Both the position numbers and the translations under genes were made by a program. Below are positions 1 through 64,000 of a stretch of 64,000 nt of DNA, in pieces. This DNA is from Enterobacter sp. JUb54. Lineage in GTDB: Bacteria; Pseudomonadota; Gammaproteobacteria; Enterobacterales; Enterobacteriaceae. Location: assembly GCF_014298075.1 (NCBI RefSeq), contig NZ_CP060418.1, forward strand, positions 1,426,001 through 1,490,000. Direction: 5' to 3'. How positions within the stretch are numbered: position 1 is the first letter of the stretch; each line of letters opens with the position of its first letter. The notes beneath the pieces were generated by a model. That model saw only the letters and a list, made by a program, of their open reading frames with translations, was not told where the DNA came from and ran no database searches.

Positions 1-2
1 TG

Positions 3-449
3 TACACCCCGCAGGTGATCGACGCCACCACCTTCACCATCGACGGTGAAAAAGTGGAGATCCGTCAGCCGCAACACTATGCCGCCTTCGTCTGGATCCC
101 GGGCAATAAAACCCTGCTCGGTGGAACCGGCGTTGCCTGGGGGATGCACGTGTGGACCGCCGATACCCAAAGCGCAGAAAGCCGCCAGCAATGGCGTCAG
201 ACCCTCAACGACATGGCCGCCCTGCACCCGCAGCGGGTGATCCCCGGTCACTACCTTGGGACGTTACCGGACGGAGACCGTGCGATTACCTTCACCCGCG
301 ACTATCTGCAGCAGTTTGAGCAGGCGCTTAAGACGCATCACGATTCCGCTGGCGTGATCGGCGAGATGAAACAGCGCTGGCCAGGGCTGGCGGAAGAAAG
401 CTCGCTGGAGCTGAGCGCGAAGGTGAATACCGGCGAGATGAAGTGGTAG
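3..449 (+). CDS. MBL-fold metallo-hydrolase, C-terminal part (5' truncated by window edge)
   Basis: The reading frame is open from base 3, so the gene starts before the window. The visible part is about 148 residues. It looks like the C-terminal half of a metallo-beta-lactamase-fold hydrolase: a segment WIPGNKTLLGG followed by a GVAWGMHVW strand and the late histidine in VIPGHYLG, which fits the last metal-ligand region of this fold. The N-terminal HxHxDH motif lies outside the window, so the substrate cannot be judged. The tail after the motif is helical and charged. A GTG at 15 is only an internal in-frame codon. The family call is fairly safe; the function is unknown. Confidence 0.75.
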   Translation, partial: YTPQVIDATTFTIDGEKVEIRQPQHYAAFVWIPGNKTLLGGTGVAWGMHVWTADTQSAESRQQWRQTLNDMAALHPQRVIPGHYLGTLPDGDRAITFTRDYLQQFEQALKTHHDSAGVIGEMKQRWPGLAEESSLELSAKVNTGEMKW

Positions 450-618
450 CAGGTGCCAGGCTGACGGAGCCAACTGCGCCGGGATCCCACACCGCCGACG
501 GGCATCATGAAGATGATTCATCAGGCAGTTCAGTATCCTGCCGGGTTGCGTTATGATGCCAGGCTTCGGGTGGCTGTTGAATACAGACGGCCACCGCACA
601 TTGCCCGTCGGAGGGAAC

Positions 619-1041
619 TTGAGAAGCGACACACGATTGTCACGCGTTTTGCACATACTGGTTCATCTGGCCTGCGACTCCGCAAACTATACTTCGCAGC
701 AACTGGCTGACATGCTGGATACCAATGCCGTTCTGGTGCGCCGGACCATGGCCGGGTTGCGCGAGGCCGGCTATGTACGTTCAGAAAAAGGGCATAACGG
801 CGGCTGGTCATTAAGCTGCGATCCTCATCAGGTCACCCTGCTGGATATTTATAAAGCGCTGGGGATTACCCATCTTTATAACCTCGGTATTAACAGGGAT
901 AATCCTCACTGCCTGATTGAAAATGCCGTTAACGCGGAGCTGGACGACGCGTTAAACCAGGCGGAATTACTGTTAATGAACCGTCTGAATGAAATAACAC
1001 TCAGCTACCTTTGCGATAAATTTAAAGAAAACAATCGCTAA
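619..1041 (+). CDS. Rrf2 family transcriptional regulator
   Basis: A 140-residue Rrf2-type DNA-binding protein. The winged helix-turn-helix covers roughly residues 5-65 (SQQLADMLDTNAVLVRR, then a wing with KGHNGGWSL). I chose the TTG at 619 because GGAGGG lies at 610-615 and the Rrf2 fold begins right there; a longer frame to 553 has no ribosome site and adds unrelated residues. IscR and NsrR use three cysteines for a 2Fe-2S cluster. Here only one cysteine (NPHCLIEN) lies in that region, so this is probably a cluster-free, YwnA-like member. The target is unknown; the downstream DUF1360 gene is a candidate. Confidence 0.8.
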   Translation: MRSDTRLSRVLHILVHLACDSANYTSQQLADMLDTNAVLVRRTMAGLREAGYVRSEKGHNGGWSLSCDPHQVTLLDIYKALGITHLYNLGINRDNPHCLIENAVNAELDDALNQAELLLMNRLNEITLSYLCDKFKENNR

Positions 1042-1186
1042 GCGCGTTAATCACTAGCATTTCCCCACCCGACATTTATCCCTACGTGCTTTCGGTTTCA
1101 CGGTGTCCAGGCGCCGTGTTGATTTTGTCTGATTTATATCGTACCTTTTGTTGTTACATGAGTTGTTAAAACTATCAGGAGTCATT

Positions 1187-1582
1187 GTGCATCAGGTTAT
1201 TGATCCATCTACTCTTCAGGCGTTGTGGTCCTGCATCGTGCTCAGCGTTGCTGCCGCCAGTATTTCGTTTACTATCACCCAGACCGAACTTTTTGTTCCG
1301 CTGCGCAATTTTGCCAATAAAATCGGCCATATGACCGGCTATCTGTTCCACTGTTTTTATTGCATGAGCCACTGGGTGGTCCTCGCCGGGGTCCTCATTT
1401 ACCGCCCGGTGATTATCAGCAGCGGTAATATTTATATTGACCTTATTATTACGCTGTTTTTCACGATTACCCTCGCCACTTTCGTCAGCGGTTTTATGTT
1501 CCGTTCTTTTACTCACGTTATGGATAAAAAGATGAAAGAGAGTGAGCTTAAAGCGATGATGAATAAAAACAGTCAAAAATAA
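1187..1582 (+). CDS. DUF1360 family membrane protein
   Basis: A 131-residue protein with three likely membrane helices (about residues 10-30, 58-76 and 85-105) and a charged, lysine-rich C-terminus. The motif HCFYCMSHWVV, with two cysteines and two histidines at the start of the second helix, is typical of DUF1360 proteins; I know of no assigned function. GTG at 1187 is the best start because AGGAG lies at 1177-1181; an upstream in-frame TTG at 1148 lacks a ribosome site. The gene stands alone, 145 bases after the Rrf2 gene, and ends at a shared bidirectional terminator. Confidence 0.75.
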   Translation: MHQVIDPSTLQALWSCIVLSVAAASISFTITQTELFVPLRNFANKIGHMTGYLFHCFYCMSHWVVLAGVLIYRPVIISSGNIYIDLIITLFFTITLATFVSGFMFRSFTHVMDKKMKESELKAMMNKNSQK

Positions 1583-1616
1583 AAAAAAGGCGATCGTGGA
1601 GATCGCCTTATTCGGA
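1583..1616. terminator. Bidirectional rho-independent terminator
   Basis: The stem GGCGATC-gtgga-GATCGCC is flanked by an A-run on the left and TTATT on the right. It serves the convergent DUF1360 gene (+) and the methionine synthase gene (-). Confidence 0.8.
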
Positions 1617-1649
1617 TCGGTTAACCGTGATGGCCAACGTGATGCGGGA

Positions 1650-2681
1650 TTATTTCGCCAACAGTTCTTTGCGGATAATCTCGGCGCCGGCGCTTAATGC
1701 CTGCAGCTTGCCTCTGGCAACCTGACGCGATAGCGGTGCCATGCCGCAGTTGGTTGACGGGTAGAGTTTGTCAGTATCAACAAACTGCAGCGCTTTGCGC
1801 AGGGTGTTGGCCACTTCATCCGCCGTTTCAATGGCGTTGGTTGCCACGTCGATTGCCCCGACCATCACTTTTTTACCGCGAATCAATTCCAGCAGATCCA
1901 TCGGCACTCGCGAGTTATGGCACTCCAGCGAGATAATATCGATTTTCGACGTTTGCAGTTTCGGGAATGCTTCTTCATATTGCCGCCACTCGGAACCCAG
2001 CGTCTTTTTCCAGTCGGTGTTGGCCTTGATACCGTATCCGTAGCAGATATGTACCGCGGTTTCGCATTTCAGCCCTTCAACCGCTCTTTCCAGCGCGGCG
2101 ATACCCCAGTCATTAACCTCATCGAAAAACACATTAAATGCTGGCTCATCAAACTGAATAATATCCACTCCGGCCGCTTCTAACTCTTTGGCTTCCTGAT
2201 TGAGGATCTTCGCAAATTCCCATGCCAGTTTTTCGCGGCTTTTATAGTGGTTATCATACAGCGTATCGATCATCGTCATCGGCCCCGGCAAGGCCCATTT
2301 AATCGGCTGGTCGGTGAGCTGACGTAAATATCGCGCATCGTCGACAAAGACCGGCTTCTTACGGGCAACTTCCCCCACCACGCTCGGCACGCTCGCCTCA
2401 TAGCGGTTACGAATTTTCACCACCTGGCGGTTCTCAAAATCCACGCCGTCGAGATGTTCAATAAAGGTGGTGACAAAGTGCTGGCGCGTTTGCTCGCCAT
2501 CGCTGACGATATCAATCCCCGCCAGCTGTTGTTCCTGAAGAGATAAACGCAGGGCGTCCTGTTTGCCTTCAGCTAAGATTTCATCCTGCAATTTCCACGG
2601 CGACCACAGCGTCTCCGGCTGCGCAAGCCACGAAGGTTTCGGTAAACTGCCCGCTGTCGACGTCGGTAATAATATTTTCAT
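1650..2681 (-). CDS. mesD: Core-MetE methionine synthase, MesD type
   Basis: A 343-residue protein matching only the catalytic half of cobalamin-independent methionine synthase (MetE is about 750 residues). The zinc ligands of MetE are conserved: His211 and Cys213 (HICYG), Glu253 (LECHN) and Cys312 (NCGM). The gene follows a DUF1852 gene on the same strand after 25 bases. From the literature (Price et al., folate-independent methionine synthases), MesD proteins are core-MetE enzymes that work with a DUF1852 partner, MesX, and need oxygen; their methyl donor is not settled. The pairing here fits that. Reaction expected: methylation of homocysteine to methionine in the cytoplasm. The family is safe; the MesD name rests on context. 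Confidence 0.7.
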   Translation of the reverse strand: MKILLPTSTAGSLPKPSWLAQPETLWSPWKLQDEILAEGKQDALRLSLQEQQLAGIDIVSDGEQTRQHFVTTFIEHLDGVDFENRQVVKIRNRYEASVPSVVGEVARKKPVFVDDARYLRQLTDQPIKWALPGPMTMIDTLYDNHYKSREKLAWEFAKILNQEAKELEAAGVDIIQFDEPAFNVFFDEVNDWGIAALERAVEGLKCETAVHICYGYGIKANTDWKKTLGSEWRQYEEAFPKLQTSKIDIISLECHNSRVPMDLLELIRGKKVMVGAIDVATNAIETADEVANTLRKALQFVDTDKLYPSTNCGMAPLSRQVARGKLQALSAGAEIIRKELLAK

Positions 2682-2706
2682 AATAGAAGACCTTTTAATG
2701 TGTTAA

Positions 2707-3684
2707 TTACAGCGCGCAGCTAGCGGACCATTGTTCAAGAATATGTTTATAGGGTTGGATGAAGTTCTGTTCCGTAAATTTGCCCTGCTCAATCGCCAGA
2801 TGACTCCGCTCTTCGCGGTCGTAAACAATTTTTGTCAACGAGTGATCCTGGTTGCTGAGGTTCGGCTGATAGTATTGCCCGGCGGCGGCGTTGGCATTGT
2901 AAATTTCCGGGCGGTAAATTTTCTGGAAAGTCTCCATGGTGCTGATGGTACCGATCAGCTCCAGGCTGGTGTAATCACTCAGCAAATCACCGGCGCAAAA
3001 GAAAGCCAAAGGCGCGACGCTGTTTTTAGGCATGAAGTAACGCACCTGCAGGCCCATTTTCTTAAAATACTGCTCAGTCAGCGAAGAGTCCTGTTGCTGA
3101 TACTCATCCCCCAGTACCGGATGCTGATTCCCGGTGCGGTGATAGACATCTTTGCTGGACACGCTCAGGCAGATCACCGGCAATTTGCTAAAGTGCTGGT
3201 GGTATTCATTTGAATTGACGAAATGCTTGAAAATATTGCCGTGTAGTTCGCCAAAGTTTTCAGGAATACTGAAGTTAGCCTGATTTTTATTGTGTTCCAG
3301 CAGCAACACGCTGAAGTCATAGTCACGGACATAAGACGAGAAGTTATTACCGACGATGCCTTCAATACGCTCGTTGGTTTTTTTATCGATGATATTGGTT
3401 TTCAGAATTTCAATGACCGGGAACGCATCGCCCTGCGCTTCGACGTTCATCTCAACAGAAATGATTTCCAGCTCAACGGAATAGCGGCCGCCTTTAAGAT
3501 TATCCCAGTACGCCAGGGTATTAAAACGATTGTTAATCATCACCAGGGTGTTACGCAGGTTCTCCTGACGATTCTCTCCCCGGGCCAAATTGGCGAAGTT
3601 AGTGGTGATACGCGTATTGTCCGAAGGGTTATAATTCTCATCGAAACAACTGCTTTTAATGGTGAAGCTGAAATCTTTGCTCAT
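2707..3684 (-). CDS. mesX: DUF1852 protein, MesX-like partner of MesD
   Basis: A 325-residue DUF1852 protein. No catalytic motif is obvious to me. It is placed directly upstream of the core-MetE gene on the same strand (25-base gap), so the two are very likely co-transcribed. In Acinetobacter the DUF1852 protein is required for MesD-dependent methionine synthesis; its chemical role is unknown. I chose the ATG at 3684, where the conserved MSKDFSFTIKSS start lies. The frame continues open upstream to 3876, but that extension is basic and cysteine-rich and reads like non-coding DNA. Confidence 0.7.
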   Translation of the reverse strand: MSKDFSFTIKSSCFDENYNPSDNTRITTNFANLARGENRQENLRNTLVMINNRFNTLAYWDNLKGGRYSVELEIISVEMNVEAQGDAFPVIEILKTNIIDKKTNERIEGIVGNNFSSYVRDYDFSVLLLEHNKNQANFSIPENFGELHGNIFKHFVNSNEYHQHFSKLPVICLSVSSKDVYHRTGNQHPVLGDEYQQQDSSLTEQYFKKMGLQVRYFMPKNSVAPLAFFCAGDLLSDYTSLELIGTISTMETFQKIYRPEIYNANAAAGQYYQPNLSNQDHSLTKIVYDREERSHLAIEQGKFTEQNFIQPYKHILEQWSASCAL

Positions 3685-4174
3685 GATGTCTTGTACCTGC
3701 GTTCTGCGATGAAAGCTGAATATATTGCTTGAACAACGGGAATAGCCACTTATTATCTGCGGGCTTTCCCATTTAGGGGCTTTCATTTTGGCTACCGTTG
3801 ATGAGTTATATTTTATGCCAGAGCCCTTAGAGCAGAGAAAGCGACTTAATTTCATCACAACATGAGCCATTTTCATGGTCGGGGATTAACCCGGAAAGCA
3901 GATGGTTGCGCAAACGGAGGGGCTAAGAGAATTAACCTGAAAAGCCAAGGTTATTCTGATGCTGGATAAACCTGAAGCCATAATATTATTGTGGTTAATT
4001 AAGGCAGCTTCGGCTCTTTTAATTGATATTAAAAAACGCGGCAATAATTAATGACAATAATTAAATGGGACTATAAAGTAAAATTTCACTGAAACTGAAG
4101 GAGATAGCGCAGAACGTGTTGCGTACTGTTTTGCTGTACGCCGGGTGCGCTCGCTGCCTGACAGGATATCCCAG
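3685..4174. other. 490-base intergenic region, AT-rich, no gene seen
   Basis: This lies between the divergent mesX and LysE-type genes. It is AT-rich, especially 3950-4090, unlike its neighbours, and must carry both promoters. I looked for a MetJ box (AGACGTCT repeats) expected for a methionine gene and found only a single partial AGACATC at the mesX ribosome site. No convincing RNA structure or small ORF was found. Confidence 0.5.
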
Positions 4175-4813
4175 ATGCAACAGATCGCGTTTTATATTCT
4201 TATTGCCAGCCTGACCATTGCCAGCCCCGGACCGGGCGTGTTACTCACCCTGAGCAACACCCTCAATTATAACCTGCGTAATGCCATGGCCGGGATCGTC
4301 GGCGTAGCCGCTGGCATGGGCGTGATATCGATTATCGCGGCCAGCAGCGTCGGCGTGCTCATTACGACGTCGCCATTCGCATTGCTAGCCGTGAAGATAG
4401 CCGGGGCCGCTTACCTGATTTATCTGGGGATCAAATTATACCGTTCCGCCCCTCGGGTGTTGAACCAGCACACCAATACGCCAGAGGCTGTCACCCCGCC
4501 GTCCACCGCTCAGCGCTTTCGTCAGGGACTGCTGGTTTCCTTGCTCAATCCCAAGCCTATCGTCTTCTTTATGGCGCTGTTCCCACCGTTCATTAATCCG
4601 CAGCAGCCCTTTGTTCCCCAGTTTTCGCTGCTGTCTGGGATCTTCTGCCTGCTGGTGATAACCATCCATTCCCTTTACGCCCTTTTCGCTCATTCGGTAA
4701 AGAAGAAGATGTCTTCTGGCAACCTCTTTCGCAAACTCAATAAAACCGGCGGGATGGTGTTCATGTGTTTTGCTGCAGGACTCCTGATTTCCGCCCTGCA
4801 TCCGTATATCTGA
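4175..4813 (+). CDS. LysE/RhtB family amino-acid exporter
   Basis: A 212-residue inner-membrane protein with about six hydrophobic helices and the family signature near the N-terminus (IASPGPGVLLTLSNTL, residues 12-27). LysE/RhtB proteins export amino acids or analogues by proton exchange; the substrate cannot be told from sequence. ATG at 4175 is preceded by AGGA at 4163-4166 with 8-base spacing, and the family's usual start (first helix then SPGPG) matches. An upstream GTG at 4145 gives a non-homologous extension. It is transcribed alone. Confidence 0.85.
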   Translation: MQQIAFYILIASLTIASPGPGVLLTLSNTLNYNLRNAMAGIVGVAAGMGVISIIAASSVGVLITTSPFALLAVKIAGAAYLIYLGIKLYRSAPRVLNQHTNTPEAVTPPSTAQRFRQGLLVSLLNPKPIVFFMALFPPFINPQQPFVPQFSLLSGIFCLLVITIHSLYALFAHSVKKKMSSGNLFRKLNKTGGMVFMCFAAGLLISALHPYI

Positions 4814-4988
4814 ACCACTGTTTGCCTTCAGGCGGTCGGCGCCCACATTCAGACTGATGAGGTTGCCATTGCCGCCAAAATAGACCACGATAGATAGCAC
4901 GGTATCCATCGGGTGCCGTTCTTAGGGTTACATTTCGTCCGGCGGCGCCGGGCTTGTCCTTGAAACAGAAGTGGATTAAGGAGTAAGA

Positions 4989-5129
4989 ATGAAATCGAAC
5001 CACCATGCACGTCATCTTCTCGGTCTGAACTATAAACTCTCCCAGCAGAAAAAAGTGGTGCTGGACGGCGAGAGTGAAACCACCATTAACCATGCTCATG
5101 CCACCGGCCGCAAACGCCGCGCTGGCTAA
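4989..5129 (+). CDS. sra: Stationary-phase ribosome-associated protein Sra (S22)
   Basis: A 46-residue basic protein beginning MKSNHHARHLLGL and ending TGRKRRAG. It aligns with E. coli Sra/RpsV, which begins MKSNRQARHILGL and ends in a TGRKR motif. Sra is a small protein bound to the 30S subunit, mostly in stationary phase. AAGGAG lies at 4978-4983, five bases before the ATG. As in E. coli it neighbours maeA. The middle (residues 20-38) diverges from E. coli. A strong terminator follows, so it is a single-gene unit. Confidence 0.9.
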   Translation: MKSNHHARHLLGLNYKLSQQKKVVLDGESETTINHAHATGRKRRAG

Positions 5130-5149
5130 TTCTTCAGCTGAGTGATGAT

Positions 5150-5186
5150 AAAAACACCGTCCTTTCGTCAGGATGGTGTTTTTTTA
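5150..5186 (+). terminator. Rho-independent terminator after sra
   Basis: Stem AAAACACCGTCC with GGATGGTGTTTTT, a short TTTCGTCA loop and a run of seven T. It separates sra from maeA. Confidence 0.9.
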
Positions 5187-5218
5187 ACACAATTCCCCCT
5201 CTTTGATAGCATCTGCTC

Positions 5219-5224
5219 TATAAT
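5219..5224 (+). promoter_or_regulatory. Possible maeA -10 box
   Basis: A perfect TATAAT about 80 bases before the maeA ATG. No good -35 lies 16-18 bases upstream, so this is a weak call; an activated promoter is possible. Confidence 0.3.
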
Positions 5225-5302
5225 CTGCCCCGCTGCTTTCCCTGCCAGCCCGCACGCTTATCGCCGCGCCCGGTCTGAAGTGAACATCAAGGAGTTAGTG
5301 CG

Positions 5303-7000
5303 ATGCAATTCACCCATAAGAAAAACCGTTCTCTGTATATCCCTTACGCTGGCCCCGTTCTGCTCGAATTCCCCCTTCTCAACAAAGGTAGCGCCTTCAG
5401 CATGGAAGAGCGCAGCAGCTTTAACCTGCTGGGCCTGCTGCCTGAAGTCGTTGAAACCATCGAAGAGCAAGCTGAACGTGCCTGGATCCAGTACCAGGGA
5501 TTTAAAACTGAGATCGATAAACACATTTACCTGCGCAACATTCAGGACACCAACGAAACGCTGTTTTACCGCCTGATCGGCAACCATCTCGACGAGATGA
5601 TGCCGGTTATCTATACCCCGACCGTCGGCGCGGCCTGTGAACGTTTCTCCGAGATCTACCGCCGCTCACGCGGGGTCTTTATCTCCTATCAGAACCGCCA
5701 CAACCTTGACGACATCCTGCAAAACGTCCCGAACCACAACGTCAAAGTTATCGTCGTCACCGACGGTGAACGTATTCTCGGTCTTGGTGACCAGGGCATC
5801 GGCGGGATGGGGATCCCGATCGGCAAACTGTCGCTGTATACCACCTGCGGCGGTATCAGCCCGGCCTATACCCTGCCGATCGTGCTGGATGTCGGCACCA
5901 ACAACCAGCAGCTGCTCGACGATCCGCTGTATATGGGCTGGCGTCATCCGCGTATTACCGATGACGACTATTACCAGTTTGTCGATGACGTGATCCAGGC
6001 GATTAAACACCGCTGGCCGGACGTTCTGCTGCAGTTCGAAGATTTCGCGCAGAAGAACGCCATGCCGCTGCTTAACCGCTATCGTAATGAAATTTGTTCA
6101 TTCAACGATGATATTCAGGGTACTGCTTCGGTTACCGTCGGCACGCTGATTGCCGCCAGTCGCGGCGCGGGAAGCCAGCTGAGCGAACAGAAAATTGTCT
6201 TCCTCGGCGCCGGTTCTGCCGGTTGCGGTATCGCCGAGCAGATCATCGCGCAGATCCAGCGTGAAGGACTGAGTGAAGAAGAAGCACGCCGGCGCGTCTT
6301 TATGGTTGACCGTTTCGGCCTGCTGACCGACGCCATGCCTAATCTGCTGCCGTTCCAGAGCAAGCTGGTGCAGAAGCGCGACAACCTGCAGCAGTGGGAC
6401 ACCACCAACGAAGTCCTGTCCCTGCTCGACGTGGTGCGTAACGTCAAACCGAATATTCTGATCGGCGTGTCTGGCCAGCCGGGCCTGTTCACCGAAGAGA
6501 TTATTCGCGAGATGCATAAACACTGCCCGCGTCCGATCGTGATGCCGCTGTCGAACCCGACCTCACGAGTGGAAGCGACGCCGCAGAACATCCTGAGCTG
6601 GACCGACGGCGAAGCGCTGGTTGCCACCGGCAGCCCGTTTGCGCCAGTCACCCTCAAAGGCAAGCAGTATGTAATTGCCCAGTGCAACAACTCCTATATC
6701 TTCCCGGGTATCGGTCTTGGGGTTATTGCCTCTGGCGCTTCCAGAGTCACGGAAGACATGCTGATGGCCGCCAGCGAAACCCTGGCAAAACACTCGCCGC
6801 TGGTCAACAACGGCGAAGGCCCGGTGCTGCCGGAGCTGAAAGACATCCAGACCGTTTCGCGCGCCATCGCCTTTGCGGTCGGGAAAGTCGCCCAGGAGCA
6901 AGGTGTCGCGGTCAAGACTTCGGCCGAAGCGCTGCTGCAGTCCATCAGCGATAACTTCTGGCTGCCGGAGTACCGCAACTACCGCCGGACCTCGATCTGA
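5303..7000 (+). CDS. maeA: NAD-dependent malic enzyme MaeA (SfcA)
   Basis: A 565-residue cytoplasmic enzyme that oxidatively decarboxylates malate to pyruvate with NAD+, linking the TCA cycle to pyruvate during growth on C4 acids. It is near-identical in length and sequence to E. coli MaeA from [20 protein letters not shown] to the C-terminal YRRTSI. The malic-enzyme signature FNDDIQGTA lies near residue 270 and the NAD-binding loop [11 protein letters not shown] near 305. ATG at 5303 follows GGAG. The first six residues differ from E. coli, as is common. It is a single-gene unit with its own terminator. Confidence 0.97.
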
Positions 7001-7031
7001 TTGTTCGCTGGACGCGTTCGATAAGCTTAAC

Positions 7032-7057
7032 AGGCCTGCTTGCAGGCCCTTTTTTTT
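7032..7057 (+). terminator. Rho-independent terminator after maeA
   Basis: Stem AGGCCTGC-tt-GCAGGCC followed by eight T. Confidence 0.9.
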
Positions 7058-7155
7058 GTGCCCGCCCCCACCATCTTTTGTCACTAGCCAAATCCCGGCA
7101 AGGGTTCTACACTGCCTCTACCCATCAACCTACTGGATAAAATAAGGAGGACCCC

Positions 7156-7239
7156 ATGCTGTTACGTGAAATATCGACTTTTTCACTGACATTTGGTCAT
7201 CGTACCCGCTCAAGCGTTATCGATATCGTGCTGCGATAA
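7156..7239 (+). CDS. Putative 27-residue leader peptide upstream of the ABC-F gene
   Basis: This small ORF starts with ATG at 7156 and has one of the best Shine-Dalgarno sequences in the window (AAGGAGG at 7144-7150, five-base spacing). It encodes 27 residues beginning MLLREISTFS and ending DIVLR, and ends with TAA at 7237-7239, 115 bases before the ABC-F start. The stop codon lies inside the right arm of a strong hairpin. I do not recognise the peptide. Placement and the strong ribosome site suggest a regulatory leader peptide rather than a stand-alone small protein, but translation is not proved. Confidence 0.55.
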   Translation: MLLREISTFSLTFGHRTRSSVIDIVLR

Positions 7240-7300
7240 CTTCGGCTTGAGCGAAGACACCAGAGACTAACTCCCTTCCCTCGGGCTTACCGGGTTATCG
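7207..7300 (+). promoter_or_regulatory. Structured leader with alternative pairings before the ABC-F gene
   Basis: The hairpin CGCTCAAGC GTTATCG (7207-7222) pairs with CGATAAC ttcg GCTTGAGCG (7234-7253): 16 pairs with a 4-base bulge. A second GTTATCG at 7294-7300 can pair with the same CGATAAC at 7234-7240, so two conformations exclude each other. The leader-peptide stop codon lies within CGATAAC, so a ribosome halted there would block both pairings. A further small hairpin, AGGCAT-ttct-ATGCCT, lies at 7317-7332. No U-run is present, so control of translation or Rho access is likelier than intrinsic termination. Confidence 0.55.
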
Positions 7301-7354
7301 TCAGCGATGTTTGACGAGGCATTTCTATGCCTGTAACTCTTGAGTAAGTTCACG

Positions 7355-9070
7355 ATGAGTACATTATTTACCGCACAATCCCTGCATGTTGAAACGGCAT
7401 TCGGGCCGCTTTTCATCGACCTCTCTTTTACGCTGAAAAAAGGCGACCGCATTGGCCTGATAGGCCACAACGGTTGTGGCAAAAGCACCCTGCTACAGGT
7501 ACTGGACGGCACGTTGACGCCGAATTCCGGCAGCGTGGCGCTGGCGCACCATTGCCTGCTGGCGCGGGTTGAACAACATATCGCCGCTGATCTGCTGCAA
7601 CATCCTCTGGTTGAAGTGGTGCTGGCACGCCTGCCCGCCGCCGAGCGCGAACGCCAACGCTGGCAGGCTGAACGGCTGCTGGCGGAGATGGGGTTTGTCG
7701 CCGCGGAATTCAGCCAGTGCGCCGCGACGCTTAGCGGCGGTCAGCATACTCGACTGCTGCTGGCACGGGCATTGATTCAACAACCGGACCTGTTACTGCT
7801 GGACGAGCCGGGCAACCATCTCGATCTCCCGACCTTGCTGTGGCTGGAAAGCTTCTTGCAAACCTGGCAGGGGAGCTTCGTCGTGGTGTCGCACGATAAC
7901 CTCTTACTGGATGCTGTAACTAATACCAGTTGGATCCTGCGCGACCACACCCTGCACGCCTTCTCTTTGCCCTGCACCGCCGCCCGTTTAGCGCTGGCGG
8001 AACGGGATGAAAGTGACGCGCTGCGTCATAAGGCCGAACAGCGAGAAATTGACCGCGTCAGCGCCAGCGCCAAACGGCTGGCGACCTGGGGACAGGTCTA
8101 TGACAACGAAGATCTCTCGCGCAAAGCCAAGCAGATGGAAAAGCAGGTCACCCGCCTGAAGGAGAGCCAGACCGAACTGACCAACGGCACCCCGTGGCGA
8201 CTGGCGTTAAACGGCGATGCGCTGCGCGCTGACCGGTTGCTTGAAATCTCGCAGCTCCCGGTCGCTCCGGCCCCAGGCCTGCCTGCCCTGTTCACCGCCG
8301 AACACGCGCGCCTGCGCAGCGGCGATCGGGTGGCAATCATGGGGCGTAACGGCGGCGGCAAATCGTCGCTGCTGCGCCTGCTCTGGCGGCAGATGCAGGA
8401 GTCGGTTGTGGTTGACGGACTCAGCCTGCATCCCCGGCTGAAGCCTGGCTACTATGACCAGTCGTTGCGTCAGTTGCCGGATGACGCCACCTTACTGGAG
8501 GCACTGGAACCTTTTGAACCCACCGCGGAATCCCGCAAACGGGCGCTGATCGGCGCCGGTTTTGGCTGGAGTCGTCACGGGCAAAAGGTCAGTACCCTCA
8601 GCGGCGGCGAGCGCTCGCGGCTGCTGTTTGTCGGCCTGTCGTTGGCTCGTTACAGTCTGCTGTTGCTGGATGAACCGACCAACCATCTGGATATGGAAGG
8701 CAAAGAGGCGCTGGCAGGCTGCCTGCGGGACTATCCCGGCGGCCTGCTGTTGGTCAGTCACGACCGTCAGCTGATCGACCAGAGCTGTAACCGCTTCTGG
8801 TTGATTGACGAAAACGGACTGAGCGAGTGGTACAGCGCGGATGAGATTTACGCGCGTCTGCGCGAGACGACGCACCAGCCCGCCATGCACGTTGCTAGCA
8901 CGACGGCACCCGCAGCGCCTGCTGAAGATGAGGACGATCTGCTGGAACAGCTGATTGTGCTGGAGCAACGGCTGGCGGAAGATCTGTCCCGCAAGCCGAA
9001 GCACCAGAAGCCCCAGCTTCAGGCGCAATGGCGAGAGGCTATCGCTGCGCTTCATGCCAGACTGCAATAA
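7355..9070 (+). CDS. ABC-F family ATPase (ribosome-associated type)
   Basis: A 571-residue soluble protein with two ABC ATPase domains and no membrane segments, which defines the ABC-F class; characterised members act on the ribosome (translation factors or antibiotic protection). Domain 1: Walker A GHNGCGKST (37-45), signature LSGGQHTR near 126, Walker B LLLLDEPGNHLD near 147, with Gly replacing the usual Thr of DEPTNHLD. A charged linker follows near 215-270. Domain 2: Walker A GRNGGGKSS near 329, LSGGERSR near 415 and LLLLDEPTNHLD near 436. A charged C-terminal extension ends the protein. ATG at 7355 has a weak ribosome site (GAGTAAG); an in-frame TTG at 7340 is the alternative. I cannot assign it to Uup, EttA, YbiT or YheS; it looks like a separate subfamily. 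Confidence 0.85.
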   Translation: MSTLFTAQSLHVETAFGPLFIDLSFTLKKGDRIGLIGHNGCGKSTLLQVLDGTLTPNSGSVALAHHCLLARVEQHIAADLLQHPLVEVVLARLPAAERERQRWQAERLLAEMGFVAAEFSQCAATLSGGQHTRLLLARALIQQPDLLLLDEPGNHLDLPTLLWLESFLQTWQGSFVVVSHDNLLLDAVTNTSWILRDHTLHAFSLPCTAARLALAERDESDALRHKAEQREIDRVSASAKRLATWGQVYDNEDLSRKAKQMEKQVTRLKESQTELTNGTPWRLALNGDALRADRLLEISQLPVAPAPGLPALFTAEHARLRSGDRVAIMGRNGGGKSSLLRLLWRQMQESVVVDGLSLHPRLKPGYYDQSLRQLPDDATLLEALEPFEPTAESRKRALIGAGFGWSRHGQKVSTLSGGERSRLLFVGLSLARYSLLLLDEPTNHLDMEGKEALAGCLRDYPGGLLLVSHDRQLIDQSCNRFWLIDENGLSEWYSADEIYARLRETTHQPAMHVASTTAPAAPAEDEDDLLEQLIVLEQRLAEDLSRKPKHQKPQLQAQWREAIAALHARLQ

Positions 9071-9093
9071 TCCCGCACGACCGCCGGCTAAGG

Positions 9094-10074
9094 TCACCCC
9101 TTAGCCGGCTTTTCCTCACCAACGGTCGAGGAGATTATTCTGCTGAACTGCTGTTCGGTCATCATCATCCCCCACTGATCGCCCTGCCACTCTTTAGACA
9201 GCGTAAATCCGAAGGATTCATACAGCTTGCGCGCGGCGTTCAGACCGCTGAAGGTCCACAGCTGCACCCCCGAAAAGGCGTGGCGATCGCAGAAGGCCAT
9301 CGCCTGCGCCAACAGGCGTCGTCCGACGCCGCTGCCCCGGCAGCTGTCATCAAGGATAAACCAGCGCAGATGGGCCTGGTTATCACCGAGGTCTTCGCCA
9401 TCGATGGCCACCGAGCCGACAATCGTGCCGTTGTGTATCGCCAGCCAGATTTGATTGCGTTCGGCGCTAAGCCGTGGGGAAAATTCCGCCACGCCCCTGG
9501 CGACTTTGCCCTCAAAAAAGTGACCAAAATTATAGTTCCGGGCGTAGTACTCGCCGTGCATCTGCGCGATACGGCCAATCATTCCAGGATGATAGCCGGT
9601 GACGATCTCAATACGCTTTCCGGCCTCCGCCAGCGGCCGATCGCGGCATTGTGCCAGCGCCTGCGCGTAGGCGTTGAGCCCCTGCGCCACGCCGATCTGC
9701 TGTTCAGCATTGAGATGCGCCAGCGCGTCAACCACCCGCATTGCGCCGTATTCGTTGATCCTGACCACCGTTGCCCGGCCCTTATCCGTCAGCTCAAGCT
9801 GCTTAAAGCGGGCGTCGTTCTCGGCGGTTTTCTCCTCAATTTCCCCCGCCGCCAGCAGCCGCGACAGCATGCGGCTGACGCTCGATTTCTCAAGGCCCAG
9901 AATCTGTACCAGCTGCGCGGCGGTCATCGCCCCGTGTCCGGCGATCTCCAGCAGCGTATGGACGGCGGAGGGGGAATACTCGGTTGCTGCGAGAGTGGAA
10001 TTCATAAAGCCGAGTTCGCGAACCATCAGGCGGGAGGCGCGGCGGATATCATTGATCAGCGGTGTATTAGTCAT
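9094..10074 (-). CDS. MarR-GNAT fusion (regulator plus N-acetyltransferase)
   Basis: A 326-residue protein. Residues about 1-140 are a MarR winged helix (TAAQLVQILGLEKSSVSRMLSRL, then a wing with ENDARFKQLELTDKG). Residues about 155-320 are a GNAT acetyltransferase with the acetyl-CoA loop CRGSGVGRRLL near 248. Such fusions are common in proteobacteria; the acetylated substrate is usually unknown. ATG at 10074 starts the MarR domain; an upstream extension to 10137 is not conserved-looking. The gene is monocistronic and its promoter region holds inverted repeats suited to autoregulation. Confidence 0.85.
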   Translation of the reverse strand: MTNTPLINDIRRASRLMVRELGFMNSTLAATEYSPSAVHTLLEIAGHGAMTAAQLVQILGLEKSSVSRMLSRLLAAGEIEEKTAENDARFKQLELTDKGRATVVRINEYGAMRVVDALAHLNAEQQIGVAQGLNAYAQALAQCRDRPLAEAGKRIEIVTGYHPGMIGRIAQMHGEYYARNYNFGHFFEGKVARGVAEFSPRLSAERNQIWLAIHNGTIVGSVAIDGEDLGDNQAHLRWFILDDSCRGSGVGRRLLAQAMAFCDRHAFSGVQLWTFSGLNAARKLYESFGFTLSKEWQGDQWGMMMTEQQFSRIISSTVGEEKPAKG

Positions 10075-10099
10075 TGGCGTCGTAGCAAGGTGATTTATA

Positions 10100-10122
10100 G
10101 TTGCACAATACAACCATTGTTG
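10100..10122 (-). promoter_or_regulatory. Putative MarR operator
   Basis: GTTG-N7-CAAC-N4-GTTG, overlapping inverted repeats 26 bases upstream of the MarR-GNAT start. Position and half-site size suit a MarR dimer. Inference only. Confidence 0.4.
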
Positions 10123-10275
10123 ATATTGCCCTGTCAACCGGCGTGGCTGGCGGCACCCGGCCCGTCACTGGCGGGATATTCTGGCTTATCGCCAGCGAGT
10201 CAGAAGAAAAAATGGCAGGCGGTAGTCTTTGCAGATTGAGTGGTTAACAGGCGCCGTCAGACGCCTGTTTTTATC

Positions 10276-10875
10276 TTATTGCGGTTTTTTGGCTTTCCAG
10301 GCATCCCAGGCCTGTTTAATTTCCTGCTTCGCGGCATCGGCATCATTAAAGCCGTTCAGCTCCACTTTTTTGCGGCCATCCGGTAACTGCTTATAGACGC
10401 GGAAAAAGGCCTGCAGGCGTTCCTGCTCAATTTTCGGCAGGTCGCTGATGTTTTTGATGTCGTCATAGGTCGGGTCGATTTTGCTGGCCGGGACCGCAAT
10501 GATCTTATCGTCCTTCTCCCCGCCATCGATCATTTTCAGCACGCCGATGGCCCGCAGTTTTATCAGCGTCCCCGGTGCCATCGGTGCGCGGGTGTAGAAC
10601 ACCACGTCCAGCGGATCGCCATCCCCCGCCAGCGACTGGGTCAGTGAACCATAGTTGGCCGGATAGGCCACCGGCATTGACTGGAAACGGTCGGCAATAA
10701 TAAAGCCGGTTTTGGCGTCGGTTTCATACTTGATAATCCCACCGGTCGGGATCTCGGTGACCGCGTAGAACTCTTCCGGGTTGTTCTCCGGCTGTGGAAA
10801 ATCAAGGATGTTGTCAGCCTGAACGGCAGCAGACAGGAAAAGTGCAGCGCTGAAGATGGTTTTTACCAGATGCAT
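10276..10875 (-). CDS. Family I inorganic pyrophosphatase with signal peptide
   Basis: A 199-residue protein. Residues 1-20 form a clear Sec signal peptide (K5, hydrophobic core, cleavage after AVQA). The rest is a family I soluble pyrophosphatase: substrate-site lysine and tyrosine in IIKYETD, the signature DGDPLDVV near 84-91, and the C-terminal half with KKVELNG. The enzyme splits pyrophosphate to two phosphates with Mg2+. Canonical Ppa is cytoplasmic, so export to the periplasm is unusual and suggests a role in phosphate scavenging. It is a single gene, divergent from adhP. Confidence 0.9.
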   Translation of the reverse strand: MHLVKTIFSAALFLSAAVQADNILDFPQPENNPEEFYAVTEIPTGGIIKYETDAKTGFIIADRFQSMPVAYPANYGSLTQSLAGDGDPLDVVFYTRAPMAPGTLIKLRAIGVLKMIDGGEKDDKIIAVPASKIDPTYDDIKNISDLPKIEQERLQAFFRVYKQLPDGRKKVELNGFNDADAAKQEIKQAWDAWKAKKPQ

Positions 10876-10938
10876 TGTTGTATCACTCTGTCGTTATAAG
10901 AAATTTGTCGCTGACAGCGTGCCGATAAGCTATGAAAG

Positions 10939-10967
10939 AATAATGACATTTGTGTTTCATCATTATT
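10939..10967. promoter_or_regulatory. Inverted repeat between the pyrophosphatase gene and adhP
   Basis: Perfect 8-base repeat AATAATGA / TCATTATT with a 13-base spacer, 64 bases upstream of the exported pyrophosphatase gene. It could be an operator; no regulator is evident. Confidence 0.3.
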
Positions 10968-11131
10968 AACAGCCATGCGAGCGGAAGATAGCCATCTTTT
11001 TCACTATCCGTGTTGACAAATCCCACACATTTGACTACTGCGCTTGCATTCCTTGCCATATGGGTTAATCCTTAATGAGTATTATTCCTAAGTAATACCA
11101 CTATTTTTTCCTCAAATTTCAAGGAGTAGAT

Positions 11132-12142
11132 ATGAAGGCAGCCGTTGTCACCCAGGATCATCAGGTCAATGTAACGGAAAAAACACTGCGCCCTCTGCAA
11201 CACGGAGAGGCTTTGCTGAAAATGGAGTGCTGTGGCGTGTGCCACACCGACCTGCACGTGAAAAACGGCGATTTTGGCGACACCACCGGGATCATTCTCG
11301 GCCATGAAGGTGTCGGTGTGGTTCAGCAGGTCGGCCCAGGCGTCACCTCTCTGAAACCAGGCGATCGTGCCAGCGTGGCATGGTTCTTTGAAGGCTGTGG
11401 CCACTGCGATTATTGTAACAGCGGCAACGAAACGCTGTGTCGCTCGGTCAAAAATGCCGGTTACAGCGTCGATGGCGGGATGGCTGAAGAGTGCATCGTC
11501 ACCGCCAACTACGCGGTAAAAGTCCCGGACGGGCTGGACTCCGCTGCTGCCAGCAGCATCACCTGTGCCGGGGTTACCACCTATAAAGCGGTGAAAGTGT
11601 CGCATATCAAACCGGGTCAATGGATTGCAATCTACGGCCTCGGCGGCCTCGGCAACCTGGCGCTGCAGTATGCGAAAAACGTCTTTAATGCCAAAGTCAT
11701 CGCCATCGACGTCAACGATGCACAGCTGGCGCTGGCAAGCGAAATGGGCGCTGACCTGACCATTAACTCCCGCACCGAAGATGCGGCGAAAGTGATTCAG
11801 GAAAAAACCGGTGGCGCACAGGCAGCGGTGGTCACCGCCGTCGCCAAAGCGGCGTTTAACTCTGCCGTTGACGCAGTACGTGCCGGTGGCCGCGTGGTGG
11901 CCGTTGGCCTGCCGCCGGAAGCCATGAGCCTGAATATTCCGCGCCTGGTACTGGATGGTATTGAAGTGGTTGGTTCACTGGTCGGCACCCGTCAGGATCT
12001 GACCGAAGCCTTCCAGTTCGCCGCCGAAGGCAAAGTAGTACCGAAAGTGACCCTGCGTCCGCTGGGCGATATCAACGCTATCTTTAAAGAGATGGAACAG
12101 GGACAGATTCGCGGCCGTATGGTTATCGACTTCCGCCGCTAA
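11132..12142 (+). CDS. adhP: Zinc-dependent alcohol dehydrogenase AdhP
   Basis: A 336-residue cytoplasmic NAD-dependent dehydrogenase, ethanol-preferring in E. coli. Catalytic zinc ligands are Cys37 (CGVCHTD) and His58-Glu59 (GHEG), with a second cysteine near 145; structural zinc cysteines are 89, 92, 95 and 103 (CGHCDYC...C). The NAD loop is [11 protein letters not shown] near 172. Sequence and length match E. coli AdhP closely. CAAGGAG precedes the ATG. In E. coli adhP adjoins maeA; here about 4 kb of accessory genes separate them. Confidence 0.96.
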
Positions 12143-12149
12143 TCCTCGC

Positions 12150-12178
12150 GCCTCTCCCGCCCGGGAGAGGCCGTTTTA
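12150..12178 (+). terminator. Rho-independent terminator after adhP
   Basis: GCCTCTCCC-gccc-GGGAGAGGC followed by CGTTTTA. The stem is strong; the T-run is short. Confidence 0.75.
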
Positions 12179-12254
12179 CCCCACTGCGTCGTTCGCTGCC
12201 CACAGCAGATATTCCCCCAACGCGGCAAATGCCTTTTCCGCAAATGCTTAGCGC

Positions 12255-12320
12255 AATTCCTTGGTTCCTTTGTTTTTAGCCGCACCCGATGATGGCAAGA
12301 CAATAGATAACAAAGGAATT
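12255..12320 (+). promoter_or_regulatory. Double anti-Shine-Dalgarno repeats before the SBP gene
   Basis: The ribosome site of the following gene lies in AACAAAGGAA (12309-12318). Its exact complement TTCCTTTGTT is at 12265-12274. Just upstream, AATTCCTT (12255-12262) is the exact complement of AAGGAATT (12313-12320). The leader can therefore mask the ribosome site in two mutually exclusive ways. Confidence 0.5.
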
Positions 12321-12324
12321 CACC

Positions 12325-13947
12325 ATGCAAAGCCGTGTTCGCCTGCCCGCGTTGGCAGCCCTCATTTTCTCCGCTGCTTTTTCCGCCTGGGGCGCCGCCA
12401 CGCCGGTCAAAGGGGGAACATTAGTCTATCTGGAGCAACAACCGCACACCAATCTCTATCCGCCAGCCGGAGGCTTCTACCCCAACGGCGGGATCCTTAA
12501 CCAGATCACCGATAAGCTGACCTGGCAAAACCCGAAGACCCTGGAAGTCGAACCATGGATTGCACAGAGCTGGGTCACCAACGCCGACAAAACCGAATAC
12601 ACCTTTACCCTGCGCCCCGGCGTGACTTTCTCCGACGGCACGCCGCTGGATGCTAACGCGGTCGCCAAAAATTTCGATACCTACGGCCTCGGTAATAAGG
12701 CCCAGCGTCTGCCGGTCTCGGAAGTCATCAACAATTACGACCACAGCGAAGTTATCGATCCGCTGACCGTCAGGTTCTACTTCAAGAAACCATCTCCGGG
12801 CTTCCTGCAAGGCACCGCCACCATCGGCTCCGGGCTGGTTTCCCTCAGCACCCTGCAGCGCAATTTCGACGAGCTTGGCGATGCGCGCCATATCATCGGT
12901 TCCGGGCCCTTCGTGGTCAAAGATGAAAAACCGGGTCGCGAACTGAGCCTGGTTGCCCGCAAGGATTACCAGTGGGGGCCGAAAAACCTGGCGCAACAGG
13001 GGCCGGCCAATCTCGACGGGATCACCATTATCGTCACGCCGGAAGACAGCGTCCGTATCGGCGCATTGCTGGCGGGTCAGGCCGGATTTATCCGCCAGGT
13101 TCAGGCCTACGATGAGAAACAGACCACCGATCAGGGTCTGCGGGTCTATGCTGCGCCGACCCGTGGGGTCAACGACAGCCTGAGCTTCCGCCCCGATAAC
13201 CCGCTGGTTGCTGACCTGCGCGTGCGTCAGGCGTTACTGCACGCCACCAACGCCAGACAGGTCGTCGATACCCTGTTCTCCGCCAACTATCCGCAGGCCA
13301 CGTCGGTGCTCGCCAGCACGGCGGCGGGCTACGTTAATCTTAGCGACAAGCTGACCTTCGATCAGAACAAATCCCGTCAGCTGCTCGATGAGGCCGGCTG
13401 GAAACCAGCCGCCGACGGCATCCGGGAGAAAGCCGGCCAGCGCCTGGCGTTGACGGTCTATGAATCTCTGCCGCAGCCGCAAAACAAAGAGGTGCTGCAG
13501 CTGATTGCCCAACAGTGGCGCCAGGTCGGCGTCGCGCTGAGCGTGAAAGCCGGCGACGCCGGCAGTCGGGTTATCGATAATCTTGACCCGCTGAAGACCC
13601 CGCTGACCGTGTCGGAAGTCGGCCGCGCGGACCCGGACGTGGTGAAAAGCATGTTCTTCCCGGCCAACCGCGATGCCCTGCTGCAACGGGGCGGCTCCAG
13701 CGACAAGGTGCAGCAATTCCGTGACGATAAGCTCAACGATCTGCTGACCGCCATTTCCGCCGAAGTCGATGCGCCAAAACGGCTGCAGCTGACCGGAGAT
13801 GCCCAGCGCTATCTGCTGGATAACGCCTACGTGATCCCGATCTTTGAAGAGCCGCAGGTCTTTGCCGGCGCGCCCTGGGTGCAAGGCGTCAGTTTCGAAG
13901 CCGTAGGTCGCCCGTCGTTCTACGGCGCGTGGCTGGAAAAGCACTAA
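12325..13947 (+). CDS. ABC transporter substrate-binding protein, KPN_01854 family (SBP_bac_5)
   Basis: A 540-residue periplasmic binding protein of the oligopeptide/nickel (family 5) class, with a Sec signal peptide of about 24 residues (hydrophobic core LAALIFSAAFS, cleavage near AWGA). The mature start TPVKGGTLVYLEQQP and the later segments LRPGVTFSDGTPLDANAV and LRVRQALLHATNARQVVDTL are typical. It matches what I recall as the TIGR04028 'KPN_01854' family, always coupled to the flavin monooxygenase and AhpD-like genes found downstream. The substrate is unknown. It starts a six-gene unit ending at 19440 and the next gene begins 10 bases later. Confidence 0.88.
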   Translation: MQSRVRLPALAALIFSAAFSAWGAATPVKGGTLVYLEQQPHTNLYPPAGGFYPNGGILNQITDKLTWQNPKTLEVEPWIAQSWVTNADKTEYTFTLRPGVTFSDGTPLDANAVAKNFDTYGLGNKAQRLPVSEVINNYDHSEVIDPLTVRFYFKKPSPGFLQGTATIGSGLVSLSTLQRNFDELGDARHIIGSGPFVVKDEKPGRELSLVARKDYQWGPKNLAQQGPANLDGITIIVTPEDSVRIGALLAGQAGFIRQVQAYDEKQTTDQGLRVYAAPTRGVNDSLSFRPDNPLVADLRVRQALLHATNARQVVDTLFSANYPQATSVLASTAAGYVNLSDKLTFDQNKSRQLLDEAGWKPAADGIREKAGQRLALTVYESLPQPQNKEVLQLIAQQWRQVGVALSVKAGDAGSRVIDNLDPLKTPLTVSEVGRADPDVVKSMFFPANRDALLQRGGSSDKVQQFRDDKLNDLLTAISAEVDAPKRLQLTGDAQRYLLDNAYVIPIFEEPQVFAGAPWVQGVSFEAVGRPSFYGAWLEKH

Positions 13948-13957
13948 GGAGCCTCGA

Positions 13958-14902
13958 ATGAGCCACCACCTTCTGCGCCGTCTCGGCTCCGGTTTACTGG
14001 TGCTGTGGGCAGCGTTCACCCTCTCCTTCGTGCTGCTGCAGGTGCTGCCGGGGGATGCGGTGTTGATCAAGTTCCAGAATCCGGATCTCGGCCTCAGTCC
14101 GGCACAAATCGCCGAAATGCGCCTTGCCTACGGGGCCGACAGTCCGCTCTGGCGCCAGTATTTTCACACCTTAGCGGCGATGTTACAGGGGGATTTCGGC
14201 TATTCATTGCAGGCGGGGATCGCGGTCAGCACCCTGCTTGCCAGCAATCTGCCGGATACGCTGAGCCTGGCGGTCCCGGCGTTTATCCTCGCCATCGCGC
14301 TGGCGTTCAGCCTGGCCTTTGCCGCCCGCCTGCCGGGCCTGCGCTGGCTGAGCAATGCCCTGCAATCCTTACCGGTGCTGTTTATCTCGCTGCCGACCTT
14401 CTGGTTAGGCATCGCGCTGATTCAGCTTTTCTCCTTCCAGCTGCGCTGGATCCCGGTGATCAACCCGGGGCCGTTGCAGGGGTTGATTCTGCCGGTTATT
14501 GCCGTCGCGGTGCCCATTTCCGCCCCGCTGGCGCAGATCCTGATGCGCAGTATGGACCAGGTAGCCGCCCAGCCGTTTGTCGCCGTCGCCCGCGCCAAAG
14601 GGATGAGCGAAACCGCCGTCCTGTGGCGACACGTCACCGGTAACGCCCTGCTGCCGGTGTTAAATATTGCCGGATTGCTGCTGGGGGAACTGATTGCCGG
14701 CGCCTTAATCACCGAAACCGTATTTGGCCGCGGCGGCCTGGGCCAGCTGACCCAGCAGGCGGTCAACAATCAGGATATTGCGGTGTTACAGGCGGTGGTG
14801 ATGATCTCCGCCCTCGCCTTTGTGTTGATTAACCTGTTGGTGGATCTGCTGATGCCGTTGCTCGATCCTCGTCTGAACACCGTCACCGGAGGGGCAGTAT
14901 GA
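13958..14902 (+). CDS. ABC transporter permease, DppB type
   Basis: A 314-residue inner-membrane permease with six predicted helices. The EAA loop is visible around residue 210 (VARAKGMSETAVLWRHVTGNAL). The N-terminal motif VLLQVLPGDAV is typical of DppB/OppB proteins. It pairs with the following DppC-type gene to form the channel. Its stop overlaps the next start (ATGA, 14899-14902), implying translational coupling. Confidence 0.9.
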   Translation: MSHHLLRRLGSGLLVLWAAFTLSFVLLQVLPGDAVLIKFQNPDLGLSPAQIAEMRLAYGADSPLWRQYFHTLAAMLQGDFGYSLQAGIAVSTLLASNLPDTLSLAVPAFILAIALAFSLAFAARLPGLRWLSNALQSLPVLFISLPTFWLGIALIQLFSFQLRWIPVINPGPLQGLILPVIAVAVPISAPLAQILMRSMDQVAAQPFVAVARAKGMSETAVLWRHVTGNALLPVLNIAGLLLGELIAGALITETVFGRGGLGQLTQQAVNNQDIAVLQAVVMISALAFVLINLLVDLLMPLLDPRLNTVTGGAV

Positions 14903-15750
14903 GCCTTGTTGATTATGCCACTGCCGTCCGTCGACGGGCGCCGCTGCGCCAGCCGCTACGCTGGCGTCCGGGATTATGGCTGGCCTGGAGCGTGATGATC
15001 CTCGCGCTGTTGATGGCGCTGGCGCCACAGTGGTTCAGCGCCGGCGATCCGCTGGAGGGCATCGCTGGCGCCCAACGTCTGCCACCGCAGGCCGCGCACT
15101 GGCTGGGCACCGACCAGCTCGGGCGCGACCTGTGGACACGGATCGTCTACGGCGCGGTGCACTCTCTTTCCGCGGCGCTGGCGGCGGTCGCCATTGGGCT
15201 GCTGGTCGGCACCACCCTCGGCACCCTGGCCGGTGCGGCGGCCGGACGCGTCGAATCGCTGGTGATGCGCCTGGTTGACGTGCTGCTGGCAATCCCGTCG
15301 CTGCTGCTGTCATTAACGGTGATCATTCTGCTCGGTTTCGGCACCGTCAACGCGGCGGTGGCCGTCGGGGCCGCCTCGGTGGCCAGTTTTGCCCGTCTGG
15401 CGCGAGCGGAAGTGGTCCGCGTGCGCCACAGCGACTACGTCGAGGCGGCCTTCGGCAGCGGCGGCACCTTCTTCGCCGTGTTCTGGCGGCATATTTTGCC
15501 CAACTCCCTGACCGCCGTGCTGGCCTTCGCCACCTTACAGTTTGGTCAGGCGATCCTCGCCCTCTCCACCCTGAGCTTTCTCGGCTACGGCACCCCGCCG
15601 CCGGTGCCGGAATGGGGGCTGCTGATTGCCGAAGGACGGAACTATCTGTCGACCGCCTGGTGGCTGACCACCTTCCCCGGCGTAGCGGTGATCGCCGTGG
15701 TGCTGGCGGCAAACCGCATCAGCCGTCAATTTACCGGAGAGCGCTCATGA
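14899..15750 (+). CDS. ABC transporter permease, DppC type
   Basis: A 283-residue second permease, with the N-terminal cytoplasmic segment and first helix usual in DppC proteins and the HWLGTDQLGRDLWTRIVYG motif near residue 70. The EAA loop lies near 177 (VEAAFGSGGTFFAVFWRHILPNS). It overlaps both neighbours by the ATGA arrangement. Confidence 0.9.
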   Translation: MSLVDYATAVRRRAPLRQPLRWRPGLWLAWSVMILALLMALAPQWFSAGDPLEGIAGAQRLPPQAAHWLGTDQLGRDLWTRIVYGAVHSLSAALAAVAIGLLVGTTLGTLAGAAAGRVESLVMRLVDVLLAIPSLLLSLTVIILLGFGTVNAAVAVGAASVASFARLARAEVVRVRHSDYVEAAFGSGGTFFAVFWRHILPNSLTAVLAFATLQFGQAILALSTLSFLGYGTPPPVPEWGLLIAEGRNYLSTAWWLTTFPGVAVIAVVLAANRISRQFTGERS

Positions 15751-17351
15751 ACGTATTACGCGTGGAAAATCTGCGCATCAGCTACCGCTCGCATCAACGC
15801 TGGCAGGAAGTGGTGCATAACGTTAGCTTCACCCTCAACCCCGGCGAAATGCTGGCCCTGGTCGGCGAATCCGGTTCCGGCAAAACCACCACCGCCCAGG
15901 CCATTATCGGCCTGCTGGCAGACAACGCCCGGCGCGACAGCGGGCGCATCGAGATCAACGGCGAGGACATTAGCCGCTGGTCAGGAAAGCGGCTCGATAA
16001 CCTGCGCGGCGCGCGCATTAGCCTGATCCCGCAGGACCCCGGCAATGCCCTGAACCCGGTGCAAACCATCGGCACTCAGGTCGCAGAAATCCTCAGCCTG
16101 CATCAGAAAACCAGCGCCTTCGAACGTAAACAGCAGGTGCTGGCGCTGTTAACCAAAGTCGGCCTCAGCCACCCCGAACAGCGCTTCAATCAGTATCCGC
16201 ACCAGCTCTCCGGCGGCATGAAACAGCGGGTGTTAATCGCCATCGCCGTGGCTCTTAAACCGGATTTGATTATTGCCGACGAACCGACCAGCGCCCTGGA
16301 TGTCACCGTGCAAAAGCGCATTCTCGACCTGCTTGATGCCCTACGCCGGGAGTCCGGAACGGCGGTGCTGTTTGTCACCCACGATCTGGCGCTGGCGGCC
16401 CAGCGCGCCGACCGGCTGCTGGTTTTTCGCCACGGAGAAATTCAGGAACAGGGCCTGACGGCGGATGTCGTGCGCACCCCGCAGCACGCCTATACCCGCC
16501 AGCTGCTGAGCGATCTGCAAGGCGAGCGGCTGACCGCTGTCGTGAAGGGCCGCCATACGCTGAGCACCCCGGCGATCCGCGCCGTCGATATCAGTAAACG
16601 TTTTGCCCTGGGGAGCGGGCAGCTGCAGGCGCTGGACGCGGTCAGTTTCGAGGTCAGACGCGGCACGACTCACGCCCTGGTGGGCGAATCTGGTTCGGGA
16701 AAAACCACGCTGGCGCGGATCCTGTTGGGTTTTGAGCGCGCCGACGGCGGGCACATCGCCATTGACGGGATCGACGCTGGTCATTTAAGCCGCGAGGCAC
16801 AGCGCCAGCTGCGGCGCAAAATTCAGTTCGTCTATCAGAACCCGTTCGCCTCCCTCGACCCGCGCCAGACGCTGTTTGCGATTATCGAAGAGCCGCTGAA
16901 GAATTTTGAGCCGCTGCCCCCGGCGCTTCGCCGCGCTCGGGTTGAGGCGGTTGCCGCCCGGGTCGCGCTGGCTCCAGAACTGCTGACACGCACCGCCCGC
17001 GAGCTCTCCGGCGGCCAGCGTCAGCGGGTGGCCATTGCCCGGGCGCTGGTGCTGGAGCCGACGATTCTGGTCCTCGATGAAGCCACCTCGGCGCTGGACG
17101 TCACGGTGCAGGCGCAGATCCTCGCCCTGCTTCAGCAGCTGCAACAGCAACTGGGGCTGAGCTACCTGTTTATTACCCACGACCTGGCGACGGTACGCCG
17201 CATCGCCCAGAGCGTCACGGTGCTGCGCGCCGGACAGGTGGTGGAGTCCGGCGAGGTCAGCCGCCTGTTCAGCCAGCCCCAGCACGACTACACCCGCGAG
17301 CTCATCGCCGCCATTCCTCACGTATCCACCCTCAGCAAGGAGATCGCATGA
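15747..17351 (+). CDS. ABC transporter ATPase, fused double domain (DppD-DppF type)
   Basis: A 534-residue protein in which two ATPase domains, usually separate genes in peptide importers, are joined. Domain 1: Walker A GESGSGKTTT (40-49), signature LSGGMKQR near 157, Walker B LIIADEPTSALD near 176. Domain 2: Walker A GESGSGKTTL near 312, LSGGQRQR near 419, Walker B LVLDEATSALD. The start at 15747 overlaps the DppC stop; a longer open frame upstream lies inside that gene. It energises the importer formed by the two permeases. Its stop overlaps the monooxygenase start. Confidence 0.92.
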   Translation: MNVLRVENLRISYRSHQRWQEVVHNVSFTLNPGEMLALVGESGSGKTTTAQAIIGLLADNARRDSGRIEINGEDISRWSGKRLDNLRGARISLIPQDPGNALNPVQTIGTQVAEILSLHQKTSAFERKQQVLALLTKVGLSHPEQRFNQYPHQLSGGMKQRVLIAIAVALKPDLIIADEPTSALDVTVQKRILDLLDALRRESGTAVLFVTHDLALAAQRADRLLVFRHGEIQEQGLTADVVRTPQHAYTRQLLSDLQGERLTAVVKGRHTLSTPAIRAVDISKRFALGSGQLQALDAVSFEVRRGTTHALVGESGSGKTTLARILLGFERADGGHIAIDGIDAGHLSREAQRQLRRKIQFVYQNPFASLDPRQTLFAIIEEPLKNFEPLPPALRRARVEAVAARVALAPELLTRTARELSGGQRQRVAIARALVLEPTILVLDEATSALDVTVQAQILALLQQLQQQLGLSYLFITHDLATVRRIAQSVTVLRAGQVVESGEVSRLFSQPQHDYTRELIAAIPHVSTLSKEIA

Positions 17352-18337
17352 CGCGTAAACGCCTGGGCTTTTTCACCCGCCTGCTGGACCATGCCACCCC
17401 GCAAGCGCGCTACCGGCTGGCAACCGAGCAGATTCGTCACGCCGAGCGCCTCGGCTTCGACAGCGCGTGGGTGGCGCAGCACCACTTTCACGAACAAGAA
17501 GGCGGCCTGCCTTCACCGCTGGTTTTTCTCGCCCATGTTGCGGCGCAGACCGAGCGGATCCGTCTCGGTACCGCCATTATTACGCTGCCGATGGAAAATG
17601 CGCTGCGGGTCGCCGAGGACGCGGCGGTGCTGGATTTATTGGCCGACGGGCGGCTTGAGATGGGATTTGGTTCCGGCGGTACGCCAACCTCATTTCTGCC
17701 GTTTGGCTTAACCAGCGAGCAGCGTGGGGCGGCCTTCGCCGACAACCTGCATCTGATCCACAGCGCCTGGCGCGGCGATTCTCTCGCCCATCCTGACAAT
17801 CATCTCTATCCTCCCGCGCCGCAGCTGGCACAACGGATCTGGATCGCGACCTTTTCCATAGAGGGCGCCGTTCGTGCCGGCCAGGCCGGTCACGGTTTAA
17901 TGCTCTCCCGGACTCAGCCACGCCCGCCCGGACAGCCGGACTTAACGCTGGATGCGATCCAGAATCCGCTGATCGATGCCTATCTCGCGGCGCTGCCCGC
18001 CGGTATCGCCCCGCGCATCCTCGCCTCGCGCACCGCCTTTGTGGCCGACAGCCAGGCCTACGCCCTGCAGGTCGCCGAACCGGGGTTGCGCCAGCAGGCG
18101 GCGGCCCATCGCGCCGCCGGCCATCAGGTAATAGGTGACACTGTCACATACCATCTGGCACAGTTCGACGCCCACGTCGGTGATATCGACCATGTCCAGG
18201 CATCGCTGGCGCAGGACAGCGTCCTCGCCCGCGTCACCGATATTTCGTTCCAGGTGCACTCCGTTGAACCATCGCACCGCGACACCCTGCGTTCCATTGA
18301 GCTGATCGCTCAGCATATCGCCCCGCAACTAAGGTAG
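17348..18337 (+). CDS. Luciferase-like flavin monooxygenase, KPN_01858 family
   Basis: A 329-residue member of the bacterial luciferase-like (TIM-barrel, FMN- or F420-dependent) superfamily. Typical segments are AERLGFDSAWVAQHHF (residues 34-49), RIRLGTAIITLP and the flavin-site loop GRLEMGFGSGGTP near 101. It matches, from memory, the TIGR04027 KPN_01858 family, whose members are found with an ABC importer and AhpD-like proteins. These enzymes usually oxidise or desulfurise small organic molecules; the substrate is unknown. Translation is coupled to the ATPase gene by ATGA. Confidence 0.85.
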   Translation: MTRKRLGFFTRLLDHATPQARYRLATEQIRHAERLGFDSAWVAQHHFHEQEGGLPSPLVFLAHVAAQTERIRLGTAIITLPMENALRVAEDAAVLDLLADGRLEMGFGSGGTPTSFLPFGLTSEQRGAAFADNLHLIHSAWRGDSLAHPDNHLYPPAPQLAQRIWIATFSIEGAVRAGQAGHGLMLSRTQPRPPGQPDLTLDAIQNPLIDAYLAALPAGIAPRILASRTAFVADSQAYALQVAEPGLRQQAAAHRAAGHQVIGDTVTYHLAQFDAHVGDIDHVQASLAQDSVLARVTDISFQVHSVEPSHRDTLRSIELIAQHIAPQLR

Positions 18338-18345
18338 GAGTCACC

Positions 18346-19440
18346 ATGACATTGAGTCAGGATATTTTGGCCGAACTGGCAGAGATCGCCCCGCATTCCC
18401 CATTGGCCGAGGCGCGTGCCGTGCGCGAGGCAGCAACCCGCCACGCTCAGGGTAGCTATGAAGTGTTGTTCAGCCAGCAGGACGAGGACTTTACGCCGGA
18501 TGAGCGTTTCGCCATTGCCGCCAAAGTGGCGAAGCTGCATCAGGCCGACGCGCTGGCCGCCCACTATGCCGGATTTGGCCTCGCCGATCCCACCTCGGCG
18601 CGGCTGACGCCGGCGCTGGCGTTTGCCCGCCTGTTAACCTTCACGCCGGTGGAAGCCACGCCTGCGGCGATACAGGCGCTAACCCGCGCCGGCTGGACCT
18701 CGCGAGGCATCGTCACCCTCGCTCAGCTGATTGCGTTCGTCAGTTTCCAGAGCCGGCTACTTAACGGCCTGCGCTTGCTGAACGGCAAAACCAGCGCCAG
18801 CGCCGCGACGCCAGTCGCCGCCGGTTTCTGGCACACCACGCCGCACACGCTGAGCGGCAAGCCGGCCCCGGTACATTTCACCCGCGAGGAGCTGAACTGG
18901 GAACCCTGGCTGGACGCCAAACCGCTGGCGGAGTTCAGCGAGGCCGAGCAGCAGACGCTGGCGAAATTTGGCCACTCGGACTCCCCATATTTCCGTCTGC
19001 TGGCGCGCAATCAGCCGCTGCTGGAGCAGCGCACCCTGACCGACAAAGGCATCTTCTATACCCCTGGCGGCCTGCCGCGCGCGGAACGAGAGCTGGCCGC
19101 CACGGTCGCCAGTAAGGTGAACGGCTGTATTTATTGCGCGTCGGTGCATGCCCGTAAGGCGGCGCAACTGGCAAAAGAGGAGACCGCCGTTGATACCCTG
19201 CTGGCGGTGACGCCGGGGGAACGGTTGAGCGATGGTCAGTCGCCGCGCTGGCAGGCGCAAATCGAATTTGCCGCCGCCCTGTCCGTGACGCCGCCGGCCC
19301 TGAACGCCGCGCATCTTGCGGGGCTTGAGCAGCAGGGTCTGGATACCCTGGCTCAGCTGGATCTACTGCAATCGGCGGCGTTCTTCGCCTGGGCCAACCG
19401 GTTGATGTTGACCCTCGGCGAACCGTGGAAAATTGCTTAA
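18346..19440 (+). CDS. Double AhpD/CMD-like protein (fusion)
   Basis: A 364-residue protein. Residues about 1-180 resemble a degenerate carboxymuconolactone-decarboxylase-like domain without the redox cysteines (Avi_7170 type). Residues about 190-364 form an AhpD-like domain with the redox motif CIYCASVH: Cys261, Cys264 and His268 in the CxxCxxxH spacing of AhpD. In other bacteria I recall these as two adjacent genes (TIGR04029, TIGR04030); here they are one. A peroxidase or detoxifying role beside the monooxygenase is likely. It begins eight bases after the monooxygenase gene and ends overlapping the convergent MFS gene. Confidence 0.8.
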   Translation: MTLSQDILAELAEIAPHSPLAEARAVREAATRHAQGSYEVLFSQQDEDFTPDERFAIAAKVAKLHQADALAAHYAGFGLADPTSARLTPALAFARLLTFTPVEATPAAIQALTRAGWTSRGIVTLAQLIAFVSFQSRLLNGLRLLNGKTSASAATPVAAGFWHTTPHTLSGKPAPVHFTREELNWEPWLDAKPLAEFSEAEQQTLAKFGHSDSPYFRLLARNQPLLEQRTLTDKGIFYTPGGLPRAERELAATVASKVNGCIYCASVHARKAAQLAKEETAVDTLLAVTPGERLSDGQSPRWQAQIEFAAALSVTPPALNAAHLAGLEQQGLDTLAQLDLLQSAAFFAWANRLMLTLGEPWKIA

Positions 19441-20606
19441 CTGACCACGCCCGCCGCGAGGCGTACCCGCTGGTAGCGGGCGTAAATCAGCAACGAGGTC
19501 ATCGCCAGGAATGAGAGCAAGGCCGCCGGGAGCGTCACCGCGTTCCAGCCGTAGCCGTAGGTGATCATCATTCCGCCGCAGAAGGCGCCGATGGCGCTAC
19601 CGAGATTAAAGGCGATTTGCCCGCCGGCGGCGCCAAGCATTTCGCCGCCGCGCGCGTTTTGCAGCAGCAAGATTTGCAGCGGCGCGGCCAACGCAAACAG
19701 CCCGGCGCAGCACAGAAACGCCAGCAGCAGCGAGGCGCTTTTCACCCCGCCGAACAGGAAGATCAGCAACAGCAGTAACACAATGCCGCCGTCGGTGACG
19801 GTGGCAATCTGCAGCGGGCTGAAGCGGCCGGATATTTTACCGCTCAGCAGGTTGCCGATGACCATCCCCAGCCCCACCAGCATCATGATGGCGATCATCG
19901 CGTTTTCAGAGAACCCGGATACGTTGATCATAAACGGCTTGATATAGCTGAACCACGCGAATACCCCGGCGTTGCCAAACATGGTTGCGGCAAAGATCAG
20001 CCACGGTGCCGGTGATTTAAGAAAGTGAAATTGTTCCCGCAGACGCGTCGTCGAGCGGTCGAACAGGGTCGGAACCCACCAGAGGATCGACACCAGCACC
20101 GCCACGTTAAACAGGGCGATGGCCATAAAGGTATAGCGCCAGCTGAACTGATGCCCGAGCCAGGTCCCGGCGGGCACGCCAATAAGGTTGGCAACCGTCA
20201 TCCCGGCGATCATCCCGGCGACCGCCGCGGTCACTTTTCCCGGCGGCGCGACCTTCGACAGAATAATCGCCCCGACGCCAAAAAAGGCCCCGTGCGGGAA
20301 GCCGGACACCAGACGGCCCAGCGCCAGCATCGGATAGCTGGAGGAGAAGGTAAACAGGGTATTCCCGATAATACAGAGCGCGGCGAGGAACAGCATGACC
20401 GACTTTAAGGAGTAACGACTGGAAAACAGCGCCATCACCGGGGCGCCAATAACCACGCCAAACGCATAATACGAAATCATATTCCCGGCGGCGGGAATCG
20501 AGATCCCGACATCATGGGCAATTTCCGGCAGCACGCCCATAATGCCAAATTCCGCCATCCCCAGGCCAAAGGTGCCCAGCGCCAGCGAAAAAATCGTCTT
20601 TTTCAT
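19437..20606 (-). CDS. MFS transporter, AraJ-like
   Basis: A 389-residue inner-membrane protein with 12 predicted helices, strongly similar to E. coli AraJ over the whole length (LALGTFGLGMAEFGIMGVL, GRLVSGFPHGAFFGVGAI, NAGVFAWFSYIKPFM). AraJ belongs to the DHA1 drug or sugar efflux group; its substrate is unclear. No arabinose genes are nearby, so it may be a paralogue. Its stop codon overlaps that of the convergent AhpD-like gene in the palindrome TTAA. Confidence 0.85.
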   Translation of the reverse strand: MKKTIFSLALGTFGLGMAEFGIMGVLPEIAHDVGISIPAAGNMISYYAFGVVIGAPVMALFSSRYSLKSVMLFLAALCIIGNTLFTFSSSYPMLALGRLVSGFPHGAFFGVGAIILSKVAPPGKVTAAVAGMIAGMTVANLIGVPAGTWLGHQFSWRYTFMAIALFNVAVLVSILWWVPTLFDRSTTRLREQFHFLKSPAPWLIFAATMFGNAGVFAWFSYIKPFMINVSGFSENAMIAIMMLVGLGMVIGNLLSGKISGRFSPLQIATVTDGGIVLLLLLIFLFGGVKSASLLLAFLCCAGLFALAAPLQILLLQNARGGEMLGAAGGQIAFNLGSAIGAFCGGMMITYGYGWNAVTLPAALLSFLAMTSLLIYARYQRVRLAAGVVS

Positions 20607-20784
20607 TCAGGTCATCACATGTTTTTGGATTTGCGACCGGCATTATTGACCATCGCGTAGTGGCAGACCAGACAAAAACACGTGGTGACCCGATTGTCCA
20701 TCAAATGGCCCAATCCCTGCATGCCCGTAAGGGGCCAGCACGAGGTCGTTCAGTGGGGGAAATAAAACGGGGAAACAGCGCAGG

Positions 20785-20812
20785 CAGCCGTATCGCCGAA
20801 GCCATACGGCTG
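20785..20812 (-). terminator. Hairpin after the glycine-zipper gene
   Basis: AGCCGTAT-GGC-TTCG-GCG-ATACGGCT on the minus strand, just after the stop. It has a long stem with a stable TTCG loop but no T-run; it may terminate or protect the 3' end. Confidence 0.6.
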
Positions 20813-20819
20813 AACTCAA

Positions 20820-21152
20820 TTAATCGGAGGCTTTGCCGATCATCCCTCCGGCACCGGCGCCCAGCGCCGCGCCTTTCAGCGCACTATTGCCGGTGACCAC
20901 CGCGGCACCCGCACCAACCGCCGCCCCAATGGCTCCGCCGGTCCGCGCCGCTTTGCCTTTGTCACCGTGCTCGGTCATCGCGCCAACGCCGCCGCCGACC
21001 ACCGCGCCCTGCAGCGTCGAACGCACGCTTTTACCGGTTAACGCCCCGACGGCGGCACCGGCGGCGGCGCCACCGGCCGTTTTGTCCATAGCGCTGGCGG
21101 AAAAAGCCAGTGCACAACCCAGAAGAATTGCCATACCTTGTGCTGATTTCAT
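20820..21152 (-). CDS. Glycine-zipper outer-membrane/periplasmic protein
   Basis: A 110-residue small protein with a signal peptide (about residues 1-21, cleavage near SASA-M) followed by Gly/Ala-rich repeats (GGAAAGAAVGALTG, GGGVGAMT, GGAIGAAVGAGAAV, GAALGAGAGGMIG). Glycine zippers pack membrane helices and occur in small envelope stress proteins. AAGGA precedes the ATG. It stands alone and its function is unknown. Confidence 0.75.
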   Translation of the reverse strand: MKSAQGMAILLGCALAFSASAMDKTAGGAAAGAAVGALTGKSVRSTLQGAVVGGGVGAMTEHGDKGKAARTGGAIGAAVGAGAAVVTGNSALKGAALGAGAGGMIGKASD

Positions 21153-21416
21153 CAGTCAGTTCCTTGTTAGTGCGCTGCCGTTGACATCCGGCAGCCGGAC
21201 CACCTGGTCCATTTTCAATACGTCATGCTCACGGTATGCGCCGCCCTGACCAATAAAAAGCGCTAGTTTGTCCAATTCTGGACTTTCACCACCATCACGG
21301 CGTGTCCGGCATTCGGGCTAAGCGGCGGAAATCTAATAAAGTCCGCGCAAATTGCCGTTGCTGTTTACACTTTACACAACACCTGTCCCATTCCCTCACC
21401 TGATGGAGCGATAACC

Positions 21417-22235
21417 ATGGGAAACAAAAAGAAGACCAAGGGCGTTGCCGGCGCCAGCAACATGAAGCCTCTCGACGACAAAACCTATGAAAAGGCGTTG
21501 CGGAAGCTTCACGTTGAACTGGTCAAATTACAGCAGTGGGTGGTCAGCCAGGGCCTCAAGGTCTGCATCGTCTTTGAAGGCCGCGACGGCGCCGGTAAAG
21601 GCGGCACCATCAAGGCGATCACCGAGCGGGTCAGCCCGCGAGTGTTTCGGGTGGTGGCGCTCCCGGCGCCAACCGACAAAGAAAAAACCCAGCTCTATTT
21701 CCAACGCTATATTCCGCACCTGCCGGCGGCCGGGGAAATCGTGATTTTCGACCGCAGTTGGTATAACCGGGCGGGCGTCGAGCGGGTAATGGGCTTTTGT
21801 ACCGACGATGAAGTGGAGAAGTTTCTGCAGGGCGCGCCGCTGGTAGAACGCTCGATGGTGGAATCGGGGATTATCCTGCTGAAATACTGGCTGGAAGTGA
21901 CCCCGGAAGAGCAGGAACGCAGGCTACGGGATCGCATCAATGATGGGCGTAAAATCTGGAAACTGTCGCCGATGGATATCAAGTCGTTTAACCGCTGGGA
22001 TGAGTACACCCTCGCCCGGGATGCGATGTTTGCCGCCACCGACACCGCCTGGGCGCCGTGGTTTGTCGCCCGCTCGGAAGAGAAAAAACGCGTCCGGCTG
22101 AATATCATTACCCATCTGCTGTCGCACATTCCCTACAAGAGCCTGCATCCGGAACCGGTCAAATTGCCGAAACGCAAAATCGGCAAAGTGAAAACCGCCG
22201 ACTATCCGTTCCGTTTTATTCGCGAGGATTTTTGA
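21417..22235 (+). CDS. ppk2: Polyphosphate kinase 2 (class I PPK2)
   Basis: A 272-residue cytoplasmic single-domain PPK2. Walker A GRDGAGKGG (55-63), the FDRSWYNRAGVERVMGF segment (111-127) with catalytic Asp/Arg, and the lid region RRLRDRINDGRKIWKLSP are all present. Class I enzymes move phosphate between polyphosphate and nucleoside diphosphates, generally favouring NTP formation. E. coli K-12 has no PPK2, so this is an accessory gene. GGAGCG lies at 21405-21410, seven bases before the ATG. Confidence 0.93.
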   Translation: MGNKKKTKGVAGASNMKPLDDKTYEKALRKLHVELVKLQQWVVSQGLKVCIVFEGRDGAGKGGTIKAITERVSPRVFRVVALPAPTDKEKTQLYFQRYIPHLPAAGEIVIFDRSWYNRAGVERVMGFCTDDEVEKFLQGAPLVERSMVESGIILLKYWLEVTPEEQERRLRDRINDGRKIWKLSPMDIKSFNRWDEYTLARDAMFAATDTAWAPWFVARSEEKKRVRLNIITHLLSHIPYKSLHPEPVKLPKRKIGKVKTADYPFRFIREDF

Positions 22236-22251
22236 CGGCGCCCGCGACGAC

Positions 22252-22284
22252 GTCCCGCCTCAAGGTTAACGCCTGAGGCGGGAC
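22252..22284. terminator. Hairpin between ppk2 and fdnI
   Basis: Perfect 11-base stem GTCCCGCCTCA / TGAGGCGGGAC with an 11-base loop between convergent genes. It lacks a T-run; it may act on either side. Confidence 0.55.
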
Positions 22285-22312
22285 GCGCGGCGTGAAGGCC
22301 AAAAGATAACGA

Positions 22313-22981
22313 TCAGGAACGCCGGGAGGCGATCCCTTCACTGCTCTCTTTTTTCGCTTCCAGACGTTCGACATCACGGTACCAGCGCGGGTGGTGCTTC
22401 TGCGCCCAGCGACGGCTCACCTTCCCTTCGACCATCCCCTTAATCGACCCTTTGACCCAGAACGCCATATACATATGGATCAGGATGGCGTGAATCAAAA
22501 TAATCGCCGAGGTCGCATGGATCAGCAGGCTGTAGCGGACCAGCTGGATCGGGAAGTAGGAGGCAAAGTAAGGCCGCCAGATAATTACCCCGGTCACCAG
22601 CAGCACGAAAATCATGCTCATGATGGTCCAGAACATCATCTTCTGCCCGGCGTTATATTTCCCGACGCGGGCTACCTTATGCTCATTGCCCTTCAGCACC
22701 TCGACGATGCCTTTAAGCCACGGGATATCCTGCTTGTCCGGGATGTTATGCTTTACAAAGCGCACGAACATCAGCATCAGCGCCAGGAAGATCGCCACCC
22801 CGAAGAAGGGGTGCAAAATGCGCCCCATCTGCGGCGTTCCGAAGGTTTCCGTCAGCCATTGTAGCGTCGGGAAGAAGAACGAAATTCCCGACAGCGCCAC
22901 CAGAAAGAAGCAGATCACCACCGTCCAGTGACAGGCGCGGTCAATAAACCTGGTGCGCACTATCATTTTCGATTTATGCAT
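22313..22981 (-). CDS. fdnI: Formate dehydrogenase N gamma subunit (cytochrome b556) FdnI
   Basis: A 222-residue inner-membrane cytochrome b with four helices that carries electrons from FdnH to menaquinone. It closely matches E. coli FdnI ([54 protein letters not shown]). Haem-ligand histidines sit in RACHW, LHPFFG and LIHA. The start at 22981 overlaps the end of fdnH by eight bases; a second ATG at 22984 is in the same frame. The C-terminus is five residues longer than in E. coli. Confidence 0.96.
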
Positions 22982-23858
22982 CATGTTCCTCCTCGTCGTC
23001 GTCCACTTCCTTGTTAGGGCCAATGCCGATGTAGTGATAGATAAGCCCGGCGAAGGTAGCGATAAAGCCCGCCGCCGACAGCGGTTTCAGCGCCCCTTTC
23101 CACAGGTTAATGCTGGTATCAATCTGCGGGTTTTTCGGCAGGTTGTGATACAGCTCTGGCTGGTCGGCGTGGTGCAGCACATACATCACGTGGGTACCGC
23201 CCACCCCTGGCGGGTTGTACAGCCCCGCCTGCAGATAGCCGCGTTTTTTTAGCTTGTCGACCCGCGCCTGCGCCACCTCCAGCATCTCTTTCTTGCTGCC
23301 GAAATGAATGGCGCCGGTCGGGCAGGTTTTCACGCAGGCTGGCTCCTGGCCGACGCTGACGCGATCCACGCAGAGGGTGCATTTGTATACCCGGTTATCG
23401 GCCTTATTCAGGCGCGGCACGTTGAACGGGCAGCCGGCAATGCAGTAGCCGCAGCCGATACAGTTGTCCTGCTGAAAATCGACAATGCCGTTGGCGTACT
23501 GCACGATCGCTCCGGCGGACGGACAGGCTTTCAGGCAGCCCGGATCCTCGCAGTGCATACAGCCGTCTTTGCGGATCAGCCACTCCAGCTTGCCGTTCTG
23601 CTCGGTTTCGCTAAAACGCATCACCGTCCAGGATTTGGCGCTCAGATCGGCGGGATTATCGTACACCCCGACGCAGTGCCCCACTTCGTCGCGGATATCG
23701 TTCCACTCGGAGCAGGCCACCTGGCAGGCTTTACAGCCCACACAGGAGGTCACATCGATAAGCTTGGCCACTTCCGCTTTATCGTCCCGCGCACGAGGCG
23801 CGGGTGTTATCGGGTTGGTGGCGGAGCGTTTGAGAATGTCTTGTGTTTCCATCGCCAT
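22974..23858 (-). CDS. fdnH: Formate dehydrogenase N beta subunit (4Fe-4S) FdnH
   Basis: A 294-residue iron-sulfur subunit on the periplasmic face. Four cysteine clusters are visible ([42 protein letters not shown]...CVKTC) that hold four 4Fe-4S centres, then a single C-terminal anchor helix ([15 protein letters not shown]) and an acidic tail. It is near-identical to E. coli FdnH. It sits 11 bases after fdnG. Confidence 0.97.
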
Positions 23859-23869
23859 AAAGTCGCTCC

Positions 23870-26800
23870 TTACGCTTTCTCGATGTTGACCAGGAACGCC
23901 TTATACTCCGGCGTTTGCGAGTTGGCATCGCCGACGTTTGGCGTCAGGGTATTGGCGATATAGCCTTTTTGCGCCACCCCTTCATAACCCCAGTGCAGCG
24001 GGATGCCGACGGTTTCGACCTCCTGACCGTGGACCTGCAGCGTACGCAGACGCCGGGTCACTACCGCCACCGCGCGAATAAAGCCGCGCTGGCTGCTGAC
24101 CGTCACGCGATCGCCGTTGGCAATTCCTTTCGCTTTCGCCAGGCCTTCGCTGATTTCCACGAACTGCTGTGGCTGAGCAATTGCGTTAAGCCGCGCATGC
24201 TTGGTCCAGGTGTGGAAGTGCTCGGTCAGGCGATAGGTGGTCCCGACGTACGGGAAGCGATCCTTCTTGCCTAAACGACGGGCATCTTCCTCGTACAGCC
24301 GCACCACCGGACTGGAGACCACCTGTGGATGCAGCGGGTTGGTCCCCAACGGCGTTTCCATCGGCTCGTAGTGTTCCGGGAACGGCCCTTCCGCCAGTTT
24401 ATCGAGGGCAAACAGACGCCCCAGCCCTTCCGGCTGCATGATAAACGGCCCGGTGTTGCTGCCCGGCGCGGCGTTATTGAAGTCCGGAATGTCGTTGCCG
24501 CTCCAGCGGCTGCCGTCCCACTGGATCAGCATCCGTTTGGCGTCCCACGGCTTGCCGTGGATATCCGCCGAGGCGCGGTTGTAGAGCACCCGACGGTTGA
24601 GCGGCCAGGCCCAGGCCCAGCCGAGGGTGTTGCCCAGCCCCGACGGGTCGGCGTTATCACGGTTCGCCATCTGGTTGCCCTGCGCCGTCCAGCTGCCGCT
24701 GTAAATCCAGCACGATGACGCGGTGGTGCCGTCGTCACGCAGCAGCGCGAAGCTGTTCAGCAGCTGGCCTTTTTTCGCCAGCAGCGTGCCGTTGCTGTCG
24801 TAGAGGTCCGCCAGCGCGTAACCGTTGTTCTCTTTCGCCACCTCTTCCGATTGCGGATGATCCGGCTGATGATAGTCCCAGCGCATCTTCAGCAGCGGTT
24901 CGGCGCCTTTGCCACCTTCGCGGCGATACATCTCGCGCAGACGGTGATAAATGCCGGCCAGAATCTCGCCGTCGTTGCGTGCTTCCCCCGGCGCATCCTG
25001 ACCTTTCCAGTGCCACTGCAGCCAGCGCCCGGAGTTGGCAATCGAACCGTCCTCTTCGGCAAAACAGGTGGAAGGCAGACGGAACACTTCGGTCTGAATC
25101 GCCGCCGGATCCACATCGTTCATCTCGCCGTGGTTCTGCCAGAAGGTGGAGGTTTCGGTGACCAGCGGGTCGATAACCACCATGTACTTCAGCTTGCTCA
25201 GGCTGCGCACGACCTTGTTTTTGTCCGGGAAGGAGGCCACCGGGTTAAAGCCCTGGCAGATATATCCCGAGACCTTGCCGTTATCCATCATGTTGAAATA
25301 CTTGATAACGTCGTAGGCCTGGTCCCATTTCGGCAACCAGTTAAAGCCCCAGTCGTTGTCTTTCTGCGCCGCGTCGCCGTAGAACGATTTCATCAGGCTG
25401 ACCGCAAACTTCGGATAGTTGCTCCAGTAGTTGACCTGATCGGGCCGGGTTGCCGTAGGGGTATTGGCCGTCAGCCAGCTGTGCAGATCGGTCTGTTTTT
25501 CCGACGGCAGCGTCAGGTAGCCCGGCAGGCTGGTCGACAGCAGGCCGAGGTCGGTTAAGCCCTGGATATTGGAGTGTCCGCGCAGGGCGTTGACGCCGCC
25601 CCCCGCCATTCCCATGTTGCCGAGCAGCAGCTGGATCATCGCCATGGTGCGGATGTTCTGCGCCCCGACGGTATGCTGGGTCCAGCCAAGAGCATACAGG
25701 AAGGTGGTGGTCCGGTCCGCCGCACTGGTGGAGGCCAGCACTTCGCATACTTTAAGGAAGTCGGCTTTCGGCGTGCCGCAGATGTTTTCCACGACCTCCG
25801 GCGTATAGCGGGAAACGTGCTGCTTCAGCAGGTTCCACACGCAGCGCGGGTGGTTCAGGGTGTCATCGCGTCTGGCGTAGCCGTTCTCATCGAACTGGTA
25901 GTTCCACGAGGATTTATCGTACTGGCGTTTTTCCGCGTCATAACCGCTGAACAGGCCGTCGTCGAAGGTAAAGTCATCGCGCACCAGCAGGCTGGCGTTG
26001 GTGTAGTGCCTGACGTACTCGGCATTGATGGCGTTATTTTCAATCAGGTACAGCAGCACCCCCGACAGGAACGTAATGTCGGTGCCGGAGCGAATCGGCG
26101 CATAGATATCGGCTACCGATGCGGTACGGGTGAAACGCGGGTCAACGACGATGAGCGTCGCATCGTTATTGTTTTTTGCCTCCATCGCCCAGCGGAATCC
26201 CACTGGATGGGCCTCAGCGGCGTTGCCGCCCATCACCATCACGACGTTAGCGTTTTTGATATCAACCCAGTGGTTGGTCATCGCACCGCGACCAAATGTT
26301 GGAGCAAGACTTGCTACCGTTGGTCCGTGTCAGACGCGCGCCTGGTTATCCACCGCCAGCATGCCGAGGGAGCGCACAAACTTCTGCGTCAGCATGCCGG
26401 TTTCATTGCTGGCCGCCGAGGCGCACAGCATCCCGGTAGACAGCCAGCGGTTGACCGTTACCCCCTGCTCATTGGTTTCGATAAAGTGGGCATCGCGGTC
26501 GGCTTTCATTAGTCTGGCGATGCGGCTGAAGGCCTCATCCCAGGAGAGGCGCTGCCATTTATCCGATCCTGGCGCGCGGTATTCCGGGTAACGCAGACGG
26601 TTTTCACTGTGCACATAATCGAGCAGCCCCGCGCCTTTCGGACAGAGCGCGCCCCGGCTTACCGGATGATCCGGGTCCCCTTCGATATGGTAAATCGCTT
26701 CTTTGGCGTTCTTCGCGCCGTCGCCCAGGCTATACATTAATAGCCCGCAGCCCACGGAGCAGTATGTGCAGGTGTTGCGGATCTCTTTGGCGCGCAATAA

Positions 26801-26917
26801 TTTATAATTTCGCGCCTGAGCCAGTGCCATTTTGGGTGCAAAGCCCAGCGCAGCAGCGGTGGTTCCGGCCATACCGCCTGCGCAGATTTTGAAAAACCTT
26901 CTGCGGCTGACGTCCAT
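23870..26917 (-). CDS. fdnG: Formate dehydrogenase N alpha subunit FdnG (selenoprotein)
   Basis: A 1015-residue molybdopterin/selenocysteine subunit that oxidises formate in the periplasm and feeds electrons to nitrate reductase. The frame is interrupted by one TGA at 26330-26332 (minus strand), codon 196, inside NQARV-U-HGPTVA, exactly the E. coli selenocysteine site. The start at 26917 has AGGGAG upstream and begins a Tat signal (SRRRFFK). A 4Fe-4S motif [11 protein letters not shown] follows near residue 50. Total length equals E. coli FdnG. Automatic annotation tends to split it into two ORFs; it is one intact gene. Confidence 0.97.
26290..26329 (-). promoter_or_regulatory. SECIS element of fdnG
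   Basis: Directly 3' of the TGA on the minus strand is a hairpin with outer arms GACCAA / TTGGTC and inner stem GCAAG-t-CTTGC. It differs from the E. coli fdnG element at very few positions. It recruits SelB with Sec-tRNA. Confidence 0.85.
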
Positions 26918-26982
26918 TGGTTTTCTCCCTTCAGGATGCATGTTTATCGCCAGGGAAATTAACAGCAATGTCGGCGTTTTTT

Positions 26983-26996
26983 TTGCGTCAAATCAA
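26983..26996 (-). promoter_or_regulatory. Putative FNR site of the fdnG promoter
   Basis: Read on the plus strand, TTGCG-TCAA-ATCAA, against the consensus TTGAT-N4-ATCAA: one arm is perfect and the other has two mismatches. It is 66 bases upstream of the fdnG ATG, as expected for an anaerobically activated promoter. In E. coli fdnG needs FNR. Confidence 0.55.
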
Positions 26997-27043
26997 TGTC
27001 GAAAAGCGACGCCCCCTTAATAGTCAGGGGCGCCGGCGTTGCT

Positions 27044-27059
27044 TACTCCCTAGGTATTA
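27044..27059 (-). promoter_or_regulatory. Putative NarL 7-2-7 site upstream of fdnG
   Basis: TACTCCC-TA-GGTATTA resembles the E. coli fdnG NarL site TACTCCT-TA-ATGGGTA. The left heptamer is good; the right is degenerate. It lies upstream of the FNR site, as in E. coli. Confidence 0.45.
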
Positions 27060-27140
27060 CGCCGAATGGAAAATAGGGACCACCGGGAATAAAAAAATGT
27101 TATAAATCGACTCTTGATAAATATTGCTGTCTGGTTGGAC

Positions 27141-28019
27141 ATGGAAAAGAAAAAAGCAACGCTGATCGGCCTGGCCGCCATTGTGCTATGGAGTACGATG
27201 GTTGGTTTAATTCGTGGGGTCAGCGAAGGGTTAGGCCCGGTGGGCGGCGCGGCAATGATTTATACACTCAGCGGGTTATTGCTGCTGGTGACCGTCGGTT
27301 TTCCCCGCCTGCGGCAGATCCCGCGCCGCTATCTGCTGGCCGGTAGCGTGCTGTTCGTCAGCTATGAGCTGTGTCTGGCGCTGTCGTTAGGCTTTGCCGG
27401 TAGCCGCCAGCAGGCCATTGAAGTCGGCATGGTGAATTATCTCTGGCCCAGCCTGACCATTTTATTTGCCATTTTGTTTAATCGCCAAAAAACAAACTGG
27501 CTGATTATTCCCGGCTTGCTGCTGGCGCTACTTGGGGTCGTCTGGGTATTAGGCGGTGAGCACGGTCTGAATGTTGATGAAATTTCCCGCAACGTCATTT
27601 CCAGCCCCCTGAGCTATATTCTGGCGTTTATTGGCGCCTTTATCTGGGCGACCTATTGCACGGTCACCGCCAAATATGCGAAAGGCCACAACGGCATTAC
27701 CCTGTTTGTCTTATTAACCGCCCTGACCCTGTGGCTGAAATTCCTGTTCAGCGAGCAACCGCCGATGCTGTTCAGCTGGCCGGTGGTGGTGAAGCTGGTG
27801 ATGTGTGCAGTGGCGTTAGGTTTCGGCTATGCCGCCTGGAACGTCGGGATCCTCAATGGCAACGTCAGCCTGCTGGCCGCCGCCTCCTACTTCACGCCGG
27901 TGCTCTCGTCGGCGCTGGCGGCGGTGCTGCTCAGCGCGGCGTTATCCTGGTCATTCTGGCAAGGGGCCGGCATGGTCTGCGCCGGCTCCCTGCTCTGCTG
28001 GTCCGCCACCCGGCGCTAG
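27141..28019 (+). CDS. yddG: Aromatic amino acid exporter YddG (EamA/DMT family)
   Basis: A 292-residue inner-membrane protein with ten helices, closely matching E. coli YddG (IVLWSTMVGLIRGVSEGLGPVGGA, GMVNYLWPSLTILFAILFN, SYFTPVLSSALAAVLLSA). In E. coli and Salmonella YddG exports aromatic amino acids and has been linked to methyl viologen resistance. The ATG at 27141 matches the E. coli start region (KATLIGL); the longer frame from 27114 is not conserved. It is divergent from fdnG, as in E. coli. Its stop overlaps the stop of convergent benD within CTAG. Confidence 0.94.
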   Translation: MEKKKATLIGLAAIVLWSTMVGLIRGVSEGLGPVGGAAMIYTLSGLLLLVTVGFPRLRQIPRRYLLAGSVLFVSYELCLALSLGFAGSRQQAIEVGMVNYLWPSLTILFAILFNRQKTNWLIIPGLLLALLGVVWVLGGEHGLNVDEISRNVISSPLSYILAFIGAFIWATYCTVTAKYAKGHNGITLFVLLTALTLWLKFLFSEQPPMLFSWPVVVKLVMCAVALGFGYAAWNVGILNGNVSLLAAASYFTPVLSSALAAVLLSAALSWSFWQGAGMVCAGSLLCWSATRR

Positions 28020-28789
28020 CCGAGGTCGCCACCGGCCACCGGTAGCGTCACCCCGGTGATATAGCTGGCCTCATCGCTGGCGAGAAACAGGATCGCGTTC
28101 GCCTGTTCCGCCAGCGTTCCGTAGCGATGCATCAGGCTGCTGTCGACGGTCTGATCGACCACCTGCTGATACCATGCCTGCTCCTGCGCCGTCGGCGTTT
28201 CGCTGTTGCGCGGCGTTACCCGCGCCGGGGCATCGGTGCCGCCCGGCGCCACGGCGTTGATGCGGATCCCGCTGTGGCTGTACTCCATGGCAATGGAACG
28301 GGTCAGGGCATTGACCCCGCCTTTCGCCGCAGAGTACGGCACCCGGTTAACCCCCGCCGTGGCGACAGACGAGACGTTCACAATGCTGCCTTTCCCCTGT
28401 TTCAGCATCCACGGAAGCGCCGCCCGGCAGCCCCACAGGGTCGGAAACAGCGAGCGACGGATCTCTTTTTCGATCTGGTCCGGCTGATACTCAGCAAACG
28501 GTCGCGCCCAAATCGTGCCGCCGATGTTATTGATCACCACATCGAGGCAGCCAAAATGGGCGACGCCGGTGGCAAAGGCCTGCTCGGTGCTCTCCCACTG
28601 TTCAAGATCCGCCTCAATGGCCAGCACTTCGCTGCCCTGCTGCACCAGCGTGGCCGCCAGCTCGTGGACATAGCCCGAGCGGTCAATCAGCAACAGCTTC
28701 GCCCCTTCGCGGGCGGCCTGCTCGGCGGTCTGGCGTCCGATGCCCTGCGCGGCGCCGGTGATCGCCACCACTTTATGTTGAAAACGCAT
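28016..28789 (-). CDS. benD: Benzoate diol dehydrogenase BenD (SDR family)
   Basis: A 257-residue short-chain dehydrogenase. Residues 9-16 hold the NAD motif TGAAQGIG; the catalytic Ser-Tyr-Lys set is in VSSVAT and YSAAKGG. BenD oxidises the benzoate cis-diol (1,6-dihydroxycyclohexa-2,4-diene-1-carboxylate) to catechol, with loss of CO2. ATG at 28789 has AGGAG five bases upstream. It is the last gene of the cat-ben unit, nine bases after benC. Confidence 0.93.
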   Translation of the reverse strand: MRFQHKVVAITGAAQGIGRQTAEQAAREGAKLLLIDRSGYVHELAATLVQQGSEVLAIEADLEQWESTEQAFATGVAHFGCLDVVINNIGGTIWARPFAEYQPDQIEKEIRRSLFPTLWGCRAALPWMLKQGKGSIVNVSSVATAGVNRVPYSAAKGGVNALTRSIAMEYSHSGIRINAVAPGGTDAPARVTPRNSETPTAQEQAWYQQVVDQTVDSSLMHRYGTLAEQANAILFLASDEASYITGVTLPVAGGDLG

Positions 28790-28798
28790 ACCCACTCC

Positions 28799-29812
28799 TT
28801 ATGCCGCCGCACTCTGGCTGGCGTTAAATTTCTCGTACCAGAAACCGGCAGGGTTAATTCCCCGTTCACGCAGCGCGGTAGATACCGCGTTCACCATCGG
28901 CGGCGGGCCGCACAGGTAAATGTCCACATCGCCGTCGTTGAGGATCGCCTCATCAAGATGTTCGGTAACGAAGCCGCGCTGCGGGCAGGCGCTGTGCTCA
29001 TCGGCCACCACCGGCAGCCAGCGATAGCCCGGCAGCTGGCCGACAAAGGCCTCCAGCGCCTCGGTTTTCACCAGGTCACAATCCCGGGTCACGCCGTACA
29101 GCAGCGTCACCGGGCGGGTATTACCTTGCCGCGCCAGGGTGTGCAGCATCGACAGCAGCGGCGCCAGGCCGGTACCGCCCGCCAGCAACAGCAGCGGACG
29201 TTCGCCGTTGCGCAGGTAGAAACTGCCCATCGGGCCGCTCAGGGTCAGGCGATCGCCCGGCTGCGCCTTTTGGGTCAGCCACTGGCTCATCATACCGCCG
29301 GGGACGTTACGGATCAGGAAGCGCCCTTCACGCTCGCCGGCCAGCGAACTGAAGGAATAGGCGCGGCTGTGAGGGGTTCCCGGCACCTGAATCGACACGT
29401 ATTGCCCCGGTAAAAAGGCCAGCGCCTCGTCCAGGTTCACCACCAGTTCAATGGCGGTGTCCGATAGCAGCGTGACCTCTACGATCTCTGCGCCGATGCT
29501 GGTCAGGGCTGTTTTGCACTGCGCTGCCGCGACCGGGACATCAATGATGCAGTCGCTGGTGGGCACCATCTGGCAGGTCAACACCTGACGGGCATCGGCT
29601 TCGTCCTCGCTCAGCGCCTCCTCCAGATAGTCATCTCCCATACCGTACTCGCCGCTGGCGCAGTGGCATTTACAGGTGCCGCAGACCCCGTCCGAGCAGT
29701 CCATCGGCAAATTAACCTTCTGGCGATAGGCGGCATCCAGCACCTTTTCTCCGGCATTGCAGTGGATAAAGCGGGTGATGCCATCTTCAAAATTGAGTGC
29801 GATAGTAAACAT
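28799..29812 (-). CDS. benC: Benzoate 1,2-dioxygenase reductase BenC
   Basis: A 337-residue electron-transfer protein: N-terminal plant-type 2Fe-2S ferredoxin (CSDGVCGTCKC, with a last cysteine near 78), then an FAD domain (RAYSFSS, residues about 150-156) and an NAD domain (LAGGTGLAPLLSML, C-terminal CGPPPMV). It passes electrons from NADH to the BenAB oxygenase. The start at 29812 is supported by AGAGGTGG. The gap to benB is nine bases. Confidence 0.95.
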   Translation of the reverse strand: MFTIALNFEDGITRFIHCNAGEKVLDAAYRQKVNLPMDCSDGVCGTCKCHCASGEYGMGDDYLEEALSEDEADARQVLTCQMVPTSDCIIDVPVAAAQCKTALTSIGAEIVEVTLLSDTAIELVVNLDEALAFLPGQYVSIQVPGTPHSRAYSFSSLAGEREGRFLIRNVPGGMMSQWLTQKAQPGDRLTLSGPMGSFYLRNGERPLLLLAGGTGLAPLLSMLHTLARQGNTRPVTLLYGVTRDCDLVKTEALEAFVGQLPGYRWLPVVADEHSACPQRGFVTEHLDEAILNDGDVDIYLCGPPPMVNAVSTALRERGINPAGFWYEKFNASQSAAA

Positions 29813-29821
29813 AGCCACCTC

Positions 29822-30307
29822 TTAAATATGGTAAACGTCAATCACCTGGCGGATGTAGTCGTTGTTGAGACGCACCGTTTTGCGCAGGATCTGCGGTTTG
29901 CCGTCCACTTCCGTCAGTGTGCAGCAGGTCGAGCCAAAATAGGCATCGGTGTGCTGGTAGCGGTGGCTGTAGGTGACCCAGTTGTAGCGCACTTCGATGC
30001 CCTGCGGGGTCTCGCCGAGAAGCTCCACATTGCTGATCATATGGGTGGTCCGCGGTTCCGGCGTGCTGGCGCCGGAGCGCTCGGTTTTAATTCGGTATAC
30101 GCGGTCTTCCAGCCCGTCACGGTTCGGGTAGTAGATCAGCGAGATTTCGCGCTGCGGGTCGCGGGTCAACTTGTCGTCGTCGCCCCAGGCCGGCATCCAG
30201 AACACCACTTTCGGGCTGTAGCAGGTCAGCCATTCGTCCCACTGACGGTCGTCCAGCAGGCGGGCTTCGTAATAGAGGAACTGGCGAACGTGTTCGAGGC
30301 TCAGCAT
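29822..30307 (-). CDS. benB: Benzoate 1,2-dioxygenase beta subunit BenB
   Basis: A 161-residue small subunit of the ring-hydroxylating dioxygenase (SnoaL-like fold: FLYYEARLLDDRQWDEWL, RIKTERSGASTPEPRTTHMISNV). It is structural in the alpha3-beta3 complex. Its ATG overlaps the benA stop (TGATG, 30305-30309), with GGAGGTGG upstream, so translation is coupled. Confidence 0.95.
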   Translation of the reverse strand: MLSLEHVRQFLYYEARLLDDRQWDEWLTCYSPKVVFWMPAWGDDDKLTRDPQREISLIYYPNRDGLEDRVYRIKTERSGASTPEPRTTHMISNVELLGETPQGIEVRYNWVTYSHRYQHTDAYFGSTCCTLTEVDGKPQILRKTVRLNNDYIRQVIDVYHI

Positions 30308-31689
30308 CACACCACCTCCACACGTTGGGTAATGGATTGCTCGTAGCGCTGCTGTTCTTTATCCAGCGCCGCCAGCATCACGTTTTGCCAGTGGTGGTGA
30401 TGGGCGATATACAGCGCTTCATCCTCCGACTTGACGCCGCTCAGCAGCGGGGTAAACCCGGCGTGCTGCGCGTGCTCATCCGGGCCATCGACCCAGTGCA
30501 ACGCCCCGCGGCTGAGGTCGCTCCATGCGAGGTTCTCGCCAAGATAGCCGCGCTGGCATGCGCTGAACTCTTCGAGGTCGTCCGGCGTCCCCATGCCGCT
30601 GACGTTAAAGAAATCTTCGTACTGGCGGATGCGCAGCGCTCGCGCCTGGTCCGACTCCCCTTTGGGGGCGAAACACCAGATGGTGACTTCGGTTTTATCG
30701 ACGGCAATCGGGCGGATCACGCGGATCTGCGTCGAGAACTGATCCATTAAATAGACGTTGGGATAGAGGCACAGGTTGCGGGTTTCGTTGACCATCTGGT
30801 CGGCGCGAAGCTCGCCAAATTCGGCCTGCAGGCGCGCCTGGTGAGCAAACACCGGGCGCACTTCCGGGTTCAGCGCCCGGGTCCACAGCAGCATATGGCC
30901 GTTTTCAAAACCGTAACCGCCGCCGAGGCTCTTCGACCAGCCGTTGGCATCGACGGAATGGGTGCCTTCGGCCTCATAGTTGCGGCGCGACATGGTGGAA
31001 GCGTAGTTCCAGTGCACCACGCTGACGTGATAGCCGTCGGCGCCGTTTTCCGCTCCCAGCTTCCAGTTACCCTCGTAGACATAGCTTGAGGAGCCTTTCA
31101 GGACCTCCAGCCCTTCTGCGGCCTGGTCGACCATCAGGTCGATAATTTTGCAGGTTTCGCCGAGATACTGTTCCAGCGGCTGTACGTCTTCGCTGAGGCT
31201 GCCGAATAAGAAACCGCGATACGACTGGAAGCGCGGCAAGGCTTTAAGATCGTGTGATCCTTCATGTTTAAAGCTGTCGGGATAGCCGCCGGTGCTTTCA
31301 TCTTTGGCTTTCAGCAGTTTGCCGTTATTGCTGAAGGTCCAGCCGTGGAACGGACAGGTAAACGAGTTTTTATTGCCGGTTTTGCGCCGGCATAACATCG
31401 CGCCACGGTGGGCGCAGCTGTTAATTAAGGCATGCAGCTGATCTTTTTTATCGCGGGTAATAATCACCGGTTGACGCCCCAGCGTCAGGGTAAAATAATC
31501 GCCCGCTTCCGGGATCTGGCTTTCATGGGCGAGAAATACCCAGTTGCCTTCGAATATATGCTTCATTTCAAAATCAAATAACTGCTCGTCGGTGAAGATC
31601 GAGCGGTGGCAACGATATACATGATTCTGGCGATCAACAATTAAGGCATTGCTGATTTTATCTTTTAACAGGGTGAATGTTTTTTGCAT
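30307..31689 (-). CDS. benA: Benzoate 1,2-dioxygenase alpha subunit BenA
   Basis: A 460-residue catalytic subunit. Rieske 2Fe-2S ligands are Cys92, His94, Cys112 and His115 (CAHRG...CPFHGW). The mononuclear iron site shows in NGADGYHVSVVHW, with two histidines, and an aspartate is supplied later. It adds O2 to benzoate to give the cis-diol. The start at 31689 has AGGAGGG upstream. It is 143 bases downstream of catA; that spacer has two hairpins. Confidence 0.96.
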   Translation of the reverse strand: MQKTFTLLKDKISNALIVDRQNHVYRCHRSIFTDEQLFDFEMKHIFEGNWVFLAHESQIPEAGDYFTLTLGRQPVIITRDKKDQLHALINSCAHRGAMLCRRKTGNKNSFTCPFHGWTFSNNGKLLKAKDESTGGYPDSFKHEGSHDLKALPRFQSYRGFLFGSLSEDVQPLEQYLGETCKIIDLMVDQAAEGLEVLKGSSSYVYEGNWKLGAENGADGYHVSVVHWNYASTMSRRNYEAEGTHSVDANGWSKSLGGGYGFENGHMLLWTRALNPEVRPVFAHQARLQAEFGELRADQMVNETRNLCLYPNVYLMDQFSTQIRVIRPIAVDKTEVTIWCFAPKGESDQARALRIRQYEDFFNVSGMGTPDDLEEFSACQRGYLGENLAWSDLSRGALHWVDGPDEHAQHAGFTPLLSGVKSEDEALYIAHHHHWQNVMLAALDKEQQRYEQSITQRVEVV

Positions 31690-31756
31690 GAGCTTAGCCC
31701 TCCTGCAGAATTCAGGAATCAATGAGTTCAGAAAGAATAATTAATTCGGGAATATC

Positions 31757-31818
31757 CCCGGCCGCGCAATACGGGCCGGGCGATAACAAGATTCACCAGC
31801 CCGGACGCAGCGGTCCGG
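31757..31818 (-). promoter_or_regulatory. Two hairpins between catA and benA
   Basis: CCGGAC-gcagcg-GTCCGG (31801-31818) and CCCGGCC-N10-GGCCGGG (31757-31780). Neither has a T-run. They may process or partly terminate the message between the cat and ben halves. Confidence 0.5.
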
Positions 31819-31832
31819 GGGTGTACCGGCAG

Positions 31833-32759
31833 TTACTCCTGCGCGCGCAGGCGGCTGATGCGCTGTTCCTGGTCGGCGTTTTGCGCCTTGCACAGCGTAA
31901 AGTCGAAGCACACTTCGGTATGCTCGCCGTCAAGTTTGCGCTGGGCAATCAGCTCGCGGTCGGTGATTTTCACCGGGTCGGCAATCAGGCCGTCGCGGGT
32001 CGCAAAGGCGAAGTCGTCCCACAGGTACTTATCGCCGCTGAGGTTAATCTGGCTGGTTAAATGCTTGTGGCCCGGCGCGGAGACGAAGAAATGAATGTGT
32101 GCCGGACGATTACCGTGGCGACCCAGCTGGTCAAGCAGCTTCTGGGTCGGGCCGTCAGGCGGGCAGCCGTAGCCGGAAGGCATAATGCTGCGCACGCTGT
32201 AGCGGCCATCGGCGCCGGTGCGGATCCGCCGGCGCAGGTTATATTCGCCCTGGCTTTGGTCGAAGAACGAGTAGTTGCCGAGGGTGTTGGCGTGCCAGAT
32301 ATCGACGATCGCATTGGCGACCGGGCGGCCTTGGGTATCACGTACCTGGCCGTGGAGCCACATCACCTCGCCGGCATCGCTGCCGTCATCCATCCGCGTG
32401 TGTCCGTCGGCCAGTGGCGCATTGGCGACGTACAGCGGGCCTTCGATGGTGCGCGGCGTGCCGGTTTCCTGGTGCGCGGCGGCGTCAATGGCATCCTGGC
32501 GCAGATCGAGGAAGTGCTCAAGACCGAGACCCGCCGCCAGCAGTGCGGCCTCCTGACGGCCACCCAGTTCATGCAGATAATTCACCGCATGCCAGAACTC
32601 TTCCTGGGTCACATTATAATCGTCGATCAGGCTACACATATCTTCCAGCACCCGATGCACAATGGCTTTAAAGCGCTCATTACCACCAGGCACATTTAAC
32701 CCAGCACTTTCACGTAATAATTTCTGCACGGCGTCTTGTTGTACGAAAGAATTTTTCAT
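31833..32759 (-). CDS. catA: Catechol 1,2-dioxygenase CatA
   Basis: A 308-residue intradiol dioxygenase that opens catechol to cis,cis-muconate. The Fe(III) ligands of the family can be placed: Tyr163 (GNYSFFD), Tyr197 (SGYG), His221 and His223 (AHIHFF). The N-terminal helical dimer domain covers about residues 1-105. ATG at 32759 is the first good start. It follows catC after 78 bases. Confidence 0.95.
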   Translation of the reverse strand: MKNSFVQQDAVQKLLRESAGLNVPGGNERFKAIVHRVLEDMCSLIDDYNVTQEEFWHAVNYLHELGGRQEAALLAAGLGLEHFLDLRQDAIDAAAHQETGTPRTIEGPLYVANAPLADGHTRMDDGSDAGEVMWLHGQVRDTQGRPVANAIVDIWHANTLGNYSFFDQSQGEYNLRRRIRTGADGRYSVRSIMPSGYGCPPDGPTQKLLDQLGRHGNRPAHIHFFVSAPGHKHLTSQINLSGDKYLWDDFAFATRDGLIADPVKITDRELIAQRKLDGEHTEVCFDFTLCKAQNADQEQRISRLRAQE

Positions 32760-32837
32760 TGTGATTCTCACTTATTGCTTGCAGGTTGCTTGTAGGGTGT
32801 ACGCCGGAATAACCGGCGTGAGGTTTCTTATTATTTA

Positions 32838-33128
32838 TTAGCTATCGTCTTCGCGTACTGAGGAGGGATGGCGACACAATGCCTCGACGCGTATTTCCAT
32901 AAACGGGTATAACGGCAAACCCATTAAAATTTGATGTAATTCTTCGGCGTCACGCACATCGAATATACTGACGTTGGCGTACAGCCCTGCCACCCGCCAG
33001 ATATGGCGCCATTTGCCTTCACGCTGTAATTGCTGCGAATAGGCTTTTTCACGTTGCTTAATGTCGTCAATTTCGTCGGCCGGATAGCCCAGCGGAATAT
33101 TGACGGTCATATCCACTTTAAACAGCAT
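32838..33128 (-). CDS. catC: Muconolactone isomerase CatC
   Basis: A 96-residue protein with the typical start MLFKVDMTVNIP and the segment QQLQREGKWRHIWRVAGLYANVSIFDV. It converts muconolactone to 3-oxoadipate enol-lactone. The length equals the family standard. It is 20 bases after catB. Confidence 0.96.
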   Translation of the reverse strand: MLFKVDMTVNIPLGYPADEIDDIKQREKAYSQQLQREGKWRHIWRVAGLYANVSIFDVRDAEELHQILMGLPLYPFMEIRVEALCRHPSSVREDDS

Positions 33129-33148
33129 CGGTTTTCTCCTGTGATGCG

Positions 33149-34267
33149 CTACGCTTTGCGCGCGTAGAACTGCAATTTATCTTCATCCAACGTGACGCCC
33201 AGACCCGGGGTCTGCGGCAGCGCGACCTGCCCGTCCACGAAGGAGAGCGGCACGCTGACGATGTCGTCTTTCAGCAGTAGCGGGCCAAACATTTCGGTGC
33301 CCCACTGCAGCGGCAGCGTCGACCAGGCGTGAAGCGAGGCCACCGTACCGACGGTCCCTTCCAGCATGGTGCCGCCGTACAGGCCGATACCCGCCGCTTG
33401 CGCCACGCGTGCCAGCGCTAATACGCTGGCCGGGCCGCCCGCTTTGGCGATTTTCAATGCATAGGCGCCGCTAAAGCCCTGCTGCGCCAGCTGATAACCA
33501 TCGTAATGGGTCGCCACCGCTTCATCCGCGAGGATCGCTGTCTCAATGTTGTGGCTGAGGCGCACCAGCGCCGCGTTGTCCTGGGCGCTGACCGGTTGCT
33601 CAATTAAATCGATACCCATGGCCGCCAGCTCACGACAGCCTTTCGCCGCCGCGGTGGCGTCCCAGGCCTGATTGACATCAACGCGGATGCTGGCGCGGTC
33701 GCCCAGCGCTTCGACGATCGCCCGGGTATGACGCAGGTCGGTGGCTAACTCGCGGGCGCCAATCTTTAACTTAAACGCCTGATGGCGGCGTTCGGCCAGC
33801 AGCCTTTCGCCTTCGGCGATATCGTTATCGGTATTGCCGCTCGCCAGGGTCCACAGCACCGGCAGCGAGGTCTGCAGCGCACCGCCCAACAGCGCCGACA
33901 CCGGCAGCCCCAGCGCCTTACCCTGAGCATCCAGCAGCGCGGTCTCAATGGCTGATTTAGCGAAGGTGTTGCCTTTGATGGCGGCGTTCATGCGCTGGGT
34001 CAGGGCGTTGAGGTTATCTGCCGGTTGGCCCTTGAGCAGCGGCGTCAGGTAATGGGTGATGGCCGAAGCGATACCTTCCGGGCTTTCCACGCCGTAGCTC
34101 AGACCGCCGATGGTGGTCGCTTCGCCAATCCCACAAATGCCGTCCGAGCGCGTAATGCGGACAATCACCAGCGTCTGGCAGCCCATGGTGGTCATGGAGA
34201 GTTTGTGCGGACGAATAGTCGGCAGGTCAACCAGCCAGCTTTCAATGCGTTCTACGGTCGCGGTCAT
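33149..34267 (-). CDS. catB: Muconate cycloisomerase CatB
   Basis: A 372-residue enolase-superfamily enzyme that lactonises cis,cis-muconate. Catalytic residues fit: Lys166 and Lys168 (KLKIG), metal ligands Asp197 (VDVNQ), Glu223 (IEQP) and Asp248 (ADEA), and Lys272 (LKIAK). The start at 34267 has AGGAAC upstream; the longer frame to 34342 covers the promoter region. It is the first gene of the catBCA-benABCD unit. Confidence 0.95.
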   Translation of the reverse strand: MTATVERIESWLVDLPTIRPHKLSMTTMGCQTLVIVRITRSDGICGIGEATTIGGLSYGVESPEGIASAITHYLTPLLKGQPADNLNALTQRMNAAIKGNTFAKSAIETALLDAQGKALGLPVSALLGGALQTSLPVLWTLASGNTDNDIAEGERLLAERRHQAFKLKIGARELATDLRHTRAIVEALGDRASIRVDVNQAWDATAAAKGCRELAAMGIDLIEQPVSAQDNAALVRLSHNIETAILADEAVATHYDGYQLAQQGFSGAYALKIAKAGGPASVLALARVAQAAGIGLYGGTMLEGTVGTVASLHAWSTLPLQWGTEMFGPLLLKDDIVSVPLSFVDGQVALPQTPGLGVTLDEDKLQFYARKA

Positions 34268-34371
34268 GTTCTGTTCCTGAAGGTTAAATACATAACTTTT
34301 TGTACCCCCATTCATAACGAGGGGTGACGATGCCTTTGACAATAGGGGCGAGCCGGGGAAATGGTCAACGG

Positions 34372-34399
34372 CGATAATCGAAATGTTGTGCGATTATCG
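34372..34399. promoter_or_regulatory. Putative IclR operator between catB and its regulator
   Basis: CGATAATCG (34372-34380) and CGATTATCG (34391-34399) form a perfect 9-base inverted repeat with a 10-base spacer. Each arm is itself a CGAT-N-ATCG palindrome, so the centres lie 19 bases apart, two helical turns. IclR proteins such as PcaU bind repeated palindromes of this kind. Confidence 0.6.
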
Positions 34400-34527
34400 A
34401 CGCGCTTGTTAAATTGAGGTTAATAATGTGATCCGAGTGGGAAAACAGGCACATTCCATCACCGCCATTTTTACGCGCGGTATAGTGGTGCCCCGTGAGC
34501 TTTTGGCTTCGAATGGAGAGGAATTCA

Positions 34528-35325
34528 ATGAGCGCAACACCGCCAACCACCCTCAGCGCCAGGCAGGCCGAGCATGACCCCAACTTTATGCTGTCCCTGG
34601 CGCGCGGGCTGGAAGTTCTCAATGCCTTTACTCCCCAGCGTCAGCGGCTGACCATCTCGCAGCTCAGCCAGAAAACGCAAATTTCCCGTGCCGCCGTTCG
34701 CCGCTGCCTGTACACCCTGGCCGCGCTGGGAATGGTGCACAGCCCGGACGGGCGCAGCTATGAACTGCTGCCGCGTGTGCTGGCGGTGGGTCACGCCTAT
34801 CTGGCCGGTACGCCGCTGGCAAAGGTGGCGCAAACCGCGCTGGATAATCTCGGCAAGTCGCTGGGAGAATCCTGCTCTGCGGCGACCCTCGACGGGGATA
34901 ACGTGCTGTATATCGCCCGAGCGGCGGTCAACAATCTGCTTAGCGTCGACATCGGGCGCGGCAGTCGTCTTCCTGCATGGGCCACCTCGATGGGGCGCGT
35001 GCTGCTCAGCGCCCTGCCGGAAGACCAGCTAGAAGTGACATTGTCACGTGCGAATTTAATACGCTACACCCCGCATACCGTCTGCGATCTACCGGGATTG
35101 CGCGAAGAGATAGCCAGGGTCAGGATGCAGGGCTATGCCCTCGCCGACCGGCAAATTGAAGTCGGGCTGTGTTCGCTGGCGGTCCCGCTGCTGTCGCGCA
35201 GCGGTCAGGTGGTGGCGGCGCTGAACGTTGGCGCCCCCGCCCCCGCCATGAGCGCCGCCGCGCTGCGGGAAAAAGCGCTGGCCCCGCTGCGGCGGGCGGC
35301 AATGGAGTTGTCACTCCAGCTGTAG
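34528..35325 (+). CDS. IclR family regulator of the cat-ben genes
   Basis: A 265-residue regulator with an N-terminal winged helix (LTISQLSQKTQISRAAVRRCLYTLAALGMV, residues about 42-72) and a C-terminal effector domain (residues about 95-260, with AWATSMGRVLLSAL and ADRQIEVGLCSLAVPL). It is closest in style to PcaR/PcaU/CatR-like IclR proteins that sense aromatic-pathway intermediates. It is divergent from catB, so it likely controls that unit. The start at 34528 has GAGAGGA upstream; ATG 34513 is possible. Confidence 0.85.
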   Translation: MSATPPTTLSARQAEHDPNFMLSLARGLEVLNAFTPQRQRLTISQLSQKTQISRAAVRRCLYTLAALGMVHSPDGRSYELLPRVLAVGHAYLAGTPLAKVAQTALDNLGKSLGESCSAATLDGDNVLYIARAAVNNLLSVDIGRGSRLPAWATSMGRVLLSALPEDQLEVTLSRANLIRYTPHTVCDLPGLREEIARVRMQGYALADRQIEVGLCSLAVPLLSRSGQVVAALNVGAPAPAMSAAALREKALAPLRRAAMELSLQL

Positions 35326-35327
35326 AC

Positions 35328-36818
35328 TTATTGCATCTCCGGCGCTTTTGCCAGGCTGCGCCAGATACCGGTCGCCAGCAGAAGCAGCAGCACCCCGGCG
35401 GTCAGCAGCACCACGCTGTGGGCGCTGATAAACGCGGTTTTGGCGGCGTCGATCAGCGAATGGGCCGGAATGGCCGGCAGCGATTGAGCCAGCGCAATGG
35501 CCTCGCTGATGGACGACGCGGCCTGAGTTGCCGCCTGGCCTTCCACACCAGCGGGCAGCACAATCGACGAGCTGTAGCTGCGGGTCAGGATCAGGCCGAA
35601 CAACGCGATCCCCAGACCGGCCCCCAGTTCATAGGCCATGGTTTCAATGGCCCCCGCCGCCGCCGCTTTCTCTTTCGGCGCTGCCGCCATAATCGCCGCC
35701 CCGGACGCCAGCAGCGCGCTGGCAACGCTAAAGCCCAGCAGGATCATCAGCCCCCACGCCTGCCACAGTTGGGTACTGAAATCGGTCACCGACAGCCCCA
35801 GGAAACTGAAGGCGCTTAACAGCATGCCGCCGGTCGCCACCTGGCGCAGGCCGAGGCGCGACACCATCACCCCGGCAATTGGCCCGCTAAATCCGCTCGC
35901 CAGCATCAGCGGCAACATAAACAGCCCGGCTTCAAACGGCGTTTTACCGTGGACAAACTGCAGCTCCTGGGCCATCAACAGTTCAAAGCCCACCAGGGTG
36001 ATCAGCGCGGTCATCGCCATCATGACGCCGCTTAAGATAATGCGGTGGGTAAACAGCCGCATATCGACCATCGGGTTGCTGCTGGAGAGCTGCTGGCGCA
36101 CGAACCAGGTCAGCAGCGCCGCACCCGCCAGCGCCACCAGCCCGGTCATCCACAGCGCCATCTGGCCTTTCAGCGCCGATTTAGCGCTGAAGATCAGCAT
36201 CAGGATCGCCGCAATCAGCATTAACGCCTGGGTAATTTTGAGCTTCTGTTCGCGCCGCGCGGGCTGCGATGGCACCATCCGGGCGCAGAAGGCGATCACC
36301 GCCAGCACGATAGGCACATTGATCAGGAACACCGACCCCCAGTAAAATTGCTCCAGCAGGATCCCCCCCACCAGCGGGCCAAAGGCGGCGCCGCCGGAAC
36401 CGATAGCCGCCCACAGGCCGAGGGCCATATTACGATGACGCGCCTCAGAAAAGGTGTTGCGGATACCGGCCAGGGTCGCCGGCACGATCATCGCCGCGCC
36501 GATCGCCAGCAGCGCCCTGGCGGCAATCAGCGCCGGGGCGTTGGGCGCAAACGCCGCCGCCAGCGATGAGACGCCAAAAATAGCGCTGCCGAGCAGCAAC
36601 AGGCGTTTAAAGCCGATTTTGTCGCCAAGCGCCCCCATCGGCAGCACCATGCCGGCCATCACCAGCGAGTAAATATCAATGATCCACAGCAGCTCATTGC
36701 TGCTGGTGCCCAGCGACATGCTGAGCGTAGGCGCAGCGACATGCAGCACGGTGGCATCGATCGCCACCGGCAGATAAACCAACAGAATCGCCACGAGCGT
36801 TAACCATTGCCGGGACAT
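35328..36818 (-). CDS. smvA: MFS multidrug efflux pump SmvA (DHA2 family)
   Basis: A 496-residue pump with 14 predicted helices, matching Salmonella SmvA throughout (VLHVAAPTLSMSLG, ELLWIIDIYSLVMAGMVLPMGALGDKIGFKR, AAGAIETMAYELGAGLGIALFG). SmvA exports cationic compounds such as methyl viologen and biguanide or quaternary antiseptics; in Klebsiella loss of SmvR raises chlorhexidine tolerance. The start at 36818 matches Salmonella. It is divergent from smvR, and two bases separate its stop from the IclR gene. Confidence 0.94.
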   Translation of the reverse strand: MSRQWLTLVAILLVYLPVAIDATVLHVAAPTLSMSLGTSSNELLWIIDIYSLVMAGMVLPMGALGDKIGFKRLLLLGSAIFGVSSLAAAFAPNAPALIAARALLAIGAAMIVPATLAGIRNTFSEARHRNMALGLWAAIGSGGAAFGPLVGGILLEQFYWGSVFLINVPIVLAVIAFCARMVPSQPARREQKLKITQALMLIAAILMLIFSAKSALKGQMALWMTGLVALAGAALLTWFVRQQLSSSNPMVDMRLFTHRIILSGVMMAMTALITLVGFELLMAQELQFVHGKTPFEAGLFMLPLMLASGFSGPIAGVMVSRLGLRQVATGGMLLSAFSFLGLSVTDFSTQLWQAWGLMILLGFSVASALLASGAAIMAAAPKEKAAAAGAIETMAYELGAGLGIALFGLILTRSYSSSIVLPAGVEGQAATQAASSISEAIALAQSLPAIPAHSLIDAAKTAFISAHSVVLLTAGVLLLLLATGIWRSLAKAPEMQ

Positions 36819-36843
36819 CTCTTTATTCCTCACATTTATAAAT

Positions 36844-36894
36844 TGAACAGATGTTCAGGAATGCGATCCTGCCGGATTGTTGAACGACTGTCCA
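36844..36894. promoter_or_regulatory. Putative SmvR operators
   Basis: Two related sites lie between smvA and smvR: TGAAC-AGAT-GTTCA (36844-36857, perfect) and TGAAC-GACT-GTCCA (36881-36894, one mismatch), 37 bases apart. Paired sites of this size suit a TetR dimer controlling both divergent promoters. Confidence 0.6.
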
Positions 36895-36938
36895 ACTTTT
36901 TGTTACTATCCATCGACACCACGTTTCAGCGGGGAAAT

Positions 36939-37520
36939 ATGCATTATTTAAATCGGGAAGCACGCCGCGAAGTGATCATGCTGGCGGCCATGCGCGTGGC
37001 GCTGCAGGGCGGCCTGGCGGCGATGACTGTGCGACAGATCGCCGCAGAGGCGCAGGTCTCCACCGGGCAACTGCACCACCATTTCAGCTCCACCGGCGAA
37101 CTGAAAGCCCAGGTATTTGTCCGGCTGATCCGCGAAATGATGGATATTCAGCTGGTATCCCCGCAGAGCAGCTGCCAGGAGCGGTTGTTCGCGGTGCTCG
37201 GGAGCGAAGATCGCCGGCTGGAACCCTATATTCGCCTGTGGCGCGAGGGCCAGCTGCTCGCCGGCAGCGATAGCGATATCAAAGCGGCCTACCTGCTGAC
37301 CATGTCGATGTGGCACACGGAAACCGTGAATATTATTCGCGACGGCGTCGACAGCGGTGAATTTCACCCCACCGATAGCCCTGAAGATATTGCCTGGCGC
37401 TTAATTTCGCTGGTCTGCGGTCTGGACGGGATCTATGTATTGGGGATGGACGTTATTGACGATAGCACCTTCACTCGTTATATAAATAATAATATAGCGA
37501 TGGAACTGTTACGCTCCTGA
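36939..37520 (+). CDS. smvR: TetR family repressor SmvR
   Basis: A 193-residue TetR-type repressor with its helix-turn-helix at residues about 25-48 (TVRQIAAEAQVSTGQLHHHFSS). The ligand domain is C-terminal. Divergence from smvA identifies it as SmvR. ATG at 36939 is preceded by GGGGAAA; the long upstream open frame is promoter DNA. Confidence 0.9.
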   Translation: MHYLNREARREVIMLAAMRVALQGGLAAMTVRQIAAEAQVSTGQLHHHFSSTGELKAQVFVRLIREMMDIQLVSPQSSCQERLFAVLGSEDRRLEPYIRLWREGQLLAGSDSDIKAAYLLTMSMWHTETVNIIRDGVDSGEFHPTDSPEDIAWRLISLVCGLDGIYVLGMDVIDDSTFTRYINNNIAMELLRS

Positions 37521-37551
37521 CCAGGCCAGTGCTCCCACGCGGCAGATCCCT

Positions 37552-37580
37552 GCTCAGGCCCCGTCTGTCGGGCCCTGAGC
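37552..37580 (+). terminator. Hairpin after smvR
   Basis: GCTCAGG-N-CCC...GGG-CCCTGAGC, an imperfect 11-base stem with a short loop, about 30 bases after the stop. No T-run. The rest of 37581-37805 is AT-rich and should hold the narU promoter. Confidence 0.5.
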
Positions 37581-37805
37581 TGACATAGACCGCAGCGCAT
37601 TGCTGGTGGTTTATCCTGCTAAAATTTACATTTAGTAACAAATAATAAAACCCTATTCGCAGCGGGCATTCTGCCACGGCTATTTTTTTATCTATTCTTC
37701 AATCACGACAATAATAAGATCTGCCATCCTGAATCACCTCTTCTGATTAATTTGCTGTTTTCTCAAATTTAATTTTCCTTTGGTTACTGGGTATTCGAGG
37801 GCAAT

Positions 37806-39194
37806 ATGTCGAGAGAAAATGAGAAAGATAATCATTACCTTTTAAAAGACTGGCGACCAGAAAATCCGGCATTCTGGGAAAATAAAGGAAAGGCAATTGC
37901 ACGGAGGAATCTTTGTATTTCAGTCAGTTGTCTGCTACTGGCCTTCTGCGTCTGGATGTTATTCAGCGCCGTTGCGGTCAATCTGAATAAAGTCGGTTTT
38001 AATTTCACTACCGACCAGCTGTTTTTATTAACCGCGCTCCCTTCGCTGTCGGGCGCAATATTGCGGGTGCCCTATTCGTTTATGGTGCCGATATTTGGCG
38101 GGCGCTACTGGACGGTAATCAGCACGGTGATATTAGTGGTCCCGTGCCTGTGGCTGGGGATCGCGGTACAGAATCCGGCAACGCCGTTCTGGATGTTTAT
38201 CATCATCGCCCTGCTCTGCGGTTTTGCCGGGGCTAACTTCGCCTCCAGCATGGGCAACATCAGCTTTTTCTACCCCAAAGCGAAGCAAGGCAGCGCCCTG
38301 GGCGTCAACGGCGGCCTGGGTAACCTCGGCGTCAGCGTGATGCAGCTGCTGTCGCCGGTGGTGATCTTTTTACCGATCTTCACCTTCCTCGGCGTGCGCG
38401 GCGTTGACCAAGGGGATGGTTCGACCCTGTGGTTGGGTAACTCGCCGCTGATCTGGGTGCCGCTGCTGCTGGCGGCCACCGTCGCCGCGTGGTTCGGCAT
38501 GAACGATATTGCCGGCTCCAAAACGGCGATCCGCGATCAGCTGCCGGTCTTAAAACGCCCGCATATGTGGCTGCTGAGCCTGCTCTATCTTGCCACCTTC
38601 GGCTCTTTTATCGGCTTCTCCGCCGGCTTCGCAATGCTGGCGAAGACCCAGTTTCCCGACGTTAACATCCTCAAGCTAGCTTTCTTCGGGCCGTTTATCG
38701 GCGCCCTGGCGCGCTCATTCGGCGGCATCATTTCCGACCGGCTGGGCGGCGTGAAGGTAACCCTGGTGAACTTTATCCTGATGGCGCTGTTTACCGGCCT
38801 GCTGTTTCTGACCCTGCCGGGCTCCGGTTCCGGCAGCTTTCTTGCTTTCTACATCGTGTTTATGGGGCTGTTCCTCACCGCCGGTCTCGGCAGCGGCTCC
38901 ACCTTCCAGATGATTGCCGTCATCTTCCGTCAGATAACCATCGACAGCGTCAAGAAACGCGGCGGTAGCGATGAGCAGGCCCAGCATGAAGCGGTCACCG
39001 ACACCGCCGCGGCGCTGGGGTTTATCTCCGCCATCGGCGCGGTCGGCGGCTTTTTCATCCCCAAAGCCTTCGGCACGTCGCTCGCCATGACCGGCTCGCC
39101 GGTCGGCGCCATGAAGGTGTTCTTCGTCTTTTATGTCGTCTGCGTACTGGTGACCTGGCTGGTCTACGGCCGTCGCAAGCCCGCCACAAAATAA
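37806..39194 (+). CDS. narU: Nitrate/nitrite transporter NarU
   Basis: A 462-residue, 12-helix MFS protein of the nitrate/nitrite porter family, with the nitrate signatures GFAGANFASSMGNISFFYPKAKQGSALG and GLFLTAGLGSGSTFQMIAVIF. It resembles E. coli NarU over its length. It imports nitrate and exports nitrite. As in E. coli it leads the narZYWV genes, 60 bases ahead of narZ. Confidence 0.95.
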   Translation: MSRENEKDNHYLLKDWRPENPAFWENKGKAIARRNLCISVSCLLLAFCVWMLFSAVAVNLNKVGFNFTTDQLFLLTALPSLSGAILRVPYSFMVPIFGGRYWTVISTVILVVPCLWLGIAVQNPATPFWMFIIIALLCGFAGANFASSMGNISFFYPKAKQGSALGVNGGLGNLGVSVMQLLSPVVIFLPIFTFLGVRGVDQGDGSTLWLGNSPLIWVPLLLAATVAAWFGMNDIAGSKTAIRDQLPVLKRPHMWLLSLLYLATFGSFIGFSAGFAMLAKTQFPDVNILKLAFFGPFIGALARSFGGIISDRLGGVKVTLVNFILMALFTGLLFLTLPGSGSGSFLAFYIVFMGLFLTAGLGSGSTFQMIAVIFRQITIDSVKKRGGSDEQAQHEAVTDTAAALGFISAIGAVGGFFIPKAFGTSLAMTGSPVGAMKVFFVFYVVCVLVTWLVYGRRKPATK

Positions 39195-39254
39195 TCACAA
39201 CCCTGCTGAGCACGGTAACCACGGAGGCGCCTGCCTCCGTCAGGAGATAATGTC

Positions 39255-42200
39255 ATGAGCAAACTACTGGATCGCTTTCGCTACTTTAAGCAGAAACGCG
39301 AGACCTTTGCCAACGGCCACGGCCAGCTACTGGATACCAACCGTGACTGGGAGGATAGCTACCGGCAGCGCTGGCAGTTTGACAAGATCGTCCGCTCCAC
39401 CCATGGGGTCAACTGCACCGGATCCTGCAGCTGGAAAATTTACGTTAAAAACGGCCTGGTCACCTGGGAAACCCAGCAGACGGACTACCCGCGCACCCGC
39501 CCGGATCTGCCCAACCACGAACCGCGAGGCTGCCCGCGCGGCGCCAGCTACTCGTGGTATCTCTACAGCGCCAACCGCCTGAAATACCCGCTGGCGCGCA
39601 AGCGCTTGATTGAGCTGTGGCGCGAAGCGCTGGCGCTGCATCCGGACCCGGTCGATGCCTGGGACAGCATCATGCAGGACCGCCAGAAGTGCCTCAGCTA
39701 CAAACAGATGCGCGGCAAAGGCGGCTTTATTCGCTCGACCTGGAAAGAGCTGAACCAGCTGATTGCCGCCGCCAACGTCTGGACCATCAAACAGTATGGC
39801 CCGGACCGCATTGTGGGCTTCTCGCCGATCCCGGCGATGTCGATGGTCTCCTATGCCGCCGGCACCCGCTATCTGTCGCTGATTGGCGGCACCTGCCTGA
39901 GCTTCTACGACTGGTACTGCGACCTGCCGCCGGCCTCGCCGATGACCTGGGGTGAGCAGACCGATGTCCCGGAATCCGCCGACTGGTATAACTCAAGCTA
40001 CATCATCGCCTGGGGGTCGAACGTGCCGCAGACCCGCACCCCGGACGCCCACTTTTTTACCGAGGTCCGTTACAAAGGCACCAAAACCATCGCCATCACG
40101 CCGGATTATTCGGAAGTGGCAAAACTGTGCGACCAGTGGCTGGCGCCGAAACAGGGCACCGACAGCGCGCTGGCTATGGCCATGGGCCACGTGATTTTAA
40201 AGTGTTTCCATCTCGACAACCCAAGCGACTACTTCCTCAACTACTGCCGCCACTATACCGACATGCCGATGCTGGTGATGCTTGAGGAGCGCGCTGACGG
40301 CAGCCTGGTGCCGGGCCGCATGGTCCGCGCCTCCGACCTGCTGGACGGGCTGGGGGAAAGTAACAACCCGGAGTGGAAAACCGTGGCGTTCAGCAGCGCC
40401 GGTGAACTGGTGGCTCCCAACGGCTCCATTGGCTTTCGCTGGGGTGAAAAAGGCAAATGGAACCTCGAACCGCTGGCCGCCGGAAAAGAGACCGAACTGG
40501 CGCTCTCCCTGCTGCCCTTTAACGACGCCGTGGTCCCCGTGGGTTTCCCCTACTTTGGCGGCAATGAGAACCCTCACTTTCGCAGCGTGGCCCAGCAGCC
40601 GGTGATCATTCACCCGCTACCGGCAAAACGCCTGACGCTGGCTAACGGCGACAGCGCCCTGGTGGTCAGCGTCTATGACCTGGTGCTGGCCAACTACGGC
40701 CTCGATCGCGGGCTTGATGACAGCAATGCGGCCAGCGATTTTAGCGAAATCAAAGCCTATACCCCGGCCTGGGCCGAGCAGATCACCGGCGTCCCGCGCC
40801 AGCACATTGAGCAAATTGCCTGGGAGTTTGCCGACACCGCGCATAAGACCCATGGCCGGTCGATGATCATCCTCGGCGCCGGGGTGAACCACTGGTATCA
40901 CATGGACATGAACTACCGTGGGATGATCAATATGCTGGTCTTCTGCGGCTGTGTCGGCCAGAGCGGCGGCGGCTGGTCGCATTATGTCGGCCAGGAGAAG
41001 CTGCGCCCGCAGACCGGCTGGCTACCGCTGGCCTTTGCCACCGACTGGAACCGCCCGCCGCGGCAGATGAACAGCACCTCCTATTTTTATAACCACTCCA
41101 GCCAGTGGCGTTACGAGAAGCTCACCGCCCAGGAACTGCTCTCCCCGCTGGCGGATGCCAGCCGCTATACCGGCCACCTGATTGATTTTAACGTTCGGGC
41201 GGAACGGATGGGCTGGCTGCCTTCCGCGCCGCAGCTGAACCTCAACCCGCTGACCATCAAACAGCAGGCCGATGTCGCCGGACTGTCGCCGGCGGACTAC
41301 ACCGTCCAGGCGTTGAAATCCGGCGCGATCCGCTTTGCCTGCGAGCAGCCGGACAGCGGCGCAAACCACCCGCGCAATATGTTTATCTGGCGTTCTAATC
41401 TGCTGGGTTCTTCCGGCAAAGGCCACGAGTACATGCTCAAATATCTGCTGGGTACCGACAGCGGCATTCAGGGCGATGAACTAGGGGCCACGGACGAGGT
41501 GAAACCCGAAGAGGTGGAGTGGCAGACCGCCGCCATCGAAGGCAAACTCGACCTGCTGGTGACGCTCGATTTCCGGATGTCGAGCACCTGTCTGTTCTCC
41601 GATATCGTCCTGCCGACCGCCACCTGGTATGAAAAAGACGATATGAATACCTCGGATATGCACCCGTTTATCCACCCGCTCTCCGCCGCGGTCGACCCGG
41701 CCTGGGAAGCCAAAAGCGACTGGGAAATCTATAAAGAGATTGCCCGGGTCTTTTCGACGGTCTGCGTGGGGCATCTCGATACTGAAACGGATGTGGTGCT
41801 TCTGCCGCTGCAGCACGATTCGGCGGGCGAGCTATCCCAGCCGTTTGAGGTGCAGGACTGGCATAAAGGCGAATGCGATCTGATCCCCGGAAAAACCGCG
41901 CCAACCATCGCGGTGGTGGAGCGTGATTATCCGGCGACCTACGAGCGCTTTACCTCGCTGGGGCCGCTGCTGGATAAGCTCGGCAACGGCAGCAAGGGCA
42001 TTAACTGGAAAACCGAGGATGAGGTCGAATTCCTTGGCAAACTCAATTACGTTAAGCTCGACGGCCCGGCCAAAGGCCGACCGCGCATCGACAGCGCCAT
42101 CGATGCCTCGGAGGTGATCCTCAGCCTGGCGCCGGAGACCAACGGTCAGGTCGCGGTTAAAGCCTGGCAAGCGCTCGGCGAGTTTACCGGGCGCGATCAC

Positions 42201-42995
42201 ACCCATCTGGCAATCAACAAAGAAGACGAGAAGATTCGTTTTCGCGATATCCAGGCGCAGCCGCGCAAAATCATCTCCAGCCCGACGTGGTCCGGCCTCG
42301 AAAGCGAACATGTTTCTTACAACGCCGGCTACACCAACGTCCACGAGCTGATCCCGTGGCGCACCCTCTCCGGCCGCCAGCAGCTGTATCAGGACCATCC
42401 GTGGATGCGCGACTTCGGCGAAAGCCTGGTGGTCTACCGTCCGCCGATTGATACCCGCAGCGTCAGCCACATGCGCGAGATCCCGCCCAACGGCTTCCCG
42501 GAAAAGGCGCTCAACTTCCTCACGCCGCACCAGAAATGGGGGATTCACTCCACCTACAGTGAAAACCTGCTGATGCTGACCCTGTCGCGCGGCGGGCCGA
42601 TCGTCTGGCTTAGCGAAACCGACGCCAAAGAGTTAGGCATTGAAGATAACGACTGGATCGAAGCCTTCAACGCCAACGGCGCCCTTACCGCCCGCGCGGT
42701 GGTGAGCCAGCGTATCCCACCGGGGATGACCATGATGTACCACGCGCAGGAACGCATCATGAATATTCCCGGCTCCGAAGTAACCGGTCGTCGCGGCGGG
42801 ATCCATAACTCCGTGACCCGTATTTGCCCCAAACCAACCCATATGATTGGCGGCTATGCGCAGCTGGCCTACGGCTTTAACTATTACGGTACCGTCGGCT
42901 CCAACCGCGATGAATTCATCATGATTCGTAAAATGAAAAACATCAGCTGGCTGGATAACGAAGGTCGCGATCAGGTACAGGAGGCGAAAAAATGA
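39255..42995 (+). CDS. narZ: Nitrate reductase Z alpha subunit NarZ
   Basis: A 1246-residue molybdenum bis-MGD catalytic subunit, cytoplasmic face of the inner membrane. The FS0 4Fe-4S ligands of NarG-type enzymes are His50, Cys54, Cys58 and Cys93 (HGVNCTGSC...RGCPRG). It reduces nitrate to nitrite. Placement after narU and before a NarY/W/V set marks it as the second (Z) isoenzyme rather than narGHJI. CAGGAG precedes the ATG. Confidence 0.95.
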   Translation: MSKLLDRFRYFKQKRETFANGHGQLLDTNRDWEDSYRQRWQFDKIVRSTHGVNCTGSCSWKIYVKNGLVTWETQQTDYPRTRPDLPNHEPRGCPRGASYSWYLYSANRLKYPLARKRLIELWREALALHPDPVDAWDSIMQDRQKCLSYKQMRGKGGFIRSTWKELNQLIAAANVWTIKQYGPDRIVGFSPIPAMSMVSYAAGTRYLSLIGGTCLSFYDWYCDLPPASPMTWGEQTDVPESADWYNSSYIIAWGSNVPQTRTPDAHFFTEVRYKGTKTIAITPDYSEVAKLCDQWLAPKQGTDSALAMAMGHVILKCFHLDNPSDYFLNYCRHYTDMPMLVMLEERADGSLVPGRMVRASDLLDGLGESNNPEWKTVAFSSAGELVAPNGSIGFRWGEKGKWNLEPLAAGKETELALSLLPFNDAVVPVGFPYFGGNENPHFRSVAQQPVIIHPLPAKRLTLANGDSALVVSVYDLVLANYGLDRGLDDSNAASDFSEIKAYTPAWAEQITGVPRQHIEQIAWEFADTAHKTHGRSMIILGAGVNHWYHMDMNYRGMINMLVFCGCVGQSGGGWSHYVGQEKLRPQTGWLPLAFATDWNRPPRQMNSTSYFYNHSSQWRYEKLTAQELLSPLADASRYTGHLIDFNVRAERMGWLPSAPQLNLNPLTIKQQADVAGLSPADYTVQALKSGAIRFACEQPDSGANHPRNMFIWRSNLLGSSGKGHEYMLKYLLGTDSGIQGDELGATDEVKPEEVEWQTAAIEGKLDLLVTLDFRMSSTCLFSDIVLPTATWYEKDDMNTSDMHPFIHPLSAAVDPAWEAKSDWEIYKEIARVFSTVCVGHLDTETDVVLLPLQHDSAGELSQPFEVQDWHKGECDLIPGKTAPTIAVVERDYPATYERFTSLGPLLDKLGNGSKGINWKTEDEVEFLGKLNYVKLDGPAKGRPRIDSAIDASEVILSLAPETNGQVAVKAWQALGEFTGRDHTHLAINKEDEKIRFRDIQAQPRKIISSPTWSGLESEHVSYNAGYTNVHELIPWRTLSGRQQLYQDHPWMRDFGESLVVYRPPIDTRSVSHMREIPPNGFPEKALNFLTPHQKWGIHSTYSENLLMLTLSRGGPIVWLSETDAKELGIEDNDWIEAFNANGALTARAVVSQRIPPGMTMMYHAQERIMNIPGSEVTGRRGGIHNSVTRICPKPTHMIGGYAQLAYGFNYYGTVGSNRDEFIMIRKMKNISWLDNEGRDQVQEAKK

Positions 42996-44518
42996 AAATA
43001 CGCTCACAGGTCGGGATGGTGCTGAATCTCGACAAATGCATTGGCTGCCACACCTGTTCGGTCACCTGTAAAAACGTCTGGACCGGGCGCGAAGGGATGG
43101 AATACGCCTGGTTTAATAACGTCGAAACTAAACCCGGCATCGGCTATCCGAAAAACTGGGAAGACCAGGAAGAGTGGCAAGGCGGCTGGATCCGGGGGAT
43201 CACCGGCAAGCTGACCCCGCGCCTAGGCAACCGGGTGGGCGTGCTATCAAAAATCTTCGCCAACCCGCAACTACCGGGCATCGATGACTATTACGAACCC
43301 TTCACCTTCGATTACCAGCATCTGCACACCGCGCCGGAAAGTGAGCATCTGCCGACCGCCCGCCCGCGCTCGCTGATCAGCGGTAAACGAATGGACAAAA
43401 TCAGCTGGGGGCCAAACTGGGAGGAGCTGCTGGGCGGCGAATTTGAAAAACGCGCCCACGACCGCAACTTCGAGGCGATGCAGAAAGAGATGTACGGCCA
43501 GTTTGAAAACACCTTCATGATGTATCTGCCGCGCCTGTGCGAACACTGCCTCAACCCGAGCTGCGTCGCCACCTGTCCGAGCGGCGCCATCTATAAGCGT
43601 GAAGAAGATGGCATTGTGCTGATCGATCAGGATAAATGCCGCGGCTGGCGCATGTGCATCAGCGGTTGTCCGTACAAGAAAATCTACTTTAACTGGAAAA
43701 GCGGCAAATCTGAGAAGTGCATCTTCTGCTATCCGCGCATCGAGTCCGGCCAGCCGACGGTCTGCTCAGAAACCTGCGTCGGGCGCATTCGCTACCTCGG
43801 CGTCCTGCTGTATGACGCCGACCGGATTGAGGAAGCGGCCAGCACCGAGCATGAAACCGATCTCTATGAACGTCAGTGCGATGTGTTCCTCGATCCGCAC
43901 GATCCGGCGGTGATTGAAGAAGCGCTGAAACAGGGCATTGCGCACAACGTGATCGAAGCGGCGCAGAAGTCTCCGGTGTATAAACTGGCGATGGACTGGA
44001 AGCTGGCGCTGCCGCTGCACCCGGAATACCGCACCCTGCCGATGGTCTGGTACGTGCCGCCGCTGTCGCCGATCCAGTCGGTCGCCGATGCCGGCGGTCT
44101 GCCGAATAAAGGCACAATTCTGCCGGCGGTGGAGAGCCTGCGTATTCCGGTGCAGTACCTGGCGAACCTGCTGAGCGCCGGCGATACCGGCCCGGTGCTG
44201 CGCGCCCTGAAACGCATGATGGCGATGCGCCACTATAAACGCTCCCAGACCGTCGAAGGGGTCACCGATACCCGGGCGATCGAAGAAGTGGGGTTAAGCG
44301 TCGAGCAGGTTGAAGAGATGTACCGCTATCTGGCTATCGCCAACTATGAAGACCGGTTTGTGATCCCCACCAGCCACCGTGAAATGGCGGAAGATGCCTT
44401 CCCGGAACGTAACGGCTGCGGTTTTACTTTCGGTGACGGTTGCCACGGCTCGGATACCAAATTCAACCTGTTCAACAGCCAGCGTATCGATGCGATCAAC
44501 ATTGGGGAGAAAGACTAA
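42992..44518 (+). CDS. narY: Nitrate reductase Z beta subunit NarY
   Basis: A 508-residue iron-sulfur subunit with the clusters CIGCHTCSVTC, CEHCLNPSCVATC, CRGWRMCISGC (Trp in place of a Cys, giving the 3Fe-4S centre) and CIFCYPR...CSETC. It carries electrons from NarV to NarZ. The start overlaps the narZ stop (ATGA). Confidence 0.96.
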   Translation: MKIRSQVGMVLNLDKCIGCHTCSVTCKNVWTGREGMEYAWFNNVETKPGIGYPKNWEDQEEWQGGWIRGITGKLTPRLGNRVGVLSKIFANPQLPGIDDYYEPFTFDYQHLHTAPESEHLPTARPRSLISGKRMDKISWGPNWEELLGGEFEKRAHDRNFEAMQKEMYGQFENTFMMYLPRLCEHCLNPSCVATCPSGAIYKREEDGIVLIDQDKCRGWRMCISGCPYKKIYFNWKSGKSEKCIFCYPRIESGQPTVCSETCVGRIRYLGVLLYDADRIEEAASTEHETDLYERQCDVFLDPHDPAVIEEALKQGIAHNVIEAAQKSPVYKLAMDWKLALPLHPEYRTLPMVWYVPPLSPIQSVADAGGLPNKGTILPAVESLRIPVQYLANLLSAGDTGPVLRALKRMMAMRHYKRSQTVEGVTDTRAIEEVGLSVEQVEEMYRYLAIANYEDRFVIPTSHREMAEDAFPERNGCGFTFGDGCHGSDTKFNLFNSQRIDAINIGEKD

Positions 44519-45213
44519 TGCGGATCCTTAATGTCATCGGGCTGCTGCTGGAGTACCCGGACGCCCTGCTGTGGGACAACCGCGAGGAGGCGCTGGCGTT
44601 GGTCGGCGCCGATGCGCCGGCGCTGCTGCCGTTTGCCGCCCCGCTGCTGGCCGCGCCGCTGCTCGACCGCCAGGCCGAATGGTGCGAGGTGTTCGAGCGC
44701 GGGCGCGCCACCTCACTGCTGCTGTTCGAACATGTGCATGCGGAATCCCGCGACCGCGGCCAGGCGATGGTCAATCTGATGAACCAGTACGAGCAGGCCG
44801 GTCTGCAGCTCGACTGCCGGGAGCTGCCGGACCATCTGCCGCTCTATCTCGAGTACCTCAGCACGCTCGAGACGGACGCGGCCAGGGAGGGATTGCAAAA
44901 CGTCGCGCCGATCCTTGCCCTGCTGGGCGGCCGTCTGAAACAACGACAATGCGATTACTATCAACTGTTTGACACGCTGCTGGCGCTGGCCGGCAGCCCC
45001 CTCAATAGTGACAGTGTCACGAAACAGGTGGCAGGCGAGCAACGCGATGACACCCGCCAGGCGCTGGATGCCGTGTGGGAAGAGGAGCAGGTGAAGTTTA
45101 TCGAAGATAACGCCACCGCCTGCGACAGCTCGCCGATGCAACATTATCAACGACGCTTTAGCCAGGACGTCGCGCCGCAGTACGTTGACGTCCGTGCCGG
45201 AGGCCCGAAATGA
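44518..45213 (+). CDS. narW: Nitrate reductase Z assembly chaperone NarW
   Basis: A 231-residue NarJ-type chaperone ([52 protein letters not shown]). It is needed for cofactor loading of NarZ and is not part of the final complex. The ATG at 44518 shares one base with the narY TAA. Confidence 0.94.
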
Positions 45214-45890
45214 TACAGTACCTGAACCTCTTCTTTTACGACATCTACCCCTACGTGTGCGGGACGGTGTTTCTCATCGGCAGCTGGCTGCGCTATGACT
45301 ACGGGCAGTACAGCTGGCGCGCCTCCTCCAGCCAGATGCTCGACAAACGCGGGATGGTGCTGTGGTCGAATCTGTTCCACATCGGCATTCTGGGGATATT
45401 CTTCGGTCACCTCTTCGGCATGCTGACCCCGCACTGGGTCTACTCGTGGTTCCTGCCGATGTCGCAGAAACAGCTGATGGCGATGATCCTCGGCGGCATC
45501 TGCGGCGTGCTGACGCTGGTGGGCGGCGCGGGGCTGTTGATTCGTCGGCTGACCAACCCGCGCATTCGCGCCACTTCATCGACGGCGGACATTGTGATCC
45601 TCAGCATTTTGCTGATTCAGTGCATTCTGGGGTTAACCACCATTCCCTTCTCGGCCCAGCACCCTGACGGCAGCGAGATGTTAAAGCTGGTGGACTGGGC
45701 CCAGGCGGTGGTGACCTTCCACGGCGGCGCCTCGGCGCATCTTGATGGCGTGGCGTTTATCTACCGCGTCCACCTGGTGCTCGGGATGACCATTTTCCTA
45801 ATCTTCCCCTTCACCCGCCTGGTGCACGTCTGGAGCGCACCGATCGAATATTTAACCCGCCGCTATCAGCTGGTGCGATCCCGGCGCTGA
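45210..45890 (+). CDS. narV: Nitrate reductase Z gamma subunit NarV
   Basis: A 226-residue dihaem cytochrome b with five helices. Haem-ligand histidines are in [16 protein letters not shown] and in [14 protein letters not shown]...RLVHVWS. It oxidises quinol and passes electrons to NarY. It overlaps narW by four bases and ends the operon before a terminator. Confidence 0.95.
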
Positions 45891-45927
45891 GGGGCTAACC
45901 CTATAGCTGGTACTCCTTGTTAAAAGC

Positions 45928-45965
45928 AAACGCCCGGCTTCCGGTTCAGGAGTCGGGCGTTTTTA
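45928..45965 (+). terminator. Rho-independent terminator after narV
   Basis: AAACGCCCGGCT...AGTCGGGCGTTTTTAT: 11-base stem with one mismatch and a T-run. Confidence 0.85.
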
Positions 45966-46082
45966 TTGCACCGGCGGTATCTGTCGCCAATCCTCGCCAT
46001 GTTTTATACTCGCCTCTCATGATTGTCATATTTGCCTTAACACCATGACGCCAACGGAAGAGACGTTTCCAGTGAGGGAACC

Positions 46083-46349
46083 ATGAATAAATATGTCATT
46101 TTTATCAGCACCAGCGGTGGCAAAGCGTTTCCAAAAGAACAAGTGACCCGTGCATTTATTAAAGAGATGAAGCAAAAAGGGTTTAGAAAACATCATATTG
46201 AAGTGGATGCAGAGAACGAAGTCCAGGCCGTTAAGGCGTTAAATCAATTTAATGATGAGTATATGCAGGAAGTAAAAGACTATACCGGCAACATTATATT
46301 TGTCGGCATCATCGCCATGTTCGGCTTTATTGTTTGGTTTTTTACATAA
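46083..46349 (+). CDS. Small membrane-anchored protein, function unknown
   Basis: An 88-residue protein. Residues 1-66 are charged and look like a small alpha/beta domain (MNKYVIFISTSGGKAFPKEQVTR, then VQAVKALNQFNDEYM); residues 67-87 form one hydrophobic helix (NIIFVGIIAMFGFIVWFF). Codon use is more AT-rich than its neighbours, suggesting recent arrival. GAGGGAACC precedes the ATG. I do not recognise the family. Confidence 0.65.
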   Translation: MNKYVIFISTSGGKAFPKEQVTRAFIKEMKQKGFRKHHIEVDAENEVQAVKALNQFNDEYMQEVKDYTGNIIFVGIIAMFGFIVWFFT

Positions 46350-46403
46350 ATATAGTGAATGAAATAGCCGGGTTAATAACAATGTGAGTAACAGCCCGGC
46401 TTA

Positions 46404-47321
46404 TTAGCGTTTTGGCTGCCACGGCGCAGCGTCCGTCGGCGGCAGATGCAGCGCAAAGCAGTCAATAATGGTATCAAGCAGCAGCTTTGCCGGTGCAGTA
46501 AGGCGACGTTCATCGCCATATAGCCCGACGCCAATATCTCCCGCTTCGGGCAGCGTTGTGGCCTTAATGACCTGCAGCGTCGCCGGCATGCCGATGGTGG
46601 TACGTAGCGCGACCCCTAACCCGGCAGAGGCGGCGGCCCAGATACCGTTCAGGCTGCGGCTGGTAAACGCAATACGCCAGGGAATACCGGCGTTATCTAA
46701 TGCCGTTGTGGCGGCGGTACGCATCACACAGGGCGCTTCAAACGCCAGCAGCGGCAACGGCTGGTTTTTGGCGAGATACGTGGCGATGTCGAACTCTGGC
46801 GCCGCGATCCAGCGCAGCTGCGCCCTTCCCAGCGCCCGGTCAAAAGCCGGTTGCTCGCGCCCTTCCCAGCTCAGCGCCAGGTCAAGCTCCTGGTGCAGCA
46901 TCGCCTCTCGCAGCGGCGCGTTGCGGGTCACGGTCACGGCAATTTCAACCTCCGGACAGGACCGGGCAAACTGCCCGAGGATCGCCGGCAGGAGCACCTC
47001 GCCAAAATCCTCCTGCAACCCGAGACGCACCTCGCCGCTCACCCCTCTGGCCTGCAACGCGGTACAGGCCTCGTCATTGAGACTAAGCATGCGTCGCGCA
47101 TAACCCAGCATGATTTCGCCTTCAGGCGTCAATGCCAGATGACGGCCCGCCTTCTGCACCAGCGCCATGCCGGTCTGCTGCTCCAGTTTTTTCAGCTGCG
47201 CGCTGACTGCCGAGGTTGAACGTCCGAGGCGCTCCGCCGCCAGGGCAAAACTCCCCAACTCCATCCCGGTGACAAAAGCACGCAGCGCATCGGCATCCAG
47301 GGTCAGTGGTCTTCTGGCCAT
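46404..47321 (-). CDS. LysR family regulator
   Basis: A 305-residue LysR-type regulator. The helix-turn-helix is at residues about 18-40 (GSFALAAERLGRSTSAVSAQLKKLEQQ). The effector domain runs about 90-300. It is divergent from a two-gene unit (CMD protein, tautomerase), which it likely controls. Start at 47321; TTG 47327 is an alternative. Confidence 0.88.
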   Translation of the reverse strand: MARRPLTLDADALRAFVTGMELGSFALAAERLGRSTSAVSAQLKKLEQQTGMALVQKAGRHLALTPEGEIMLGYARRMLSLNDEACTALQARGVSGEVRLGLQEDFGEVLLPAILGQFARSCPEVEIAVTVTRNAPLREAMLHQELDLALSWEGREQPAFDRALGRAQLRWIAAPEFDIATYLAKNQPLPLLAFEAPCVMRTAATTALDNAGIPWRIAFTSRSLNGIWAAASAGLGVALRTTIGMPATLQVIKATTLPEAGDIGVGLYGDERRLTAPAKLLLDTIIDCFALHLPPTDAAPWQPKR

Positions 47322-47362
47322 TATCAATCATCCCGTTTTTCAGGACTATTTGTCATGAATTA

Positions 47363-47384
47363 TATGATTATCAAAACAATCATA
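47363..47384. promoter_or_regulatory. Putative LysR box
   Basis: TATGATT-N8-AATCATA, a perfect 7-base inverted repeat of the T-N11-A kind between the divergent regulator and the CMD gene. Confidence 0.55.
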
Positions 47385-47436
47385 ACCGGATATCGTCTCT
47401 GTGACACCCCACTAATTTCACAATAAGGGCAAAAAC

Positions 47437-47751
47437 ATGAGTAACGGTCATCTGACACGGGAAAACCTCGCACAACTGGCGCCAAAACTGGCCTCGCTGA
47501 GCGAAGAGGTGCTGTTTAACGATATCTGGCAGCGTCCGGAACTCTCTGCGCGCGACAGAAGTTTGATTACCCTTAGCGCGCTGGTTGCCCTGTATCGCCC
47601 GGAACAGCTCGGCTGGCACCTGCAGTTCGCTGAAAAAAACGGCGTCACCCAAAGCGAAATCACCGAGCTAATGACCCACCTGGCGTTTTATGCCGGCTGG
47701 CCTGCTGCGGTGTCGGCATTAAACGTATTGCACCAGCTCAACGCGGAATAA
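47437..47751 (+). CDS. Carboxymuconolactone decarboxylase (CMD) family protein
   Basis: A 104-residue CMD-fold protein (PELSARDRSLITLSALVALYRPEQLGWHLQFAEKNGVTQSEITELM). It has no cysteine pair, so it resembles decarboxylase-type rather than AhpD-type members. The exact reaction is unknown. It is followed after ten bases by a tautomerase gene. Confidence 0.85.
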   Translation: MSNGHLTRENLAQLAPKLASLSEEVLFNDIWQRPELSARDRSLITLSALVALYRPEQLGWHLQFAEKNGVTQSEITELMTHLAFYAGWPAAVSALNVLHQLNAE

Positions 47752-47761
47752 GGAGACGACG

Positions 47762-48172
47762 ATGCCCGTAACCCGCATTGCGATTTCAGAGCAACGTTTC
47801 GCCCCCTGGCACGCCGCGATTAGCACCGCGTTACAGCAGGCGCTGGAAGACCATTTTTCGGTCCCGGCCGGTGACTGCTTTCAGCTGTTCGATTGCTACC
47901 GTTCAGGGCAGCGGATAGTTAACCCGCACTATCTCTGCACGGCTGAAGCCGGGCGCAGCGATGATTTCCTGCTGTTTCAGATAACCGCCGGTAAGCCGCG
48001 CAGCCCTCTGCAAAAGCAGCGTTTTTATCAGGATTTAGTGACGCGACTTGAACAGTCGCTGGGCATCAGTCCGCACGAGGTGATGGTGGTGATCGGCTTT
48101 ACCGAGCCGGAAGACTGGTCGTTCAGCGGCGGCAAGATGTTCTGTTTAACGGATGTCCCGGTTACGCGGTGA
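47762..48172 (+). CDS. Tautomerase family protein
   Basis: A 136-residue protein starting MPVTRIAISEQRF, leaving Pro1 as the expected catalytic base after Met removal. It is longer than 4-oxalocrotonate tautomerase and may be a fused double unit. AAGGAGACGACG precedes the ATG. Co-transcription with the CMD gene suggests a small modification pathway for an organic acid. Confidence 0.75.
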   Translation: MPVTRIAISEQRFAPWHAAISTALQQALEDHFSVPAGDCFQLFDCYRSGQRIVNPHYLCTAEAGRSDDFLLFQITAGKPRSPLQKQRFYQDLVTRLEQSLGISPHEVMVVIGFTEPEDWSFSGGKMFCLTDVPVTR

Positions 48173-48217
48173 CGACGGATGCGGGCCGGAGAACGTCGTT
48201 TCCGGCCCTTGAGCGCC

Positions 48218-49063
48218 CTACTTACCGGCTTCCGGATGGGTATCAAACGCCGCCATCACCGCTGCCAGTTCCGCTTCGCTGAAACCATATTTGGCATCAT
48301 CGACGCCGAGGCCGAAACGGGACTGCAGCGCGGCATACAGCGCCGGAACGTCCGGGAAGTCAATCTTCTCAACCACATGGTGCTTATCCCAGTGGGTGAA
48401 GTGGAAGTTAGTTAAAGTCATTTTGCCGCCGTCCGGCAGATGGCGGCACATCAGCAGATGGTGGCGGAAATGCGACTGCGGCCAGTGGGCCGACCAGAAA
48501 TTGCCCATCACATAGTCGGAGGCGTACTGGTGACCGAGGTCAAAGTGGTACATCGACTGCCAGTGGCCGTGGTGGCTGAACTGCAGCGTCCAGGCCTCTC
48601 CCTCACACAGCAGGCGATACTCACCGTGCGGGGTGGCTTGCTCGACATCCGCCAGCAGGCGAATCGGTGCGGTCAGCGTCTGCCCGCCGAAACCGACATC
48701 GGCGATCCAGCGTTCGCCCTCCACTTCTACCAGCAGCAAACGATGGGTACGCGGCGGCATCTGCGGCGGATTCGCCAGCACCACTCTTCCCAACAGGCTG
48801 CGGACTTTAAAGCCCAGCTCGCGCAGCGCTCTTTCCAGCAGACCGTTTTGCTCGAAGCAGTAGCCGCCACGCTGACCGTTCACCAGCTTCTCTTCCAGCG
48901 TGCGATCGTCAAGGTGGATCTCCCGGGGCAACAGCACATCCAGATTTTCAAACGGGATGGCGCTGTTGTGGTGAATATGCAGGTCGCGCAAGGTGTCGAT
49001 AGAAACATCAGGGGTTCCCGTCCAGCCCAGACGGGAAAAATAGGCGCTTAAAAATGGACTCAT
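48218..49063 (-). CDS. nhoA: Arylamine N-acetyltransferase NhoA
   Basis: A 281-residue enzyme that moves acetyl from acetyl-CoA to arylamines and N-hydroxyarylamines. The catalytic triad is Cys69 (GGYCFEQNG), His107 (RTHRLLL) and Asp122 (IADVGFGGQ), at the same positions as in E. coli NhoA. The C-terminus AAFDTHPEAGK is identical. GGAGG lies six bases before the ATG at 49063. Confidence 0.96.
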   Translation of the reverse strand: MSPFLSAYFSRLGWTGTPDVSIDTLRDLHIHHNSAIPFENLDVLLPREIHLDDRTLEEKLVNGQRGGYCFEQNGLLERALRELGFKVRSLLGRVVLANPPQMPPRTHRLLLVEVEGERWIADVGFGGQTLTAPIRLLADVEQATPHGEYRLLCEGEAWTLQFSHHGHWQSMYHFDLGHQYASDYVMGNFWSAHWPQSHFRHHLLMCRHLPDGGKMTLTNFHFTHWDKHHVVEKIDFPDVPALYAALQSRFGLGVDDAKYGFSEAELAAVMAAFDTHPEAGK

Positions 49064-49139
49064 CAATGCCTCCAGCAATCGGTGTCCGACATTTATAGCC
49101 TATTTTTGCCGTTTGACCGTCTATTTTGTGCGGTCGTAT

Positions 49140-50792
49140 TTATTCGCGTGTGCTCCGCTGCATTAACGCCAACGCGCTGAGCATCAATACCAGCCCGGTC
49201 AACAGCGTCAGCGAGGCCATCGCCATTCCCTGCCCGACCGAGCCCTGCTCAAACTGGCGCCAGATAAACACCGCTACGGTCTGGGTACCGGCCGGTGCCA
49301 GCAGCAGCGAGGTCACCAGCTCGCGCGAGGCCACCGCAAACACCATCAGCATGGCGGCCAGCAGCGCCGGAAACACCAGCGGCAGGACGATTAAACGCAG
49401 CGCCTGCAGAGGCGTGGCGCCGTGTACCCGCGCTGCCGGTTCGAGGTTGGTGCCGAGCTGGCGCAGTGCGCTGCCGACATAGCGCACCGGCCACGGCAAC
49501 AGCAGGCAGCAATAGGAGAGCAGCAGCATAAACCAGCTGTTATAGGGCGAAACCGGCCAGAACGGCTGGTTCCACAGCAGAATCAACCCCACGCCCACCA
49601 CCACCCCCGGGAGCGCCGCCGGCATCAACGATAAGGCATCGACCAGGGCGCTGCCCTTGATTTTCTGCACCAGCACCAGCCAGGCCGCCAGCAGTCCGAT
49701 CAGCCCGACAATCAATGCCGACGCCAGCGCCAGCGACAGGCTGGTCCCCAACGCCGACAGCGCATCGCCCTGCTGGGCAAACAGCGCGGTAAAATGACGC
49801 AAGGTAAAATTATCGCTGTGAATACCGCCGGATAATGTGCCCATCAGGCTGGTCAGCACCATCGAGGCCCCCGGCAGCACCACCGCCAGCCCGCCAACGC
49901 CGGCCATCAGCAGTACCGCCGGCGTCGCCAGCCAGCCGAGGCTGGCACCGCTGTTCTCTCCCGGCTTGCCGGTCACGCTGGTGACCTCTGTATCGCCCGT
50001 AAGCCGCTTTTGCAGCCACCAGGCCAGCAGCGCCACCGCGATCAGCAACAGCGACAGCAGCGAGGCGCCGGGTAAATCAATCGGCCAGTCGGCGAGTTTT
50101 TTCTCGATGCCGACGGTGAGCATCGTCAGCCCGGCCCGCGAGCCCAGCGCCGCCGGAACGCCGTACTCTTCAATTGCCAGAGTAAACGCCAGCAGCATCC
50201 CCGCCGCCAGCGCCGGCGAGAGCATCGGCAGCGTGATATGCCAGAAGGCCCGCCAGGCGCTGGCGCCATGCACGCGGGCCACCATCGCCAGCCGTTGACC
50301 GCTCGCCAGCAGGCTGCGGGAAACGGCGAAATAGACCACCGGGAAGATGTTAAAGGTCATCACCAGCACGATCCCGCTGCGGCTGAACAGCAGGTCGTTA
50401 AGATCCCAGCCCGTGAGCTGTTGCAGATAGCCGTTGCTTTGCAGCACCAGCATCCACGACAGGGCCGAAATATAGGGCGGCGTCAGAAACGGGATCAGGA
50501 ACAGCAGATCCCACAGGCGCGGCATCGGCAGCGTAAACAGACCGCGCAATACCCCCAGCGGCAGGCCAATCAGCACGCTTATCAGCGCCACGCCAGCGGC
50601 GACCCACAGGGTGCCGCCGAGCATCGACAGCAGCTGCGGTTCTTTGGCCAGCGTCGAAACGCCGCTCAATGCCCCGTCCAGCGAACCGGCGCTGAAGTGC
50701 GGAAATATCGCCTGCAGGACGATAAATAACAACGGTAACGCCACCAGCACCAGCAGCGCGGTCAGCGTAAACCCGGATATCAATGTTTGTTT
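49140..50792 (-). CDS. Ferric-iron-type ABC permease, fused double domain
   Basis: A 550-residue inner-membrane protein with two permease halves and about 12 helices. Two EAA loops are visible (ARVHGASAWRAFWHITLPML near residue 192 and ARVHGATPLQALRLIVLPLV near 478). This double form is typical of FbpB/SfuB-class permeases for iron(III) or phosphonates. GTG at 50792 is chosen because AGGAAC is upstream; the frame runs further to 50825 without a ribosome site. It belongs to the minus-strand unit ATPase - SBP - permease, but a 270-base repeat block separates it from the SBP gene. Confidence 0.88.
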   Translation of the reverse strand, partial: KQTLISGFTLTALLVLVALPLLFIVLQAIFPHFSAGSLDGALSGVSTLAKEPQLLSMLGGTLWVAAGVALISVLIGLPLGVLRGLFTLPMPRLWDLLFLIPFLTPPYISALSWMLVLQSNGYLQQLTGWDLNDLLFSRSGIVLVMTFNIFPVVYFAVSRSLLASGQRLAMVARVHGASAWRAFWHITLPMLSPALAAGMLLAFTLAIEEYGVPAALGSRAGLTMLTVGIEKKLADWPIDLPGASLLSLLLIAVALLAWWLQKRLTGDTEVTSVTGKPGENSGASLGWLATPAVLLMAGVGGLAVVLPGASMVLTSLMGTLSGGIHSDNFTLRHFTALFAQQGDALSALGTSLSLALASALIVGLIGLLAAWLVLVQKIKGSALVDALSLMPAALPGVVVGVGLILLWNQPFWPVSPYNSWFMLLLSYCCLLLPWPVRYVGSALRQLGTNLEPAARVHGATPLQALRLIVLPLVFPALLAAMLMVFAVASRELVTSLLLAPAGTQTVAVFIWRQFEQGSVGQGMAMASLTLLTGLVLMLSALALMQRSTRE

Positions 50793-50850
50793 CACGGCAT
50801 GTTCCTGGAAAATAATCGCCCGCAACCTATCGGCAGTTCTGTCGCCCGAT

Positions 50851-51120
50851 CCCCGGAGGCGCTGCGCTGACCAGGCTACGTCACTGATGGTCCGGTAGCC
50901 CGGACAGACGCGCCAGCGCCGCCTCCGGGAAATGTGCCGGCCCCGGTGGCGCTGCGCTGACCGGGCTACGTCGCTGATGATCCAGTAGCCCGGACAGGCG
51001 CATCAGCGCCGCCTCCGGGAAATGTGCCGGCCCCGGTGGCGCTGCGCTGACCGGGCTACGTCGCTGATAGTCCGGTAGCCCGGACAGGCGCGCCAGCGCC
51101 GCCTCCGGGAAATGTGCCAG
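50851..51120. repeat. Three exact-period 90-base BIME units (REP palindromes)
   Basis: Unit starts are at 50851, 50941 and 51031. Each has a REP (CCCCGGTGGCGCTGCGCTGA, then CCGGGCTACG) and its inverted partner (GTAGCCCGGACAGGCG, then CAGCGCCGCCTCCGGG) and ends AATGTGCC(A/G)G. Units 2 and 3 are nearly identical. The block sits inside an operon, between SBP and permease genes. Confidence 0.95.
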
Positions 51121-51155
51121 ACCGGATCCCCCGGATACGTTGGGGACACATCGGT

Positions 51156-52124
51156 TTACTGTGCGAACAGCGTATTGAATCGGGACAGCACCGCGCTACG
51201 TTCACTGCTGCCATCGCTGGTGGTCGGTAGGATCTTCAGCTCATTAAGCAGCGGGCGCCTGGCCTGGACATCGCTGCGCGCCGGCATCAGCCAGGCATCG
51301 GCAACCAGCGCCTGGCCTTCCGGCGACAGAACATAATCAACGAAGGCTTTGGCATCATCAGCATGCTGGCTGGTCTTGAGGATCATCATCGGACGCGGCG
51401 CAATCACCGTGCCGCTGGCGGGGAAAATCACCTTCAGGGATTCGCCCTGATGGATGTTGCCATAGGAGACATAATCCACCGCGCCGAATACCGCCGCTTT
51501 CGCCCCCTGCATCACCGGGGTAACCGCCTGAGCGTTCGGCCCGCTGACCACCATGCCGTTGCGCTTCAGATCGTCAAACAGCGCCCAGGCTTTATCGCCC
51601 ATGCCATTTTGTAACCCGATCAGCAAATCCAGCGATGCGCCGGAGAGCGCCGGGTCCGGCGTGGTCACTTTGTCCTTGAACGCCGCTTCGGTCAGGTCGC
51701 GCCACTCTTTCGGCTCCGGGGTCCCGCTTTTGGTATTCCAGACGATACCCAGCGCCGAGATCCCCTGCGCGACATAATCCGCCGTTTTCAGGTTCGCCGG
51801 CACCTTATCGGCATTGGCGCTCTGGTACGGCAGCAGCCAGCCGCGGTGATGTAAATCCTCGGCGGTATCCCAGGAGGCAGAGATCAGCACATCCGCCTGC
51901 GGGTTGGCCTGCTCGGCTTCCAGACGGGCCATCACCTTGCCGGTGGTGGCCTGGAAAATATTGACCTTCACTCCGGTTTTCTTCTCATAGCCGCTGGCAA
52001 GGTTCTTCGCCAGCGAGCCGGGACCGGCGGTGTATACGGTCAGCGCATGGGCGCTGGACATCATGGTGGCGGACAACAGCATCGCGAGCGCAGCTCCTTT
52101 CTTAATGGTCATAACAGTTTTCAT
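51156..52124 (-). CDS. ABC transporter substrate-binding protein, iron/phosphonate type
   Basis: A 322-residue periplasmic protein with a signal peptide (about 27 residues, cleavage after SSAHA) and a mature start LTVYTAGPGSLAKNLASGYEKKTGVKV, typical of the FbpA/AfuA/PhnS class. I cannot tell iron from another oxyanion or sugar-phosphate ligand: the paired tyrosines of FbpA are not clear. Its ATG overlaps the ATPase stop (ATGA, 52121-52124). AGGGGAAC precedes the start. Confidence 0.85.
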   Translation of the reverse strand: MKTVMTIKKGAALAMLLSATMMSSAHALTVYTAGPGSLAKNLASGYEKKTGVKVNIFQATTGKVMARLEAEQANPQADVLISASWDTAEDLHHRGWLLPYQSANADKVPANLKTADYVAQGISALGIVWNTKSGTPEPKEWRDLTEAAFKDKVTTPDPALSGASLDLLIGLQNGMGDKAWALFDDLKRNGMVVSGPNAQAVTPVMQGAKAAVFGAVDYVSYGNIHQGESLKVIFPASGTVIAPRPMMILKTSQHADDAKAFVDYVLSPEGQALVADAWLMPARSDVQARRPLLNELKILPTTSDGSSERSAVLSRFNTLFAQ

Positions 52125-52822
52125 GCAAGTTCCCCTGAGGATGAAGTAACGGTGCGCACGGCGGCGATGGCGCCCGCCGAGAGATGAACAATTCTGTCGG
52201 CCAGCAGCTCGGCTTCGCGGCGATCGTGAGTGACGTATACGGCGGTGATCCCCAACTGTCGCAAGAGACGGCTCATCTCCACGCACAGTGACTCCCGCAG
52301 TTCGCTATCGAGATTGGAGAGCGGCTCATCAAACAGCAGGACCCGGGGTTCAGCGACGATGGCGCGAGCCAGGGCCACGCGCTGTTGCTGCCCGCCGGAC
52401 AATCCGGAAGGCTTACGCTCGGCGAAACCGCTGAGGCCCACCAGCGCCAGCGCTTCAGCGACTCGCTTTTGTCGGTCATGCCGCGATACGCCGCGCATCC
52501 GTAGCGGAAAGGCGACGTTCTGCGCCGCCGTCATGTGCGGCCACAGGGCGTAATCCTGAAACACCATGCCGATGTCGCGCTGCTCCGGCGGCATTGCCCA
52601 ACCGCGTTTTGCCACCAGCCGGTCGCCGAAACGAATTTCGCCGCTGGCGGGCACGGTGAGTCCCGCAAGCAGACGCAGCAAGGTGCTTTTGCCGCAGCCC
52701 GACGGCCCTAAAAGCGCCACGATGCTGCCCGCGTCGATCTGCAGGTCGATTTGATGAAGAACGGTCTGGGGACCGAAGGCGAATGAGACGCCATCGAGTG
52801 TGATGCTGGTCAGCGCGCGCAT
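52121..52822 (-). CDS. ABC transporter ATPase, iron-type, short form
   Basis: A 233-residue ATPase with Walker A GPSGCGKST (about 32-40), Q-loop MVFQDYALWPHM, signature LSGGQQQR and Walker B LLFDEPLSNLD. FbpC/PotA-type ATPases usually run to about 350 residues with a C-terminal TOBE regulatory domain; this one ends right after the core, so that domain is missing. ATG at 52822 has a weak ribosome site (GGGCGAGA); the upstream frame to 53020 is not homologous. A 34-codon ORF overlaps its start. Confidence 0.88.
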   Translation of the reverse strand: MRALTSITLDGVSFAFGPQTVLHQIDLQIDAGSIVALLGPSGCGKSTLLRLLAGLTVPASGEIRFGDRLVAKRGWAMPPEQRDIGMVFQDYALWPHMTAAQNVAFPLRMRGVSRHDRQKRVAEALALVGLSGFAERKPSGLSGGQQQRVALARAIVAEPRVLLFDEPLSNLDSELRESLCVEMSRLLRQLGITAVYVTHDRREAELLADRIVHLSAGAIAAVRTVTSSSGELA

Positions 52823-52914
52823 TCTCGCCCTCCCCGTTGGGAAAGCGATGCTCTGCCCGCGGTTAACACCTGACGGGCCGCGCTCACCTGTGATAAAGAC
52901 AGGAGAGCTTCCAT
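52810..52914 (-). CDS. Putative 34-residue upstream ORF coupled to the ATPase gene
   Basis: ATG at 52914 has AAGAGGAT upstream. The ORF encodes MEALLSLSQVSAARQ... and stops 13 bases inside the ATPase gene. Overlap with a gene that itself has a poor ribosome site suggests translational coupling. I do not recognise the peptide; it may be fortuitous. Confidence 0.35.
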   Translation of the reverse strand: MEALLSLSQVSAARQVLTAGRASLSQRGGRECAR

Positions 52915-53036
52915 GTTGTGATCCTCTTTGGGATTTAGTGGTGCCGACTATAGGGAGCCTGTATGACGTATTGATTACGTTTTCATTGCGGATTAACGTG
53001 TTGTCTGGCATCAGACCCATTTACCAAGGAACGCTT

Positions 53037-53618
53037 ATGAGCCGTTTTCGCCACGTGGAACTCCAGTACGCCAGTCGCCTGCTCAATCATGGCCCGACCA
53101 TTCTGATCACCAGTTATGACGCCCAGACGCAACGCCGCAATGTGATGGCCGCCGCATGGTCTATGCCCGTCGAATTCGCGCCGCCCCGGCTGGCGATCGT
53201 GGTGGATAAAAGCGCCTGGACGCGGGAAATTATCGAGCGCAACGGCACCTTCGGCATCGTGGTTCCCGGGGTGGCTGCGGCCAGCTGGACCTATGCCGTG
53301 GGCAGCATCAGCGGGCGGGACGAGGATAAATTCAACGCCTACGGTATTCCGGTGGTCAACGGCCCGGTTCTGGGACTGCCGTTAATCGAAGAGAAGTGTC
53401 TGGCGTGGATGGAGTGCCGCCTGCTCCCGTCAGGCTCAGCCCAGGAGCAGTACGATACCCTGTTTGGCGAGGTAGTTTCCGCTGCCGCCGATGAGCGCGC
53501 ATTTGCTACCGGTCGCTGGCAGTTCGACGACGATAAGCTCAATACGCTGCATCATCTCGGCACCGGAAATTTTGTCGCCAGCGGCCGCCACGTGCAGGCC
53601 AATATGCCGGAAGAGTAA
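53037..53618 (+). CDS. yddH: Flavin reductase family protein YddH
   Basis: A 193-residue flavin-reductase-like (FMN-binding split-barrel) protein, strongly similar to E. coli YddH (ASRLLNHGPTILITS, MAAAWSMPVEF, EDKFNAYGIPVV, GRWQFDDDKLNTLHHLG). Likely reduces flavin with NAD(P)H; its partner is unknown. AAGGA lies seven bases before the ATG at 53037. In E. coli yddH lies between pptA and nhoA; here the ABC genes and accessory genes are inserted on both sides. Confidence 0.92.
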   Translation: MSRFRHVELQYASRLLNHGPTILITSYDAQTQRRNVMAAAWSMPVEFAPPRLAIVVDKSAWTREIIERNGTFGIVVPGVAAASWTYAVGSISGRDEDKFNAYGIPVVNGPVLGLPLIEEKCLAWMECRLLPSGSAQEQYDTLFGEVVSAAADERAFATGRWQFDDDKLNTLHHLGTGNFVASGRHVQANMPEE

Positions 53619-53644
53619 CCTTTCTTTACCGAGGCAGGTGGTTA

Positions 53645-53791
53645 AGAGCCTATCCCAGTAGGCGTAGATTGATGCAGCCAGTTTGGCCACGGACAGCGCA
53701 GAACCACCGGAGCGAACACGCAGTACGTGAGGATGGTGAGCACTGCCCAGGGCCAAAATGGCAAATAAAATAGCCTAATGGGCCAGGCTCT
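53645..53791. mobile_element. MITE-like 147-base element with terminal inverted repeats
   Basis: Ends are AGAGCCTATCCCAGTAGGC (53645-53663) and GCCTAATGGGCCAGGCTCT (53773-53791), inverted repeats with 16 of 19 matches. The interior has no gene. I saw no clear target-site duplication. Size and ends fit a miniature inverted-repeat transposable element; I cannot name the parent transposase. Confidence 0.55.
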
Positions 53792-53890
53792 GAGCCTGCC
53801 TTCTCCCCGCGACACTCTCTTTTTTAGCAGGTTGATCGTTCATTGCTTCAGGCATATAGTTAGGCACCATACTATCTGACGGAGGCCACT

Positions 53891-54400
53891 ATGGAGCTCG
53901 AACAAAAATACCTATCGCTACTGCAGGAAGCCGAACGTCATCAGCTTGCCGATGTGGACAATATCCGCCTCTGTTTTCAGACCCTGTCGTTAGCTGCCGC
54001 CATCGACCGCGATTGCGCGACGCTGCTGGCACCCTGGGGGCTATCCGAGGGGCGCTTCGTGCTGCTGTTTTTGCTTGATGCCGCGCCTGAGGGCCTCGCC
54101 CCCAACGTGCTGGCAGAAAGAGCCGGCGTCACCCGGGCGACGATCACCGGTCTGCTGAACGGTCTTGAGCGCGACCAGTTGATTGAACGTCATGCCGACC
54201 CTCTTGATGGCCGGGCGATGCGTATTGCATTAACCCCCGAAGGCAAGCAGCTGATCGGCAAGGTTTTTGCCCAACACAGCCGCTGGATTGCCGGTTTGTT
54301 CAGCCATCTCTCGGCGCCGGAGCGCAGCCAACTGGCTGGCCTGCTGGCGAAAGTCGCCGCCGGAACGCTGGCGGGAAAAGCCGCATCTGATTCGTGTTAA
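53891..54400 (+). CDS. MarR family regulator
   Basis: A 169-residue MarR-type regulator with a winged helix at residues about 70-120 (APNVLAERAGVTRATITGLLNGLERDQLIERHADPLDGRA). It lies 25 bases ahead of a DUF6616-like gene and probably shares its message. The target is unknown. Confidence 0.85.
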   Translation: MELEQKYLSLLQEAERHQLADVDNIRLCFQTLSLAAAIDRDCATLLAPWGLSEGRFVLLFLLDAAPEGLAPNVLAERAGVTRATITGLLNGLERDQLIERHADPLDGRAMRIALTPEGKQLIGKVFAQHSRWIAGLFSHLSAPERSQLAGLLAKVAAGTLAGKAASDSC

Positions 54401-54425
54401 AACACAACGTAAAGGAGCAGCAAAC

Positions 54426-54761
54426 ATGTCTCATTATTTGGTTGAACTCTACACTCCCAACGCCGCCTGGCACGCGCTGTCAGAGGCGCAACGTAGCGCG
54501 TTTATTCAGGGCATTCAGTCCGGGATGAGCGGTCTTGCACAATGGGGGGTTGAACTGCTGACGCTGGCGGAAACCGATACGGCCATCGACAACGCGGCTC
54601 CGCACCGCTTTTTGGGGATCTGGCGTTTTCCTGACGCCCAGGCCCGCGATGCCCTGCTGGCCGGTATCGCTGCCAGCGGCTGGTATGGCTATTTTGATCA
54701 CATCAATGCCGCCGCGGTAACCGGTAATATGCAGCAGCACCTGCAGGCGCTGGCGGGATAA
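54426..54761 (+). CDS. DUF6616-like small protein
   Basis: A 111-residue soluble protein (MSHYLVELYTPNAAWHALSE, GLAQWGVELLTLAETD, FLGIWRFPDAQARDALLAGI). The pattern is that of a ferredoxin-like alpha-beta barrel as in YCII or muconolactone-isomerase-like proteins. Function unknown. AAAGGAG precedes the ATG. Confidence 0.65.
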   Translation: MSHYLVELYTPNAAWHALSEAQRSAFIQGIQSGMSGLAQWGVELLTLAETDTAIDNAAPHRFLGIWRFPDAQARDALLAGIAASGWYGYFDHINAAAVTGNMQQHLQALAG

Positions 54762-54777
54762 TATCCTGCGGCCAACT

Positions 54778-54857
54778 CCCCGGTGGCGCTGCGCTGACCG
54801 GGCTACACACCGCACAATACTGTAGCCCGGATTAGGCGCATCGCGCCGCCATCCGGG
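54778..54857. repeat. BIME (REP pair)
   Basis: CCCGGTGGCGCTGCGCTGAC... then, after ACACACCGCACAATACT, GTAGCCCGGATTAGGCGCA...GCCATCCGGG. Almost identical to the unit at 55458-55537. Confidence 0.9.
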
Positions 54858-54890
54858 AATCATCCATATCATCTCAGAAAGGAACTCACG

Positions 54891-55409
54891 ATGAGCATAC
54901 CGCAAACCCAGATTCAGCTTCTGCAAGCTATTGACAAAAACTTCACCACATTAGCAAATTACCTTGCGCATATCCCCAAGGAAAAAGCAGCTGAAAAAAA
55001 CTTACCTGGTCATGCGCAAGGCACAGTCATGAGCGTACGCGATCTGGTCTGTTATTTGTTGGGATGGAACGAACTGGTGCTTAAATGGATTACTCTCGAC
55101 AAAGCACAAACGCCTGTAGACCTTCCTGAAACCGGTTTTTAATGGAATCAGCTTGGGCAGTTGGCACAGAAGTTTTATGGCGATTATCCTTCGCGGGACT
55201 TCACTTCTTTACTGGCTGACCTACATGAGGTTAAGCAGAAGATAATGGTCCAAATCGCGACCAGTGACGACGAGGCACTGTACGGTCGCCCGTGGTACGG
55301 CAAATGGACGCTTGGGCGGATGATTTCACTAAACACCTCGTCACCCTACGCCAACGCTTGTGTCCGATTGCGTAGATGGGCAAAAGAGCAGAATATTCCC
55401 TTGAAATAA
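54891..55409 (+). pseudogene. ClbS/DfsB family protein, broken by an in-frame TAA
   Basis: The frame reads MSIPQTQIQLLQAIDKNFTT to LPETGF, then TAA at 55140-55142, then WNQLGQLAQKFYGDY to the end at 55409 in the same frame. DfsB-family proteins (DUF1706, four-helix bundle, DinB-like) read LPETGFKWN at this point, so a Lys codon AAA has become TAA. Restored length is about 172 residues, the family norm. The family includes ClbS, which protects against colibactin. Likely a recent nonsense mutation; a sequencing error is possible. GC content is lower than its neighbours. Confidence 0.82.
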
Positions 55410-55457
55410 TCTCCCCAGCGACGCGGCAACTTTTGCGAGGGATATATTGGGGTATTT

Positions 55458-55537
55458 CCCGGTGGCGCTGCGCTGACCGGGCTACACACCGCACAATACT
55501 GTAGCCCGGATAAGGCGCCCTGCGCCGCCATCCGGGG
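55458..55537. repeat. BIME (REP pair)
   Basis: Near-exact copy of 54778-54857, in direct orientation on the other side of the dfsB pseudogene. 55538-55717 beyond it is AT-rich and shows no gene. Confidence 0.9.
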
Positions 55538-55717
55538 TATCTTAACGCTGCACCCGGCGTCGGTCTTCGCTGGGCTTAAGACAGGACGACTGGCTATCCA
55601 GTGGAATAATAATGAAGACAGATAGCAGTTATAAATGCAGGTTTTTAACTATCCTTTTTATCTCAATTTTTGTAAAAACAGCCAAAATAAAACAATCCTG
55701 CCTTTGAGCATCTTATT

Positions 55718-56014
55718 TTAAATGCTTTTTAATTTATCAATAATAACTGGATTGCCTTGAAGCAGTAAAAGCAACTTCCTTGAGGGGCCGGTTGGCTGAC
55801 GTCGTTTGGTTTCCCAGCTTTTTACCAGCTCATAGCTGACGCCAACGGCAACCGCGAAATCCTGCTGTTTCAAACCAGTTGCTTCCCGTATCGCTCTCAC
55901 GTCAATCTCGCTAAAGGTATGAATATGCTCTACCTTTGGCGTTTGCTCGCCTTTTTCAATCCTGACCATCTCTTCTGCACTGGCCAGCAGATCGGCAAAC
56001 AATTCATCTTTCAT
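55718..56014 (-). CDS. NadS-like antitoxin / HTH regulator (orphan)
   Basis: A 98-residue protein with an Xre-type helix-turn-helix (residues about 37-87: IDVRAIREATGLKQQDFAVAVGVSYELVKSWETKRRQPTG spans it), typical of HigA/NadS antitoxins whose toxin gene lies upstream. Here only the tail of that toxin remains. GAGGTG lies before the ATG at 56014. It may still regulate itself, or be decaying. Confidence 0.8.
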   Translation of the reverse strand: MKDELFADLLASAEEMVRIEKGEQTPKVEHIHTFSEIDVRAIREATGLKQQDFAVAVGVSYELVKSWETKRRQPTGPSRKLLLLLQGNPVIIDKLKSI

Positions 56015-56077
56015 AAACACCTCAGTTGGCTCTCTGTCGCTACAAATGTTTGCTCAGCCTGACTTACTGTTTATATA

Positions 56078-56193
56078 TTAGTTTAATAAACCAGCAACCT
56101 GTCTTAACATCCTTTTTTGTTCCTGGCTTAATTCATCCCTTTCGTTTTTCGAATAGATCAATGCCAGATAAATGCGCCCTTTTGTCGTTACAT
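56078..56193 (-). pseudogene. 3' remnant of a RelE/HigB-type toxin gene
   Basis: The minus strand reads VTTKGRIYLALIYSK, then NERDELSQEQKRML, then RQVAGLLN and a TAA at 56078-56080. This matches the C-terminal end of RelE/ParE-family toxins found upstream of NadS antitoxins. No start or N-terminal half exists: a BIME begins where the homology stops. The 63-base gap to nadS fits the usual operon. Confidence 0.65.
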
Positions 56194-56311
56194 TCCGCAC
56201 AATACTGTGGCCCGGGCCGCCATCCGGGATTCCCGGTGGCGCTACGCTGACCGGGCTACAAACTGCACCATTCCGTAGCCCGGATTAGGCGCATCGCGCC
56301 GCCATCCGGGG
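56193..56311. repeat. Compound BIME
   Basis: Three REP arms: GTGGCCCGGGCCGCCATCCGGG, then CCCGGTGGCGCTACGCTGAC, then GTAGCCCGGATTAGGCGCA with GCCATCCGGGG. It abuts the truncated toxin end and the pptA 3' end. Confidence 0.88.
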
Positions 56312-56322
56312 TCACTCGATGA

Positions 56323-56550
56323 TTACATGCTGTAGCCGGGCTTTTTAATCAGCTGCTCCATCTGCGGGGCGATTTCGCTGTCCCAGACCTGCTGCCAGTC
56401 GCCGGGTTCAACCTGGTTCAGGGCAACGCTCACCGCGCTGTCCTTGCTGCTGAGGTGGCGAATCAGCACCTCGGTGATGTCGTTCGCCAGCGCGGTTTTT
56501 TGTTCATCGGCCAGTTCACGGGGAAAACATTTAATATCAACATGTGGCAT
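56323..56550 (-). CDS. pptA: Tautomerase PptA
   Basis: A 75-residue 4-oxalocrotonate-tautomerase-like protein, close to E. coli PptA ([30 protein letters not shown]). Pro1 after Met removal is the catalytic base. It shows phenylpyruvate-tautomerase-like activity in E. coli. It lacks the last two residues of E. coli PptA. Confidence 0.93.
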
Positions 56551-56617
56551 AGCAGGCTCCTTAGTGTCAGTGCGATAAATTAGCATAGCCCCGAGGTATC
56601 GGTTCGCTATTTGTGCC

Positions 56618-57235
56618 TTAAATCAACCCGTTGTCACGTAGCACCGGCTGAAGCTCAGGCCGTTGATAGACCGTTTCCGCCACCGCAGCCAACTTCGGCG
56701 TATGCCCGTCAAACCACGCCTGCCGCGGCCCCCATGAATACATCGCCGCGATATAGCAATCCAGCAGGGTTATCTCCGCCCCCAGCGCGTACGGCGCGGC
56801 GGCCAGCTGCTGCTCCAGCCACAGATAGAGTGATTGTCGATACTGAATACAGTTTTCCCGCAGCTGCTCGGGCGCATCGGCGGCCCAGCGCTGCGGATAG
56901 TCCGCATAGGTAAACGTGGGATAGACGTTGGCCACCAGCCAGATCAGCAGGCGCTGAAACTGCTGACGCTGGGGCGTACCCGGGTCGGGCGCCAGATCCG
57001 GACGCTGGTCGAGGATCATCAGGGCGATCGCTGCGGACTCAGTCATCACGCGACCGTCATCCAGCGTCAGGGTCGGCACCTGACACAGCGGGTTTAGCTG
57101 TTTGAGGCGATCGCGCTGCGGGCCAGGTTGGTCAAAGCCCCCGACGTTAACAAAGTGGTAAGGCATCCCGGCCAGCGTCAGCATCAGCTCGCTAATCGCC
57201 GAGCCCCAGCCGAGTGCGCCATAAACGGTGATCAT
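56618..57235 (-). CDS. yncG: Glutathione S-transferase family protein YncG
   Basis: A 205-residue GST-like protein. The thioredoxin-like N-terminal domain covers residues about 1-80 ([29 protein letters not shown]) and the helical domain follows. It resembles E. coli YncG along its length ([21 protein letters not shown]). The substrate is unknown. Confidence 0.88.
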
Positions 57236-57293
57236 ATTCGGCCTCCACGTTAAACGCTAAGTGTAGGCAGAAACCGGCGGTTCTGGCGTCATT

Positions 57294-57321
57294 CCCCGGT
57301 GGCGCTGCGCTGATCCGTCTA
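57294..57321. repeat. Single REP overlapping a stop codon
   Basis: CCCCGGTGGCGCTGCGCTGA continues into the TAG of the LacI-type gene. A solitary half-BIME. Confidence 0.75.
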
Positions 57322-58323
57322 CGCCGACTCGCGCGCCACCAGCTGAAAACCGATATCAATAATCACCTCGCCTTCCTCGCGTCCTTCGATGCGGTCAGCA
57401 AGCAGCGTCGCCGCCTGTTCGCCAATGGCGTGGCGGTCGACGCTGACGGTGGTGATTGCCGGGCGATTGCTGGCGGCAAAATCCAGATCGCCAAAGCCAA
57501 TCACCGCCAGGTCTTGCGGCACGCGCAGGCCACGGCTTTCGGCTTCCATGATCGCCCCCTGCGCCAGCGTGTCCGAACTGCAGACGATGACATCAAACGA
57601 GGCGGAATCCAGCAGCTGCGCCAGGCCCTGACGTCCCAACGCCAGTGACGCCGGCAGCGGCACTTCAATCTGCGGTGCGGCGGATATGCCGTTTTTGCTG
57701 AGCGCGGCGCGCAGCCCCTGCTTACGCAGCGCCGCGCGCGCGTCTGCGGCCCATAGCAGTCCCGGGCGACAGTAGCCTTTGTGCAGTAGAAACTCGCCGA
57801 TGGTTTCGCCGACCTTCTCATGCGAAAAGCCCACCAGCATATCCAGCGGCGTGGGGGTCAGATCCCAGATTTCCACCACCGGAATGGCGGCATTAAGAAT
57901 GGTTTTTTTCAGCGCCGCAGCGTGCTGAATACCGGTCAACACCACACCATCCGGGCGGCGTGAGAGTAAGGTCGCCACCAGTTCGGCTTCGGTCTGGCGA
58001 CTGTAGCCAGCCACGCACAGCAGCATATGATAGCCGCGCGCCGCCAGGGTATCGCTGAGCGCCTGGATGGTATCGACAAACATATTGTTGTTGATCTGCG
58101 GCACCACCACCGCGATCAGTTTGCTTCGCCGCGACGCCAGTCCACCCGCCAGCGCATTGGGGATATAGCCGGTAGCCTGCACCGCCTGCATCACTTTCTC
58201 CACCGTTTTCGGGCGCACCAGCTGCGGGGTATTTAGCGCCCGGCTGACCGTCATCGATGACAACCCGGCGCTACGAGCGACATCATCCAGCGTCGGCGCC
58301 CGCGACGGTTTTCTGCTTTTCAC
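57319..58323 (-). CDS. LacI family repressor of the galactarate/talarate genes
   Basis: A 334-residue LacI/GntR-type repressor: helix-turn-helix at residues about 11-36 (TLDDVARSAGLSSMTVSRALN), hinge and periplasmic-binding-like sugar domain after residue 65. It is divergent from a sugar-acid dehydratase gene and its transporter, so these are its probable targets. Effector unknown. Confidence 0.88.
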   Translation of the reverse strand: MKSRKPSRAPTLDDVARSAGLSSMTVSRALNTPQLVRPKTVEKVMQAVQATGYIPNALAGGLASRRSKLIAVVVPQINNNMFVDTIQALSDTLAARGYHMLLCVAGYSRQTEAELVATLLSRRPDGVVLTGIQHAAALKKTILNAAIPVVEIWDLTPTPLDMLVGFSHEKVGETIGEFLLHKGYCRPGLLWAADARAALRKQGLRAALSKNGISAAPQIEVPLPASLALGRQGLAQLLDSASFDVIVCSSDTLAQGAIMEAESRGLRVPQDLAVIGFGDLDFAASNRPAITTVSVDRHAIGEQAATLLADRIEGREEGEVIIDIGFQLVARESA

Positions 58324-58527
58324 GACGAAGCCCCTGTGTTGAGTCGTTTTCCTGTGGGCATTATTGATGATGCCCCTCGCAATTGCCAGCCTCTGCCGCT
58401 CTCAGCCCGATACTATCAGCGTTGCCGCCCATTAAATGTTATCGCTATCATTGATTATTGTGGCTTTTCACAAACCTGCTTGGATCGTGATGTCACTTGC
58501 ATAATTTCACCCTAAATTATCGTCAGT

Positions 58528-58543
58528 TGTGATCGTTTGTACA
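58528..58543 (+). promoter_or_regulatory. Weak CRP-like site
   Basis: TGTGA-TCGTTT-GTACA: left arm perfect, right arm two mismatches, about 50 bases upstream of the operator. Confidence 0.3.
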
Positions 58544-58586
58544 AATTAAAGTCAATGCGATGGCGCAAGTCAGCGTTCAGGATTAG

Positions 58587-58606
58587 AAATGTTAGCGCAA
58601 ACATTT
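58587..58606 (+). promoter_or_regulatory. Putative LacI/GntR-type operator
   Basis: AAATGTTAGCGCAAACATTT: seven-base arms around AGCGCA, close to the GntR-type consensus ATGTTA-N-TAACAT. It lies 22 bases before the dehydratase ATG. Confidence 0.6.
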
Positions 58607-58628
58607 TATAACCTGAAAGGAACCTACC

Positions 58629-59825
58629 ATGACCTTTAGCGCAAATTCCGAGTCCGTGAGCTACGCCAAAACCCTCGGGGCCAAAACCGCGGCTGAAACC
58701 GGCGACCGCATTGCTCACGTCAAACTGTCACTGGCCTTTTTACCGCTGGCGACGCCGGTCAGCGATGCCAAAGTGCTCACCGGTCGGCAAAAACCGCTGA
58801 CCGAAGTGGCGATTATCGTTGCCGAAATCCGCTCCCGTGATGGTTATGAAGGCGTCGGCTTTAGCTACTCGAAACGGGCCGGAGGCCAGGGGATCTACGC
58901 CCACGCCAAAGAGATTGCCGATAACCTGCTCGGCGAAGATCCGAATGATATCGATAAGATCTACACCAAGCTGCTGTGGGCCGGGGCTTCCGTGGGCCGC
59001 AGCGGCATGGCGGTGCAGGCTATCTCCCCTATCGATATCGCGCTGTGGGATATGAAAGCCAAACGCGCCGGGCTGCCGTTAGCCAAACTCCTCGGCGCCC
59101 ACCGCGATTCCGTGCAGTGCTACAACACCTCGGGCGGATTCCTGCATACCCCGCTGGATCAGGTGCTGAAGAACGTGGCTATCTCGCGGGAAAACGGCAT
59201 CGGCGGGATCAAACTCAAAGTCGGCCAGCCCAACACCGCCGAAGACATTCGTCGTCTGACGGCGGTGCGGGAAGTGCTGGGGGATGATTTCCCGCTGATG
59301 GTCGACGCCAATCAGCAGTGGGATCGTGAAACCGCCATCCGCATGGGGCGCAAAATGGAAGGGTTCAATCTGGTGTGGATTGAGGAGCCGCTGGACGCCT
59401 ACGATGTCGAAGGCCACGCCCAGCTTGCCGCGGCGCTGGACACCCCTATCGCCACCGGTGAAATGCTGACCAGCTTCCGTGAACATGAACAGCTGATCCT
59501 CGGCAACGCCAGCGACGTGGTTCAGCCCGACGCTCCGCGGGTGGGCGGCATCTCGCCGTTCCTCAAAATTATGGATCTCGCCGCGAAGCATGGCCGCAAG
59601 CTGGCACCGCATTTTGCCATGGAGGTCCACCTGCATCTCGCCGCCGCCTACCCGCTGGAGCCGTGGCTGGAACATTTCGAATGGCTTAACCCGCTGTTTA
59701 ACGAACAGCTGGAGCTGCGCGACGGGCGGATGTGGGTATCTGAACGCCACGGCCTGGGCTTCACCCTCAGCGAACAGGCCCGCCGCTGGACCCAGCACAG
59801 CTGCGAGTTTGGTCAGCGCCCTTAA
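58629..59825 (+). CDS. L-talarate/galactarate dehydratase
   Basis: A 398-residue enolase-superfamily enzyme of the mandelate racemase group, nearly the same as Salmonella talarate/galactarate dehydratase (TPVSDAKVLTGRQKPLTEVA; HFEWLNPLFNEQLELRDGRM). Catalytic Lys197 (KLKVG) and His328 (PHFAME) and metal ligands Asp226, Glu252 and Glu278 are all present. It dehydrates hexarates to 5-keto-4-deoxyglucarate. AAGGAAC precedes the ATG. Confidence 0.93.
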   Translation: MTFSANSESVSYAKTLGAKTAAETGDRIAHVKLSLAFLPLATPVSDAKVLTGRQKPLTEVAIIVAEIRSRDGYEGVGFSYSKRAGGQGIYAHAKEIADNLLGEDPNDIDKIYTKLLWAGASVGRSGMAVQAISPIDIALWDMKAKRAGLPLAKLLGAHRDSVQCYNTSGGFLHTPLDQVLKNVAISRENGIGGIKLKVGQPNTAEDIRRLTAVREVLGDDFPLMVDANQQWDRETAIRMGRKMEGFNLVWIEEPLDAYDVEGHAQLAAALDTPIATGEMLTSFREHEQLILGNASDVVQPDAPRVGGISPFLKIMDLAAKHGRKLAPHFAMEVHLHLAAAYPLEPWLEHFEWLNPLFNEQLELRDGRMWVSERHGLGFTLSEQARRWTQHSCEFGQRP

Positions 59826-59832
59826 TCAATTT

Positions 59833-59869
59833 CCCCGGATTGCGGCGCAAGCGCCGTATCCGGGCTACC
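59833..59869. repeat. REP hairpin between dehydratase and transporter
   Basis: CCCCGGATTGCGGCGC-aag-CGCCGTATCCGGGCTAC. It may stabilise the upstream message. Confidence 0.75.
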
Positions 59870-59931
59870 GGCCGATTCACGGCTGAAATCCGCTGTACCT
59901 ACAATGCAACCCTGTAAAGGAGTTGAATAAC

Positions 59932-61242
59932 ATGACAACGCCAATAAAACCCAGCAAAGTGCGTTATGGTATTTTGATATTTCTGTTTCTCGCCACCGTA
60001 TTTAATTATGCCGACCGGGCAACCTTGTCCGTCGTTGCCCCGATGATGAGTAAAGAGTTAGGTTTCGATCCCGAAGCCATGGGGCTGGCTTTTTCGGTAT
60101 TCGGGATTTCGTATGTGGTGATGCAGATCCCCGGCGGCTGGCTGCTGGATAAATATGGCTCCCGCCTAGTCTACGGCTTTGCATTAATTGGCTGGTCCGT
60201 CGTCACCATGTTTCAGGGCACCATCTACCTGTACGCCAGCCCACTGATCGTGTTGATTATTTTACGCCTGATGATGGGGGCTATAGAAGCGCCGGCGTTT
60301 CCCGCCAATAGCCGCCTGAGCGTCCAGTGGTTCCCGAATAAAGAGCGAGGGTTCGTCACCTCGGTTTACCAGGCGGCACAATATATCTCTCTGGGTATTA
60401 TTACCCCGTTGATGACCATTATTTTGCATAATTTAAGCTGGCATTACGTCTTTTATTATATTGGCGCCATCGGGGTGGTACTGGGGATATTCTGGCTGAT
60501 TAAAGTCAGAGATCCGCTACAGCACCCAGGCATCAATCAACAGGAAATCGATTATATCCGCGATGGCGGCGGCGAGCCGGAGCTGGGTAGTCGTAAAATA
60601 CAGCAGAAACTCACCCTCGCGCAGATTAAAAGCGTCTGCGTCAACCGGATGATGATCGGCGTTTATATCGGCCAGTTCTGCGTGACGTCGATTACCTGGT
60701 TCTTCCTGACCTGGTTTCCCACCTATCTGTATCAGGCCAAGGGGATGTCGATTCTGAAGGTGGGCTTCGTCGCCAGTATCCCGGCGATCGCCGGATTCAT
60801 CGGCGGACTGTTGGGAGGCGTCTTTTCCGACTGGCTGCTGAAACAGGGCTACAGCCTGACCACCGCCCGTAAACTGCCGGTGATCTGCGGCATGCTGCTC
60901 TCCTGCGTGATTGTCGTGGCTAACTATACCAGTTCGGAAGTGGTCGTCATCGCCGCCATGAGTCTGGCCTTCTTCGCCAAAGGGTTTGGCAACCTTGGCT
61001 GGTGCATTCTCAGCGATACCTCGCCGAAAGAGATGCTCGGCATTGCCGGCGGCGTGTTTAACATGTGCGGTAACCTGGCGAGCATCATCACCCCGCTGGT
61101 GATTGGGGTGATCCTCGCCAACACCCACTCGTTTGATTACGCCATTTTGTATGTCGGCTCCATGGGCGTACTGGGCCTGTTCTCATACCTGTTTGTGGTC
61201 GGCCCGCTGGACCGGATAACCCTCACCCCGCGCCTTGCCTGA
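59932..61242 (+). CDS. MFS hexarate (galactarate/talarate) transporter
   Basis: A 436-residue, 12-helix MFS protein of the anion:cation symporter class, like GudP/GarP (FNYADRATLSVVAPMMSKELGFDP; GGWLLDKYGSRLVYG; ISDTSPKEMLGIAGGVFN-like segment near 360). It follows the dehydratase by 106 bases and is probably in the same operon, importing its substrate. AAAGGAG precedes the ATG at 59932. Confidence 0.88.
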   Translation: MTTPIKPSKVRYGILIFLFLATVFNYADRATLSVVAPMMSKELGFDPEAMGLAFSVFGISYVVMQIPGGWLLDKYGSRLVYGFALIGWSVVTMFQGTIYLYASPLIVLIILRLMMGAIEAPAFPANSRLSVQWFPNKERGFVTSVYQAAQYISLGIITPLMTIILHNLSWHYVFYYIGAIGVVLGIFWLIKVRDPLQHPGINQQEIDYIRDGGGEPELGSRKIQQKLTLAQIKSVCVNRMMIGVYIGQFCVTSITWFFLTWFPTYLYQAKGMSILKVGFVASIPAIAGFIGGLLGGVFSDWLLKQGYSLTTARKLPVICGMLLSCVIVVANYTSSEVVVIAAMSLAFFAKGFGNLGWCILSDTSPKEMLGIAGGVFNMCGNLASIITPLVIGVILANTHSFDYAILYVGSMGVLGLFSYLFVVGPLDRITLTPRLA

Positions 61243-61307
61243 AGTTAAATCCCTGGCGAATATCGCCCCCGCTGTTTCGCAACACACTCCTGCGAAACAG
61301 CGGTTTT

Positions 61308-62213
61308 TTAGTAGGTAATACCCGGCGGGTTCACCGCTGATTGCGCCACCGCCTCGCCCTGCTCTCCCCAACGCGCCAGCACCTGCTGATACTCCCCGCG
61401 CGCGATAGCGCCGTCCAGCGCCGCCTGCAGCGCATACACCAGGCCGTTGCCCTTGTTGGTGGTGGTCGCCACCCAGGCTTTCTTCGGCCCCAACCCCACC
61501 ACTTTGGTGGTGCCGCTCAGCGCCGCTTTGTAAGCCGCCGTCGACTGCGGGCCAAAGAAGACGTCGGCGCGCCCGGACTGGATGTACAGATTGCCAGAAG
61601 CGTCATCGGTCAGATAGACCGGCAGCGCCGGCGGGCGCCCTGCCGTTTTGTTTTCCTCGTTCCAGCCCAACAAAATACGCTCCTGATTGGTACCGGAACC
61701 GACGATCACCTTGCGACCCGAGAGGTCCGCCGGACCGCTGATTTGCGCAATATTGCTGGTCGACTTCACGGAAAACGCCAGCGAATCGACGCGATAGGTG
61801 GCGAAATCGAACTTCGTTTTACGCTGCTCGGTGACGGCGATATTGACCAGCGCCACATCATAGCGCCCGGAGGTGATCCCCAGCGGCCAGTCTTCCCACG
61901 CCGTGGGCACCAGCTTAAGCTTGAGCCCTAAACTTCCCGCCAGCAGACGGGCGATATCCGGATCGCTGCCGATGCGCGTGCGGTTGTCGCTTGCCAGCAG
62001 CGCCAGCGGCGGCGAGTTCAGCGCCGAAATGGCCACCGTCAACGTGCCGGGTTCCACAAAACGGTAGTTGGCCGGGACCCTGGCGATCGCCGTGGGATCC
62101 GCCGTCACCGGCAGCGGCGTTTCGTTGGCCTTCAGGTCGATGTCCGCCTGCACGTCGGCTGCCATCACCGTTGAAATGGCGGCGAGCGCCAACACACTTG
62201 TCCTTGTTTTCAT
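61308..62213 (-). CDS. Amino-acid-type ABC substrate-binding protein
   Basis: A 301-residue family 3 binding protein with a signal peptide (about 23 residues, cleavage after DVQA). Segments GSDPDIARLLAGSLGLKLKLVPTAWEDWPLGITSGRYDVALVNIAVTEQR are typical of polar amino-acid binders. The ligand is unknown. Its ATG overlaps the ATPase stop. Confidence 0.87.
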   Translation of the reverse strand: MKTRTSVLALAAISTVMAADVQADIDLKANETPLPVTADPTAIARVPANYRFVEPGTLTVAISALNSPPLALLASDNRTRIGSDPDIARLLAGSLGLKLKLVPTAWEDWPLGITSGRYDVALVNIAVTEQRKTKFDFATYRVDSLAFSVKSTSNIAQISGPADLSGRKVIVGSGTNQERILLGWNEENKTAGRPPALPVYLTDDASGNLYIQSGRADVFFGPQSTAAYKAALSGTTKVVGLGPKKAWVATTTNKGNGLVYALQAALDGAIARGEYQQVLARWGEQGEAVAQSAVNPPGITY

Positions 62214-62986
62214 GCCAGCACCTTCGATAAAAATTGCCGCGTTCGCGGATGTTGCGGATGGTTGAGCACCTCATCGCTGCTGCCCTGTTCGATGATTTTG
62301 CCCTCCACCATAAACACCACTTTGTCGGCCACTTCGCGGGCGAAGCCGATTTCGTGGGTTACCACCACCAGCGTGGTGCCGGAGCGCGCCAGCTTTTTAA
62401 TCACGTCGAGCACTTCGCCCACCAGCTCAGGATCGAGCGCCGAGGTCGGTTCATCAAACAGAATCACTCTCGGCTTGAGGGCCAGCGCCCGGGCAATGGC
62501 GATGCGCTGCTGCTGCCCGCCGGAGAGATGCCGCGACCAGGCATCGGCCTTGTGGCGCAGGCCCACCACATCAAGCAGGTCATAGGCGCGGGCTATCGCC
62601 TCTTTGCGGGTCGCCTGCTTGTGAGCAATCGGCGCTTCAATCAGGTTTTCCAGCACCGTCAGGTGCGGGAACAGATTGAAGTTCTGGAAGACATAGCCGA
62701 CGTTGACGCGCTGTCGCAGAATCGCTTTCTCTTTCAGTTCATACAGCTTGTCGCCCTCGCGGCGGTAGCCAATATAGTCCCCGTCAATCTGGATAAATCC
62801 TTCATCTACCCGCTCCAGATGGTTAATGGTGCGCAGCAGCGTGGACTTGCCAGACCCGGAAGGGCCGAGGATCACCGTGACGGTGCCGGGAGGGATCTCC
62901 AGCGACACATCGTCCAGCGCCTTGTGGCGACCGAAGTACTTGCTGACCCCGGTAATCGAAATATGGCCGTTAAGAGAGTTGGGCAT
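62210..62986 (-). CDS. Amino-acid-type ABC ATPase
   Basis: A 258-residue ATPase of the HisP/GlnQ class: Walker A GPSGSGKST near 41, Q-loop YVFQNFNLFPHL, signature LSGGQQQR, Walker B ILFDEPTSALDPELVGEVL. GGAGG precedes the start, which lies 17 bases inside the permease gene. Confidence 0.94.
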   Translation of the reverse strand: MPNSLNGHISITGVSKYFGRHKALDDVSLEIPPGTVTVILGPSGSGKSTLLRTINHLERVDEGFIQIDGDYIGYRREGDKLYELKEKAILRQRVNVGYVFQNFNLFPHLTVLENLIEAPIAHKQATRKEAIARAYDLLDVVGLRHKADAWSRHLSGGQQQRIAIARALALKPRVILFDEPTSALDPELVGEVLDVIKKLARSGTTLVVVTHEIGFAREVADKVVFMVEGKIIEQGSSDEVLNHPQHPRTRQFLSKVLA

Positions 62987-63902
62987 GGATGGCCTCCTGC
63001 GGTTTCTGCTGCGGCTGCGGGGCGGTTTCCTGAAGCTGCCGACGACGCGGCGAGTTCACCGCCGAGCGGCGTTCGCTGCGGGCCAGAGCGCGTTCCACCA
63101 GATACTGAATCACTGACAGCACGCTGGTGATCACCAGGTACCAGACGGCGCCGACCATCAGCAGCGGGATCACCTCCTGGGTACGGTTGTAGATCATCTG
63201 AATGGTGTAAAACAGCTCCGGCATCGCCAGCACGTAGACCATCGCCGTGCCTTTGGCGAGGCTGATAATTTCGTTAAAGCCGGCGGGCAAAATCGTCCGC
63301 AGCGCCTGCGGCAGAATAATCCGCAGCGTGCGGCGCCATGCCGGCAGCCCCAGCGCCGCCGCGGCCTCATACTGCCCGTGATCAACCCCAAGGAAACCGC
63401 CGCGAATAATCTCGGCGGTGTAGGCGCTCTGCACCAGGGTCAGCCCGACCACCGCCGTCGAAAATTGCCCCAGTACGTTGATGGTCTGGTAGCTCCCCCA
63501 GCTAAAGGCGGTAAACGGGATGCCAATCGACAGCGTGTCGTACAGATAGGAAAAGTTGTAGAGAATGATCAGCACCACTATCAGCGGCAGCGAACGGAAC
63601 AGCCAGATATAGCCCCAGGCAAGGCTGCTCAACAACCAGGAGGAAGAGAGCCGGGCCAGCGCCAGCACGCCGCCGAACAGCACGCTGAGGACAGTGCCGA
63701 TCAGCGTCAACAGCAGGGTCTGCCCCAGCCCTTCAAGGATCACCGGGTCGAAGAACCAGCGGGCAAACACCGCCCACTCCCAGCGCGGGTTAAAGGCCAC
63801 CGACTGCACCACGCCCGCCAGCACCAGCAGCGCCAGCAGCGCCCCGACGGCGCGCAGTGGGTAGCGCGCCGGAACCACTTTTATCGTTTCCGAATGCGTC
63901 AT
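62970..63902 (-). CDS. Amino-acid-type ABC permease
   Basis: A 310-residue inner-membrane permease of the HisM/GlnP class with an extra N-terminal helix and a long charged C-terminal tail. The EAA loop is EAAAALGLPAWRRTLRIILPQALR near 200. It forms one operon with the ATPase and binding protein. GGAGG precedes the start at 63902. Confidence 0.93.
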   Translation of the reverse strand: MTHSETIKVVPARYPLRAVGALLALLVLAGVVQSVAFNPRWEWAVFARWFFDPVILEGLGQTLLLTLIGTVLSVLFGGVLALARLSSSWLLSSLAWGYIWLFRSLPLIVVLIILYNFSYLYDTLSIGIPFTAFSWGSYQTINVLGQFSTAVVGLTLVQSAYTAEIIRGGFLGVDHGQYEAAAALGLPAWRRTLRIILPQALRTILPAGFNEIISLAKGTAMVYVLAMPELFYTIQMIYNRTQEVIPLLMVGAVWYLVITSVLSVIQYLVERALARSERRSAVNSPRRRQLQETAPQPQQKPQEAIHAQLS

Positions 63903-63911
63903 GTGGCCTCC

Positions 63912-64000
63912 TCAGGCGCTTTGGCTCAGGGCGCTGACCGCCAGCGCTTTGCTGAAGCGCAGCCGTCCGTCAAACGGCGGCTGGCTGTACTCTTCCGGGT
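63912..64000 (-). CDS. Unrecognised gene, C-terminal end only
   Basis: The frame is open from the window edge to TGA at 63912-63914 and reads PEEYSQPPFDGRL, then RFSKALAVSALSQSA. It is nine bases upstream of the permease start on the same strand, so it belongs to the same operon. Too short to identify. Confidence 0.5.
   Translation of the reverse strand, partial: PEEYSQPPFDGRLRFSKALAVSALSQSA

Follow-up and report, generated by a model that had tools for sequence, protein, structure and literature searches.

ermC-type attenuators are four-segment leaders of erm genes (compare PMC11264731). In these leaders the leader ORF overlaps segment 1 and the pairings 1:2 and 3:4 compete with 2:3, the ribosome-binding site of the downstream gene being located in segment 4. 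For the ABC-F genes of Gram-positive bacteria, very short upstream ORFs (uORFs) and premature transcription termination are described in the cited parts of three papers (PMC9226507, PMC10201436, PMC10314930), and translation attenuation is described too for vmlR and cplR (PMC9226507, PMC10201436). The uORFs of vmlR, vmlR2, cplR and lsaA are presented in the same excerpts as stalling-induced elements with a consensus of 3-4 residues (MIN, MK[L/Q], MR[I/M], MAGN). The leader peptide MsrDL (MYLIFM) controls the ABC-F gene msrD through a stall at the stop codon and a Rho-independent terminator, and is part of a mobile element reaching some Gram-negative species, as stated in the excerpts of PMC10314930. 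For the enterobacterial uORF toiL, which controls the topAI toxin-antitoxin operon, it was proposed that stalled ribosomes unmask a downstream ribosome-binding site (PMC12121999, cited in part).

The locus considered here lies in a window of 64,000 nucleotides (the whole stretch of DNA analysed) of the Enterobacter sp. JUb54 genome, a single contig of 5.3 Mb. Its genes and upstream signals are the following:

5303-7000, malic enzyme gene (maeA)
7033-7058, terminator-like site, after maeA and before the leader
7085-7113, plus strand, putative promoter recognised by eye (TAGCCA 7085-7090, 17-nt spacer, TACACT 7108-7113)
7144-7150, plus strand, Shine-Dalgarno site of the leader ORF, AAGGAGG
7156-7239, plus strand, leader ORF of 27 codons, MLLREISTFSLTFGHRTRSSVIDIVLR, conserved in length and constrained at codon level
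7192-7197, plus strand, Phe13-Gly14, candidate arrest motif
7355-9070, plus strand, gene of an ABC-F ATPase of 571 aa, the presumed controlled gene

The features of the ermC type named above, namely the overlap of the leader ORF with segment 1, the competition between 1:2/3:4 and 2:3, and the position of the ribosome-binding site (here a presumed one) in segment 4, are found again here. Unlike the ermC type, this leader stands before an ABC-F gene in Gammaproteobacteria, and the energy minimum of its free RNA in the window is a nested arrangement of 1:4 and 2:3; at sequence level the comparison consists of an Rfam scan only. A uORF before an ABC-F gene is shared with vmlR, vmlR2, cplR and lsaA, and a leader peptide before an ABC-F gene with msrDL-msrD. 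Whereas the former group has 3-4 residues and premature transcription termination, the present ORF has 25-29 codons, a conserved internal residue pair and no terminator-like site behind it. The present leader resembles toiL-topAI as an enterobacterial uORF with proposed unmasking of a downstream ribosome-binding site by stalled ribosomes, the gene concerned here being an ABC-F gene and not a toxin-antitoxin operon.

The scan of 6980-7420 returned the site at 7033-7058 as the sole terminator-like element, with none between leader and gene, and an intrinsic terminator for the ABC-F leader was rejected for the window. The leader is placed outside the transcription-attenuator group of the VmlR/MsrD type because of this result in the window and because of its 25-29 codons, compared with about 3-6. 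A covariance-model scan against Rfam 15 gave no match above the gathering score, its sole match (E 0.5, 21.7 bits against 70) concerning the opposite strand at 7031-7081, ahead of the leader; a known Rfam family was thus rejected for the leader RNA.

The ABC-F gene and the distribution of its leader

The PAF1 group of ABCF proteins was reported from Vibrio, Enterobacter, Klebsiella, Serratia and Citrobacter, and not from Escherichia, and was predicted from its phylogeny and patchy distribution to be a novel resistance ABCF (PMC6723617, cited in part). The taxonomic range of the protein studied here matches that of PAF1, and on this ground it may belong to the group: all five genera occur among the named ABC-F loci (the best 80 of 566 relatives), and in none of 5426 E. 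coli genomes was there a place covering 80% of the ABC-F query. Four of these E. coli genomes contain a 68-bp match to the query, inside uup. The main text of the PAF1 paper (PMC6723617) contains neither 'leader peptide' nor 'upstream open', and no earlier description of a leader before this ABC-F was found in the open-licence part of PMC. A sequence-only reading of the window had suggested that such control would be new for a chromosomal enterobacterial ABC-F gene, which fits the open literature.

The window protein scores 385.3 bits against NF000355 (ribosomal protection-like), a marginal result at a cut-off of 380. Of 10 orthologues, one is above the cut-off (406.1), one reaches 353.8 and eight have no listing at E 1e-100. 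Residues M1, T3 and L4 are invariant in 25 aligned orthologues. Three more matches to the ABC-F query are present in the host genome, with 29-31% identity and E values up to 1e-20. Raoultella ornithinolytica, whose ABC-F protein is 84% identical, is the closest named relative among the matches listed, a list that may omit records very near the window. Leader and gene are covered to 80% by one place in 26 of 72,556 plasmid records; the 20 of these that are listed come from Pantoea, Rahnella, Ewingella and Klebsiella, and one of them is a 5.4-Mb record.

The leader with its fold precedes the ABC-F gene in 80 of the 80 named loci (best 80 of 566 relatives), among them the frameshifted locus L054. 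By DNA search the leader region was located in 23 of 60 relatives, every one of the 20 genomes of the genus among them (host genome counted); at family level 75 of 295 genomes gave a match, a few of these being short matches only. The covariance model R1, run with stricter filters at the cost of weak matches wherever more than 40 genomes were scanned, gave one match per genome in 30 of 394 genomes of the order; all 30 matches directly precede an ABC-F that is 50.8-100% identical to the query. One match per genome was also obtained in 37 of 197 genomes of one further family, presumed Vibrio-like, and matches occurred in 4 of 12 and 2 of 96 genomes of two other families; among 274 genomes of the class the single match was the host's own. 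Since maeA was found in only 40 of the 80 loci within the flank examined, the leader keeps with the ABC-F gene and not with a genomic place.

Hexamers resembling the putative promoter (TACACT, TATACT, TACAAT or TATAAT) occur near its place in 24 of 26 rows inspected by eye out of 85, and a simple hexamer pattern matches 45 of the 85 sequences; a generic promoter scan did not call the element at 7085-7113. As similar hexamers recur upstream of the leader, the leader-ABC-F unit may own a promoter.

The leader ORF and its peptide

Three sets of sequences lie behind the counts. Alignment A1 holds 77 of 81 candidates (the window and the 80 loci), L098 having been left out by rule together with two duplicates and L074, which carries an insertion. 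A2 consists of 36 chosen rows, and A3 of 85 chosen sources, of which 83 are distinct; the leader picked for L054 in the set of 85 is spurious (wrong frame), leaving 84 of 85 with a proper leader.

Direct inspection of the letters puts the AAGGAGG site and the 27-codon ORF named in the sequence-only reading at 7144-7150 and 7156-7239, and the coordinates which that reading gave all proved correct. The site is exact in 79 of the 80 named loci, the exception L098 having a weaker one, and AGGAGG is complete (6/6) in 78 of 85 sequences. The length is 27 codons for 72 of the 77 leaders aligned, and in the wider set an ORF of 25-29 codons ends in or just after segment 2 in 84 of 85. The leader of L054 is frameshifted near its end. 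None of 52 thinned leaders has an in-frame stop, compared with 17 and 46 that have one when read in the two other frames; the openness of frame 0 is due in part to the choice of sequences.

Constraint at codon level was indicated, if modestly, by a codon test over codons -20 to -11 (L054 and L098 left out, 83 sequences thinned to 52): the frame-0 score was reached by 3 of 300 column shuffles, compared with 61 and 287 of 300 for the other frames. Over codons 2-17 of the 77-sequence set (72 of the 77 rows used, 39 after thinning) the signal was weaker, being reached by 13 of 200 shuffles. The last nine codons carry no coding signal (92 of 300 shuffles reach the score), and in codons 18-27 the third positions vary least. 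The leader ORF is presumably translated.

A regular element of the peptide is a residue pair ahead of segment 1. Counted from the CUCA of segment 1, the codons 17-15 and 14-12 nt upstream encode, in frame, one of F, L, Y or I followed by one of G, S, W or A, an arrangement shared by 83 of 85 sequences; in the remaining two, L158 and L185, Phe-Gly lies one nucleotide closer to CUCA. The usual edge of the ribosome is at +16. With Phe in the P site this edge would coincide with 7208, where segment 1 begins. Other kinds of arrest were considered on 72 unique leaders, from which L054 is left out. The macrolide +x+ motif was rejected as a general feature, occurring anywhere in only 15 of the 72; polyproline or RAPP-like arrest was rejected with 0 of 72; and amino-acid-specific attenuation was rejected, no residue being present more than 6 times per leader (residues were counted, not runs).

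The conserved length and motif might also be expected of a small protein acting in trans. The N-terminal half of the peptide is highly variable, the ORF lies in cis to the ABC-F gene in the loci examined, and the RNA model gives one match per genome, all of which argue against such a role and make it very improbable indeed.

Competing pairings of the leader RNA

The ORF is followed by 115 nt of structured RNA extending up to the ABC-F gene. Folding of 7135-7370 yields -73.1 kcal/mol (z -3.66), a value reached by none of 200 shuffles. The RNA elements, all on the plus strand, are:

7166-7186, plus strand, hairpin H0 within the ORF, pairing GUGAA (7166-7170) with UUCAC (7182-7186)
7208-7222, plus strand, segment 1, within the leader ORF, with the core GCUCAAGC at 7208-7215; 5' arm of the 16-pair hairpin discussed below
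7230-7256, plus strand, segment 2 (GCUG CGAUAAC ... GCUUGAGC GAAG), containing the leader stop; partner of segment 1 or 3
7275-7305, plus strand, segment 3 (CUUC.CUCGGGC ... GUUAUCG.CAGC), partner of segment 2
7317-7332, plus strand, hairpin E, (A)GGCAU:AUGCC(U), with covariation
7333-7348, plus strand, segment 4 (GUAACUCUUGAGUAAG), with the presumed weak ABC-F Shine-Dalgarno GAGUAAG at 7342-7348; able to pair with segment 1 (7209-7214) or segment 3 (7286-7290)

The sequence-only reading had pointed to CGATAAC (7234-7240, containing the TAA stop) as able to pair with either of two copies of GTTATCG, at 7216-7222 and 7294-7300, and all three motifs lie at these positions. The two pairings fared differently. 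That with the second copy is part of helix 2:3 (7230-7256 with 7275-7305, 23 pairs), in which 94.2% of cells are paired among the 83 distinct sequences and 38 cells are double-changed, compared with 9.5 in shuffles. The helix beats all six slides on every measure, the weakest being 'further pair types', reached by 44 of 500 shuffles; alignment A3, in which it was measured, was fitted to R1, whose structure omits helix 2:3. The pairing with the first copy (upper 1:2, 7216-7222 with 7234-7240) has 76.5% of cells paired, no better than shuffles (211 of 500), and no covariation, its pair 7220:7236 being formed in only 34 of the 83 distinct relatives.

The 16-pair hairpin suggested on the basis of the first copy (7207-7222 with 7234-7253, with a 4-nt bulge) can be drawn as described, and is not the energy minimum: when forced it has -67.3 kcal/mol against -73.1 for the minimum, in which CGATAAC pairs with the second GTTATCG and 7208-7214 with 7339-7345. 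Its outer stem GCUCAAGC:GCUUGAGC (7208-7215 with 7245-7252) is kept in relatives, with 15 double-changed cells compared with 6.0 in shuffles and unremarkable pair types (318 of 500 shuffles reach the value), while its upper half is the helix without covariation. The outer stem belongs to R1; alignment A1, made independently with MAFFT, also displays its change from AU to GC, in 6 of 77 sequences. Comparison with relatives, which had been proposed as a check, thus bore out the ORF and the second GTTATCG and not the first.

The remaining helices differ in their support. Helix 1:4 (7209-7214 with 7339-7344) is paired in 95.4% of cells with weak covariation (3 cells compared with 0.4). Hairpin E, which is part of R1, has 57 double-changed cells compared with 16.2 in shuffles, one of its pairs occurring as AU37/GC32/GU5/CG1. 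Like helix 2:3, hairpin E and outer 1:2 covary more than both shuffles and slides do. Hairpin H0 is paired in 67-77 of 77 sequences per position, with one GC to AU double change. In 65 of the 85 sequences, kept after thinning, the duplex energy was below that of all 60 single-base shuffles in 62 for 2:3, 49 for 1:4, 44 for 1:2 and 18 for 3:4, and in 0 of 65 for the control combinations 1:3 and 2:4. Support is poorest for the pairing 3:4, whose exact base pairs are not the same in Enterobacteriaceae as in the other families. Because the sequences are related and the cells are not independent events, covariation and duplex counts are not to be read as probabilities. Mutually exclusive RNA pairings, one of them overlapping the leader ORF, are present; a pseudoknot combining outer 1:2 with 2:3 could also form, a structure that the folding used here cannot represent.

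A small hairpin at 7317-7332 and a tiny ORF, MFDEAFLCL, beginning at 7307 are both present as the sequence-only reading had them. The tiny ORF was rejected as a conserved element, 28 of 77 aligned relatives having no ATG, GTG or TTG there and its length being variable.

Leaders end in CGA-TAA in 80 of 85 sequences, mostly as [V/A]LR. Amino acid replacements at this end keep the RNA pairs, L to P in L085, L086 and L089 giving a CG pair and R to Q in L160 an AU pair. Taken with the nearly invariant third positions and the lack of a coding signal, these swaps allow the conserved end to be explained by helix 2:3. In L098 the stop has moved, CGATAA is retained though not read as a stop, and the distance of the Phe-Gly-type pair is unchanged. 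The conservation of codons 18-27 as RNA, and the strong folding, could also be expected of an RNA-only sensor (a riboswitch or thermosensor) with the ORF as a bystander. The AAGGAGG site, the near-constant ORF length, the codon signal ahead of segment 1, the fixed Phe-Gly register and the lack of an Rfam match stand against it, and such a sensor is decidedly unlikely. That a control region stands before the ABC-F gene, as had been supposed, agrees with the conserved ORF, its coding signal and the competing pairings.

Predicted response to a stalled ribosome and its meaning

The leader probably acts as a ribosome-mediated, ermC-like four-segment translational attenuator of the ABC-F gene, a model favoured by the linkage to the ABC-F gene, the coding signal, the fixed register of the motif, the covarying helices and masked folding, which predicts that the ABC-F start opens upon a stall. 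In the folding calculations a 29-nt ribosome mask was placed at each codon of 42 chosen sequences (L164 having no leader by rule). The predicted mean unpaired fraction of the ABC-F start region was 0.37 in the free RNA, 0.50-0.51 with the ribosome at codons 16-20 and 0.34 with the ribosome at the stop; the opening rises from codon 14, and a ribosome near codons 14-22 is predicted to open the start. For the window sequence the predicted value was 0.23 both in the free RNA and with the ribosome at the end, and 0.54 under the stall. The behaviour of the ermC type, a start closed by default and opened by a segment-1 stall, was predicted by folding in 37 of 42 sequences, and the stalled value exceeded that at the stop in 39 of 42. 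Five showed no gain on stalling (L059, L101, L150, L153 and L166), the last three being clearly reversed. The gain averaged 0.138 in the real sequences and 0.006 in 168 shuffled controls, and 3.0% of the controls came up to 0.138. When segment 2 was held unpaired during the stall the start region dropped to 0.42 and was lower in 34 of 42, from which it follows that helix 2:3 contributes to the opening predicted.

The sequence-only reading had the ribosome stalling at or near the leader stop to select the fold, that is, the same switch operated by blocked release. TnaC is a further case of blocked release at a stop. The nearly uniform CGA-TAA end with [V/A]LR would suit such a stall, and MsrDL of an ABC-F gene stalls at its UAA stop (PMC10314930, cited in part). 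A ribosome at this position covers segment 2, however, and leaves the ABC-F start predicted closed (0.34, compared with 0.51 at codons 16-18); the leader end is accounted for by helix 2:3, with pairs kept in the L to P and R to Q changes, and L098 retains CGATAA although it is not its stop. A stall at the stop was consequently rejected as the opening event by masked folding, and this version of the switch is considered unlikely.

In the internal-stall attenuator, the mRNA probably begins at a promoter of its own, located downstream of the maeA terminator, and a ribosome would translate the 27-codon leader from the strong AAGGAGG site. Without a stall the ribosome would leave, segment 1 would become free again and segment 4, with the ABC-F start region, would be closed, either in the energy minimum of 1:4 with 2:3 inside or in the competing state of 1:2 with 3:4. 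A stall over about codons 14-22, on or just after the Phe-Gly pair, would cover segment 1 and leave segment 2 free to hold segment 3. Because segment 2 then occupies segment 3, neither 1 nor 3 would be able to bind segment 4, which would lose both partners; the ABC-F ribosome-binding site would open and the ABC-F protein would be made. What the leader senses is likely to be a small molecule that targets ribosomes, or else stalling that is relieved by the ABC-F protein itself. Conserved by comparison of sequences are the ORF, its frame, its motif, the helices 2:3, outer 1:2 and E, and the link to one ABC-F family; the opening of the start by a stall is a prediction of folding, and leader translation, the stall, its trigger and a role in resistance are inferred.

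Translation of the leader, or its arrest, might instead govern whether transcription ends early, most likely through Rho acting in the C-rich, G-poor stretch that separates segments 2 and 3. The C-rich stretch lies at 7259-7282, and at toiL-topAI of E. coli repression of translation leads to Rho termination (PMC12121999, cited in part). With no terminator-like site between leader and gene, and with alternative pairings that centre on the ABC-F start region, control at the level of transcription appears improbable as the main event, and it may act together with control of translation.

Beyond the translational attenuator itself, it is proposed tentatively that the locus could quite plausibly represent a hitherto undescribed family of gammaproteobacterial arrest leaders that sense drugs or stress, carry an internal arrest motif of the Phe-Gly type and control PAF1 ABC-F genes by translational attenuation. 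Leader peptides are known to control ABC-F resistance genes in Gram-positive bacteria and on mobile elements that have also entered some Gram-negative species; new here would be the use of this principle, with another architecture, ahead of an ABC-F gene that is mostly chromosomal and occurs in many Gram-negative genera. If a stall opens it, such a regulator would be independent evidence that this ABC-F protein acts on stalled or drug-bound ribosomes, as was predicted for PAF1 (PMC6723617, cited in part), and the leader switch hints at an inducible defence against ribosome-targeting drugs. The leader would lend itself to a simple read-out in a search for the inducer, with the Phe-Gly register marking the expected stop of the ribosome. 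If the proposal is true, PAF1 would protect ribosomes as an inducible factor, encoded mostly on the chromosome, in Klebsiella, Enterobacter, Serratia and Vibrio, and its system would sense some ribosome-binding compound.

Leader variants in single relatives

In the locus of Phytobacter massiliensis JC163 (L054:2300-2512) the leader ORF carries a 2-nt deletion close to its end, which gives a 35-codon frame, and the RNA elements are retained; the deletion is either a true variant or a sequencing error. In the locus of Buttiauxella izardii (L074) about 45-50 nt are inserted, compared to the relatives, between segments 2 and 3 of the proposed attenuator, in the leader region about 155-100 nt 5' of the ABC-F start. 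The leader and both pairing segments are retained; the additional nucleotides are possibly a repeat element.

Records with unexpected labels

A record labelled Alcaligenes faecalis (L098) contains the leader and the ABC-F gene (58% identity), with the leader stop displaced past CGATAA, and represents either horizontal transfer or a mislabelled record. The contig L061, deposited under the name Chryseobacterium, bears an enterobacterial maeA and ABC-F region and is probably a mixed or mislabelled assembly. The Klebsiella pneumoniae record CP125156.1 is filed among the plasmids, but at 5.37 Mb it probably represents a chromosome.

The gene downstream of the ABC-F gene

The following gene is located 3' of the ABC-F gene, in convergent orientation:

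9094-10137, (-) strand, MarR-like part and acetyltransferase-like part fused in one protein

Within the length of flanking DNA available for each locus, this protein was matched in only 5 of the 80 loci (L024-L028; the loci are the best 80 of 566 relatives).

The Shine-Dalgarno site of the leader

The consensus fold includes a conserved CUUCC (7275-7279 of the window) able to pair with the leader Shine-Dalgarno site (7144-7150), and this predicted pairing may constitute an additional layer of control.
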